Positions 1-64,000 of a stretch of DNA of 64,000 nt are shown piece after piece; position 1 is the stretch's first letter; every line of letters begins with the position of its first letter. The notes beneath the pieces are model-generated. The model searched no databases, was not told the DNA's origin, and saw nothing but the letters and a program-made list of their open reading frames with translations. Both the position numbers and the translations under genes were made by a program. The DNA comes from Tachypleus tridentatus (Eukaryota; Arthropoda; Merostomata; Xiphosura; Limulidae), in the NCBI RefSeq assembly GCF_004210375.1, contig NC_134830.1:67000326-67064325 (forward strand), written 5' to 3'.

Positions 1-1306
1 AGGAAGACATCTGCACTAAAGGTTTGTCTGAGAGAGAACGTAGTATTAAAAAATGAGATACAACAAGTGTTACAGATGTTGAAGATTGCTGCTCAGAATC
101 TTCAAGATGTGGTCATTTACCTATGGACTGTTTTTTTCACTATTTTATTTGGAGGATCCATAATAAAAAGTAATATTTTGGTGCCCGCTGACCCCATCAC
201 CATGGAGCCCTATGAAGAAATGCACTACAATGCCAAACAAGGACACTGAAGCAATGTGGGGATTTCATAAGCACTATACCCAAACACCAGCATCAGATAC
301 AATGTCCACAACACCTGTTGAGAACATCCAACACTAGTACTTGGTTGACCCTCGCCTAAGTGGACCAGCTGATTGACCCCTCAACCACCAGGATCCTCTC
401 CTCCCCTTCATGTGTCACCACACTCAGCAAACACATGGGTGGATGTTTAGATCCCTGACAAGGTAAACTAAAAGAACAGAATCTTCCCTGGGAGGTCCCC
501 TCATCATGTACAGGAATTCACACCAAGGGAGCATCAAAAGGTTAGGTATATTCAATAAATGTACCTACACAATACAGCTAGGTGTAGTCCACAAACATGC
601 AAAAAGAAAACAAAAAGTAATAAAAAATAAGCTATTTTAAAACTTTGAAAATAAAGAGATTAAAAAGCAGCACAACCAAGAATATTCTATTTGCCTAAAC
701 CAGGAAATACTAATTTTTATAACAGTAAAAAAATGTGGTGCTATTTATTACTAATTATTTGTTTACTTGTTTGTTGAATTTCATGCTATCTGCACCAGCT
801 GTCCCTGATTTAGAAGCAACAGATTACAGAGAAGGCAAAAGTCAACATAATTCAACTTTTTTATCAAAATGGGACTCACTATCACATTATAGCCACCCAA
901 AAAATTAAATATTTCAAACATTTTTTAACAGATTCAGTTTTTAAATATGTATAAGAAAATCTAGACATATTTATAGCTGTTTACAAATAAATCAGATGTT
1001 TCTAAAATAAACCCAAAAAGGTTTGAGAAATTTTACAGGTAGAGATACAAAAATCTTATATTGTGTCTACTGAAATTCAAGGGGGTTAAAAAAATAAAAG
1101 TATACAACATCAACGTTATTCCAAAAGCTCTAATGAAATGTATACTTTCTGTGAGATTTTTGACAAGTGAACTTCATTTGGAAGCAACATAGTTTCTGTT
1201 CTAATCCTATAGTACTTAAAATTTGTTTGTCATGTGTGCAACAGTGTTTGAAACGTTTATAAAAGTATAATACATCCATTACCAAAATTTTAGTCATCAA
1301 ACCCAC
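1..1306. other. Left edge, intron/flank of IP6K with an unclassified richer-GC block
   Basis: Bases 1 to about 550 are less AT-rich than their surroundings and contain only short open frames, none of which I recognise; the block may be an old repeat. From 550 to 1306 the sequence is AT-rich and unstructured. No C-terminal IP6K exon (for example the YYGR motif) was found here. Confidence 0.4.
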
Positions 1307-1482
1307 CTGCATTCCACATACTCGGACACCTAATGCCGAAGAAGTACTTGACGCACATTTAGCTATTTGTTTGTGTCTTTTTTCTTCTGATGCATCATCA
1401 CCATGTTGCCTTGTGCCCATCTTGAGATCTAAAATGCAAGGTCTGCGGAAGTGGTAAGTGACATTTTCTAACAGCAAGAAAT
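1307..1482 (-). CDS. IP6K: IP6K exon with catalytic PxxxDxKxG motif
   Basis: Read on the minus strand, a pyrimidine-rich acceptor (ttaattcttgctttag) precedes AT TTC TTG CTG, and the exon runs 58 codons to GGA ATG CAG followed by donor GTGGGT. It encodes [15 protein letters not shown], then [19 protein letters not shown] and ends [10 protein letters not shown] and K of DLKMG are the nucleotide/inositol-binding residues of the family. Entry phase needs one base from the upstream exon; exit is phase 0. An internal AG at the HFR codons could be misread as the acceptor, but homology upstream of it (LLLENV) argues for this start. Confidence 0.9.
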
Positions 1483-3677
1483 CTAAAGCAAGAATTAAGG
1501 CTTAAAAAAGTATGTAATCATTTTTCAGTAAAGCATGAATATTAAGCTACATTAAACTATGTTAACATTTTGTTTTTTAAACAAGTTTAAATGATGATAA
1601 AGACTAAAAATTATATACAACTACTAGCTTAAGTCTTTACCTAACATTCCATACAATAGTTTTTAAAGAGCATATATGTGCACACATACACGCATGTGTC
1701 CACAAAAAATGTTACACTGTTAAACAGTTTTATGTCATCAACAGGTGGTTCTCAATTTAATTGTTAATTTTTTTAGAAATACTATTATGTATATGTGGTT
1801 ATTATCTCAACAAATTTCATGTTAATTTTATATTTTTGTATTTGGCTTAATATGTGTTTCTTTTATAATATTTACGTTATTGAATATTTAAGTAGAGAAA
1901 CATCATTTGCATGAATTGTTTTGAAATGTTACACATCTTGCTTTAACCTACATTTAAGGCTGTATATATATATATAATGTACTTTAGTCATGCTGAACCA
2001 CCTAACACACCTATCCTAATACTTTATTCAATGAACTGAGTAACTGCATACTAAACTGCATTCACAATGAAAAAATCATCCCTATAAGAATAACATTAAT
2101 GAAGTAATCATAATGTATAAAACTAAATGTTGTTTTACTCTACATGAGAAAGTTCTATGAAACTTTTATATTGTCTTTATAAATGGTAAGTTACAAATAC
2201 AATACTTTAACTCACAAAAGCCTATACAAATTTAACAGTTAAGTAAAATTATTACATTCTGTCTCCACAGAATATAAATAGATACAAAGATCCATAATCC
2301 CAAGATTCTAACTAATATAACTTACTTTACTTAAACATTTATACAATTCATAAACCACATAAAATATAGTTCAAGCTAAATTAAGTTTCTTAATACAACA
2401 CAAAACACATAATGATATCCTCATATCATGGTTTCAATATGTTTTGGCTAAATATAGCTTAATTTAGTCTGAAAGTTAATAAACAATGCTGGCTTAAATC
2501 ACCTGTATAATTAAGTAAATAAAGTTATATAATCACAGTCATAAAATGTCAGCTTGGAATGACATCAAACATATATTTGGAACAGCCAGGTAATAACAGC
2601 TTGAAATACTTTTAGAATAGACAAAAAAAAGGGTTTATAAAACACAGTTCACTTATTCTGCCTTGCTGGAAAAAATTTTTTTAAAGCTGAATTAATGGAA
2701 TTTATTACACAACAGTCACAAACCATGAACTCTGACTTCAACACTAAATACAATTAGTCTTAACATAGAGGTAAAACTTTTTTTTTTTCTTTTTTACAGT
2801 AAATCACTTTTATGTTCATTTCTATAAAAAAAATTAATTCCATAATTATTTTATCAGCTACAATCTTGAGAATGGTGCCATAGTTACCTTGTTTACTGAC
2901 TGAATTATGGTTGAGCAATTATAACTACATCACACTTGTTCAAACAGTTTGAATATAAATACATACATACATAAACACGCATGCACATGCACACGTGTGG
3001 CATGCCAAACTGAAGAATACCTAATGTAATTGTTAGTTTGTTAACATACAAGCCTGAAATGAAAATATAATTTGATTACAGATGCAAAAGTGGAATAGCA
3101 GTTGACCCTGATATAGTATGATTACAATAATATAAACAAGGAAAACTTATGTTTCAATAGGCATGAAAAGTAAGCTAGTTATGGTAATATATTATAACAA
3201 TACTCACATTTTATCTGTCTTAAAATTTGTGCATACTTCATTTCAACAAAAATAAACAAAAGACAGATATAAAGATACTTTTGTAGACTTTTTTGTTCAA
3301 TAACATATTAAAAGCTTTACAAAGTTCTTAAAAATGTTTAGCATTGGGTCAAAGAATAAAATTCTAATTAATTTACTGATAGTATTAAGTACAGTACAGT
3401 TTAGTCCTACCTAAGGTAAAAACATACACAAGCTACAGTGTTGATCTATCCCTTTATCTAGTATAGGCCGTACTCAATAAAGGCTTAACTAATGTTAGAC
3501 CTCATACAAGTGGACTTTAAGATTTCAGTGTTTGAGTAGATTTATTTTGCATTATTTCAGAAATCCTTTACTTAAATAAGTACTATTACAATAAAATATA
3601 CTAATTGGACCACACGTTTGCAAGTCTCTGCTAATTTTGAAAGAAATTTATTTATTTACAAATATAAAAGAGAAGTA

Positions 3678-3737
<60 letters not shown>

Positions 3738-6700
3738 ACATGCAAATATACAACTTCATTTTTGAAAGGAATTCTTATGCAAATAATAAAAGACAGTCAT
3801 TTTTCTCTATAGCAAAAGAGGATACGTTTCTGATTTAAAGTGTAACCATGCGTTTTATGATCTGCCCAATAATGAGGATAGGAATCCTGGAGAAGTGTCA
3901 CTTCATCTTCACAATTATAAACTTTTACCCTGGAAGAAAATGTAAGCAGTCTTATGAATACAATCAGAAACATGAAATATACCTACTCAAATCTAACATT
4001 CTTAAACAACTTCTGTTTCTCCAGATACCACAACTAGAAATATACTTTTTTTTTTTTCAAGGCTACAAAGACCAATTTTCAGAGTATTGTTCCTTCTACA
4101 TCAAGTTAAGCATCACACATATTCATATGCTTTATCACATTTTTCATTTACTGCATTATATATAATTTACCAAGACTAGCAAATCCATACCAGAAGTAAA
4201 CATCACAATCATAACAATTGCATTATTTTCCAATAATTATATATTCACTTCAAAATAACAAAAGCATTGCCATGATCTGTTCATCATCTTTTAAGTTCAC
4301 TGAATAGCTAATGAGCTTCAGCAAAAACATTTATATGAATTTCTTTTTTTTTTTATTAACAGAATAAAAATTTTCTTCATTGTAAATACACACACACAAA
4401 TCATTACTTAATTCTAATACTTTTTAATAAATGTAATGATCTTTACAGCATAAAATAGCATAGTTAAATTATTTTTCACATGGTTTGTTTTAAGTACTCA
4501 AAGCTAAACAAGGGCTATCTGCCCTCACTGATACCTAATTTTCAAATGCAGACCAAATACAAAACATTTAATCAGCAGTAAGCACACACAAGAACTCCTT
4601 GGTTTCGGAAAACAAATAATTGGTGAAGAAATGGGCTTGGTCAAAAATAGTGTAAAAAAGTATAACTGATAGTGTAGACCTAGTTTATGAGTACAAGTTC
4701 TAGTTTTCCATGGTTTTCATGGTTACTTTACTGCTTCAGTACTGGTCAACTCTTTCAGTCCAGTTTTATACTATTTTTGTGATTAATTAACTACTTCAAT
4801 AGGGCAGAGATAAATAAAAATAATCCATAAAAGTGAAACACATTAGAACTTGCCAGATACATAAAATAAAACTTTATGATCAATAATATTTTTAAAATTT
4901 AATTTTCCTTCTATTCTATCACATTTCTAATAGTTATTTTCATTCATGGGACCCACAGAGAGATTTTTAGTTATTCTTTGCTGGGTTTTTGTTTTGTTTG
5001 AGGGTGGGTAAATGCACACAGGGGATCAACCTTTACTGTGTAAGTCAACAAGGTACGATATGTGCACTTTTTTGGGAAAGGTAATGAGGGTAAATGCCCA
5101 CCCCTGCCCTTCCTATGAGCACCCATACTTTTATTGTATTTAATATTAATTTTTTTTACAAGATCATGAACCTCCTCAGATCAAAGCTAAAATTTAACCT
5201 GGTATTGTTCTTGATAACAGCTAATTAAAATCTCAATGTATTTCTGATAGGTACAAACCTCTTCTCACATAAAAGCTATTCTCATGCTGCCCTCTATGTA
5301 AAATTTTTCACATGCCACAAGCCTTGAGCTCCCATGTACCCCAAAATCAAAATGATTCAATTGCATTTCACATACAAATCATCATGTGACAACCCTCCAC
5401 CAACAGAAGTGAGAGACCCAAATGTAATTCCCTCTGTTAGATTCTACCAAACTATTACTTCATGTTTTGACAAAAAATGAAAGCACAGGTTTCAAAAGAG
5501 GAGGAAGGATGAGAAGTTTGAGTGGAGGTATGTATCTATCAGAAATACAGGAAATTTATAACTTCAGATATAGTACATTACCTTCACTCAAATAAATAGC
5601 TAGAATCCCACACTGAATAGGTGGAGGGACCAGAGTGAGGGAAAGAAAGAAGCATCCAAATGACACCATAAAAGAGTAGATCCTAGTAGCAGATTATCAT
5701 ACCAGGGAGATTGTATCACTTACGTGCCAGATATACTCTTTTGCCCAGTATGGAAATAGATGACAGAGACATGGATGGAAATTAAGAACACCCAAAAGGG
5801 AAGAGAATAATAGTTGGATAGAAACCTGAACCACACAACGTTGGAATCAATCCTATATGATACATCAATACAAGTGAGAGTGAAACAATATGCCTCTAGG
5901 TGTAGAGTGTGTATGTTTTTTATAGCAAATCCACATTGGGCTATCTGCTGTGTCCACTGAGGGAAAGTGAGCCCCTGATTTTAGCATTGTAAATCCAAAG
6001 ACTTACCACTGTCTCAGTGAGGGACAAGTGTAGAGTGACTAAGGTATGATGGACTGTACATAGCAAGTCCACTGTGTCCAAAACCCTGCCTCTCGGAACT
6101 GACATCCACATGTGGGTAGGATGAAGATCATACTGTCAGTAAGTCAATCACCATTCAAAACCCAGCCATCAGGAACTGACATCCACAGGGAAAGAAGGGA
6201 CAAAAGACAATTATACTGTCTTCACTTCAAATTTAGTAGACCAGAGGTAATTTCGAACCCTGTGATTTATGAACAGTACACATGATAGCAATCTGATAAA
6301 CTGTTTGATCAATCTGAGAACCTGATACCTGAATGATTGGCAAAAGATGTCTCTGGAATATAAATTATCTCACTCAAAACCAATCCAACAGGAACAGTGC
6401 AATAACAGCCTTAGTATAAGAAAATCATTGATGGACATTGTAAGAGCAAAACCACTGTGATCCACAACACAGGTGGAGGGAACAAGAGTATAAATAACTG
6501 AGGAAACAAAGAAACCTGTTATATGTGTGTGAAGACTTATGTTGATTGGTTCAACTCTGAATCCAACAATCCAGCCATTGGAAATGACATCCATGTGGAG
6601 GGTAGAATGAGAAATCCCAGCTGTAGGGAGGACAGCAGTTTTAACAGCCCACTCCAAAGCTACAACATCCCTTCAAATAACCTGTACAGAGACAAAGCAC

Positions 6701-9700
6701 CAGATTAGATGATATCTCACCTACACTACCAGATTACCACTGCCCTACTCTCAACTGAATGGTTTTACCATTATTTGTATCACATATCATTATCACACTC
6801 AGAAGGATCCTTCCATAATCCACCACCCCATTGGCCCAGAATTGGAAAGTGATAACGATTCCCATACTTCATTGAAAAAAAAGGGTGGGGAAGAAAATGT
6901 GGTAGATAATTCAAAGAAATGACAACACCAGAGACAGTGCAGCTGAAAACCACATAAACCTTATTTTGAAAAGCAGACCACACCTGATTTATTCAATCTC
7001 AGGAATGGCAAAGATGAGCAGCTATCCTCTTCTGCTTTGCACATAAAGTTCACAAATTAATGAAGTCCAGAAAAGGCATATGAATGAAGCAAATATATCA
7101 TGAAGAAAACCTATAATCAATCTTGTGGAACATGGTAATGTACCATACTGGAATATTCTTTTTTGTGTTATTATGTTAATACTGAAGTAGCTTAAATAAG
7201 TGATGGCAATAAGTGTAACTTACCATCTCTTCTTGCTGTTAGCAAGTAAACATTTCTGTTCAATATTTTCTTACATTTTATTCAATGAAAAAGTTACCTA
7301 AATATTGGATAAAGCAGCAATATCAGATCTGTTGACAGTCAAAACAATAAAATTTAAGGCTGGTTTTAGTAGAACATTTCCACATCCTACAACAAGACAA
7401 TAATGTAAAAACTGATTAACTCAAAAACAAACATTCTAAAATATTCCAAGTTTTTTAAAGATTTTAGGCTTAGTGTGATTAACCATATAAAGCTATCAGC
7501 TGTTCAAGGTTTTGTTAAGTAATAAACCAATGTAGTTTTATTTACTGACTTTATTAGTAGTTTTAATAAAGTATTATTACTTACTTTATTAGTAGTTATA
7601 ATAAAGTATAATCACTTACTTATATTTCTCTTGAGCATTCCATTTACATTGTCTACTGACTTCTCTCTGCTTATGATTACATGAATCTTTGGTTGATATG
7701 TCTTCATGTTTTGTTGAGTGGACTATGACAGATCTGTTGTCCAGTTCACTAACTTGAATAACACCTAAAAAAAAAAAAAAAAATACTGAAAATCAACCAT
7801 TACTTTAGTATGATCATTCAAAAAAAAAAAAAACAATTCAAGTGATTTCAATTTTTATGATAAACTTCATAAATAAATTGTAAAAAACAGTACAATAAAT
7901 AAACCTGTAGCCCACATACATGCAATAATAAGACAGATTCAAGTGTGGTATTTTCACATAACACTGACTTTATACAAGACAAGACTGGTCCATAGATTAA
8001 TGAGGAATTCATTAAGATACTTACTCTAAATAAATTTTTATTAACTGATTGAGTTGGAGCAAAACAAAGAAATATTAAACACTACTGTACAATCATTATA
8101 AACAATCTTTATTCAATCGAACACTATGAAAATGCATTTTACTTATCACAGCAGACAGTCACCATTACTAGAGATTTATAGGTTTGAAATAGCAGATGAA
8201 TTTATACATAAAACTAACTCTTAAGATCACATTCCATACTGAATAAGTCTCACATTACTTATGTAACTTGTTAATGTCAGACTCATTCAGGATGAACAGT
8301 GTTACCCATGTGACTTATTCCCAATGAAACAAAATCATTAACTCAAGATACTGCCATTGAAAAAGACAAATGTCTTCACACATTACAGGTGAACCTTGTA
8401 ACTTTCTTTACCACAGGATGACAAAGTGCTACTCTAGATGAATGACATAAAACAAGTTGCTAGACCACCAATAAATTAATTTCCTGCTTCATCAAAATAA
8501 TGTGGAAACAGAAGATACCTGCACAATTTTGCAATAGAGGTCACAATTTTCCCATTTCACCTCCATTTTCTGTCCTGGAGAGCCTTATCCTTCTCCATTC
8601 TCAGGGTGCAGATATGACATCATGAATAAGACACAAATGGATCTAATGCACTAATGCCATCTATATAAATATAATAGTACTGTCTGTTGTATGTCTATGT
8701 AAATACTTCACAAGGTGTGGACAGATCTTCATCAAAATTGGTATGGAGGTTAATTACATCCATGGAGAAATTTTCTATTTTTGCATTTTGTAGTATTTTT
8801 TGTTATGAATGTTTCTTTACCACCACTTCATCCTTGTTGGTGGATCTTCACCAAATTTGGCATGAAAGTGTATTGGGTCCATGAGGAGATACATACAAAT
8901 TTATGATTTCACATTGTGTTTTGCTGTTTTCATGGGAATTTTGGTGTTTTTTTTATAACATATATAGAAAACAACTTTTCATGTCTTAAGATAACCTTTC
9001 ATTAATAATGAATTTAAATATCTTCCATCCATGATACGAGTACCCCAGCTAGTAATAATAATACACTGGTACACTAATATTCTACACACTCATAAATATA
9101 TTTATAGAGGTTCAACACACACACTAAATTTATAACATAAAAAGTTAATGCTAAAAGTATTCAACAGAAAAATATTTTGTTACACATACATACAATATTA
9201 TTTCTCTGATCCAAATATTTATCAAACTACATATGCATAAACATTTCAAACCACAGTCGCTGAAATATTTTAAGCACTATAGAGTGATAAAGTTATATGA
9301 AATTTATAAAGATGTACTGTGCTGTTTTTTTGTTACACATTTTCTTAAACATACATATATATAATGCTAATTAATTACACAATGTACTTGAATAGTTTTT
9401 AACTATTAAAAGTAGATTTACGCATACCAAAACCTTCACTGACCTTTGTAACGAGGTATAAAATGTTTCAATTCTCTTGGAACATTAAGATAGAAATGAA
9501 GTTCACGTTGAATCAGAGGTTTACACAAAGTGTCAGGTTCCAAAAGCAGCATCTGTGAATGACCTCCAACTTGGTGGTTGAAAGGATACATCTCCCTGAC
9601 TGGATCTTTGGATGTTCCATGTGTTTCTATCACTGCTGATGCACAATCTTGTAAGCTATTATCTCCCATTTTTTTCTCTCTCTCATGATATAGTCAAAGA

Positions 9701-9853
9701 TTACAATCACACAAGACGAAATCTTGGGCTTTGTACAGGACAACTTTTATATCTTTGCATTTTTCTCTTTTCCTCATGTAGTTCTAATGATATAAGATTA
9801 GTAGCTCTGCCTGAGTTCACATTATAATACACTTCATCAGAAAAATTTGAAAG
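1307..9853 (-). CDS. IP6K: Inositol hexakisphosphate kinase, partial gene (5' portion; 3' end off the left edge)
   Basis: IP6Ks are soluble kinases that phosphorylate InsP6 to the inositol pyrophosphate InsP7. Seen: three minus-strand exons. The N-terminal exon ends in RYKG and contains [10 protein letters not shown] and CKPLIQRE, matching the IP6K start region. The third has [11 protein letters not shown], the inositol-phosphate-kinase signature PxxxDxKxG as PCILDLKMG, then [12 protein letters not shown] and LGVRVCGMQ, all near-identical to animal IP6K1/2/3. The C-terminal catalytic lobe is not in the window. The linker between exon 2 and exon 3 is shorter than in vertebrate IP6Ks and lacks the usual NPW...CH stretch, so a middle exon may have been missed or lost. 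The 7620-7764 exon's strong donor leaves phase 2 whereas the 1482 exon needs phase 1, which also points to a missing exon or an alternative donor. Paralogue number cannot be assigned; invertebrates usually have one IP6K. Confidence 0.9.
1483..5239. other. AT-rich IP6K intron
   Basis: I see no exon, RNA gene or classified repeat apart from the TG microsatellite annotated separately and short A/T runs. A missing linker exon of IP6K could be hidden here, but none could be supported. Confidence 0.5.
3681..3736. repeat. (TG)28 microsatellite
   Basis: Uninterrupted TG dinucleotides for 56 bases inside the IP6K intron. The apparent poly-Cys/Val reading frame across it is an artefact. Confidence 0.99.
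5240..7150. repeat. Dispersed repeat family 1, copy a
   Basis: From tttctgataggtac (about 5240) this segment aligns colinearly with 49361-50890: the same order of landmarks (CATCATGTGA, TTTTGACAAAAAATG against TTTTGGCAGAAAATG, GGGAACTGAC..., TTTGTATCA.ATATCATTATCAC). It contains internal short repeats of the type CAGGAACTGACATCCACA near 6095, 6170 and 6575. Compared with copy b it carries a SINE at 5910-6028 and about 220 extra bases between 6880 and 7100. No intact reading frame. Copy b lies next to a probable DIRS-like relic, so this may be the terminal part of that element. Confidence 0.75.
5910..6028 (-). mobile_element. SINE family B copy inserted in repeat family 1
   Basis: It contains the family-B signature on the minus strand (tatagcaaa.ccaca...gggctatctgctg.gtccac, cccctgattttagc, cttaccactgt). 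It is flanked by a perfect 9-bp duplication TGTAGAGTG (5901-5909 and 6029-6037). The paralogous repeat at about 49950 has a single version of this site and no SINE, so the insertion is directly visible. Confidence 0.85.
7541..7617. repeat. Two-copy tandem repeat beside an IP6K exon
   Basis: An approximately 38-bp unit (ttactttattagtag then aataaagtat and a short tail) occurs twice with a few changes, ending directly at the donor site of the 7620-7764 exon. Confidence 0.7.
7620..7764 (-). CDS. IP6K: IP6K second coding exon (linker)
   Basis: A very long polypyrimidine tract ending ...tttttttag precedes GT GTT ATT CAA GTT. Joined to the terminal G of the upstream exon it reads [12 protein letters not shown], aligning with YKGVVSV of animal IP6Ks. 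The rest is a hydrophilic, low-conservation linker. The exon ends at TATAA|GTAAGTG, a strong donor leaving two bases. A second donor 28 bases earlier (CAAT|GTAAAT, exon end 7648) leaves one base and would join in frame to the exon at 1482. The choice is not settled by sequence alone. Confidence 0.75.
8660..9052. mobile_element. Helitron-like non-autonomous element, copy a
   Basis: It starts TCTATATAAATAT after an A and ends CCCCAGCTAG before a T, the A|TC...CTAG|T arrangement typical of Helitrons. Internally it matches 15092-15460 over nearly its whole length (TAATAG.ACTGTCT, AAATTGGTATGGAGGTT, GAGATACATACAAATTT, AGATAACCTTTCATTAAT). It has no coding capacity. A 3' subterminal hairpin, expected for Helitrons, is not convincing by eye, so the class is tentative; repeat status is secure. 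Confidence 0.6.
9444..9853 (-). CDS. IP6K: IP6K first coding exon with 5' UTR
   Basis: The start ATG is at 9669 and coding runs to AAA G|GTCAGT at 9444, giving 75 codons plus one base: [13 protein letters not shown]..., then [18 protein letters not shown] and [16 protein letters not shown], ending RYKG. This aligns with the conserved IP6K N-terminus (HQVGGHSSM...CKPLISREQRFYE). Upstream of the ATG there is no acceptor until ttctttctatttccttgcag at 9854, so the exon probably carries about 184 bases of 5' UTR. That leader holds several upstream ATGs and a 47-codon open stretch ending in TGA just before the start, which could lower translation. A first non-coding exon and promoter must lie further right and were not identified. 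Confidence 0.85.
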
Positions 9854-12800
9854 CTGCAAGGAAATAGAAAGAACAGATTTATTTTATTTCAACAATACAA
9901 AGTTTAAAGAACAATAAAATATGATTCTATACTATCTCTCTCAATGTTGGTTATACCAGACCATAAAGAATTTTTAGTTGCAAAGAGTTCCATATTTTTG
10001 CTTGAAGAAAAAGGCTTTGTTCTTCATGAAAGTACAACCAAATTACAAAGTCTTTCATCATTAGATAACTCCTCAAAAGAAGGCATTTTGCTAATGGTTG
10101 GGTGACTTTGCTTGTCCAACAGAAAAATATTTCAAGAAAATGGTTTAGAAAATAAATAAACAACACATGACCATATTATGCTGCAAAAAACTCACTACTG
10201 TAACAAATTTACAGATTAATAACAATTATGCATGATTTACACATCCATGTAAGAAAAGTCTTGCTAACACACACAAAGTGATACACAAAAGGATTTTTCA
10301 AACTTAATAAATTTACTTATTCTAAGTCTGTAAAACAAAATCCTAACAACTATTAAATACAAATGTCAATTCTTATGAATTTTATGACTTTTAAGATACA
10401 ACAGAGCTGCATACACACACACATCTTCCAAGAGATACTACCCCAAACTTCTGGGAGCTCATAGCTTACAGCCTGTAGCAACACTTTCATTTTGATGGGC
10501 AGCCATGACCATCTGTAAATGTTATAAAGTGAATATTCTTTACTGTCCTCCATCAGCAAATGAAATAAGGCCAACTATTTTGATGTGTTACAGAAGACAT
10601 TTATAAAGAATAATAACAATAAAATGTTATCATACTTACTATAAATACTCTTGTGTGTACTCTGACATATTTTCATTTCATGTCAACATTGTAACTATAA
10701 CTTTTGGTAACCCTACTATTCTGTTATGTGGAATTTGATAACTAATTAATATCACCATGTTCTTTAATTGATTGTATTCAATTAGTCATTTTTTTTCATA
10801 CAAATTAGACAGTTGGAATATTGAAACAAAAACAATAACTGGAAATACTAATTTTGATTAGTTAACTATTTTCATGAAATGCCATTAACTGATGTAATCA
10901 ATAACATAGTTAATGAATTATGTTATCAGGTTAACTGTTATCTCTTATTTATTTGCACAGTTCTTTCAATGATCTCTCAATCAGCCCAGTGATCCAATAT
11001 GCATGGACTAAATATTTGGCTATAGTATGGTATTGTTCACTGCAGACATCTTATAGAAATTATCCACAGAAAATGTAATGAAACTTTAGCAATTACCATA
11101 ATAAAGGTGTTAACTGAAAAAAATTATGTTACAAAAACTTTAACCACAATCTAGTTTTACCATCATCTCAAATTACTTTACATTTTGCAAGAGCAGCAAC
11201 ACATGTCACTTTGTTACTTATCACAAACATATTTTTCATAATATTCAAACCTCTTAGAAACTATAACTATAAATAAAATAACAACAGACACATTCAATTT
11301 TCAAACATAAAACATTGCTATAGGTAACTACCATATTTGCCAGTGGATAATACAATATTTTTTACTCTTAAAACAGTGCATAATTTTACTTGTCTCATAA
11401 GCAGGTTCAATGACAGAGATCCAGTGAGAACCCTCTAGTTAGTAGCATATTTAATCAAAACCACATTGTTCCTTTTACTTTTGTTTGCTTTTTTTAAGTA
11501 AGTGTTGACATTGTACTACCTAATGTGTTACAATAAAATATCTGTAATTGTATCATTTGTCTCAATTCTTAGTAACTAGAAGTTATTTATCTCACGTGCT
11601 AGTTAAAATTAATAGACATTTTTTATTTGAAATGTATTAAATCTCATCTGTCATACCAAAATATTGCTAATATTATAACAAAAAACATTTGTTTCCATAA
11701 CACACTAATTCTTGTGAACATGTTTTTATAACAGATCACTAAATCTTAAGGTTTAATACTTTCTGTAATAGAAAAGGAGTTCATCCATGATGACAACTTT
11801 ATAAAGTTGTTTTATCATGTACATGAATTAAGTTATGCTAGATTGTGCCATCTCTAGTGTTTGAAGAGCATTAAAAAAACACATGGTTTTACTGATTATC
11901 CCAGAGTGCAGGTTAGCATAGTTTAATAATTACTAATAAAATTTCTTTACAAAAGTAACATCCTAGACAATAATAATTCTCCTTTTCACTGAACCTCAAA
12001 GAAATGCATTTAATTTGCTCAGAAAATTCAAGGCTGTCTTATACATGGTGCAAATTTGGTATTACAATAAACATTATCTGAAATGTTCATAATATATGCT
12101 AATTACAATTATTTCTTGTTAATCACACTGTTTATTATATAAATGCCAAAGATAAATGACCAACCAGACAGGCAAAAATAACATAATGACTGATAAGAAG
12201 AGTCAACTATAGGACTGTGCAATATACAATGTAACAGTATTTCAAAATACTATAAATGTTTCAGTATCTTACCTTATCTAAACAGGTTTTCACAAATTTA
12301 AATGTGCAGATAATAAAGTACAAAAAAAGTTGGAATATGGGGCCTACATCATTGTAAAACTGGTAACCCAGGGAGGTCTATATCCTTATATACCCATATC
12401 CATCTAACAATAGGGAGAAAGCACCCCATCCCACAGTAGAACAAATGGCAGTTTATTTTGACCTATACATGTGTTTAAATTCCCAATAAAATGTTTTTAA
12501 TGTTCCAAATGTGTGGAAAAAATTTGAATTGCAAGTGTAAAATGATCTGATAACAATGATCCAATTCTGATGAAAGAACATTTTGATACATCACTGTTTT
12601 CAATGAAAGTCAAATCCTTCTGGTAAGATCTGTATCTCTTAATGAATGATTAATCCCTTCTATTCAATAATTCTTCCTACTATAATTTATGTGATTTTGT
12701 GATAGAGTAAAGAAACAGACCTTCACTCAGAACCACCAGTAAAAGAAAATACAGATGACTAGGAAATAAAGACTTGTTTGGAATCTGTAACCTAAGATAA

Positions 12801-13760
12801 TCAAATCAATTTGGTCATTAGAAATTCAACACAAGCTGGACTATGTTCTATACTGGATGCAGCTCATAGTGACAAAGATTATGAAATTTAGTAGCTGGTG
12901 AAAGACAATAATTTAGGCCATAAATGCTAGGTTTTGTTTCAAGTAAGTTGTATAGTCAAATACTCCAGCTAACACAACATACAGTCAATCAAATGAAAAC
13001 ATTATGACCTCTAACTTCTCAGTACTCTCTACCAGTCAAATGCATGTTGTCTTAATAGGACAACTATAGCAAAGTTCAACATACTTCAATTCTTCTTCAT
13101 TTGTAGTGATGGTGCTATTAAGAAAAGGCAATAAAATCACTGCAATCAGTATTTAAAAAATACTATAAAAAATTAAATATAGTTAAGAGTGCTCTTATAA
13201 CTTGATTGATTTGCATTTAATGTCAGTTATCATAGAATGGACTATTACACTACCATTCATTAATGTTTATTTCCCAATGATAGTTCCATAACCATTGTAC
13301 AAATCTGATGTACAGTATCAATATCTTTAATCAAGTGTGAGCAGATGTCCCAGTTTAGCTAAGACAGTTGCTTTTCCTTTTTTTTTTTTTTTAATAGTTT
13401 ATCCCAGCTAAGTAGGTATTTCATGTTTATTGGCACGAAACTACTAGGCTATCTGTGCCAAATAAGATGTAGTATGCAATAATGGTATATGGAAATGAAG
13501 GTAAAAATATGTAAAATTAAGAACTGCCACGAAAATTGAAGCATTAAGTTCAAACTTGCTGTCAGTCACCTGAAGTTAACCTTTCCAATCCTGGGTTCAG
13601 GTCAAAATAAAATTAAAATGTGTAAAATAACTCATGCTAAAACAGTGTATAGTCCAATAAAAACTAAGTTAAAAAGACCAATGGCTCTTAAAAATGTAAA
13701 AGCATAAGTGAGGCAGCGAGTATCACCTATGACATTGGCTAATGTCAAGGGCAAATCTAC
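9854..13760. other. AT-rich non-coding stretch upstream of IP6K coding exons
   Basis: Only short, unrecognised open frames; no repeat family, RNA gene or exon could be supported. It probably includes the first intron of IP6K. Confidence 0.4.
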
Positions 13761-13787
13761 CTGAAAAATATGTTTAAAATGGCATCA

Positions 13788-14256
13788 TCATTCTTGGTTG
13801 TAACAATGGCATGTTAATAAAATATGTACAATTGTGACCTGAGTGCCACACACACCACACATTGGTGTGTCAGTACCAAATAAAAGGAAGTAGTGAGTTA
13901 AAAATCTGTGATCAATGCATAGCCTAGCCAAAACAACTTCCTCCCTTCGATCTTTATAGAAGCAAGATGGCCAAAGAGCCAAAGAAGGCTTGATTTGAAA
14001 ATGCTTATTATTTCATTGCTCACTCCAGGTCGACTGCCAACTGGTGTATAGTCGGGTTTTGATAACGACCATAGTCCATGTATAATACAGGGACATATCT
14101 TTCTATGATGAAAGAGCCAGAGCAGATGAACTTTGCTGCTCTGTCAGCTAGCTCATTCCCACAAATACCAACATGATCTGGTATCCAAAAAAGCTGGACA
14201 GAGATAGATGATAGAGAATTTGTCTCAGGATCATTTGGACTTTTCTTGGGATGCAT
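13788..14256 (-). pseudogene. LINE ORF2 relic: RNase H domain and C-terminal region
   Basis: Reading leftward, 14256-14020 encodes VQLFWIPDHVGICGNELADRAAKF, which has the W.P.HVGI.GNE.AD.AAK signature of the RNase H domain at the end of non-LTR retrotransposon ORF2 proteins (I-like, R1, LOA groups). After a short stretch with stops and a frame change, 13982-13788 encodes RREEVVLARLCIDHRFLTHYF followed by MCGVCGTQVTIVHILLTC, the RLRIGHT-like and Cys-rich tail that follows RNase H in the same proteins. Upstream reverse transcriptase was not found, as expected for a 5'-truncated LINE. Confidence 0.75.
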
Positions 14257-15091
14257 AAAGCATCTTAGTTTTATAAAAAATACCTCAATCTCTCAGTCAC
14301 ATCAGATCATGAATGTAATAGGTCTATCTGACTTGCTCCTTGTCACAACACATATTTTCCTGGCACCAAACTTTCAAAAGCTTTGTCTGTACAGAGTGAA
14401 AAACCTGGGTGTATGCAGGTCTGAATTTGGAAACAGTTCAAGGTAGTATTCATCAACAAAACACATCTCACTAATCACAACTATTTAATGAAGAAATACA
14501 AAAAAAAAATCTATATTCCATTCATTCTTCACAAAAATGTGTCTAAAATGTTTCAAAGTATTTATAAAACCTGATAGTAGTATATTTACAAATATTAAGG
14601 ATTCTGAGAATTTCTTAAATGTATAATTTTGTTATTTCTCTCATTTGTTTTGTGTCTATCAGTATAATTAAACAAATTATTTGGAATTAGTTCACAACAA
14701 AGCCAATATTAATTTATTTGGAAATGCTGTGGAACAGTTAAATAAATTTAAAGTAAATGAAATAAATGTTAAATTATCTCTTATTATCTGTAATAACCAT
14801 TTTAAAAATAGGGGCAAGGATTGGGCTTTCCTGGTTTTTGGATCTGGAAATTTAGTCACCCTATTATTTGCCCATGCAAAAAAAAAAAATTGATGATCAT
14901 AACCAATAAACATGAATTTGGCTAGATTGAATATGTTTAATTCTATACTAAGTACTTTTCCTTGAGTTTATGATAATTATAAACTTGTCTGGATAGCAGT
15001 ATATTTCAAGTAAAATTGCATGGGAAGTACATAATAAAATAGGAACTCAAATATATCTAAATAGTGTTGTGTGATTTATGCTAAAAGATAA

Positions 15092-15460
15092 TCCACATAA
15101 ATATAATAGCACTGTCTATTGTCTGTCTGTGTAACTACCTTGCAGAATGTGGGTGGATCTTCACAAAAATTGGTATGGAGGTTCCTTAGGTCCATAGGGA
15201 GATACACACAAATTCTCAGTTTTGTATTTTGTGGGTTTATGGTTGTTCTTGCTTTTTTTCCGCTACTTTACCCCCTGTAGATGGATCTTTAAATTTGGTA
15301 TGGAACTTCAAAGGGTTCATAGAGAGATACATACAAATTTCCGATTTCACATTTTTTTGCTTTACCGTTTTCATGGCCACTTTTGCGATTTATCATGTCT
15401 GAGATAACCTTTCATTAATCATGAATTTACGTAACTTCCGTCCAGGAACGTGTACTTCAG
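15092..15460. mobile_element. Helitron-like non-autonomous element, copy b
   Basis: Homologous to 8660-9052 throughout. The left end is A|TCCACATAAATATAATAG; the right end has decayed to ...TGTACTTCAG|T. The two copies differ by many substitutions and small indels, so both are old. Confidence 0.55.
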
Positions 15461-16380
15461 TTTGAAATTAATAAGCTTCGTCGTAAATGATGATGAAACG
15501 TCATACTGCTAGTTACACTTAAACAAACTAGAACGATGACATTGGTGACAGTTTCACTTGTAGTTGTAAATATAATAAATGATTTAGTAATACTGGTAGT
15601 AGTATCACAAAAAAAAATTACGTCAATACGATTAATTTAGGACTCGAATGACAAATAACATAAAAAATCTTATCGATCTGAACTTATTTGCAACTCTGCA
15701 AGTTCAGTATTAGTAACACGTCACTATATAGTTACCATACCACAAATATAATCTCAGTTGTTCTTTGTTAGTAAAAATCACTGCCTACCTTTCTTGGCTC
15801 AGTACCTATTTTCATCCACGTATATACCTTTTATATATCTTTTCCCTGACAGTCACAACCTAACCAACGAAATCCCAATTCAGAAGCCTCTACCAATTCC
15901 AAAAAACATCTGCTGGTGATCATGTGACATACTTATCAACCAATAATGTACGCCTAGCAACTAGAATCCTGCCAGAAGGAGAATCGAACGCGTAGTAGCT
16001 ATATTCAGTCACCTCGAAGCACAACAAAAGTTATTTTTCATACATTTATGTACTGCGTAATATATATAATTTATGAATTTCGGTTTTGTTTTAAAGCTTT
16101 ACAGAAAAGTTAGACGGTCAGAAGAATCAAATCCAGATAAGCTTATTTGCATTAGCATGCTATTAAAAATATCGCAGAAAGAGAAGTGATTTTGTTTGTT
16201 GCGGGTCAGAGGCACACAAACGGCTATCTCAGCTCTATTCATAGTAGGTAATTAAACGCCGAATGTCAGCGTTTGAAGGCAACAAACTTACTACTGACCA
16301 CCTGTGAGACGAGAGAGGTGTAGTATGAGTAAAGTTTCAACTCGCGATTAAAATTGTCCTTAGATTAAGAGGAAGAGTTG

Positions 16381-16577
16381 GTTTGTTTTGAACTTCGCGT
16401 AAAGCTACACGAGAGCTATCTGTGCTAGCCGTTCCTGATTTAGTAGTGTAAGACTAGAGGAAAAGCAACTGGTCATCACCATCCACCGCAAATTCTTGAG
16501 CTACTCTTTTACCAACTAACAGTAGGATTGACAGTAACAATATAACGCCCCCACGGCTGAAAAGGCGAGAATGTTTG
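16381..16577 (-). mobile_element. SINE family A, fragment
   Basis: Matches the family-A body (gtttgttttgaa, gctatctgtgctagccgt, actcttttaccaac, ataacgcccccacggctgaaa) but stops before the tRNA-like head. Confidence 0.85.
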
Positions 16578-17514
16578 TAATGTAAAGACTCAACTGCCAG
16601 AGTGACATTCTGGTGTACTCCAGCACTATTACACCCTTGTATTATAGTAACATGAAACTGTATTATAGCATTTAGTTATAGTAATAACAAGAGGTTGCAG
16701 TGTAAGGTTGAATTATAGTAGTAACAAGAAATGTATAGTAGTATTGAAATGTAACCAATTTAGTATTACGAGTGCACTTATTTTGCAATCAACAATGATG
16801 ACTTTGGTAAACTCTCACGCACTAATTCTATTTGAAAGCATATATACTGTTATTTGTATGTGAAAAAAATCTATATTATACATTTGGCTGCTTTATGAGA
16901 AGAGTCCACTATTATATATCTTTTTAATTTATAATCTGCTACTTAATAACTGCATCAACTTGGCAGGATTTTGCGTACGTCTCCATGCTGTACTCATAGT
17001 GATGTGCATTTGTTTATATGGATATATCAGAATGCTTTACACCCGTACTCGAAGATTGTAACTTAGCCTTTATAGCAGGCCCCAAAAATATTAGTCAGAA
17101 ATAAAATAAGCTTGGACAGTAAAGAAACAGAAGGAAACTCTGATAACTGAATAAAAACAAGTCTTTATTAATAAATAAGTCACCTAAAATATTTTGCAAT
17201 TGAGGTCTGTATTCGATATTCAACTCAGCGGTTGCTGGACTGAAAGAAAGCAGGTTAATACCATAAATATTCTATGGTCTGCATGAAACAAAGACAGAAA
17301 TCAGGAGAATGATGATGCGATACCAAAGTCTAGTGCATTATTCCACAATGTTAATGATGTACTTCAATGATCATTATGAATATACAAAGGAGATAAACCA
17401 GTATCTCACACTCAAGAAAAGGTCGTTTACTACCCCTTTAAGTGGATTAGGTATGTATTGATTGCTTGTTTTTCTCAATTTCGACCAAAGCTATCCTTAA
17501 TTTGAAAATGATAG

Positions 17515-17628
17515 ACCAGAGGGAAGGCGGCTAGACAAGATCAACTACTATCAAGTCTTGGGCTACTCTATTCAAATAGCGATGTCAACCATCACTATAT
17601 AACGCCCATGGCTGAAAATAATAGTATG
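17515..17628 (-). mobile_element. SINE family A, degenerate fragment
   Basis: Pieces of the family-A body in order: agaccagagggaaggcggctag, cttgggctactct, then a degenerate tataacgcccatggctgaaa. Confidence 0.65.
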
Positions 17629-18462
17629 TTGGGTGATTTGAACCATAAAACTGGCAAGTCGAGTTCCATAACTCCTAGCAATGCATCACCTGGAATTTAA
17701 GTGTGGTCTAATAAAAAAGTTAACCCTGCATAGCTTCCTCGTTAAAAAACAAGAGCATCCATCCATACCACAATCCTATGCAAAATACTGTGTGTATTAG
17801 GGTGGTTAACGCATATATGGTAAAAAATGAAAAGGTAGAACTAAACAACGTATCTTTGGTTTATACTTAACATAATTTCCATTTGTTGGTCAATCGTTGT
17901 TATATAACTGCTCTTAGGCATTCACTAAGTGTGTACAATACTTCTTATTGCGTATATGTGTACTACACAAGGAATTTTGTTGTTGGTGGTGGTGAGATAT
18001 GTATTTTCTCAATTTTTGAAGCATTTGAAATATGATGAAATATCCAAAATGCTATGAATGCTTTAACAGACCTCAGTCTGAATTTTGAACGAATTACATT
18101 AATATCAAAGGGAAGCATAAATTTAAATAAATTTGCCACAAGTTTACTTCTTCCCTTAATATTCTTAATTCCCCTTTGTTTATCAGTTGATAAACAATGA
18201 TACTATTGCATGATCTCGTAAGTTTATTTTATAACTGAGTCATGTGTCATCTGGTTTCTAAGTTTAAGAAGTGTCAATCCAGTATCATACGAGATGACGT
18301 CACAGCTTTTTAATTACATAGAAAGAAGAGGCATTGCTCTAAATCAGATGTTTAACTCTTCTATTACTAAGAGAAAAGATCAAAAGCAAAACTTTCTTCG
18401 CATAGTTTAACTACATCAAAAGACATTTCTGATCCCTAGAAAGATGTGTGCGTGTGTGTGCT

Positions 18463-18597
18463 CAGTGACAGATTTAAGGTTGTGTGGGCCCTACATTCCA
18501 TGTAATTTTACATAGGATAAAATTTTCAATAGGTCCCTATTCAGACTATGAGCCCTGGGGTTGAGCCTCCTCTAGACCCCACGTAAATACGCCACTG
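18463..18597. mobile_element. hAT-type MITE (135 bp) inserted in SINE B
   Basis: The ends are imperfect inverted repeats: CAGTGACAGATTTAAGG at the left and, reverse-complemented, CAGTGGCGTATTTACGTGGG at the right. A perfect 8-bp target duplication TGTGTGCT flanks it (18455-18462 and 18598-18605). Eight-base duplications with CAGTGGCG-type ends are the hAT hallmark. There is no coding capacity. Confidence 0.85.
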
Positions 18598-18714
18598 TGT
18601 GTGCTTTCTTATAGCAAAGCCACACGAGAATATTCGCGGTGTTTACTTAGGAGAAACAAACGCCTGTTTATAGTATTGTAAATCGGAAGACTTACTGCTG
18701 TTCCACCGGGGAAA
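18598..18714 (-). mobile_element. SINE family B copy split by the MITE
   Basis: Contains tttcttatagcaaagccaca, a diverged middle (cctgtttatagtattgtaaat) and cttactgctgttccaccgggg, the family-B landmarks on the minus strand. Its 3'-terminal TG-rich tail lies to the left of the MITE (about 18446-18462). Confidence 0.75.
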
Positions 18715-18898
18715 CCTCACAAGCGAAAATTTAATGTTATATGTAATATTTTAAATTGTTGTGCTATTGTTGTAGTTATATTCAGACATACAGGACACTA
18801 CTAAACATTTCATTCAGTTCGCTAGTGATTTTTGCACCTTTGATTTTGTCACTGAAAAAAAACAACATTATAACATATTTCATTTGTCCTTCCTTATA

Positions 18899-19168
18899 GG
18901 ACTGGCATGGCCAGTTAGTTAAGGAACTTGACTCGTAATCCGAGGGTCGCGGGTCCGAATCCCCGTCACACCAAACATGCTCGCCCTTTCAGCCGTGGGG
19001 GCGTTATAATGCCACGATAATCCCATAATTCGTTGGTATTAGAGTTGGCGGTGGGTAGAGATAACTAGTTGCCTTCCCTCTAGACTTACACTACTAAATT
19101 AGGGACGACTAGCGCAGATAGCCCTCGTGTAGCTTTGCGCGAAATTCAAAACAAACCGAACCAAACCT
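18899..19168 (+). mobile_element. SINE family A, full length
   Basis: The tRNA-like head has an A box in TGGCCAGTTAGTTAAGG, a loop ACTCGTAATC with a CGT anticodon (Thr-like) and a B box GGGTCCGAATCCC. It is followed by the family body and the tail AGCTTTGCGCGAAATTCAAA. It is a pol III-type SINE, not a functional tRNA gene: there is no folded acceptor stem pairing, and the sequence continues into the SINE body. Confidence 0.9.
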
Positions 19169-19199
19169 TCTCTATAATGATACTGAAGTGTTTAAGTTG

Positions 19200-20414
19200 C
19201 GCCATCTCTAAATATGCACAAATATACCTTGTTTTTTTTTTATTTCCAACATTGCCAGTGGTAATGAAATATAGGTAGATGTCATGCTAAATAGTATTTC
19301 ATTTTTATATTTTTTGGACCACTCTATCGTGTGCATGTTTCTGAACTTGTCTTATTGCCCTATTACAAACACACACACACATATATATATGTGTGTATAA
19401 TAAAAAGAGCTCTCTACTAGTAATAGCTCTTATAGCTCAGTGCCGCTTACAATCTACTTCCAGTTTAGGTAGATATTGATTAATCTCTGGTTTTAAAAAC
19501 AAAATGCGTCACACAAAGGTTTTCTTCCAGGCAAGTACAAATGTTTCTTAGATTGATAAACATGGAATAGCATTGTGAAATATCATGTAAAATTCAACTA
19601 ATTTGTGTTGCTGCACAAGTAAAATTTAAGATATGCGAAATATTATTTTCTACCAGTTAAATTAAGATTGAGTCCTCAGAAAACCTAATTCTCAAATTTT
19701 GACTATTTGATAAATTTATATTAATGTTTCTCAAGCAGTGGACAACACAAAGTACAATGCTAAAATGAAGCAAACTGATTGTATGTTAGTTACAAATAGA
19801 GACAAATGCAATTTATATGTAACAATATGTTTAAAGAAAACTAGTTACAACTTACACTTACTACAATCGTAAATGGAGGGGGTATGTAAGTTTGGAAACA
19901 AAATTTCCTTGAAAATCGTTTATGACGTGCATTCATGGGTGAAAGGAAAAGCATTTATACAAAACTCAAAACATGGCTACTCTTTGAAATTTCATCATAG
20001 TTGAATCTTTCAGATAACCTTCATTATTATTTTGAAATTTATTTCTAGTTCTCAAAGCAGAATTACTTTTTTGAACTGAGAGTTTTCACTCGTACTATCT
20101 TTCCTTGTAATACCTTTTCACTACTTTGTATTCATTCTTTTTACCTGTTATCCCTGTGTAGCACATAGTTCTACTATGCATTTCTGTCTTCTTGTATTTT
20201 TATAGCATTTGTTCTGAACGTGTGCTGGTTTTACATAACACGTAATCGAGATAGCTGTTTAGTTCACCTTATTTGATCTGCTTTTGTTCTTTTATCATTA
20301 TTTAAGAGACAATATTTATTCTGCCTCTGTAATGTGTTGCTTTAATATTGCACGTTGTGCAAGGATGTAAACAGAAGTATTCTTCAATGATACTTTTGAT
20401 GATATCTCAAGGTT
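19200..20414. other. AT-rich intergenic stretch
   Basis: Nothing recognised apart from a short CA/TA run near 19372-19397. Confidence 0.4.
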
Positions 20415-20539
20415 GGCCCCCCAGTTGCACAGTGCTATGTATGTGGACTCACCCGCTAAAATCCGGGTTTCGATGCTCGTGGTGGGCAGAGCACAGTTAG
20501 CTCATACTGTAGCTTTTTGCTTAATCCTAAACAAACAAA
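20415..20539 (+). mobile_element. SINE family C
   Basis: Compact tRNA-derived SINE: CAGTTGCACAGTGCTATGT (A-box region), CCGCTAAAATCC, B box GGGTTTCGATGCTC, then GTGGTGGGCAGAGCACAG and a tail ending ...CCTAAACAAACAAA. A second copy is at 56495-56615. Confidence 0.8.
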
Positions 20540-23320
20540 GTCACCAGGCTTCAACCTCACCTATGTTTCTATGAGAATATAATTAGCCATATGGATAGCC
20601 CTAGTCACTTAAGGTAAGCATGCCATTTCATGTTAAGTAAGGAAAGTTAAATTACGATAGTCTTACACACAATCTCAAAGAGTAAAAAAACACAAGGAAG
20701 AGCCAGTAAAAGTGATATTTCATCATCTCATAAAAATGTGTCATGACCACAGAATAACGCATTGAAAAGTTTGCTATTTCTAGTGAAGTGGATATTGCCC
20801 TTTACTTTAATATTAAAACACTTTTTAGTAGTGGAAACGACATTTTTCACATGAAAGATTAATAGCAATGAAGAAGTCATTCACTGAAAGGAAATCGTTG
20901 TTGGGTATAGAAGAAATTCTCTCTGGGAAATCAAAGTTTTGTCAGTGCTGAAAACTCCCATGGTTACTTTCTTATTATATTTGATGTCACAGTAAGAAGA
21001 GCTACTGTACCCAGAATGGCTATCCATGGTCTCCTCTGAGGACTGAACTCTATGTTAGGAAAACATAGACAATTGAAGATCGTTATGGTAACGTAGCATC
21101 TGATAAGTCTGGATAGTGTTTGCATAGGACCCCCAGACATACATCAAATAGAGCAACTCGGTCTACCTCTGTCAGAGCCATCTGAAAATAGCAGAAAAAA
21201 CTTGTATGTGGCTGATGTTAGTGAATGAAGTTTTCCCCAACAGAAGCTATCTCACTAGTAAATGAAATGGTTGGCAACAAATGATCAAATGAATGAACCA
21301 TGGGGAAGTTGTCAAGTTCACTTCATCATTTTGCTACTAATTCTCTGAAAGTGCCTAAATTGCTGTCCCTACGATGTTGAGAACATCTCAATTAGATGAC
21401 TAGAAAGTTGTAAATGAAAGGCTCTTACCATGATCATGGTTTTCCGTGAGCAGGGTTAAGCAGGTCTGCTTCCATCGAAGAATACAGCAAAGGATGATTT
21501 TAATCATTTTCTAAAACATTCAGGTACGTAACTGCTTGAGATGACTGTACTCCAGAGTATGCCGTAAATGCTATTTTAGTGTAGATGGTACAGCCATAAA
21601 TTTCATCAACCAGTTGAGTGAGAAACAGCTGTTCCAGAGATTCATTCCAGTGGAAAACAGCAGTCTATCAGAGTAAATTCGTAGATGATCCAAATTGCTT
21701 GCATTATAAAGTTTCAGCATATCATAAAAATATTCTCTTTAAAAGTTTTTTTGGTAGAGATAAGCAGAGTAAATATGTGGTATCACTTGAATGTGAGAGA
21801 TTTTTCCAACCCTACTGAGGCAGTTTCTGTCATGACACGGAATAAAATGGTAGTTTCAGAATAAATGTACATTATAAAATAAATGTATCCGTAAAGGGTA
21901 AGGTTAGTAAGAGACTGAATTGAACGACAGTCACATAGATAGTGAAGTAACCTTGCTGTGATATAGGATTATTTCAACATAGAAAGTGAACTAGTCACTG
22001 TATTAACTATCGCAATTATCTTGCATAAGTAAGTTGATTTGTTTAGATAAGTTAACGACATTCGTAACTTTGTTCTGCAGTAAGTTTACGGGAGTGTACA
22101 AATTTATTTGTAGAAAATTTAATGGAGAAAATAATTTATTACTTTTATGCGCACTGGACGTTGAATAATTTTACCACATAGTTTAAAAGAACTCACCAGT
22201 CTACACCCCCAGGATATATTGTTTATACAACATATGTGTGTTGTTTACAAAAAAAAAGGCAATTATTTTGCTAAGCGAATATTCTTTATCAATTCTGCTT
22301 TTCATGATATGTCAAAAAAGTTTTAGGAAGAAAGTATAATCAAATTATTTGCTATTTCGTAACGAGATTACACAATAGCTTCCTGATATGTTTCTAATTT
22401 AATCTAGAGCAAGTATACAAATTACAATGTCTTCCATTATTTTCAATTGGTCAGAAATTGTAACAATTCTGTGATTTCTACAATTTCTACAACCTAAAGA
22501 ACAGAATTTCATATGAGGTCATTTTCTTACTTATATCATTTTAAATACATACAGTATATATTAAATCAAAGGTCTTTTTTCATTTATTTCTATTGACATT
22601 TTCACAGTTTATTTATTATTTATTTTTATTTATAGACTCACTAACACACAAACTCTGTTTTGGTGAATGGATTTAAACTAGACATTTATGGAGAGGTCAT
22701 GTTCCAACAACCTTCATGAGCCTAACATACAGAATACAGGTAGATATTTTAGTCATTGCTAACCTCAGTTCTGGGATCAGAATTTCTTGAATGGACATAC
22801 TGGGGAGTTTATCAGTTAATTTTGATTGTGCAACTTCAGCTGATGAACTAATTTTCTATGGTGCAGTTATTTGATTTTGACCTGATAGGTTGAAGAATCT
22901 AGGTTCTGACTGTTGTGCATTATTTACTCTAAAATACGCAAAATAAAACAACGATCCGTGGAACATTGTTTATTTAAATGTAATATCTCAGTTATATTTT
23001 GATTTTGAATACTTAATGAGATGTTTTAGAATAAGTATGTGTAGTCTCGATTATGCATGTGTACTATGATATTCATTACAGAAATGAACAAGTCGTCATT
23101 ATATGAAGTTAATGTGATTTATTTTTTATTAGTGAATTTATTTAACACCTTCGATTGCATGATTTCACTTCAACGTATGTAAAGTTTTATGGGTTCGTTC
23201 GGAAAGACCACCATAATGGATCCTTTATATTTTATAAGTTTTTGTTAGTTTCATATGCTTGACATACTTCTAAGTTTAGAATAAAGAAATAGAGATGTTT
23301 CGAAATGAATTTGTTTTCTC
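20540..23320. other. Intergenic stretch with no recognised gene
   Basis: Around 20.85-21.85 kb base composition is less AT-rich and a 66-codon open frame exists at 21618-21818. Its product matches nothing I know and has no upstream continuation, so I do not call a gene. The remainder is AT-rich. Confidence 0.35.
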
Positions 23321-23332
23321 TCAAAATTCTGG

Positions 23333-23453
23333 GTGCGTGTTTTCTTATAGCAAAGCCATATAGAGTTATCTGTTGAGTTCAGTGAGGAGAATCGACCCCC
23401 TGATTTTAGCGCTGTAAAGCCGTTGACTTACCGCTGTACCAGCGAGGGAACGA
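23333..23453 (-). mobile_element. SINE family B with 10-bp target duplication
   Basis: Family-B landmarks (gttttcttatagcaaagccat, cccctgattttagcgctgtaaa, cttaccgctgtaccagcgaggg) lie between perfect copies of AAAATTCTGG (23323-23332 and 23454-23463). Confidence 0.9.
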
Positions 23454-24769
23454 AAAATTCTGGACATGAGGCAGAGGAGGTTACATCATTATGACTGTTC
23501 TTCAGTTTAATTATGACATATCTCATTTATTGAAATTTTTAAAATATTGTAAGTAAGATCTCAAAATTCGTAATCAGCCGATGTAGGTATACTTGTTTGT
23601 CGCCTTGAAAAAGTCAAATTCAGTAAGATCCCATGGTGTTTTTATTGCTATTAAAAGCACTGTGTCTCCTCAGTCTTAAAAATTGTGCACCTTTTACTGG
23701 TTACCATGGTATAATTACCAGAAAAGTTTACTTTATCCTTTTTCTTATTGTTGCTGCTTTTATTTAAATATTCGCATTCTATTTTATTATTGTGCTCTCT
23801 GGGAACTTTTGGTTGAAAAAATTCAAAAGAAAAACATAGATTTGAATTTATAAAAAATAAAGCCACTTGGATGGGAAAGTTTAAAAAACCCACAAAGGAA
23901 TAAACGGTGAAATTAGGGGAAGATGGTAAACAAAGGGAGCTTTTTTTTCGCAAGCTCAATCCATCGTCAACAGCAGAATCAGTATTTGCAGGTGTTCTAT
24001 CTACCTCACTTTCCCCCTATTGACCTATTGCTAGATAAATATTTAAAGATGAGTTTGCTGCCAGTAAAAGACGTAAAAAAACATGCGTAGAAAAGTTGAA
24101 TCAAAAGGAGGCTGATTTGTGATATTTGTGTAAATGACAATATTTAACAATATAATATAATCTATTAGACCATTCCGAAATAGTTAGTAAAAGAAACAGA
24201 ATACTACAGTCTACACCCTAATGGTACATTCCTCATATAATGTTTTGGTTACTAATCAGCTGTCACTGAGTGTCAGATATTTGAAGGAACATTTACTTAT
24301 GTTTTGTCTGTTATTACTACCACTTCAGACATCGAGACCTGTACAACTTAATTAATGCAGAACCAAAGAAACTTGCACTTTTACTTTAAAGAATTATCAA
24401 CTATGTGCCTGTAATTATGCACCAATTATGAGTGCCGCAAAAATGGACTTCAAACCCTAATAAACGATGATGCTTCTAATTCAGTCTTAACCCACTACAA
24501 CTCTTCCAGGTTTGTTTGGATTGGTTAAAACATTAGAAATTTTATCTTTAGACAGATGAATTTGTAGAAGAAAACGCTAATAAAATGAGATACTGTTGGT
24601 AGTTACCAGTAGGTGTCTGTGATTGGTTGGCGATAAATTCGAAAATTAACGAACAGCACACAATACATTTGCTTTAAAATAATATATTCAAAACAAGGCA
24701 AACGTGTATACAAAAACTATTTACATTGTAAGATGTCACAGTTGTATTTAAAACTATAAATAATTTTCT

Positions 24770-25032
24770 TTCCTGTCAAAGTTCCACACAGGCTTATCCA
24801 ACTACTTCAAAATCCACTTGACAAGACGAATTATTATTCTCTATTCTGTTTCTTACTATACAATCTAAAATAGATTCCATTACGTTAACCCATGGGTTAG
24901 CACAATTGTATCCAGAACATTAAATAATTGTATCCTTTTCATCAAAGTCTACACGGGTGGGTTCAGTTATTTTAGAACACCTTTTGATAAGACAAATTTT
25001 TCTTCTTATCTCTGTTAAACTGTAAAACTCAC
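24770..25032. repeat. Diverged two-copy tandem repeat
   Basis: About 24770-24865 and 24938-25032 align imperfectly (cctgtcaaagttccacacagg against ttcatcaaagtctacacggg; cacttgacaagacgaatt against ccttttgataagacaaat; ctctattctgtttct against atctctgttaaactg). No coding sense; identity unknown. Confidence 0.5.
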
Positions 25033-27553
25033 ATGAACATATAGCTCGGTATAGTTACACCAACAATCACGTAGTTTAACGCCACTTTCATCAAATTAAC
25101 TTTTTTCTGATTTAAGTTGGGCTTACTTGGTCGCATATATATATTGTCCAACTGAGACCTAGAATAATCTTCTACGAGTATGTAACGCTATAATGTAACA
25201 ATACTCACTTAAGGCAACGAGGAAAATACAGAAAATTCGAGAAATACGAATTACGTCAATTTGTAATTGTTGAACTACACACACAAGGTGCGACTGCAGC
25301 CGAGTTAGGTAACGAAATTTGTCATAACCATTGTCTTATAAAATAATTACTTTTAACACTCCTGTTATGAAAATTAAATAATTGTTAAAAGTTAAATCAC
25401 TGAATGAACGAAGTAATAACTATATTTGTGTATCCGACAGAAGCGAGTGTTTCAATTCAATAAGATAGGTATGGAACACTAGTCCTGTGCTGAAATTAGA
25501 AATCTGTCTTCCGAGTTACATTTTCCTGAAACGTTTCTCGCTGAACAATTGTGTAGGCAGATGCGTTGTTTTTTGTTTTTCTTCTGTTTTCAAAACTTTA
25601 CTGCCTGTGAGCATGACACCTTTTATCAAGTTTTAAAACCAATTTACTGAAAATGCTGAATAAGTTTTAAGCTGTGTATTCTCAAGCAAAACAGTTTGCA
25701 AATTTGATGAATTTAAAAGTATTTGAATATTCTTAAAGTGAAATACAATGAATACTCTGAATGAAAAAAATAGAAGTAAGAAGTGTATCTCGAAATGGTT
25801 AAGTAAAAGTGTTAATACCAATACCAGGATACATTTTTATTTCGAGTGTGTTTCTCGTCAAGAATGAAGCAACAAGTGTTTGGCAGATGAAACTTTTCCA
25901 GATAAAAGTGCATCCGTCGGAGACATAAAACAACTTATGGAATTGAATTATACGGTTATGCTTAATAAAGCTGATACTACGATTGGAAACAAGATTATAA
26001 CACACGAAAGCCTCTTGAAGGATGACTAAGAGTTATATTCCAGAAATATAATGGGCTTTGTGAGCCAGATATTGTGTTTCAGCTTGAAAGTATGGGCATT
26101 ATTGCCGCCATGGATAATGTTGATATCCAAGATCTGAGAAGTGATTCATTTGCTTTTGTTTTCAGTTATGATTCCAGAAAAGAGTGGCGGCGCCAAGGGG
26201 GCTTTGGGGAGCTTGAGCCCCCCAAAAATGAGCCAATCCCCCTCAATCCCCCAATATTGTACCTACATATATTCATAAAATATGGAAAACACAATCGTCG
26301 TTGTTGCTTAACAATTAACATCAAAGAGACATAGATCAGTAGAACTCAACGTCTTCATTAAGACGGAAGTATGTGCCATGTGTCCCATAGCAACGTACTG
26401 AATGCACTAAAACTCATGTGCTGTATTGCCTTCCCTGTGTAATGCCATTCTATCCTGAGTTTTGACGAAGATTAGACAACCACTTTGATTTCAAGTTACA
26501 ACAGATCATCAGAAATTTTACTTGATAAACCAAAGGTTTAACAGGTACTTACACATTAATTTCATTTATCTTTTATTGAAAAGTAAAACATAGCATGCAT
26601 GTATAAGTGTACTGTGTATGGGTCAAAACTATGAAGCATTTAGCCAGTGTTGTGTCCTCTGTGAGATCATTTTGTGTTGTGTATCAGCCATCCAAAATTG
26701 TACTGATGATTGTGGCATACACTTAAAATTGTGACTTACAATCCAATTAATGTTATACTTATGATTAGAATAGTCTTACATGTTAACTGACCAAATCATA
26801 TTTCTAAACAACTCTAGAATGAATTTTGAAACTGTCATTGGGCTATTTGGAAGTGCCTAATTTAATGTAATGTAGTAGTTACATTATTGTAATAGGTGCT
26901 TGCCACACTTATGATAATAAAAACAAAATCACAATCACAGTTTCACCTGTATGAATAATGTGAACTTATGAAGAAACCAGCCTTTCTGTGAAGGTCAACT
27001 GCAATTTAGACATTTTGTTTTGGTGCTACTATGACAATTTAATATCCAGGCCGCGGGTTTGCTTTGTTCTATTTCGCAATTCCCGCCCCAAACGTCTTAA
27101 GTGTATGATCGCCGAATCGCTGACCATGGTGAACGCTCTGTGTAGGCTAACGATTGGCTTAGCCCGATCGATATCCAGATGCCAGCCGCACACCACCTCC
27201 CCCCCCCCGCTCACTCCTATTAGCTGCCCACACTTTCACAACATGCCCTATCAAAGCTGTGTTTGTGTTCCCTAATTAGCCCTGTAATTTTACATTATCA
27301 CTACCCTCTAATTAAGTACTTGTGCTACATGGTTAAAAATAAACACTTTCTCTAACAGTATATCACGGATATGTTCTGGATTTTCATGTGCTATTAATAT
27401 AATTTGGTGATTTCAATGCCGCAGAGCAGTTGTTCGTAATGTTGAACTATGTTTAGTTGTTATTTGTTCCTTATTCATGAAATGACCCAATAGTATGTAT
27501 GTTATATCTTTTTCCTTAGATTTCGATGTTTAAAATTAATATCCTTTGTAAGC

Positions 27554-27831
27554 TTGTTTGTTTGTTTTTAAATTTCTCGCAAAGCTACTCCAGGGCTATC
27601 TGCGCTAGCCGTCCCTAATTTAGCAGTGTAAGACTAGAGGGAAGGCAGCTAGTCATCACCACCCACCGCCAACTCTTAGGCTACTCTTTTACCAACGAAT
27701 AGTGGGATTGACCGTCACATTATGACGCCCCCACGGTTGGCAGGACGAGCATATTTGGTGCGACCGGGATTCGAACCCGCGACCCTCGACTACGAGTCGA
27801 ATGCCTTAACATGCTTGGCCATGCCACGCCC
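27554..27831 (-). mobile_element. SINE family A nested in the hAT element
   Basis: Full-length family A on the minus strand, ending in the tRNA-like head (gggattcgaacccgcgaccctcg, B box complement). It is flanked by a perfect 11-bp duplication CCTTTGTAAGC (27543-27553 and 27832-27842), so SINE A moved after the hAT element was in place. Confidence 0.93.
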
Positions 27832-28129
27832 CCTTTGTAAGCCCTAATGCCAATATAAGGAGAGAAATTCCCATTCGTTTCATATAGTGGTACTAGCAGT
27901 CAGCCAGCTCGGGGGTCACTTTGACGTTCACGCCCTCTGTATAAAAGGGAGTCATGTTTGTTTTCGCGGCTCTCGCTCTCTCTGGTACTCGGCCTCACAC
28001 TGTGTTTGGATTAATAAAAGGAAATCAAAATCCCACCAGGACCCAAGGACCTGGGCTAGCTTCTGGATAGTGGTCCTACCTGTCCAGACTTGAAGAGATA
28101 TCCGGCCACAGAATACAGCAGCTAGTCAA

Positions 28130-30166
28130 GATCATTCAACAAGAATTGGCGTGATCAGCACTCGTGGTTGGAGTACTCTGTGACCCAAGAAGCTGCATTC
28201 TGCTTCGCATGTCGTCTTTTCAGTCACACACACTTCAGTAAAACTGAGAAGTCCTTCACCCATGAAGGCTTCCGGAACTGGAAGAAGGCGACCACATCAC
28301 TGAAGTCCCATGATAACTCTGCAGGACACAAGTTTGCCATGCAAGCTTGGGCAGAGTTTAAATTGCAGAAAACAAAGGGTGCATGGATCTAATATGCTCT
28401 CGATGCGAGCCATGCTAAAACTGTGGAGGAAAACTGACATTACATAAGAGCCGTGATAGATGCACTGCTCTACACAGCCTGCCAGAATGAAGCCCAGAAA
28501 GGTCACAGGGAAGGTAGTCAGTCAGATAACAGGGGCAATTTCCTGGAACTTCTTGACATGATTTTCAGGTATGATGAGATCGTGAAGAAGAAGCTGAGTG
28601 GTCCTGGCAATGCCAAGTACACGCACCATGATATCCAAAACGAACTGCTTGACATCATAGCTGGAATGATCAGGAAGAATATCAGCAAAGAGGTCATGGA
28701 AGCTGAGCATTTTGCTCTAATGATGGATGAAACAAATTATATAAGCAAACAAGAACAGCTGTCCATTGTGGTAAGGTACTTCCACCAACAGAGCCTTAAC
28801 GAGGAGTTCCTGGACTTCACAGCTGCTGAGGGTCCAGATGCAGATTCATTGCTCAAGAAAATCATGGAGACTCTGGCTAAATGTGGTATTGACCATAATG
28901 CCTGCATTAGCCAGTGCTATGACGGAGCTGCAGTCATGTCAGGGCACATCAGTGGCGTACAGGAGAGGTTCAGGAGAGAGGTGTCTCAGGCCGTGTATGT
29001 CCACTGCTATGCACGTGGGCTCAACCTTGTGCTAGTTGATTGTGTACACAACGTCCAGGCTGCAGATGAGTTCTTTGTGACAATTCAGAAGCTGCACAAA
29101 TTCTTCTCTACATCGGTTATGCATGAAGAATTTCTGAAGGTACAGAAGGAGCCTGAACTCGTGAACCAGCACATAGAATTGAAGCGACTGTCAGACACAA
29201 GATGGGCCTGCCAACATGCTGCTTGTCTGGCTGTAAAAGAACCCTCCCTGCCATTGTGACAACCCTAAAGCGTCTTGTGGAGGGGAACAATGTCCACAGA
29301 GCCACTGAATCAAAGGGCATGTGCATCCTTTTAGATCAGCAGTTCGTAACCAGTCTAGTGGCCATAGAAAACTACTGCTGATGACATAACAGCTATCAGA
29401 CCACCTCCAGTCACCTGACCTGCAGCTGGCCTCTGCAGAGGACCTAGTACAATCTGTCATCTCTGATCTGTCAGAAATGAAAACTGAAGCAGCATGGAAA
29501 GACTGCTGAGGATATATGTAAGAAAGTGGGAATACGCACTAAGATGGTGCATCAAGGTGGACAGCGATCTGCCCCAGACACCTGGACGAATTCATAATCA
29601 CATCTAGTACTGGCCAAAGAGATGAACCAACACCAGATGCCAAGAGACACACCTTCTATGCCATCATAGACAGGACGCTCAACGAGCTGAATAGAAGATT
29701 CTCCTCTGATGCCTGCAGTGTTCTGATGGGTGCTACTGCATTGAACCCCAAACACTCCATATTTCTGGACAAGCAAGCACTCTTAGGAATGGCAGAAAAC
29801 TATGGTGTGGCAGAGGATGACCTCGCAGTGGAGGTCCACCAGTTGAACTGGCTAATTGCCAGGGAAAAAGACAAGGGGCAGGAAGTATCCACACCATTGG
29901 AGCTTGCAACCATGCTGTAGCCATAAAAGGATGCCTTCATGGATCTCCACAAACTTGTATGCATTGCTCTGACCCTGCCTGTGAGAGAAGTTTTTTCATG
30001 TCTGAAGCTTCTCAAAATATACTTGCGCAACAGCAGTGGTAACAACCGCACCAGCAACCTTGCTGTCATATCACTAAACTCCAGGAGGGCAAAACAACTC
30101 GATATTGATACTCTTATAGACACATTTACTGCCAATCACCAGAACAGGCGCATTGTTTTGAAGTAA
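28130..30166 (+). pseudogene. ZMYM1-like hAT transposase, broken
   Basis: Conceptual domain order: a TTF-type zinc finger (FNKNWRDQHSWLEYS, FCFACRLF, then KSHDNSAGH; about 28135-28350), the DUF4371/RNase H-like transposase core (ALMMDETNYISKQEQLS, QCYDGAAVMSG, VHCYARGLNLVLVD, LSDTRWACQH; 28453-29259), and the C-terminal hAT dimerisation region (PVREVFSCLKLLKIYLRN, TSNLAVISLNSRRAKQLD; to 30166). Breaks: in-frame TAA and TGA between 28388 and 28440, where the frame otherwise continues (AHAKTVEEN*HYIRAVIDALLY; the TGA likely came from CGA); a frameshift near 29240; stops between about 29370 and 29550; and a further stop after 29918. Not functional. Confidence 0.88.
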
Positions 30167-30643
30167 TATTGACTATAAACACAACATGATGAAAGATAGT
30201 TAGCCTGATAGTGACCTTATTTTTCCTCAGAGTGTATTAACTCCACATGGAATAATTCGTTTCTGCTATGTAAACTATGTCTTTATGTTATATTTCTTTT
30301 GATTTGTAGCTTTACTCTTAATGGTATATTAAATGTTCAATCTAAGCTAATCTTGATTTTCTTTATTATTATGTATTACCGTGGGTGGAATTTAGGTGAG
30401 CTTCCTCTTTACATATATGCATATTTTCATAAACAGATTATTTCTAATTTGTAATAATGAATTATTAATCAGTGTATGAGTTTCCAATGAAAACTGCATT
30501 GAATACGTAGTTCAAAATAACACATCTTTCTGAAATGTACCTTGGTATTTACATTATTATAATTTACCATCTACACTTCATATTGATAGCATTTTGGGAA
30601 GCCCTTCCACAGTTTACCTCAGTCATATCCTGGCGCCGCCACT

Positions 30644-33600
30644 GAAAGAAAACAATGGTTGGAAAGTGCCAACTCCGGACAGGACAAAGACACCGATAAA
30701 TATACTTGTTTAACATCAAAAGGTAATACGTAAAGTGCATGTCATGTGTATACGCTGCTGCAAACTCATTTTATAAGTTACGAATTTTTAACTTGTCTAT
30801 AAAAATGTATTTTAACATTATCATTCACTTTGTTGGGGAATGGCTGTCTTCATACTCCTATGCTTCTGAAAATTCAATAAAGATCGAGATCACAGATCAC
30901 CCCACATTTATCACAGGAAACGAAATGCGTTTTTTTTTAACTTAGATGTATATTACAAATCTAATGCATGATATCTCAAACTTGAAAAACTAGCAGTCAT
31001 GAACCTGAAACCAATAAACGACGACATCTGAGTATGACTTTTTTTTTAAACATCGTGCATTTATTAGAGTTTTTTCATCACCAAGTCAAGCCGTTTCTAA
31101 ACTTTATTTTCTAAAAAGTGTGTTCTTCGTTATCATATTTAAACCTCAAGACAGGGGGCAATAGAAAAGTTCGTAAAATATTTTAATGTAATCATCACAA
31201 TAAAAAAATCACGATATTTTAGGAATACACCATTTTTGGGGTATTTCCATAACACACATACCATTATACATTTAAATCACTTAACTGAAATGTTCTTACA
31301 TTGAAGCTGTAATAACTGTTTAGTTCAAAATATTATCAATAATGCCATGGATCAGCCATGTAAAATCCATGTGCACTGAGCTTTACTGTATAAATTAAAC
31401 TTAGTAATTGGTATTAAAGGGGTTATTATATTTAGTAATATGTAAGAGCTATCAAGCAACAGTGTTGAAAGTTGTTTATAGATAACACCTAAACTGGACA
31501 TTGATATTTGTATTTATGGCAATGCCACTTGGCTATCTGCCACCATTCATGATTTTAGACTACTAATCAGAGGGAAGGTTGCCCCCCTATGTCCCATGCT
31601 ATGGTATTTCTTTTATAATATACTCACAACTTAGAGTGGAAGTATTTCAAGATATTGAACAAAGTTAAACTTGGTTAAATAACTACAAAATCTATAGCTC
31701 TCCCACAGAGCCAACCCATGCCTGAGCATTAGTAACTACTTTTATCACACATGTTACCATCATTGTTCAAGAACATCCAGTATTCTAAATGTGTTAGGTC
31801 AATGATAACGTTAAAGTAAAAAAAAGAAAATATGGTTCCAAAATGTAAAATAAAGGTTATCTCAGATGTTTATCTGAACTAATATTGATGGCAAATGCCA
31901 GAAAGTACACCAATTCCAAATAAGCCACAAGATTTTAAATGAAAATGCCTCTGAAAACAAAGATCAATATCTTGTTTAAGCAAGATAACCCTTCTTGCCA
32001 TAAAGCATGTTAATAAAACAAGATCTGGTTTCAAAATACATAAAAATCTGCTAAATTTCTTAAAAGTGGCCAATTCCTAGAATCAAAATCTTAACACCTC
32101 TTTTGATTTTTTTTTTAAACTGTTTCCAATCCCTGTCAATTAACCAGTTCTGAGAAAAACCAATTATACAAAACATCTGAAAGAACCTAGATTTCCATAA
32201 GATAATGACAAATAAAATAGCAGCAGTTACACAGGCCAAGAGTAATGTCACTCCATATTAAGACAGTGATTACAAAGATTTTTTCTTGTAACATTTTATA
32301 TTTTTGATTGGTTACTGAATATTTGCAAAATCATAATACAAACCCTCAACTTCACTATCTGCAGCACTAAGCTGTTTGTCACTCTTGTCTAATTTCAATA
32401 AGTAAAATAACTGAATGCAAATACAATCATTAGTGCTTTATTTGGGCTGTCATAGAAAGAAACATTGTGTAGCAAAGGACATATTTAATTCTTATTTTCA
32501 AGTATATGCTCTTGTATTGGTTTAAACAACTACTTCAGACAGTTTCTGTTACAGCTTTTTCTAAAAATGTAATAACATTACGAATTTGCTGTTGATACTG
32601 ATGAAGTTGAGTTCACTTGTCCAAAACACATCCTTTTTTTTCATGTGACTTATCAATTGTTTAATCCTACTTGTTTTTAACATTGTGAACTGACAAGTTT
32701 TTTTTTAACAATACTTGTCTTGAACTGTTGGTTAGGTTTTGTGGCATGATTACTACTTTCACTAATTCAACTATGCAGAACTTAGCAATTTTGTTTGTTT
32801 GTAAAAATCCAGTACATTAATAATACTATCAAGGCATAAGATTTGGGAGCAGTATTTATTTTTTTAAGGTGAAACTTCGATTATTTTCCTGAGTACAACA
32901 AAATTTCCAGGTATTCTGCAATTTGTATTTTTCTGCACCTGTATTCTGAAAGAATATTACTTTGAACTGGACATATTTTAATTTCAAGAAATATTTTTCT
33001 GAACTTAAGTACCTATTATTCAGAAATTCATATTTAAAGAAGTGGAAGGAACAAAAAACAATTCACATAAAATAAATTTTATTTTTAATTCATATGTATA
33101 TAATAATAACAATTGTCAGTGTTCACACAGTCCAATTGCTCATATGATGGAAGAAAATGGTTTAGTACAAACAAGAAAAACTTTTTCCTACCTGTTTACT
33201 TCAATTGCATGAGGCAACATTAGCAGATTCATAAAAATCCCTATTTCTATGAACTATTAATTCTATGGCCAATTCACAATGTATTTTAAGTTTTAACAGA
33301 AACTTAAAACATTTACAAAAACAGCATAACATAAACTCTCTAGATAAAACAAATTTATTGTTGATTTCATTTGTAATTATTTAAAAAATAACATAGAACA
33401 ATGAAAAAATATAAACTGAGGATGCAGAACTACTTATGGCATGTGATATTCTTATCTTTAACTTATCCCAGTCTGTTTTTAAATGTTTTTACATAAATTT
33501 CATTAACAAAATCAAAATCCATATTCACATTATACTGTAGTACCTTTTACCACCCACAACCATACAGTTTCATCTCTTGTCAAAAATATGACAGTTGTTT

Positions 33601-34635
33601 GCTATAAAATCATACTTGAGCTTTCTAACATTTCTTAATATAAACAGTAACAATCACACATACAACAGGGTTTACACAACTCATCATAATGGATACACTG
33701 TCTATGACAATGAAATGAAATTTGGCAAAGGTAAAATGATGTATTCATGAGCATAATATAAATGCACGATCTTCCATCTGGAAATCTGCCTGATATACAT
33801 ACATTACATAACTATCTTTTTTTGTAAAAAAAAAGAAAAGAAGCAATATACAGTAGCCATTGCAACATATCATATATATACATAAATTTTATTTCCCACA
33901 TAAATATAAAATGATAATTTGGCTGACAGTTTATAGCTTTCATAAGTGTTTAACTTTCAGTTAGATGTCTTATGATGATGTATTAAATAAGGTACAAAAT
34001 AGTGCAGAAACATAATTTAGGGCTCATTAATTATTGTTGATTTTGTAGATAAATTTACAATACAATTATTACCCATAAAGACTTTAACAAGGAATAAAAT
34101 ATTAATCATTATGACATTTTGATATATCAAATGGAATGGAGAATCATCTAGTTCAGTGTTTATCAAACTTGGGTATGTTTGGATACTTCATGTCCACAAG
34201 TCATGTTTGAAATTTTGTAAAAAATATTTTTAAAAATATGATTTATAGACGAAAAAATATTTTTCATAAAATTAATGTCATATAAATTAAAATATTTAAT
34301 TTTAGAATACACCTTTTCAAGTACACAAAATCCTTTTATTTTTTCAAAACAAAATTCATAATTTCCAGGTCCGCAAAAAAAAAAGGAATTAAAAGGAGTT
34401 CTTGAGTTACTAACATTTGAGAACCACTGATCTAGTTTATATCTATAACATCTTACAAAGATATCATTACATATGGCACCACTGTGGTACGCTGTTTATA
34501 AACATGTATGATTCAATACTTGTAAGACTGCTGAAAAAAAGATGACAGAAATTACCTATATGCACCTTTATAATTGCTCTTCCAATTAATGAATGTAGGG
34601 CAATACACTGATAAACTAGCCAATTGGGTATTTTG
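30644..34635. other. AT-rich intergenic stretch downstream of HSD17B8
   Basis: No exon or RNA gene recognised. A short segment at about 31513-31583 (ggctatctgcc ... cagagggaagg) may be a badly decayed SINE A. Confidence 0.4.
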
Positions 34636-35234
34636 TTACATGAATAGACCTCCAGTTACCTCTATAACTTCACCTGTTATGTACTTGCTTTTGCTAGATG
34701 CTAAAAACAAACAAGCTTCTGCTACATCTTCAGGTTTACCACATCTTGCCAATGGTGTTAACTTCTTGAAATGACTCATTACTTTTTCTGGAATAGTCAC
34801 ACCTACAGGAGTATCAATAAAACCCGGCATTATAGCATTACACCGAATTCCATGCCTCGCCATCTCTTTGGCAACACTCTTGGTTAATCCAACAACACCA
34901 GCTTTAGATGCTGCATAATTACACTGGCCAATGTTTCCAACTTTCCCAATGATGCTGGAAATGTTAACTATGGAACCGTTTTTTATTTTTTCTGAAATCA
35001 TCAGTCGACATGCAGCTTGTGTGACAAGAAAAGTGCCCTTCAGATTGACATTTAACACATCATCGAACATTTCTTCAGTCATTTCGTCCATCAATCCATC
35101 ATGTGCAATCCCTGCACTATTTACAACAATGTCAGGTACCTGGGATAGCCTCTGATTAATAGATGTAAATAGGTTTGTCACACTATGAGACTGACTTACA
35201 TCTACTACCTCCATGATATATAGATTTTCTTCAT
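34636..35234 (-). CDS. HSD17B8: HSD17B8 exon, C-terminal (residues 56-254)
   Basis: Acceptor tttgttaatttcag|ATGAAG at 35235. The first two bases complete the GAT codon of D56, and the frame runs to TAA at 34636. It carries the NSAG, N-S-Y-K catalytic residues and the C-terminal GGLFM. Confidence 0.95.
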
Positions 35235-35629
35235 CTGAAATTAACAAAACAGATATATTACTTGTTATTCTTTGTATTTTTTTTATAACTAACCAAAACA
35301 CATAATACATAAATGTTAGTCTTACCTGATATTATTACATTCGCAACTCACGATTTCGTGAACTAGCGCTTAAACGTATAAATTGTAATATGCAGTCTTG
35401 TCGAACATAATTTTTTAGACACATTTCTAAACTATGGGCATTATTATCGTTACTAACCTTGGGGTAGAGATTGTAAGGTCAATTTTGCTGCATTTTCATT
35501 TTTGTCTGCTATAACTATTTTTGCTCCCTCACAAGCTAAAGCATGGCACACCGCTTTGCCTATCCCGCTTCCACCACCAGTCACAAGGGCTAGATGGCCA
35601 CTGAGCAACTTAGCCGAAGACATATCCAC
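34636..35629 (-). CDS. HSD17B8: (3R)-3-hydroxyacyl-ACP/17-beta-hydroxysteroid dehydrogenase type 8, complete coding region
   Basis: HSD17B8 is a mitochondrial SDR. With CBR4 it forms the 3-ketoacyl-ACP reductase of mitochondrial fatty-acid synthesis, and it also oxidises estradiol using NAD. Seen: two coding exons joined in phase 1 give 254 residues (human about 261). Motifs: TGGGSGIG cofactor loop (15-22), D67V, NSAG (94-97), N119, S149, YAASK with Y162 and K166, PGFIDTP (192-198) and the family-typical end ITGEVIEVTGGLFM. NISSIIGKVGNIGQ and VNLKGTFLVTQAA are diagnostic of HSD17B8 over other SDRs. ATG at 35623 is preceded by a likely acceptor at 35630, implying an upstream 5' UTR exon. No breaks; likely functional. 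Confidence 0.95.
35458..35629 (-). CDS. HSD17B8: HSD17B8 exon, N-terminal (Rossmann start)
   Basis: Coding from ATG 35623 to CCC CAA G|GTTAGT at 35458 (55 codons plus one base): MSSAKLLSGHLALVTGGGSG and onward through ALACEGAKIVIADKN. Upstream tatttttatttttcatcag|GTGGATATG is a good acceptor, so six bases before the ATG are probably 5' UTR spliced from another exon. An in-frame ATG further upstream (in the intron-like AT stretch) is unlikely to be used. Confidence 0.9.
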
Positions 35630-36400
35630 CTGATGAAAAATAAAAATAATATTTTTCATAGAAAGAAATGAATATGTTAAAAATAAAACAGAAATTTAGT
35701 TTAAAATTTTGATGTATAAAACGCATCTTTGTTTCCAAACACCCACTTTTAAAGAAAACTCTGTTACTTTTCCTACTGTAATATTCGTCGACGTATATTA
35801 ACTTAAAAAACTACCGCTAATCTTACGATTCGAGTTTCGATGTTTCACCACTCTTGGACCCGCGTGAACGTGTAATCTGATCTTGCATAGTACACTAAAC
35901 GCCCTCTATGCTATAGATTAAATATTCCTCAAAGTTTATTCTTATTCAAATAATGTATAACACAATATTAATGTAAAGATTAAATCTGATTCTACTTTTG
36001 GAACGAAGCAAGGCAGTATTCTACCAAATAAATTCTAAAAATACTTCCAAGTGGTAGGATTTTACATCAAGTTACATAGGTGAAACAAGAAGAAAACACA
36101 GTGCCCCATAAATCAGTATATTCGAGCACTTTCTAACATTTTGCAAAATAAACTTAACTCTGGTCACAATTTGTAAAAATGATAATAAAGAATAGCTTGA
36201 CACGTCGAAACGAAAACTTTTTTTAGTGTATTTTGTACGACGTTTCCGGCAGACACACTACGTCAAATAATTAAGATCGTGACAGATTGGTTTTAGGCTT
36301 GGGAACATCTCAAGTTACAAAATAGATTTTAAATTATAGTAACCGAAAATAATATAAAATTAAAACGATAGAAATAAACGTCTTTATAACGCCAAAATGT
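35630..36400. promoter_or_regulatory. Probable 5' flank/promoter region of HSD17B8
   Basis: CpG dinucleotides are noticeably more frequent here (cgtcgacg, acccgcgtgaacgtg, acgacgtttccgg) than in the surrounding AT-rich DNA, as expected for an animal 5' region. No TATA box or exact start can be assigned. Confidence 0.3.
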
Positions 36401-36420
36401 TATATTTATTGAACTAAACA

Positions 36421-36466
36421 ATCAGTGTTTCGCTTTGCAGTTTCGTCAGGAGCATTTCACTAAAAC
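36421..36466 (-). ncRNA. Degenerate hammerhead-like motif
   Basis: On the minus strand CTCCTGACGAAACTGCAAAGCGAAACACTG has the CTGACGA and GAAAC core spacing of the family described at 62.6 kb, but stem I and the cleavage-site triplet are not preserved. At best a relic. Confidence 0.3.
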
Positions 36467-36843
36467 ACAAATCATAATTGACAGCACAAAGATTCAGTTG
36501 GTTTAAATAACGATAATTAAATTTTATGCTTTCTCCTGCTTTTTTAGACTTTTTTATTATTTTTAATAACAAAGACTTAAAATGGAGGCTTCTATTCCAT
36601 TGCGTACTTCACTGCATTTCACAATTTTTTGTTTGGAATTTTGCAACCTTTTTTCATCAAAGAAAATATGAGAACCTGTTACCACCTTCTTCTGAACCAG
36701 TTCATTTAAGACACCTCTTTATAAACATATGAACACCATACAATATTCTAGATGAGAATTGGTAAGTGTTTTAGGGAACCTAAGTATCACATTAAATTCC
36801 TATTTTTTTCTTCATTAACAGATACAATTAGAGTCACATAGAT

Positions 36844-37122
36844 TTGTTTGTTTGTTTTTTGAATTTCGCACAAAGCTACTCGAGGGCTATATGTGCTAGC
36901 CGTCCCTAATTTAGCAGTGTAAGATTAGAGAGAAGGCAGCTAGTCATCACCACCCACTGCCAACTCTTGGGCTACTCTTTTACCAACGAATAGTGGGATT
37001 GACCGTAACATCATAACGCCCCCACGGCTTGGAGGGCGAGCATGTTTGGCGCGACGGGGATGCGAACCCGCGACCTTCGGATTACAAGTCGGGTGCCTCA
37101 ACCCACCTGGTCATGCCGGGCC
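36844..37122 (-). mobile_element. SINE family A, full length
   Basis: Full family-A sequence ending in the tRNA-like head complement (gatgcgaacccgcgaccttcgg, catgccgggcc). It lies head-to-head with the next SINE A on the plus strand, 77 bp away. Confidence 0.92.
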
Positions 37123-37198
37123 GACATGAGGAAGCAAAAGCATAAAAGGTGGATTATGTAACGTACAGGACGGCCAATAAAGATAACATTAATTACTT

Positions 37199-37535
37199 AT
37201 GGCCTGGCATGGCCTAGCGCGTAAGGCGTGCGACTCGTAATCCGAGGGTCGCGGGTTCGCGCCCTCGTCGCGCCAAACATGCTCGCCCTCCCAGCCGTGG
37301 GGGCGTTATAATGTGACGCTCAATCCCACTTTTCTTTGGTAAAAGAGTAGCCCAAGAGCTGGCGGTGGGTGATGATGACTAGCTGCCTTTCCTCTAGTCT
37401 TACTCTGTTAAATTAGGAACGACTCGGTGCAGTGGGCTAACAACCTGCTCACTAAAATATTTGTTGAAGAATCCGCAAGCGATTGCGGCCCTATGTTCCT
37501 AGATGGAATTTAATGGTGATAACTAACTAACTAAC
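37199..37535 (+). mobile_element. Chimeric SINE: family-A head with an unrelated LINE-like tail
   Basis: The head is a near-perfect tRNA-like SINE A (TGGCATGGCCTAGCGCGTAAGG; B box GGTTCGCGCCC), and the family body runs to about 37412. There it switches to an unrelated 3' end (CAGTGGGCTAACAACCTGCTCACT ... GATGGAATTTAATGGTGA) finishing in (TAAC)4. Flanking copies of TAATTACTT (37190-37198 and 37536-37544) show that head and tail inserted as one unit. The tail resembles a LINE 3' end that would supply the retrotransposition machinery; that origin is inferred. Confidence 0.8.
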
Positions 37536-37854
37536 TAATTACTTGTAGTCATTAATCATATTTAAGATGAAGTGCTTCCAATTAAAGATAAAAACAAAAC
37601 ATATTCTGTTACTTTATTTAGTCAGTTTCTAGTGAGAGACTATCAAGTGAAGACTACTTTTAAAAACATGTTATAGTTTTATAAAGATTAATGCTGGAAA
37701 GTGAAAGTTGTGAAGTTAAATACGGCTTAACAGAAAGAGTTGTTATTCTGTCCGTGTAGGTATACACAGTTTTTCTTCTTTTCCACTCGCTGCAATAAAG
37801 ATTTTGTTCATTCTTTATTCGTATTTATCCAGATTAGTTATTTTCCATTTAAAA

Positions 37855-37976
37855 AGTGTTTGTGTTTTCTTATAGAAAAGCCACATCAGGCTACCTGCTG
37901 GGTCCACCGAGGGGAATCGAACCCCTGATTTTAGCGTTATAAATTCGTAGACTTACCGCTGTATCAGCGGAGGATT
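37855..37976 (-). mobile_element. SINE family B with 8-bp target duplication
   Basis: gtgttttcttatagaaaagccacatc, cgaggggaatcgaacccctg (B-box complement) and cttaccgctgtatcagcgg are clear. Flanked by ATTTAAAA (37847-37854 and 37977-37984). Confidence 0.9.
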
Positions 37977-38429
37977 ATTTAAAACACCTTAGTCAAGTTA
38001 TCTGTTGGAAAACACACCTTATTTCTTGAACAAACCTGCTGGTGTTTAAAGGTTTATCTGTCTGATACTCTTTGAAGTGATAGTTGATAGAGGTCAAGAA
38101 TCAATCCTGGGTTTTTATGGTAAAAGTATCGTATGTTATCTACTTGATCGGTGGAGTATTTGTAGTGTGCCAAATATGACGCGTCAAAGCTGGTCATCCT
38201 ATCTTGTCAAGTTATCACGGTTAGTTTCATAATCTCTACAAATGGACCGAGTTCCTAACAAATACTTTACCTGTTACTGGTGATACCATGCTCCAGGAAA
38301 AATGTGTGTCTTATATTTGTGGGGTGATACTGTTGCGTTTTATTAGTTGTTTGATTATTTCTGTTCCAAGTTCTTTTCTTTCTTGAAGAGCTGATTAATT
38401 TTCTTCTTTCTGTTGGTAGCTGGGTTGGT

Positions 38430-38708
38430 TTTGTTTGTTGATTTGTTTTTGAATTTCGCGCAAAGTGACACGAGGGCTATCTGTGCTAGCCGTCCCTAAT
38501 TTAGCAGTGTAAGATTAGAGGGAAGGCAGGTAGTCATCACCACCCACCGCCAACTCTTGGGCTACTCTTTTACCAACGAATAGTGGGATTGACCGTCACA
38601 ATATAACGGCCCCAGGGCTGAAAAGGCAAGCATGTTTGGTGCGACGGGGATGCGAACTCGCAACCCTCAGATTACGAGTCGTACGCCTTAACTCACCTGG
38701 CCAGCCGA
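38430..38708 (-). mobile_element. SINE family A, full length
   Basis: Full-length with gaatttcgcgcaaagtgacacg at one end and the head complement (gatgcgaactcgcaaccctcag) at the other. Flanks GTTGGTTT and GTTGGATTT look like a slightly diverged target duplication. Confidence 0.92.
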
Positions 38709-38719
38709 GTTGGATTTGA

Positions 38720-41354
38720 TCTTTGAGTCTGATGAAATATTCTTCTTTTTCCATGATTAGGGGCATTTTCTTTCTATGCAGGTAGAATTTTTATGGTTTC
38801 TTTATTCAAGTTTCTGAGAGCTCTTTTGTTCTTCTTCTGATAGGATGGCATTTATATTGGGGCTTTTTTCAAATAGTGACGTTATTTGCATTCTAAATTG
38901 TTTTTCCGGTAGGTTGTGAATGATCTTCTGTGGTTGTAGCGATGTTTAAAGTGGTTGTTTTTTGTCTGTTAGGGTAAAGCTTAGGTCTTTTGCTAAGTAC
39001 ACATTCAGTTTATCGCCGCACACTTATAATGTCAAGTGGATTTTTGTTTTGAGAATCGATGAGTAAATTGTGTTTATTTGTATCGAGTTTGTTTGCATTA
39101 GTACAAAGATTGAATAGCTATCTATATCTTGGTGGAGTCTACGTTTCATTATCTTTTCGTCTGACAGAGATTATTAATGTTATTTCCAACAATGAAACTG
39201 TTCTCTTAATGCGGCAACAGAGTAGCAGGTGAAACCTAAGTTAATATATTTTTAATTAATATATAGTTATAAAAAAGGTACTTAAATACTTAGAATTAAG
39301 TGAACATATGGACTACCAACTTTGAATGATATTCAATTACCACAACCTTAACAAAAATACTTTATCCTATTATATTTTGCCAAGTGTGTTCGTGGCGTTG
39401 TAAACAGTTTTTTACTTGTATTCTCCTTTCTTCAGATCTCTTATCAGACTTTTCACAAACCAACTGCAGATCCTTCCATCATTAGCAGGAATATTTATGG
39501 TGATGTGTGTATTCTAGAACTGAAATACCCCAGCGGTTTTAACATTTAATGATTCACATTCTATTCTTGTTCAACGTTAAATATAAAAATAACAGGCGTA
39601 TCATTTTAGTTTCACATAAAAATTAAGTTACGATGTATTTTATGTTAATCAGAAACAATGATTTGTTACTTTCGAAATGTATACGAGTCTAATAACATAT
39701 CACCTGTAACAACTAGTTTTCTTTTGACTTAAGACAAAAAAAAAAAAAACCAATTGATTTTCAAAGTTTATAGTAAGTACACAAAGGTTAGAATAGTTTA
39801 TTTTGTTTGTTCTCACAAGATCTTATAATTTAGTTATAAATCTCCTGCATGTAGAGGTGCAAGTACACTAATATTTCGTTAGCATGTAACATATCAAAGA
39901 AATGTGTAAATGAATATCCCTACAGCTTGGTCTTGCCAAATGAAAGCAATTCTGGAAAGTAATGTCTCTGTGTGTGTAGTTTAATAACAAAATGTATGTT
40001 CACAGTTTTATTTTAATAATGCTTGTTTGTAACTTGGAAGTACTTCATTAACTCGTTAGTTTTAAAACACGTTATCCACTATTCAAGTCATAGTTATAAT
40101 TGCCATAAATCTATATATATAAACAAGACAGCTGAAAGTTCAATCGGAGATCCTCGTGCATCGAGGTGTTACTCCTTCCATGTTGGACCGATGAGCTTTG
40201 CTCCAATAGAAAATCATCCCTACAAAACCTATTTTCATAATGTTATTATTTTCTGATATTCTGTTTAGGTGAAAAAAAAAGTAATTTTCTAAATCTCATT
40301 ATTTTTCCATTATTACTTAAATGTTAAACACTACTCAAAATTGAATTTCACAAATATTGAGGAAACCAAATAAGTTTTATTATTTTTTAAATAATTGTTA
40401 ATAGTTTAAATCTTCAAATGCTTGAGATGTTCTGGCTCTGATATTAAAATTATAAACTTATTCATGCACATGGTCTAGTATCAAACCTTTACCCACAGTT
40501 ATGTATTCTACATTGTTTAATAAAATACACATGAACATAAATCTTCATCCACATGTATTAAATATATATAATTTTACAACACTCGAGTAGTAAGACTTTT
40601 ACTTTTTAACTGTAACTGTAACACTTATTTTTCTAACGTAAAGCTTAATTAGTTTAAGTTTTGAGTATAAAAAAAATTATCAAATAATATTTTTAGTCGT
40701 ATATTTCAGTCAAGGTAAGCTTAAAAATGCATATTAAATAATATCAAAGGTGATTTATTTTGAACACTGTACTTTAAACATAACTTCACTATCTCACTTT
40801 CAAGGCAAAGAAGTCACAAATTACTATACAATTCTGTGTGTAGGTGCATGAAGACCAGCAGTTTTAGTGAACTCCTAGTATGTTCAAAACCTTTATACAT
40901 ATCAATATTGTATTTGGGTTAATTTATATGTATGGAAGGCCGTGTGTTAATTCAGTGAAACAGCTATAAATAGGCTATTTTCCTTACTTTGCAGTGTGAA
41001 AAGGAAATTGATCTTTGTGTCATAGTAAAACGTTACAGGTATGAACTGTCATTTTAAAATTTAGAAACAATGAAAAATGATTGACGTTGATTTTTATATT
41101 TATTAACTAGTAAAAAATAAAATACAGAACATATTTATGAAACTTCATTATTTTTATGGAAACTCAGTTATCCAAATATTACGAGCATGTTGTGATTGTA
41201 GAATTCTTTATACCATCAGCCTCTTTCCTAGAACTGTTTGCCACATTTTTATGATAAGTTCACAAAGTCATATTCAATGCAAGACAAAATTCAGCCATTT
41301 CATTTTTATCCAATATGGCTGCTTGGGATAGGAAGGAAAAAAAAAAGGAAAACA
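38720..41354. other. AT-rich stretch downstream of CYP20A1
   Basis: No gene or classified repeat recognised. It probably includes the CYP20A1 3' UTR near 41.1-41.35 kb, but no polyadenylation site could be fixed. Confidence 0.4.
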
Positions 41355-41640
41355 TTATTTCTTCATTATTTCAGAGGGTACAGTTAATTGTGATCTTGGG
41401 CTAATTGTTATCCACACTTCATCTTCAGGTCTTGTAATTACTCGTTGAAGAGGATTCACAACTTGACCATCTACCAGATGGAGTTCAAACTTAGTACAGA
41501 TTGCAGAAATATATAGTGCCAGCTGCACATACACCAGGTCAGAGCCAGGACACTTTCGTTTTCCTGAAAAGCCAAATGGTTGAAATGCTAATTTGGATCT
41601 TGAGTTAGTGTCATCTTCATCAAATCTATCAGGGTTGAAC
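41355..41640 (-). CDS. CYP20A1: CYP20A1 last exon (heme-binding region)
   Basis: Acceptor ...tcatttttag|G TTC AAC; runs 94 codons to TAA at 41355. It encodes FNPDRFDEDDTN, FQPFGFSGKRKCPGSDLVYV with the heme-ligand Cys, FELHLVDGQVVN and DEVWITISPRS. The loop retains G-x-R-x-C-x-G, more canonical than the vertebrate version. Confidence 0.95.
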
Positions 41641-44600
41641 CTAAAAATGAAAGAACTTAATTTACAACGAATTATAAACGAACTTCACTCATTCTTTAAT
41701 AGTGGAAGTTTCTTTTTAGTAACAACAAGCAAGAGTAAAGATTTTGCTGCAACTGTTAGTGTAATTAATACTTTCCATTTATTCTTGCTGTCACCAACAT
41801 GGCTAAAACATATTTAAACAGATTCCAATATTGTGTGATCTGTTGCAAAAACTAAAGCTTCTTGTTTAATTCTTGATCATTTTCAACAATATATTCTCAC
41901 TAATATATAAAGGGATCTTATTTCTCTAAATTGTAAATCTGTTGCAAGATTAATGATTACCTTACTTTGTTTGATATAATGTAAACTATTAAACCAAGTA
42001 TCAATATACTAATAATACAATATCTAACTCAACTAAATAAACAGTGTTTCCAAGTGAACTGAATATTCAAATCAGACCACACATTTTTGAACTCAAAATG
42101 GTGGCATTTAGGTGATCAAACCAATTGCCCATGCTGGTATCATGATACTTAATATATTAATTATTTTCACAATTTGTTATTTGTTAAAATTAATACTTTT
42201 CAAAAACTTTAGTTCATACACCCAAATAATGTAACTACTTTCCAATGAATATTTTCAGAGCTAACTACAAATTTTTTTCTTTTTAATATATGGCTAAAAT
42301 GTTGAAATGAACAAACTATGATATGTAATAATTACACATAAAATTATGATAAAAACTACAACAGGTGAAAACATTTCAGAGACATTTTGCAACTGGAAAT
42401 TGTTATAAGACCATCAATGCTGTACTTATGTAAATATAATTTCTAAGTGAGATAAAACACTCCTACCTGAACCAATTCTTCATTACTTAAAATACACCAC
42501 ACATATAGAATCTATGGCACAGAACACGTTGATATTTAAATTCAGAGTTACAATTACTTACATTTTAGGAAGACTCCAATAATTTTCACTGTGCAACACC
42601 ACACCTAAGGCTTGGATCACTGGAGTCTAGGTGGAGAAAAATTCATTTTAAAGTTAACTGACCCAAAGAAAAGTTACCAATTTGTATGCAGTTTTACAGA
42701 CAGAAAACAATGATTTAATAATAATACACTCTCTCTCTCTCATGGGTGAACAATAAAATTTTCTTAAAGCAATGCATAATCAGCAGCTATTCATTATAAT
42801 TGTAATTTCCATATAAACTAAGAATGTGTTGCACAATACAGTATACACTAATAAATTAAATAATGCATAGAATGCTAAAAAGGTTTTTGTAAGTACTTAC
42901 AGTATATAAAGTTAGAAAAAACTCATACTCCTGGTAGTTATAACAGATTACAAGGTTTAAAGGCATTTTGTTTCTAATTTTATTATCAAAACTTGTCCAT
43001 CTCCCCAAAACATACTACAAATTTGTAAGACAACATATGAAGACCATATCATAAAGAATGAAATAATGTATTATAGATTACTGTGAGTTAATTGATACTT
43101 AAGAAATCCCATTTAACTCCTATCTACCAAACTGTGATTCTGCAAATATAAAAGCAGACATTCAATACTTTCTTTTTATCTATCTTTCAATCTTTTCAAT
43201 TTTCTACCCTTTTTTGAAAACAATACCAGACTTTTTTATTTACATTGAATATAAATTTATATTTACATATAAATTCATTGGAATTATTTATTTATTGTTT
43301 TTCTTTTCTTTGAATTTTGCACAAAGCTACATGAAGGCTATCTGCACTAGTTGTCCCTAATTTTGCAGTGTAAGACTGGAAGAGGACAGCTAGTCTTTGC
43401 CACCTACTACCAACTCTTGGGCTTCTTTTTTACTAACTAAAAGTGAGATTGACCATCATCATATAATGCCCCCAAGGCTGAAAGGACGAGCATGTTTGGT
43501 GTGACGGGGATTTGAACCTGCGACCCTCAGGTTACAAGTCAAGTGCCTTAACAACCTGGCCATGCCAGGCCTAGGAATTATTTATTAAAAAACTTATTCA
43601 CATGTAAATAAAGTTTTGTATTTTCTTCAGATAAATAAAATTCATAGAGTATAATTAGAATATTGTGTTTAACTTTATATTTGAAAAAAAGCACATCCAA
43701 GTACATATTCTATTAAAGATGTAAATACAATGTGTAAAGATGTACAGTTAATATCTCATACAAAAGTTACTCAATTATCAGTTCTATCAAGACGGCTTCA
43801 GCATCCTAAAACTTATGTTTGAAGTTATGTGGGAGATGGACAAAATACACTGTAGATAAATAATAACATCTAAAGTTAACATTTTCATTATCCAAAGTAG
43901 GAAATAATCATTATCCAATATAACTGGTAGTGCAGAAAAGTACAGTGAAAATAATCTTCTGCATGGCTCCAAAGTGTTACAAGGTTAGCAGAATGTAAAG
44001 GCTGCTCAACCAGTCTGTATGTTCCAGGGGTCAAAGATTATGTATGTGTAGTGTTGCTAGGGCAATAAGTTAACAAATAAAGCATGTGAGAAATACTTAA
44101 ATGAAATATCTATAAAAATATTTTATAGTTTTCCAAAATCTGTAGTGCATACTGGAGGGATTTACAAATGTTTTCCAATAATGTTTTTAAAGAGTGACCT
44201 TTACTCCCCAGATAGTAATGTATATATATTTTAATATCAGCCAAAGTTTTGCCATTGATTTCATCTAGTAGTACAAAATCAGTTCTTGTACTACTAGATG
44301 AAACTGCAGTGTTGAAATGTTAGCTGATTTAAAAAAATTTTTTTATTGACTGGATTGTAAAATTTTCTTTTAACAACTTCACTGCCAACCTATCAAAATA
44401 AGCAGGTGCAGGGATAAATCATCCCAAGTCTACATCTAAAGGAGAATGCAATATTCATTCAGTTTTTGAGGACTACCAGGAATGATTCAGTTCTTGGTGT
44501 AAGGGGTGACACCTGTACTACATTTCCAGATAAATAACACTGACCTATTTCCAATCAAGGGATAGGTCCACTTGGTCTTAAATCAACTTGATGATAATGA

Positions 44601-47600
44601 CTTCCCCACTGGTTTGCTACTGGGGAAGCAAAGGTTCTTCAACTCAATTAGAAGAAAACTGGAAAAAGGAAGTTGCTTGTTGGAAATTACCAAAAAGGCA
44701 CATTTACTGAACAGGAGTTATCTATCACCTGCATAAAATTTTAAAACTGAGAGACTGTGCAACAGATTACCATACACAAAGACAGCAGGAACTGGCCAGG
44801 CACGTGGGAAAGAGAAGTAATCCCTGTTACATACACCAGCCAAATGGTTGGTTACATTACCTCCAGTATGCACGTGCACACACACATCTACCCTCTAGAA
44901 TATCACAATCAAGGTGCTGGCTAAAGATAATATAAGTGTGAAATGGCAAACTGTATGGAAGATGACATTATAAGGATGAAAAAGCCATTTTCCATGGAGG
45001 AATAGATAAGCTGGATGAGTTGTTTAACCCAAATTGTTAATGCAGAAAGAGACAAGTCCTAAGAAAAAGAGGAATCCTATAAAAAATATATATATAAGCA
45101 GGACAAAGGAAACAGTCAGGTTCTAAATAACTGTAATAAGAAGAAGGAGAAAGGAAAAGAACTGGAGAAACAATCCCTCCCTCAAGCAAATCAAGTTTTT
45201 TAGGAAAGAAAAGTGGTCTGGTAATAAAATCAATCTGTACCTGTGGTGAAGACTACTGGAGGTGTCCAAAGTAAAAAATCAATAAAAAATCACAGGGATG
45301 TCTCCTTCTAGTGAGAATAAAAAGAAAATACATCTTAGGTGAAGAACTGTACGTACGAGAGGGGAGGGGCCAAAAGTTCAACATGTGACTGAATACTGGA
45401 GTGCCAAAGAAAAGAATTATTTTTTGGCATGCATAAAATGCTAAAAGGGATATGTGCAAGGAGGATATGATGCCCTCCCATTGGTTAAGAGGCAGAGTCT
45501 GATGCTGACTGCATGGCAGACTGATGCAGTACATTATATCGTGCAGGGATAGGAATATCATTGAAAGGTTTGGCAAGTGTGATAAAACTTTGTTGCAATG
45601 ACATTAAGTATTAAGTATTTGTTCTGTTGAGAAGTAAGTAATACTTCTGAAATAAGGCTTAAACTAATTTCTTGATGCTAAAATGTGCACTTGCACCCTA
45701 AAACATATATTCAGTTTTTACCAATTTTAAATCCATCACAGTGGATGTATGTACCCATTTACATACACAATCACTTAAAGCAAATTAAAAGGGAAATATG
45801 GTTTGGAACAAAATGACACCATTTTTTATTTATGATTATTTTCTTTTTATAATTTACATTACTTCAAAGAAGTCACATGTGTTAAGACTACCTAATGATA
45901 ACACTATGTAACACAAATTTTGTTCCAGGATAGCATGTGTTATTTCTTAATTTATTGTGTTGTAAAAGTACAGAATGTGGCCATTATTCCCTTCAAACTT
46001 TGCTTTTATGACCTTGATAATGAAATTTAGAAATTAACCTGTTTTCTATGTAAAAACGAGCAAATATGCACATTTTCATTTACATAAGGTCTGAATAAAA
46101 CATAGGAATCAAGATTTACATGTATTTATAAAGTTAAACAGAAATGTTTAGAAGTGAGTAGTTTTTCGAGATTTGAGACTGTAATGTAAATCACTTTCAT
46201 GTATCAGCCCTCAAATATAGTCTCCCATCACGTTTTCGTTATATGCTCCCAGATTACTGAAGCAAAGTCTGAAGAGAAAAATAGGTCTTTTCCATTTACT
46301 TTAGGCACAAGCAATTGGGAAATAATGCTTTCTGCCCAGGAACAAGAAAAAGTAAAAATTTTGTAACATAGTGTATTTGTTCAAACATGGTTTAAATAAA
46401 ATGAAGCCTAGAAAGTACTGAAAATAGACCAACAGTGATCAACTAGGAGGCAAAATTTTTTTTCAGCTTGCTCCTCATCATAGTTTATAATTAACAAAGA
46501 TTAAAATACTGTTTCCACATTAGAGCCACCATTTATTAAGTGACCAAAAATTACATAAACTAATTTATAAATCTACTATTTGACACATCTTTACTTGATC
46601 AAAATTGTGAAAATAGGCAGTTCCTTTAATCAACCTAAAGAGAACATTTAGTTAAGTTACTCTGACAGAGAAAGGATTAATAAAAGTTGTTAAAAACTAC
46701 TATGTTCTAAAGTTTTGGTCCTTACTAATTTTCCCATTATGTTCTTGGTTATTACATTTTTCTAGATTTCACATCCAACAGACTTTTTGCCCAATAAATT
46801 TTTTTTCACAAGTAACTGGCAGAAAACAGAAAGAGAATACCTTCTTTGGAATAATATGTCCACCAATTTCAGCATCAAGATCTTGACAACGTGCTGTCCA
46901 CGGTTCTACAGCTGCCATTCGCAGCGTCTCATTAATCACTTGACGAAGATATCTAAATTTAAAAACAATAAAATTTTAATTAAAAAACAGTGTACAAATA
47001 TTATCTAACTTTATATTACTGTAATGATCCACAGAGAGATTTATTTTACCTAACAAGATTAAAACCAATATCTTAAGATAATGTTATTCAAATTAACACA
47101 AGTGAAATTTTTAAGTGAAAGCTTTAAAATTCTTATATTACCAAATAGAGAAAACTCCTGCTTCATGGATCCAAGAACTTAGCCATTTTTTTCCCTTAGA
47201 AAATTGCCTTTCTATGTATAAACAAGTAGGAGTAATATGTAACAAATGAATAAAACCACAGCAGAAAATTTCCTGTGCCACATGGTTGAAATAGTTCAAA
47301 GAACAATTCATATCTATGCACATAACCAGTGTATCATTAGTTACTGGACATATCATAAATGTACTTTATCTCCATACACTAAAGTATTTGGGTACTTTGA
47401 AAACCGATTTCAATATTTAACTACTATACTCTAGCTCAAACTATCTACTATTAGACACATATATTTTATTAAAATAAAAAAACAAATCTAAATGTGAACA
47501 AAAACATATTACAACCACTAGTCATTTTTTCTTAGAACATTTCAAAAATCCTATTAAATTTTAAACACTCCACTTGTTGGTTATCACATTGTTAAATACA

Positions 47601-50600
47601 GGATAATCTAAGGCAGTGACAGAAGTTCCTATCATCATGTAATTCCACAGATTAGGACACAGAGTTCGTAGCAAATAAAAAACTCTCTTAAATACATTAA
47701 TCAGAATAACACCAGAGCAAATGCAGTGGTCTACTCTAAAGAGATTTTGTGACTTAAAGCCACATTAGTACAAGAAATGGATACAAGCCAAACATTCTCA
47801 TTAAAGCAAAAAATAAAAAGGTTACATCAGGTTTTTTTAACAATTAAATATTTTTGGTAAAATAAAAAAGTAAAGGTATCTTTATGTTTTAAACAGCAGG
47901 TACCAGCTTTGTCAAATTCTATTTATACAAGGTTTTGAACATTTTAATTAAAACAATTGTTTTATTAATTAAACTCATAAAATGTAAATGCTACTAGCCA
48001 AGGAATTATCAATCATTTATTATATTTTTGTATAAAAGTTTAATACCTAATACTATTCACAGAAAAATTAATTAATTAAGAGAAACAATTTTAATAGTTC
48101 TTATTTCTTTTTATCTCTCCAACAGGTATCCATAATCAAATATAATTATACAGAAGAAAATTGTATTCAGGGAGTTTCTACAGTGAATTTTGACACATTA
48201 ATTCCGAAACTAATACTTTTCATTTTTTTGCAACTTTAAAAGTTCCCAATAACAAACAAAATTACAATTTCTGTAATTACACTATTAACATGAGCCAATC
48301 TTTTTCAAAGTGTATGCAATTGAACTTTGGACCCCAACAATGACAATAAACGTGTTCGAAAATATGGTTTTCTCAAACTTCAGTTAAATGGAAAAAAAAT
48401 ATAACTCAAATTTGAACATCCATATTGTAAATTCTTCAACTTCAACATCAGTGCTATACAAAACCTAAGGCTTTCAAGTTCACTGTTAAATGGGTGAAGA
48501 AAGGAAATAGATTATGATTCACTCAAACCAAGACTGACTTCAATTATAATGGCAATACTTTAGTTGTAAGCTTATGATATAAAAACAAAAATATTTTTTC
48601 AATGATAGTACTTTTAAGATATCAGTTTAATTTATTGATTAGTATATAGCAAAATATATTAAAGTGGTGCAAGATTTTTATTCTTTCTACTTGTATAGTA
48701 ACCCATTCCTCAAAAAGAGTAACTTACTTAAGTTTGGGAAGCACAGTATATGACAGACTGCTGGAACCTACAACATCTTTTAATTCTTTGTACACCTTTT
48801 CTTGGACATCTTTGTGTGTTGCCAAAAGTAGATGGCCCAAACCATTGCTAAGGTAAAATAAAAGTTTTATGGGGTTACAGCAAAATCCTACTATTACCAA
48901 TGAAGTTTTCATGAATAAAACTTAAACTACATGATGCACCAATTACTACTGAATCAGCTTTGACACCAATTTTGAAGCTTTATGATGGAAACAAGGTTGA
49001 AGTTTTATAGAAACTGGAACTGACTGAATATCACATATATACAGATGTATGTATATATGTTACCTCTCTCAGCCAAACTGTTCAGTTCACTTCATAGCTT
49101 AAAATTAAACAGTAAAAATTTGTAATATATATTGGACTAACTTCAAAGTTATATAAATAGTTCATTTATTATATAATCTAAAATTGAATTTACGTAAATT
49201 GACAAAATCAAAAATGAATAATGGTAAATAATTTGTGTGGTTTTGTGCTAAGAGTATTTATCAAATCAAAAGAGTCAAAATTGCAGCTAAACACTATAAC
49301 AGAATTTTAAATTATCTTATAAGCACAGCAAGTGTTACAATTTTCCTATACTAAAAAGCTATTTCTGATAGGTACTTACCACCTCTCACATAAATAGCTA
49401 TTCTTGCTCAGTGCTGACCTCCATATACAATTTTGTTTTTCCATACTAAAAGCCTTGAACTCCCACATACCTCAAGATCAACATGGTTCGACTGCATCTT
49501 GGATGTAATTCATCATGTGATCACACTCCACCAATAGGAATGTGATACACCTCCTAACACATCTGACTCCCTCTATTCAATTCTACCAAACCATCACTTC
49601 AAGTTTTGGCAGAAAATGCAAGAATCTGTTTTCATGTGGTGGAAGGGTGGTAAGTTTGAAAATTATAACTTCCAATATGGTACATTACTGCCTCTTACAT
49701 AAATAGCTAGAATATTTAATAGGTGAAGGGACAGGTATAGAGAAAGAAAGAAGTATCCTTCTAAAGCATCAAAAGACACTGTAAAAGTGTAAATCCTAGC
49801 AGTAGAGGATTATATGTATGAGACGACACTACATCTGTACCAGGTATACTCTTTGCCAGTATGAAAATAGGTGTTGCAGACATGGGAGGAAATTGGTAGG
49901 GACATATTCAAAATAGAGAGAACAATGGTTGGATAGTAGGTGAGTGTAAAAGGATTTGCCTCTAGGTGCAGAGTAGCTGGAGTGCAATAGACAGTACACA
50001 ATGAGTCAACTGCATCTAAAACCCAGCCACCACAAACTAATATCCATACTGTAGCAAGATCAGAATCATACCATTGGTAAATCAGCTACAATTTAAAATG
50101 TGGTCACTGGGAACTGATAACCACAAGGGGGTAGAAAAAATCATTCTGCTGCCATGCCAACTACAAACCAAAACCCAGCTACAAGGAATCAATATTTATG
50201 TGGAGGTAGACTGGAGGGAATCTCATACCCTCAATCTATGAATGGGACACATGACAGCAATGTGATAAATAGTTTGACCAATCTTGTAACCTGAACTCTG
50301 GATGACTGGCATAATAACAGATGTCTGTAAGGTGGGCTTTCTTACTAAACACACACCTGACAGGAAATGTGCCAGTGCAATAACATCATCATTATAAGAA
50401 AATCATCAAGAGATAGCATAAGAGGAAGAATTGCACTAATATATGCAAGTTCCACCACTATGATCTGGAGAAAATAAAGAGTATAAATGTGTTAGGAAAT
50501 TGAGATGCCTATAATATATGGGTGAGGACTTATGGTGATTGTTCACTAAGAACTGATATCCTCCCTTATCTTATACCCATATCCCAATCAAAGAGGTGAA

Positions 50601-53600
50601 CTTCAATTTTGACTAATCACTCCAAAACTACAGCATCCCCTCTGATAAGTCTACACAAAGATGGAGCATCAGTTGGAGAGCATCTTGTCATCAACACCAG
50701 CAGCACACTACTGCCCTACTCTCCACTGAATGGTTTTATTATTATTTGTATCATATATCATTATCACATTCAGGAAGATGCCTCCATGGTCCATCACCCC
50801 AGCAGTTTGGAACTCAAAAGTGGTAAGGAATCCCATGCTTCACTGAACAAAAACCTATGAGCAATCTTGCAAAACATCTCAATAGTGTACATTTAGTGGC
50901 CACGAAAATTATAGTTGTCAAATTATCATGACCTTACAGTTTGGATTTGACCAGTTTAAGAATAACCAGACAGGCACCACTTGTTATAGAGTGGGATCCA
51001 TAAAGGATAAAAAAGGGATATTCATCTGAAAAGTATGAGGTATATATACAAAAAGTTATCTTAACTATTTATAGTCTCACTGAAGAGTGAGAGATGGTGA
51101 CAGGTGGAAGACAGTACCTTGAAGATGAAAAAACAGGTACCCAAAGCATATAATTGGAAATAAATGCATGAGGTATAATCTAAGAGCTTCATAAAAAAAG
51201 TAACTAATGTACAACAAAGGTGAAATTCAGGTAAGAGGGAAAGTGTCTAATCAGAGTGAAGACAGCAGGAATTTATTACTTGTGAAAAGGCTAACTGAAT
51301 CAAGAACTGAATCCAGCTGGTAAGGAAGTAAGAAAAATGTTACATATAGTGCCAGAAATGAAACAGCAGGAAAAAGAACAAACAGAGAAGGTATGGGATC
51401 TATAAGACCAATGGGATCCAAATGAGATTAAAAGGTGGGAGTTGGAAGGAAACAAAAAAGAAAAAAAAGAATATGCATCATGAGCCACCAAAGTAGAGAG
51501 TAGGAAAAGTTGATCCTGAACAAAAAAGACAGATCAAGTTGAAGCAGCTGAGAAAAGGAGATTGTGTCAGCCAGGAACAAATAATCAGAGAGATATGACA
51601 CAGAGTGACAAGGATGAATAAAATCAACCAGGAAAAATGACTAATGATTAAAGGTATAAACAAGATCCAATCCTGTCTGAGCATATACACAGCCAAGGCA
51701 AGTGGATGAGAAACCAGAGACAGACATGCAGATCTGAAACACGTTAGAAGAACAAGGCACAAAATGAGTACCAAATCACTTGGGAAATAAACTTAAGACA
51801 ATGCCATGAGGGATGTAAAATAGAAACGTGGGCAGAAAAATGCAAAACTTCAATCATGGGTATCATCAGTCCTGGAGAAAAGACTCACCATAGTGTGACA
51901 GAAAATATATAGCCCACTGTAAAATGCTATTTCAAACCACATCATACAATAAGAAACAAAAACTGAAAAATTATTTACAAATTACTTGCTTAAGTATTCT
52001 TATACATTTGGGTCAATATTTTAATTAGTTTGCAAAACACTTACCAAATACAAGTGAATAATGTTTTACCACAAATACCACTCCATCATTCAGAATTTGT
52101 TCTTCTGGAACATTAAGTTCTATTAGATGGTCCAGCAGAATTGGATTTTTCTTCTCTTTGGACTGTCTTGAATGTAATGACTTTCTTATGGTTTTATGCA
52201 ATCTTTCAACAGCTGTTATATAGATCATAAAAAAAGAAGAAGCACTTCAGAATTCTATCTTAGTTTAATATAATATAATTTAGTTGTAATATGTAAGGCA
52301 AACAACAAAAATTAAATAACATTTCATTTATACTTCTAAATAATCTCTACATCTAACCTGATTTTCAATCCCAATCAAACAATGATGCCAGAAACAATAC
52401 ATTTTACAAACTCTATTTGACAAACCTAAAACAATTGGATAACAATTTCAAAAACAAGTGTCTGCATAAAACTGTGTTTATTAAATATCACAAGAAAGAG
52501 CTAGAAATGTCAACCTGGTAAAAAGTAATAGTTATTTAACAGCAACCTCATGGTAACACTTGAACAAATTTACTATATTAAAAGAAATCTTTTGATTTTT
52601 TTAAACACAAGATTAAACAGCAAAAAGTTAAGTGGCTAAAAACAGACATTTAGAGCAATATTTTAAATAACATTAAAATACAATAAAACAGATTTAAAAT
52701 AAAATGTCTATAATTTTCTCCATGTGTACAAAAATGCATGTTAAATTTATGGTTCATTTAAAAAAAATCTGAATTTTTCTAATTTCACCTGTATAAAATT
52801 CAAATTAAATTTATGGTCCACAATTTCACTAATCTTAAGCAAGTTTCAAATTAAAACAATCAGTTCAGTTACTAATTTTCAAAAGCTGTTCAGTTCTGAA
52901 AAACTGTGGTTAATCTTGGTGCTACCAGTAGTCTACTGTCATTCAAATGTTTGGAAGTCTGTTTGACTCCCAAGGTATACATAGTAAGATCCTTTAAAGA
53001 GTGACAAAATGGTGAAATGAAATTGACTGAACTATATGGTTTGGTTTGTTTTGAATTTCGTGCAACACTACTCAAGGGCTAGCCATCCCTAATTTATCAG
53101 CGTTAGACTAGAGGGAAGGCAGCTAGTCATAACCACTCACCACCAACTCTTGGACTACTCTTTTACCAGTGAATAGTGGGATTGATTGTAACATTACAAT
53201 GACCCTACGACTGAAAAGGCAGGCATATTTGGAGTGACAGGTATTTGAACCTCAGACCCTCAGATTACAAGTAGAGTGCCTTAACCACTGGACATACAAG
53301 CTCTCCATGAGTGTACAAGTACATACGTTTTATATTTATACTAAAATGAATGATATTAAGCAAAATAAAGTGCTACACTCATTAAAAAAAAACCTGAAGA
53401 AGAAAATCTACAGGGTGTTGGTAAACAACATGTTGAAAATTGGTTTAATTCTAAATGGAAAACAGACAAAACATTTTGGGCTTTTGTTTATTTGCTTCCA
53501 CACAATACAAGCTTCTGTAACATATTTCCTCCAAAGACTAGTAAACAACAATAAATTAGTATGTGTTATTTGAATGAACACCTTAAATACAATATCTTAT

Positions 53601-53861
53601 TAATACTCTTCAAACATGTGCACATAATTCACAACTTCTGACAACAGTGTGTAAAATACAAAAATAACAGAAACATGGTAGTTTAGGAACTGTTGTTCTC
53701 AGCAACTACATTTATAAGTGCGATTCCCAAGTTAAGCATAGATAAGACTAATAATCTACAACAAATAATCATCACCTTCTAAAAATCTTTCATTTCTGAG
53801 ACTCTCAGGTTCAGGAATTGATCCTGTCACTCTAGCCTCAAGTTCCATCCAACACTAAATA

Positions 53862-53901
<40 letters not shown>

Positions 53902-56900
53902 TGATGATATATGTTTCTGAATTTCACTTATTAACAGCACATTATGAGTTTCATGAGTTTTAACTGCACACATTAAAACATATACTATCATAAATTTACC
54001 ATTTTTCCAAGACTGACCACTATATTCCAAATGTGGTCTAACCAGTGACCCATACAATACAATTTAGACTTGTATTCAGTATTTCTATAGATATAACCTA
54101 GAATTCTATTTCTTTTACTACTAGCAATTGCACATTGTTTGGATGGCATTAGAGACTGACTGACTATTACACCAAAACTTCTTTCCTTCACAACACTGTT
54201 AACACTATTTCCATCCAAATTATACTTATAATTCAAATTATGTTAATTCACATGCACTATATGGCATTTATTATTAAAAAATCCCATTTGCCAGTTATTT
54301 TCCAAGTTCACTAAATGATCTAAATCCTTTTGTAAATCAACAGCATCCTGTTCACAGCTGTCAACATTCAAGACCTTGATATCATATGCACTGTTTGTAA
54401 TTTAATGACCATTCCTTCATCTATATCAAGATTTTCTCTCAGTGAAACCATGTTGGCTATCAAATAAAATTATAAACTTTGTTAAACGACTTTGTAAAGC
54501 ATCTTTTAGAGACTTTCCAAAACTGATGTAAGACTAATAAACCTACAATTACAGGGATGACTTCTATTACCCCCCTTGAAGATAGGAGTGATATTAGCTA
54601 ATTTCAAAAATGTTGGTGCTTGTCCACTATTCAAGGACTTACAAAAAAAAAACCTGTGCCAAGTGGTTCACATATCCTTAGGGAAATATTATCTGACCCA
54701 GTAATTCTTAATTTTATTTAACAAGCTCAGAATTTATACAGTCATTTTGTTCAACTTTGTTTTCATCTATCAACTCCTCAAGATGAGAGATACTGCATAT
54801 GTCTTCATTAGTAAAAAAACTGAAGAAAAAAAAGAAATTAATAACCTAGCCATTTCATAATTTGCTTTTATCAGATACAAGTCTTCATTTACCATCTCTC
54901 AAGGGTCCTATGTCCATCCTAACATTTTGTTTACGCCTAACATACTTAAGTCTTTACTGTTAATTTTTATGTTTTCAGTCAAATCTTTTCATACATCTTT
55001 ATACATGACTTTATCTTCAATAACCTATAATACCCGTCAATTTAAATTTCTTAAATTTGGATGCTTTTCTATAATTTTATCTTGTACCTTTTCTGAGCAA
55101 TTCAATGAGTTTACAAAGTCTTTATTGAGTCAGTTTGAATAAAAGTGATTTACAAGCTAAAAATACAATACTTTTAAATCTAACAGTTTCCACATTTCAT
55201 TTGAATAACCTCTGGAAACTCTTAAGTGAATATTGCAAGTATTTTCATTGAAATTTACTGTTACTCACTGTAGCAAAATCATCAATGTATGATAAAAATA
55301 TATTTAAAAATATGAGATAAAATGAATTCACCATTTTGAGAGATTTCTAATTATCTTACACTTACAATTTCAGCTGTTAAAATCAATAAATCACAATGAT
55401 AGTTCACTGTCCATCTACCATTAATACCAAAACTAAAGTTTATGATTGCATAACATTTACATTTGTAAACATAATTTTTCTAGTTTTAACTTTCTTTCAA
55501 TAAGTTGTTGTTTATATAAAAAATTCATTAGTCTTTCAAATATGCATTTTAGAATAGAAAAATACACCAATCATTATAAGATAATGTCCAAAATTTCTCT
55601 AATTTATCTTGCTTTCTAAAAAAGCTATAAATAAGTTCAAAAATGCATAAGCACTCAAAGCAAAGAACTATGATCATTAAAACCAAATACTTACAGTTTA
55701 TGTAGGAAAGCTAAATAACAGTTATATAGTTATAAACTTGTCCATTACCTTTGATTAACTACTAACAAAAAGTATAAAAAGTAAGAGTGATGTTTCTCTT
55801 ATGGGTTTGACAAACTTATCAATATCTCAGTAAACCGAGTAGGTAGAAGGTTAAGGTATTAGATTTCTGTTTTTTTAATTATCTGCAGTTTGTAATTTTA
55901 ATTAGTTGTACAATCTCAACATTATATTAGGAAAAACATAACATTCATAATGAAGAATTCAGAGCACAGGTACATCAAGACACAGTGAAACTACAAAAAC
56001 ATAACTTAGATAATAAAAACTCTGAATTACACTATGCAGATAATAAATAAATTTAGTATTCTGAAAGTTGTTTAGTTTCAAAGTCTAAATTCAAGGGAGG
56101 TCCAGTTCAATCTACACTTCAATCAACATGGGTAATACTGGTTTCTGAGAATTTCACTCCTTATTAGTAACCCTGAACACACATCAACAACAGTGTAGAT
56201 TGAATTAGATATACTTTGAACTTAGACTTTGAAATTAAACAATTTTAAGAATATTAAGTTTATTTACTATTAACTATGTTTTGATGCCAAATTTATTGAC
56301 ATATGTTAATAAATAATAAATTTTAATCAAATTTCTAATGAAACTATTTAAAAGGTAATGACATGCACTTTGACCCAATTGTATAGAACAAATCAAACAA
56401 GTTAGATGGAAAAAAATTATATCTAATAACTGTGTCAACTCACATATACTCAAGAGGTTTCTTCAAACAACAGTAGTTAAAACTTCTCTTAGGGATTGTT
56501 TGGAATCAAACACAAAGCTACACAATGAACTATCTGTGATCTATCCACCATGGATATCAAAACTCAGTTTTTAGTGGTGTGAATCAACAGACATACTGCT
56601 ATGCCACTGAAGGGCACTTCTATTAGAACAACAATGACACAGGATAGCTTCCATAACCAGCCACAAGAATTTGAACATATGGATTCTAATCCTTATACAA
56701 CCATAATCAAATGACTAATTCTCAGATAGAGCAAGACATTTTTCCATAAATATTCTGGACCATGAAATTGAAATTACCAATGTTATTTTGCCAGATTAGA
56801 TTAATCTTAAAAGTATGTGAATAGAATTTTAACAAGCTCTGACAGTAACTGTTCCTGTATTTATGTCTATTTGGAACATGTATATTTTCTGGTGAGCTTC

Positions 56901-59900
56901 GAAGTGTTATAACTTCTGAGCATTCAGACTATTTGTAACTTGGAATTTGAAATGCTGACAATATATATAGCAAAATTCTGTGTGCCTTAGTTGTAAATAA
57001 ATACTGACTCTAAAAGTAATAAATGCTAATGTTTTAAGATATGGGAAGAAAATTATACAAAAGTTTCTTTAACATGCATTCCTGGTTGGATACTATCTAA
57101 GCAAAATTGTCAACTGTTTGTTTCACAGCTAGACCCAGATTATCCTAAATTGTTTTCGAAGTTCATGGACCTGCATGTATTCACTATTTTCAATCCCTGG
57201 TTAACAACATATGTATGTAATGACCATGTTCTGCTGAGAGTTTCACCTAGATTAAATGTATATTGGCTTTGTTACTATGAAAGAAGAAATTTCCAAATCA
57301 TATAAATATCAATAAAATTCAAAATTAACTAAAACTTCATATTATAAATTATTCTAAACTAAATTAATCATGGAATTCAAATACACCTTTGTGCAAATTA
57401 ATTGAAAGAAGACAGAAAATTATGATTTTTTCAATTTTTTGCATTTTATTTCTGAGAATCCAAAAATTACTCACAAATTAATACATGATATGACCACCTT
57501 TATTTTTCAGAAGATCATTAATCTGCTTTGGCATAGAGTCCACGAGTTGACTGCAATCTTTACTAATTTTTGGATCGTGGTACTACACCTCAATTATGGC
57601 CTCAATTAGCTTATCTTTCGCAGTACAAGTCTTTTCTCTGAAGTATTTCTTTACAAATCGCCCAAAGATTTTCAACAGGATTTACGTCCGGAGAGTTTCC
57701 AGGCCAGTCCAGCACCTTTATTCGTGTTGTATTCATAAAATTCTTCACAAGTTTTGATGTGGGGCACGTAGCCAGATCTTGCTGAAAAATGCCAGATCCA
57801 TCTGGAAATCTCTTTTTCAATTCTGGAATGACTCTTCTCTGCAAAACTTCGATGTACTGTGGTCCTCGCATTAAACTTTCTATGATATGCAAGCCTCCTA
57901 TGCCACAGTAGATGAAAAAGCCCCAAAACATCTTTTTCAAGGGATGTTTTACGAACTGATTGATGCAAGATTCTTGAAGTTTCTCACCTGGAGATCTGCG
58001 AACATGCAGACTTCTTTGACCCTGTATGAAGAAATGAGTCTTGTCACTGAATAACACATTCCTCCATTGTTCTTGCATCAAGTTTCAGACCCCACTGATA
58101 CCATTTTTTTTCATTGAGTTGGTAAGAAGTTGTGTTTTGACTGGTCTCCTTGCCTTTCTAATGCAATTTCGAATGACGTAATATTCCTCAAAATTTCATC
58201 ATATATCCCAAAAATAGATCAACCGTACTGCAAAACACAGCTAATGATGCTGTCTGTGTGAAAAAATGACTATTAAAGGAAATCAGTGGGTCCAGCGAGC
58301 CTACACGAGCTGCCACACTGAAAATATTGTAAAATAACCATTTGTTTCAATTAATTTGCACAAGGGTGTATTTGAGTGGCAATTTTTGGTATCTTTTTTA
58401 TCTCAAATAAATTATTTTAAAACACATTCACTACATGAACTTATTATGTAAAAACAGTAACTTTTACAAAACATCTTGAGCATCAAATATTTCTTTAAAT
58501 ACAAATAAAAGTGCTAACACCACTGTTAACAAGGTGTTTAAATTTGAATTTGAATTCCTGGCAAGTTAATTCTTCTTCTCTTTAACTTTATTCTCATTTG
58601 AAATCTTTATAGATTATACTTCTAATCTCAGTATAATGTTTATATCTTCACAAAAATCTGTCAGTCTTTTAGTTAGCATGATGTCTTTCACATACATATT
58701 TTTTGTTAAGTATTTTTAATAAACTAAAAGAAAGATTTGTCTATGAATATAGAGTATCTGTTTTGAATAGTCCATGTTCAGAATCATTTTCATTTTAAGG
58801 TGAAAAATACTTTTCCTCATCTCAAAAATCTCATATTTCCTTTGCGTAATTCATAAGAATTCATAAATATATTTCAAACATATTTTTTCAGTAAAATTTT
58901 GTATTTTACATTATGCTTTCTACCCAACCTTAATATGGGATAGGTAAATTTGATCAATCTCATAGCTGCCAAAAAGTAAATTTAAATTACCTTTTTTCTT
59001 TCTAGAATTGTAACATGAAATAATACTTGTTTATCCTAAGTAACTTTAAGCTCATAACAGTATACATCTATTTATAATTAAGTTTCATTATTTTATTTTC
59101 CTTTTGATTGCCATAACTAACATGTCTAACTACTTTTCACACCATCATAAGTGGTAAATTACTTGGGGCATATGCATCTAACATTATCCTCATGCTGCTC
59201 ACATGTGTGCTTCGTGCTTCATTAAAAATTATATTATTATTTTTACCTAATCTGAACTAACCTAAAAATGTCCCCATTTTGACATATTAGTTACTTTTAT
59301 AATAATAAATATAAAAACAAGAAATGAAGTACTTACCTAACCTTATTTTTGTTGCTGTTGACAGTCAATTATATCTAAGCCTACATATTTTATACAAATG
59401 GTATCAGTGCATCAAATATTTACATTTAATTAAAAAGTAGTTTAATAAAATTTTGAGAGTAAGATGCAAAAGCTTTGTCATGCATAGTTTGAGATGCCCT
59501 GGACAAAAGAGATAAAAGTCTCTTTTCAAATCCTTACTGTCTTAGATGAGTTGCCTGCATTAAAATAATTTAAAAGTTGTATTTGTTTGAATATGTTTTT
59601 TTATATTTTGGAAGTTGACTGAAAACACACATCAGTTTTAAAATGGCAATTTTATACTTAAATTGGTAATTATAAGTTATATATATTTGACATCTGAAAT
59701 GCAAAATATTAATTTATATTGTTAATTAATGAGAGAAGGTGTTATGTGAATAAATCATAAAAACTTGTTTATTTTCTTACAATTTCAAAGTTGAGGCTAA
59801 ATTCCAAAACTTCTTTTCCATCCAAGAAGTAATCACCAAAACCAAGGTACATACAAGCTTTCATACACAAAGCCATCACATACTGAAATACTGGAATATG

Positions 59901-62225
59901 CTGTTCTGTAGGTAGTGTAGTCCATTTCTTGATTAACTCATCAGCAAACTAGGAAGCAGATGTTTTTGACATCATTAAATAGCTTTCTATTACAAATTCA
60001 AACTCCTACTATAATGAGTATTTTAAAATTAAAACTACAAAGCAAAACACTAAATAAATATGTGACAAAATATTCAGTAGTTTCATAGCTCTCTTTCTTT
60101 GTTCATTTTAACAAATACAACTTGCAATAGAAATACAAAAATAAGTATATATAATTTTCTCAATATTATTTTACAAATGATCATTCTACACAGCATATTT
60201 TATGCTCAGAGCATCACTTAATTATATTACTAAACTCTTCTGTGAAATTTATATTAATCTGGTAAGTTACCAATTATTCTGATTTGAAACATTATGTAAT
60301 CAAATAATGTGAAAACAGGTGTATTAAGGAATGCATCCACATGAACAGGTTGTACAACATTACATCAGCAAACAAGTACACCAATCTTCATGTCTAATGG
60401 ATTTTATATAGAAATAATATCTGTCTATTTTGTCAATACAAACCTAATCAATCCCAATTCAAACACATAAGAAAGCATTATTTTAAGGATTTCATATATC
60501 CTTATTTACACTGGAGTACATTGTTACAAGGAGCAGTAATAACTACAGAGCTCTCTCATGTTATATTAAAATGATTTGTGAACTTTATCGGGTTTTTATA
60601 ATCCATATCACCAGGTCTGGTCATACTCCATTTGATGACCACACACCTTTACGATAGGTCTGATAAACAGTTATATTGTAAAAAGCTCTATTAAAGAGTT
60701 GTCATTTCCAAAGTACACCAGTTCTCTGTGCTTGCTTTACATAATTCATCCAGCATACAGTGCCATTAAGTGCAAGAGGTATTCCTGAATTGGAAGTTTA
60801 TAATTCCTAATCTGAATACATCTTTGTGATTGAGTGTATAAATACTCTGTGTAAGAAAGGGCTTTGCATATCCTTCTCAAATCAGTTTCTGTTATTATTA
60901 CACTACTTACAAAATGCCATACAATGTCAAAATGTAGTTCTCATAAATTACATTTCACTTGTGACTTTGTATCTGCTGTGGTGCCATATTACTTGCTGAG
61001 TTGCACATTAAAAATTGATTTTATATAGCATACTCACCCATCTGTACCATGCACACTTTAATGATGTGTGACCTTTCAACAAGTGTTAGTGAAATAAGTT
61101 AGATGTAGTTCACTAAGTAGCTGGTGGCATGTTTTCTTTATTACATGAAGAAAGTACTAATTTATTTACTAAACACTGAATGAAAAACATGTTTTTATAT
61201 CTCTTTATAACAAAATAATGAACAGTTGTGAGATTCTTTTGACTTTTTTGGTATTATCTTATTTTCTTTATTTTCTTACTCATTGAATAACTTGAAGCTT
61301 TAAAATTGCTTACAGAAATACACTGACAAGTAACTTATAAAGTTATAACCAACATATTAAAATAATTTAAACTGGATATTAGGCAGACCTAGCAAGATAT
61401 TTTTAGGATTATTACCTGAATTACTAGTTTATACTATACATGTGAGAATAAACTATACATTTTCTGACTGATTCCTTCTGTGATTTGCATTACCAGCATA
61501 ATTTCATACCTTCTAAACTCTAGCTTTTCCTTATCACTTGTTATACATATGTTTTAAAACTTTCACTAATACTTCATTTTAGGTTAAAAATAAATCAGTA
61601 CTAATGCTTTATTCCTTACCACATACTTTTATAAGCTTAATGCTAAGACCTATTTTTGTTTCTGTTTCAGAACTTCTATTGCTCAACTGGATTATGTTCA
61701 GAAATTATAGTAATTGATAATTTATGAAGGAAACTTGAAAAAACTCTTACAGCTCTTGGAAAATAAGTTCAGTTTAAAATATTCTTTTTTTTTAACATAA
61801 ATTTATAGCTTTCCATGTTCATAAACTTTGTAATAAGATCAAATCATCTCCTTTTTTTACATTTCCATTGGTTTAACATTTAACTTCTCAATCTCTTGTT
61901 AAGCTAATAAATAGGTTTATGATGTAAAAGTGTGAATTATTTACTGTTTACATGAATTACAGTTAATTCCCTGAACAAAACAATGCAGTTACTCTTGTTC
62001 TATCACAAAGGACATACAGAAGTAAACAAAATTTAAAGAATTAAACATCTTTAAAGCATTTAACTTTTCTTAAACTGACCTCTTTCAGTTGAGTAAATGT
62101 GAATTCATTGTTCATGCAACAAATGATCTTGTCAAACTGCTGTCTTCTCTTTCTACCTTCTGTACCATTTGAAAAAAGCAGACTCCCATCTCCAGTAATA
62201 GGTTTGTACAGTGTGAACAAATCCA
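41355..62225 (-). CDS. CYP20A1: Cytochrome P450 20A1, partial gene (N-terminal exons off the right edge)
   Basis: CYP20A1 is an ER-anchored orphan P450 with no settled substrate. Seen: seven minus-strand exons in order, with good splice sites, encode about 356 residues aligning end-to-end with animal CYP20A1. They include SNGTEGRKRRQQFDK, FADELIKKWTTLPTEQHIP, the EETLR-type ExxR as ETLR, IPKKTPVIQALGVVL, the PERF-type FNPDRF and the heme loop FGFSGKRKCPG. The N-terminal anchor and first exons are not in the window, and one short exon expected between 59781 and 52212 (about 80-90 bases) was not found. The canonical I-helix A/GGx(D/E)TT is absent, as in CYP20A1 generally. No stops or frameshifts in the exons found. 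The 20-kb locus is inflated by SINEs, LINE, DIRS and Tc1 insertions in introns. Confidence 0.92.
42562..42626 (-). CDS. CYP20A1: CYP20A1 exon (K' helix to meander)
   Basis: ctccacctag|ACT CCA ... CCT AAA AT|GTAAGT; encodes TPVIQALGVVLHSENYWSLP, matching the ALGVVLQDP...WP region of CYP20A1. Phase 0 in, phase 2 out, fitting both neighbours. Confidence 0.92.
43293..43573 (-). mobile_element. SINE family A, diverged, in a CYP20A1 intron
   Basis: Whole family-A length with many C-to-T type changes. Flanked by a perfect 13-bp duplication GGAATTATTTATT (43280-43292 and 43574-43586). Confidence 0.9.
44233..44332. repeat. Inverted repeat (about 44-bp arms) of a hammerhead-like motif
   Basis: The left arm (AATATCAGCCAAAGTTTTGCC ... 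CATCTAGTAGTACAA) is an imperfect reverse complement of the right arm (TTGTACTACTAGATGAAACTG ... GTTAGCTGATTT). Each arm, read outward, has CTAGATGAAA ... GAAA/CAAAA ... GTT/CTTT GGCTGA or AGCTGA, a degraded form of the motif duplicated at 62.9 kb. Confidence 0.7.
44340..46840. other. CYP20A1 intron with unclassified, less AT-rich block (about 44.4-45.6 kb)
   Basis: The block looks like old repeat DNA: a 107-codon minus-strand open frame at 45576-45253 lacks any motif I know and has no splice context. From 45.6 kb to 46.84 kb the sequence is plain AT-rich intron. Confidence 0.35.
46841..46952 (-). CDS. CYP20A1: CYP20A1 exon (ExxR K helix)
   Basis: Acceptor aatttag|A TAT CTT CGT, donor AAG|GTATTC. 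Encodes YLRQVINETLRMAAVEPWTA and ends GGHIIPKK. E and R of ETLR form the K-helix salt bridge of P450s. Confidence 0.95.
48728..48848 (-). CDS. CYP20A1: CYP20A1 exon (after I helix)
   Basis: Acceptor cttttattttaccttag|C AAT GGT, donor CTTAA|GTAAGTT. Encodes NGLGHLLLATHKDVQEKVYK, then ELKDVVGSSSLSYTVLPKL, matching the TTSEEVQKKLYEEI region of CYP20A1. Phase 2 at both ends. Confidence 0.9.
49361..50890. repeat. Dispersed repeat family 1, copy b
   Basis: Colinear with 5240-7150 but without the SINE at the site corresponding to 5901-5909 (here tgcagagtagctgg near 49967) and without about 220 bases near its right end. It sits just left of the DIRS-like relic, on whose minus-strand orientation it would be downstream. 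Confidence 0.75.
51300..51870 (-). pseudogene. Probable DIRS-like retrotransposon relic (RNase H to recombinase boundary)
   Basis: Reading leftward in shifting frames, pieces such as HPLALAVYMLRQDWILF followed by a hydrophobic stretch (SFFLVDFIHPCHSVSYL) and SHLLISFGSHWSYRSH resemble the DPLALAVDAL.....W....YAFPP......RVL.K......I.LIAP.WP segment of DIRS/Ngaro-type polyproteins. Many stops and frame changes. The match is by pattern memory only and could be wrong. Confidence 0.45.
52041..52212 (-). CDS. CYP20A1: CYP20A1 exon (H to I helix)
   Basis: Acceptor atctatataacag|CT GTT GAA. Encodes VERLHKTIRKSLHSRQSKEK, then LLDHLIELNVPEEQILND and GVVFVVKHYSLVF. The obvious donor TTTG|GTAAGTG (exon end 52045) leaves phase 1, but the next exon needs phase 2. 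A donor four bases on, GGTAA|GTGTTT (exon end 52041), restores the frame and gives a junction of the same length as other CYP20A1 proteins; I use that end. Confidence 0.85.
53039..53300 (-). mobile_element. SINE family A, diverged
   Basis: Family-A body and head complement, recognisable throughout (gaatttcgtgcaa, tagactagagggaaggcagctagtcat, ttttaccagtgaatagtgggattga, accctcagattacaag). No clear target duplication. Confidence 0.85.
53827..54660 (-). pseudogene. CR1/L2-like LINE reverse-transcriptase relic
   Basis: In order on the minus strand with frame changes: SLNSGQAPTFLKLANITPIF and KGGNRSHPCNCRFISLTSV (fingers/palm start), CEQDAVDLQKDLDHL, NNWQMGFFNNKCHIVHV, then NLDGNSVNSVVKERSFGVIV, SQSLMPSKQCAIASSKRNRI and VRPHLEYSGQSW. 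These are the standard blocks of CR1/L2-clade RT (KCK.MH.G, DLGV..S..LK...QC..A..KAN..LG.I, LVRPHLEY..Q.W). The catalytic YADD region is not preserved. The AT microsatellite at 53871-53895 interrupts the end. Confidence 0.78.
53871..53895. repeat. (TA)n microsatellite
   Basis: Uninterrupted TA dinucleotides after an A run, inside the LINE relic. Confidence 0.97.
54700..56490. other. CYP20A1 intron, AT-rich
   Basis: No exon or element could be supported. The missing CYP20A1 exon (expected VW.EIGKG.LDG-like) was searched for by eye here and not found. Confidence 0.4.
56495..56615 (-). mobile_element. SINE family C, diverged
   Basis: Minus-strand copy of the 20.4-kb element: ttggaatcaaacacaaagctac, caaaactcagtttttagtggtgt, acatactgctatgccactg. 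Confidence 0.75.
57384..58368 (-). mobile_element. Tc1/mariner-type transposon, internally deleted
   Basis: Terminal inverted repeats of 24 bp with one mismatch (CACCTTTGTGCAAATTAATT at the left; complement of CACCCTTGTGCAAATTAATT at the right, both followed by GAAA) are flanked by TA target duplications at 57382-57383 and 58369-58370. At 985 bp it is well short of a full Tc1 element (about 1.6 kb), having lost most of the N-terminal DNA-binding part of the transposase. Confidence 0.92.
57611..58180 (-). pseudogene. Tc1-like transposase C-terminal (DD34E) remnant
   Basis: An open 156-codon frame (58081-57611) encodes WRNVLFSDKTHFF, IFQQDLATCPTSKLVKNF and LDWPGNSPDVNPVENLW. The catalytic triad is intact as D(13), D(102) and E(137), with 34 residues between the second D and E, which is Tc1-type. 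Just upstream the frame continues as RKARRPVKTQLLTNSMKKNG and is then broken by TGA before LMQEQW, with signs of a frameshift. The helix-turn-helix N-terminus is missing, so the protein cannot be active. Confidence 0.88.
58369..59780. other. CYP20A1 intron, AT-rich
   Basis: Nothing recognised; one CYP20A1 exon may be hidden in 52213-59780. Confidence 0.4.
59781..59948 (-). CDS. CYP20A1: CYP20A1 exon (E-F helix region)
   Basis: Acceptor gcttcctag|TTT GCT GAT, donor GAAATT|GTAAG; 56 codons, phase 0 to phase 0. Encodes FADELIKKWTTLPTEQHIPV, then FQYVMALCMKACMYLGFGDY and ends EVLEFSLNFEI, aligning with the LSEELLDKW...TQHVPLSQHM region of CYP20A1. Confidence 0.92.
59949..62079. other. CYP20A1 intron, AT-rich
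   Basis: No features recognised. Confidence 0.5.
62080..62225 (-). CDS. CYP20A1: CYP20A1 exon (C helix region), most N-terminal in window
   Basis: Acceptor cttttattttgcag|TG GAT TTG, donor AAAGAG|GTCAGT; phase 1 in, phase 0 out. Encodes DLFTLYKPITGDGSLLFSNG, then TEGRKRRQQFDKIICC and FTFTQLKE. The RKRRQQFD stretch is the C-helix basic patch equivalent that contacts heme propionate in P450s (family knowledge). Confidence 0.9.
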
Positions 62226-62574
62226 CTGCAAAATAAAAGTGCATTTAATCAAAGTTAATTATATCTGCTTATGTAGATAAAAACTAAAAGTTATATTTGT
62301 TTAGATATACAATAAATATGATCAATAACAATAAAATGAACATAAAAATCTTAAAATTAATTAAACAAATGGCAGGAAAAATATAAATTTTATTTTTGCA
62401 TCAGCTTTCTGCATATAAATTTCAAAAAAATCAGATACTAGTTTCAGGATTTAGTCTTCACCAGAAATGAAGTAACAAAATCAGTGACATGCATGTATGT
62501 TTAAATATTAACACAGTAGCTACTTTATATGCAAAAACGGTCGTTTGGGTTGAGAAAATATTTTACATAGAAGA

Positions 62575-62616
62575 GCGAACAACGTTTCGACCTTCTTCGG
62601 TCATCGTCAGGTTCAC
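62575..62616 (-). ncRNA. Candidate hammerhead ribozyme (minimal stem III)
   Basis: Minus strand, 42 nt: GTGAAC (stem I 5' side), CTGACGA (core C3-A9), T + GACC-GAAGAA-GGTC (stem II, 4 bp with one bulged T), GAAAC (core), GTT (cleavage triplet), GTTCGC (stem I 3' side). Stem I pairs over 6 bp (five Watson-Crick, one G-U). Stem III would be only ACGT, as in dimer-type hammerheads of Penelope-like retroelements and related repeats. It is on the sense strand of CYP20A1, upstream of the first exon in the window. Confidence 0.55.
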
Positions 62617-62922
62617 AAAGAAAGAGGTAATGGACCGGAAGCTGACCACATGTTTGAAAGGTGTTGTGTAACTGAGTGTTGGAATGTAGAGGGCGGTGTT
62701 AGATGTTTGAATATATAATTTCTCGACATCACTGACAGTAGCTACTGCTCTTGTGTAATTAGATAAATTATTTTTTCTTTCGGGATAAAAACCAATTATA
62801 ATTGAAACAACTGTAATAAGTAGTATTGAAAGACAATGCATTTGATAAACTTTAATAAGTTTACAGTAGAAATTGTTTTAATAATAAAAACATCTCTATC
62901 TTCACTATATTTATTATAGTAG

Positions 62923-63026
62923 AATTATTGCACTATTAGCCCTGATGAAATCACAATAGTGAAATGTTGGCTGAAATTATTGCACTATTAGCTCTAATGA
63001 AATCAAAACAGTGAAATGTTGGCTGA
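62923..63026 (+). repeat. 52-bp tandem duplication, each unit with a hammerhead-like motif
   Basis: Two exactly 52-bp units (62923-62974 and 62975-63026), each reading AATTATTGCACTATTAGC ... GTGAAATGTTGGCTGA, with five differences. Unit 1 has TTAGCC-CTGATGA-...-GTGAAAT-GTT-GGCTGA: the exact hammerhead CTGATGA box, a GAAA box and a 6-bp stem I (TTAGCC with GGCTGA, one G-U). Stem II is weak. Unit 2 has CTAATGA in place of CTGATGA and so would be dead. Confidence 0.6.
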
Positions 63027-64000
63027 AATAAATGTTTTTTTATAATTATCAAGAGAATAAGGTAGTTTATAAAATAACTTTATAATCAAAATATATTTCA
63101 GATTATATTGTTATAATTAGTTTAAAAGTATACACAAATAATAAAAATATCACACATAGTCAGAGAAATGACTGAAACATTTCAAAGAAGGTCAACCATA
63201 TGAATTTGGAAGGAGAATTTCCAGACTTACTTAACGTAGTTTAGAAAGAACTGAAAACTGCAATTGACCAGATAAATAGTTTGCAACCTTACTGCAATGT
63301 TAGAGAAAAGATATTTACCCAACCTAAAACAGTAACTTAGTCAGTGGTAATACATGCCAAGGAGCTAATTTCTAAAATTTAGAAAATGTTCTAAATAAAA
63401 TTTGTTTTTAGCTTTTTATTCTTCATTTCTCTTAAAAATAAGAATGTTACACTTTAAATATTATATGTTGACTGTTCTGAGTGCAAAGTGATTTTCATGT
63501 CAAAATTAAAAATACTTTATCTGAAAATTTTCAAACTTTATTTGCATAATCCCTCCTAAGTATTGTATTTATCTTTAGCTGATATTTTCTCCACCCTGAA
63601 TTTATAAAAGGTTAGTTGCATTGACCAACATTATAATCACCATTAAAAATTACAAAATAAATCTAAATTACCTTTTTTTTTCTTTCTATCTTGATTTCAA
63701 ATTATCACAGGATACTACTTCTGTTTATCCTAAATAGCTTAAAACTCCTAACAATAGACAATTGTTTCTACTTAAGTTTTATTAGAATATTATAGGGTGC
63801 TAAGGAAGAGAGCAGACATTGAAAATTTAAGCTCTTATGGATTTCTGAAAATTATCTAATATTAATATCATAATTTGTAGTAATTTGGGTTAAATAACAA
63901 AAGAATAGCTAGATATGGTAAGATTGTTAAAAAAAGTAAGACAGTCAAAGTTTAACTTAAGAGTTTAATGGTGTAAATTTTACTACAATGTTAAAATAGG
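63027..64000. other. Right-edge AT-rich sequence, CYP20A1 intron
   Basis: No exon of the CYP20A1 N-terminus is visible; the gene must continue beyond the window. Confidence 0.5.

Follow-up and report, generated by a model that had tools for sequence, protein, structure and literature searches.

A hammerhead motif at a P450 locus of Tachypleus tridentatus as part of a Penelope-like element remnant with one tailed and one untailed end

The P450 locus and its hammerhead motif

The DNA analyzed here, a stretch of 64,000 nucleotides from Tachypleus tridentatus (the window), carries exons of a P450 gene on its minus strand. One exon (41355-41684) matched PF00067 at 2.2e-11, above the Pfam cut-off, and a second match on the same strand (46769-46975; 9.9e-5) scored 21.7 bits, just below the cut-off of 22.8; two other open frames in the same Pfam run gave no match. 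At 62080-62225 lies a likely further exon, for which an AG acceptor (62226-62227) and a GT donor (62078-62079) were assigned by eye and whose frame gave no Pfam match of its own. A hammerhead motif is found at 62575-62616, with the 3' splice signal of this exon, as placed by eye, ∼350 nt farther downstream. Given that the P450 exons lie on the same strand as the motif and that a 3' splice signal follows downstream, the motif is probably intronic and sense to the P450 gene; its placement on the sense strand of the gene in the original prediction is borne out. The features of the region are listed below in window coordinates.

62080..62225, minus strand: probable P450 coding exon on the downstream side of the insertion (open reading frame; splice sites by eye)
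62513..62524, no strand: target-site duplication copy 1, ACAGTAGCTACT (end comparison)
62525..62734, minus strand: whole insertion of 210 bp, made up of a truncated 3' pseudo-LTR from a Penelope-like element (PLE) and an inverted stub of the tail (alignments, ends)
62532..62549, minus strand: AC-rich segment just before the untailed end (folding; comparison with PMC11167929)
62575..62616, minus strand: minimal type I hammerhead motif (sequence, shuffle folding, motif model)
62721..62734, plus strand: inverted 14-nt fragment of the element tail, reading CAGTGATGTCGAGA on the minus strand (end comparison)
62735..62746, no strand: target-site duplication copy 2, ACAGTAGCTACT (end comparison)

Hammerheads are defined by a CUGANGA and GAAA core, an NUH cleavage triplet and stems I and II. 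All of these are present in the motif, which reads GTGAAC CTGACGA T GACC GAAGAA GGTC GAAA CG TT GTTCGC on the minus strand from 62616 down to 62575, and it also has the very short or absent stem III that is a feature of minimal PLE-type hammerheads. Stem I comprises 6 bp (GTGAAC/GTTCGC, including one G-U pair) and stem II comprises 4 bp (GACC/GGTC) with the hexaloop GAAGAA; ahead of stem II there is a single extra unpaired U at 62603. Stem III consists only of the self-complementary ACGU, which provides two intramolecular pairs and no loop. Cleavage is predicted between 62581 and 62580. The minus-strand sequence thus agrees with the anatomy as originally described: core blocks CTGACGA, GAAA and GTT in order, 6-nt arms, stem II with its hexaloop, one unpaired T at the base of stem II as the sole deviation and a stem III of just ACGT. 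A complete minimal type I hammerhead core at 62575-62616 is therefore confirmed. In folding calculations, the motif strand was more stable than 199 of 200 shuffled sequences (z = -3.86), the fold concerned not being the hammerhead.

Rfam searches of the window returned only a tRNA at the gathering threshold and no hammerhead, and searches of 62450-62750 and 62560-62630 returned nothing at E values up to 10; the lack of an Rfam hammerhead score is attributed to the missing stem III. A motif model built from 12 copies of the same genome scored the window motif at 84.1 bits, by construction, and gave no convincing second hammerhead in the window, its two weak matches being at 34703-34739 (E = 0.27) and 33167-33238 (E = 1.6). 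The former falls within apparent short-chain dehydrogenase coding sequence and was rejected as a chance match.

Several other features of the window were recorded. The C-terminal coding sequence at ∼34640-34800 (minus strand) presumably belongs to a short-chain dehydrogenase, and a 157-amino acid open frame at 57611-58084 (minus strand) has the look of a Tc1/mariner transposase. A tRNA match of 33.4 bits is located at 27756-27828 on the minus strand. On the plus strand, opposite to the motif described above, another hammerhead-like motif of 52 nt (AGCC CTGATGA ... GAAA TGTT GGCT) is present twice in tandem at 62923-63026. It has nine genome matches including itself and resembles a PLE-type hammerhead of a different, older kind whose stem II has decayed.

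The insertion, its relatives and the alternative readings

A search of the genome with 62400-62900 gave at least 43 matches, the window itself included (40 of 1,870 first-look candidates scored). Thirty-nine were 94-97% identical and covered only 62721 to ∼62521, some extending slightly further, and three were shorter. Homology was confined to the insertion (query positions 180 to 375-397 of 501), and alignment of 29 relatives with their flanks revealed a common 3' end, GCATATAA, together with progressive 5' truncation at differing points. The window insertion is enclosed by a target-site duplication of 12 bp. In minus-strand sense, the inverted tail stub forms the left end, where the 14-nt tail fragment joins the body via AAA microhomology at 62719-62721. 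The AC-rich segment folded as a weak stem-loop in a relative (-1.1 kcal/mol), and no such structure was predicted in the window copy (0.0).

Seven relatives were taken with ∼10 kb each, and their open frames look alike. In one of them (L041), tested in full against Pfam, a reverse transcriptase domain (RVT_1, 2.7e-11) was found upstream of the same hammerhead; 400 residues taken from the frame in L040 had no match to RVT_1, and the C-terminal frame of L041 gave no GIY-YIG match. A genome search for GIY-YIG yielded four matches above the Pfam cut-off, one of which (PF01541 at C12:83775152-83775361, locus L049) belongs to a frame that is followed, 124 nt after its end, by a near-identical hammerhead; of the four loci, only this one has the window-family hammerhead within its flanks. 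In L039, hammerheads at 6893 and 9661 (element sense) flank the open frames, and inverted copies of the hammerhead block are present in L040, L041, L042 and L044. Hammerheads on both sides of the frames, in combination with reverse transcriptase and GIY-YIG, correspond to the layout of a PLE with pseudo-LTRs. The PLE features found are thus a reverse transcriptase domain, a C-terminal GIY-YIG, pseudo-LTRs in partial tandem or inverted copies and a tail, the two domains coming from L041 and L049, respectively. The window copy starts ∼20 nt downstream of the position at which the frame ends in L041 and is therefore a non-coding remnant.

The motif is abundant. The pattern CTGANGAT-N14-GAAACRTT gave 11,303 and 11,319 matches on the two strands (22,622 in all), and a reversed control pattern gave 6 and 9 (15 in all) in the same genome. 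With 2.167 Gb searched, this amounts to ∼0.7 motifs per 64 kb if evenly spread. Among the matches listed, 43 of 100 had the same 30 nt as the window, 83 of 100 kept all four stem II pairs and position 7 was C in 67, A in 22 and T in 11. At least two related families can be distinguished, one with C at position 7 and a 6-bp stem I and the other (family B) with A at position 7 and a stem I of only 3 bp. Most copies would be decaying descendants of a few masters, and the high copy number provides many natural insertion products to count.

The best explanation of these data as a whole, and one held with high confidence, is that the motif is a PLE-family hammerhead and that the copy in the P450 intron is a short 210-bp insertion of a dead element. 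The original suggestion of a retroelement hammerhead of the dimer type holds in that the motif belongs to a PLE, dimer formation itself being a presumed property.

Support from covariation was sought in 12 distinct copies, which are too closely related for a strong test: both-sided changes were seen at 0 of 10 stem pairs, and the outer stem I pairs were broken in 5 and 7 of the 12 copies. Covariation therefore does not prove the hammerhead, for which it is support rather than a defining feature. The original prediction had named a low covariance score and an absence of compensatory changes as evidence against an intact ribozyme, and both the Rfam result and the stem comparison fall on that side. 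Moreover, the minimum free energy fold of the isolated motif is a rod in which GACG pairs with CGUU (-15.2 kcal/mol as compared with -11.2 kcal/mol for the hammerhead pairs, no credit being given for the hammerhead core), with pair probabilities of 0.83-0.99 in the 42-nt motif and 0.51-0.62 in 198 nt of context. The conserved unit could then be a protein-binding hairpin rod and no ribozyme, a reading to which the behavior of PAc, a Poseidon PLE of Anolis carolinensis, lends something, given that its hammerhead cleaves only with the element protein present (PMC11167929). Over the 12 copies, the cells of the rod were paired slightly more often than those of the hammerhead (87.2% versus 85.0%), and such counts alone do not separate the two folds. 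Position 7, the free position of hammerheads, is more informative: its letter changes between copies, whereas the G opposite it in the rod is conserved in 11 of 12 aligned copies, leaving the rod pair broken in 5 of 12, and this favors the hammerhead. The family B motif, furthermore, does not form the rod, and in PAc, mutants of C3 and of G8 lose cleavage, which the double mutant partly regains (PMC11167929). A rod in place of a ribozyme is thus considered unlikely. By analogy, the window motif appears to fit the dimer-type or protein-assisted hammerheads reported from PLEs: cleavage after GUU would require assistance, supplied either by the element protein or by a second copy that pairs via the palindromic ACGU of stem III, and copying of the element would not depend on it.

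A different possibility is that the host has co-opted the motif and that it works as a self-cleaving ribozyme, cutting the pre-mRNA of the P450 gene (putatively CYP20A1) within the intron, as the shared strand of motif and gene and the intactness of every core block might suggest. Intactness, however, is what a young copy would show, given that 43 of 100 places among the matches listed share the 30-nt core with the window. The motif is a high-copy repeat (∼0.7 per 64 kb), present here as a solo, shortened copy with no convincing partner within the window with which to form a dimer in cis. As a monomer it folds best as the rod, which closes the core; it has no Rfam score even at an E value of 10, and its 12 distinct copies show 0 compensatory stem changes. 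Co-option is accordingly regarded as highly improbable, the motif is not a host-gene ribozyme and the earlier proposal that it affects processing of the host pre-mRNA is left without support. An apparent host-gene ribozyme that proves to be an ordinary repeat is of use to any scan in which hammerheads from animal introns are flagged; the interest of the finding is in the insertion rule of the element and not in the host mRNA. No greater weight is given to a non-autonomous animal retrozyme, that is, a small tandem element with circular RNA and a type I hammerhead. The small size of the insertion, its type I hammerhead and its duplication of more than 4 bp are in keeping with such an origin, as are the retrozyme RNAs of ∼170-400 nt reported in the accessible sections of PMC7229834. 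Those sections, however, describe tandem non-coding units of 150-450 bp with one hammerhead per unit, and the motif-model search found no such tandem repeats in the window, where the motif is a single copy. The relatives are continuous with reverse transcriptase-coding copies, and the insertion ends at the two start sites of the element (see below) instead of at the cleavage site.

Ends of the insertions and junctions near the predicted cut

The RNA of the element has two 3' homology stops, GCATATAA right after the AC-rich segment and CATCACTG ∼36 nt further on, after the tail. In the window insertion, read in minus-strand sense, GCATATAA forms the right-hand end, and immediately inside the duplication on the left stands CAGTGATGTCGAGA, the tail end in inverted orientation. 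To extend this comparison, left and right ends sharing a duplication of at least 9 bp were paired at 158 loci. A pair was obtained at 73 loci (74 pairs in total); at the others, the far end was outside the fetched stretch or decayed, or there was no 9-bp duplication. After removal of a low-complexity pair (L119, also one-tailed), 72 of 73 pairs had exactly one tailed and one untailed end. The exception was a pair with two untailed ends in L042, a locus at which a one-tailed pair has the same duplication. When the untailed pair of L042 and two duplicates (L093 and L126) were also dropped, 70 of 70 insertions distinct by duplication sequence were tailed at one end and untailed at the other. Among the 72 one-tailed pairs, 56 came from loci chosen for a junction near the cut, a choice independent of the ends, and the chance rate of such a duplication between unrelated loci was 6 in 3,039. 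The duplications of the 70 insertions were 73% A+T and most often 13 bp long (32 of 70), and the insertions ranged in size from 47 bp (L046) to 4.8 kb between end marks (L040). Among them are tiny complete PLE insertions with 13-bp duplications, at ∼2024-2097 of L046 (47 bp) and ∼7565-7691 of L039 (100 bp).

One tailed end in 70 of 70 insertions suggests priming from two start sites in the RNA. The simplest reading is that both target strands prime the sense RNA of the element at two fixed sites and that the products are joined, often with a short microhomology such as the AAA in the window. In the mechanism proposed here, the element RNA would carry, in order, the hammerhead, the AC-rich start site (site 1), the ∼36-nt tail ending in site 2 and the open reading frame, after which the hammerhead block recurs. 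Both strands of an AT-rich target would be cut, mostly ∼13 bp apart; reverse transcription of the sense RNA would then be primed at site 1 by one target 3' end and at site 2 by the other, and the two cDNAs would be joined head to head inside the insertion. The 210-bp copy in the P450 intron would be a short product of such two-site priming. Both this priming scheme and the enzyme subunit assigned to each start site are what we infer from the ends.

It is considered about as likely as not that PLE insertion always depends on two distinct internal start sites, with one assigned to each strand of the target. If so, the start-site asymmetry would reflect two reverse transcriptase subunits bound in register on one sense RNA, the hammerhead-tail block would be a two-slot loading site and two-site priming, in place of self-priming on an antisense template, would account for the inverted head-to-head structure. 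A qualitative version of the one-tailed ends is already published, in the accessible part of PMC3846280; a literature search for a stated strict rule found none, older Penelope papers being mostly beyond its reach.

Frequent copying of cleaved RNA would be expected to leave many insertions that begin with the first base past the cut. Candidate junctions were counted by a rule requiring two non-matching letters before the junction, which misses junctions whose flank matches by chance; 131 were found at the cut, 66 one position upstream, 48 one downstream and 44 three downstream. The 19 nt that follow the cut occur 8,930 times in the genome, so that the candidates counted at the cut make up at most 131 of 8,930, the true share being somewhat higher because of the two-letter rule. 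Among the matches listed, the at-cut junctions had the prefix AC in 24 of 100 cases, which from the letters fits internal GTT deletions, and 16 of 100 lay in one stretch of 27 kb (C6:37763196-37789817), apparently a local amplification, of which one copy was read (L078).

Flanks were read at 40 of the 131 junctions at the cut (the first 40 listed without prefix AC, one amplification copy kept), 20 of 66 one upstream (prefix AC, 12 of 66, left out and three other places passed over), 20 of 48 one downstream (prefix GT, 15 of 48, left out) and 22 of 44 three downstream (prefix AA, 22 of 44, left out). The distinct junctions, numbering 28, 19, 20 and 22, respectively, were sorted by script into deletions, inverted arms with or without a microhomology of at least 3, and new flanks. 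Internal deletion, the local amplification and microhomology in the near-palindromic stem I accounted for much of the difference at the cut. What was left, as a rough estimate by hand arithmetic without error bars, was ∼46 junctions at the cut as compared with 43 at the position immediately upstream and with 26 and 20 at one and three positions downstream, respectively. An excess at the cut as a footprint of cleavage in vivo was therefore rejected: it is approximately 2-fold over the downstream sites and absent over the upstream neighbor, and the junction counts are not taken as evidence of cleavage. Given that there is no clear excess at the cut, reverse transcription mostly ran past this position, which suggests that the copied RNA was mostly uncut at the hammerhead and that cleaved RNA made at most a weak contribution to the copies.

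Comparison with known Penelope-like elements

Minimal PLE hammerheads were reportedly the subject of studies by Cervera and de la Pena (2014) and Lunse et al. (2017). In the accessible sections of two reviews (PMC6155905 and PMC7761336), they are described as having a type I core, as mostly lacking loop tertiary contacts and helix III, and as located in pseudo-LTRs and dispersed in thousands of copies in animal genomes, all of which applies here; they may act as dimers. The window motif differs from the hammerheads of those sections in the extra U between A9 and stem II.

The closest comparison is with PAc (PMC11167929). Its hammerhead also lies in the pLTR with the start codon at stem II, and the cut falls downstream of the start codon by 26 bp in PAc and by 24 nt in the window family, where an AUG is formed at A9-U-G10.1. 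The position of this AUG provides a possible reason for the extra U, which may thus be explained by a start codon at stem II as in PAc. Unlike that of PAc, however, the hammerhead AUG opens only 13 codons before a stop, the long frame starting further down (L039), so that the link between the extra U and the start codon is kept as a suggestion. In L039 (element sense), the tail and AC-rich segment at ∼6936-7067 lie within a possible 5' intron (GTAAAA ... TTTTTCTCAG) recognized by eye, splicing of which would leave the hammerhead AUG out of frame with the long open reading frame. PAc resembles the window family in its AC-rich stem-loop, internal initiation of reverse transcription and two start sites bounding the tail, and in the use of unprocessed RNA as the dominant template; cleavage and extension on both strands have been described for it (PMC11167929). 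In vitro, PAc showed no apparent difference in start site between strands, whereas the paired insertions here use both sites.

Penelope of Adineta vaga, as far as the accessible text of PMC3846280 goes, shares with the present family its inverted pLTRs and short duplications. There, a 31-bp tail is optional on one inverted pLTR, whereas here exactly one end is tailed in 70 of 70 insertions; its duplications are 8-10 bp or absent, in contrast to the mode of 13 bp found here; and self-priming of an antisense template is favored, unlike in the reading preferred here. The role of the PLE hammerhead in vivo is termed a mystery in the accessible part of PMC7761336 and PLE transposition is termed little known in that of PMC11167929; the genome from which the window comes makes both countable.
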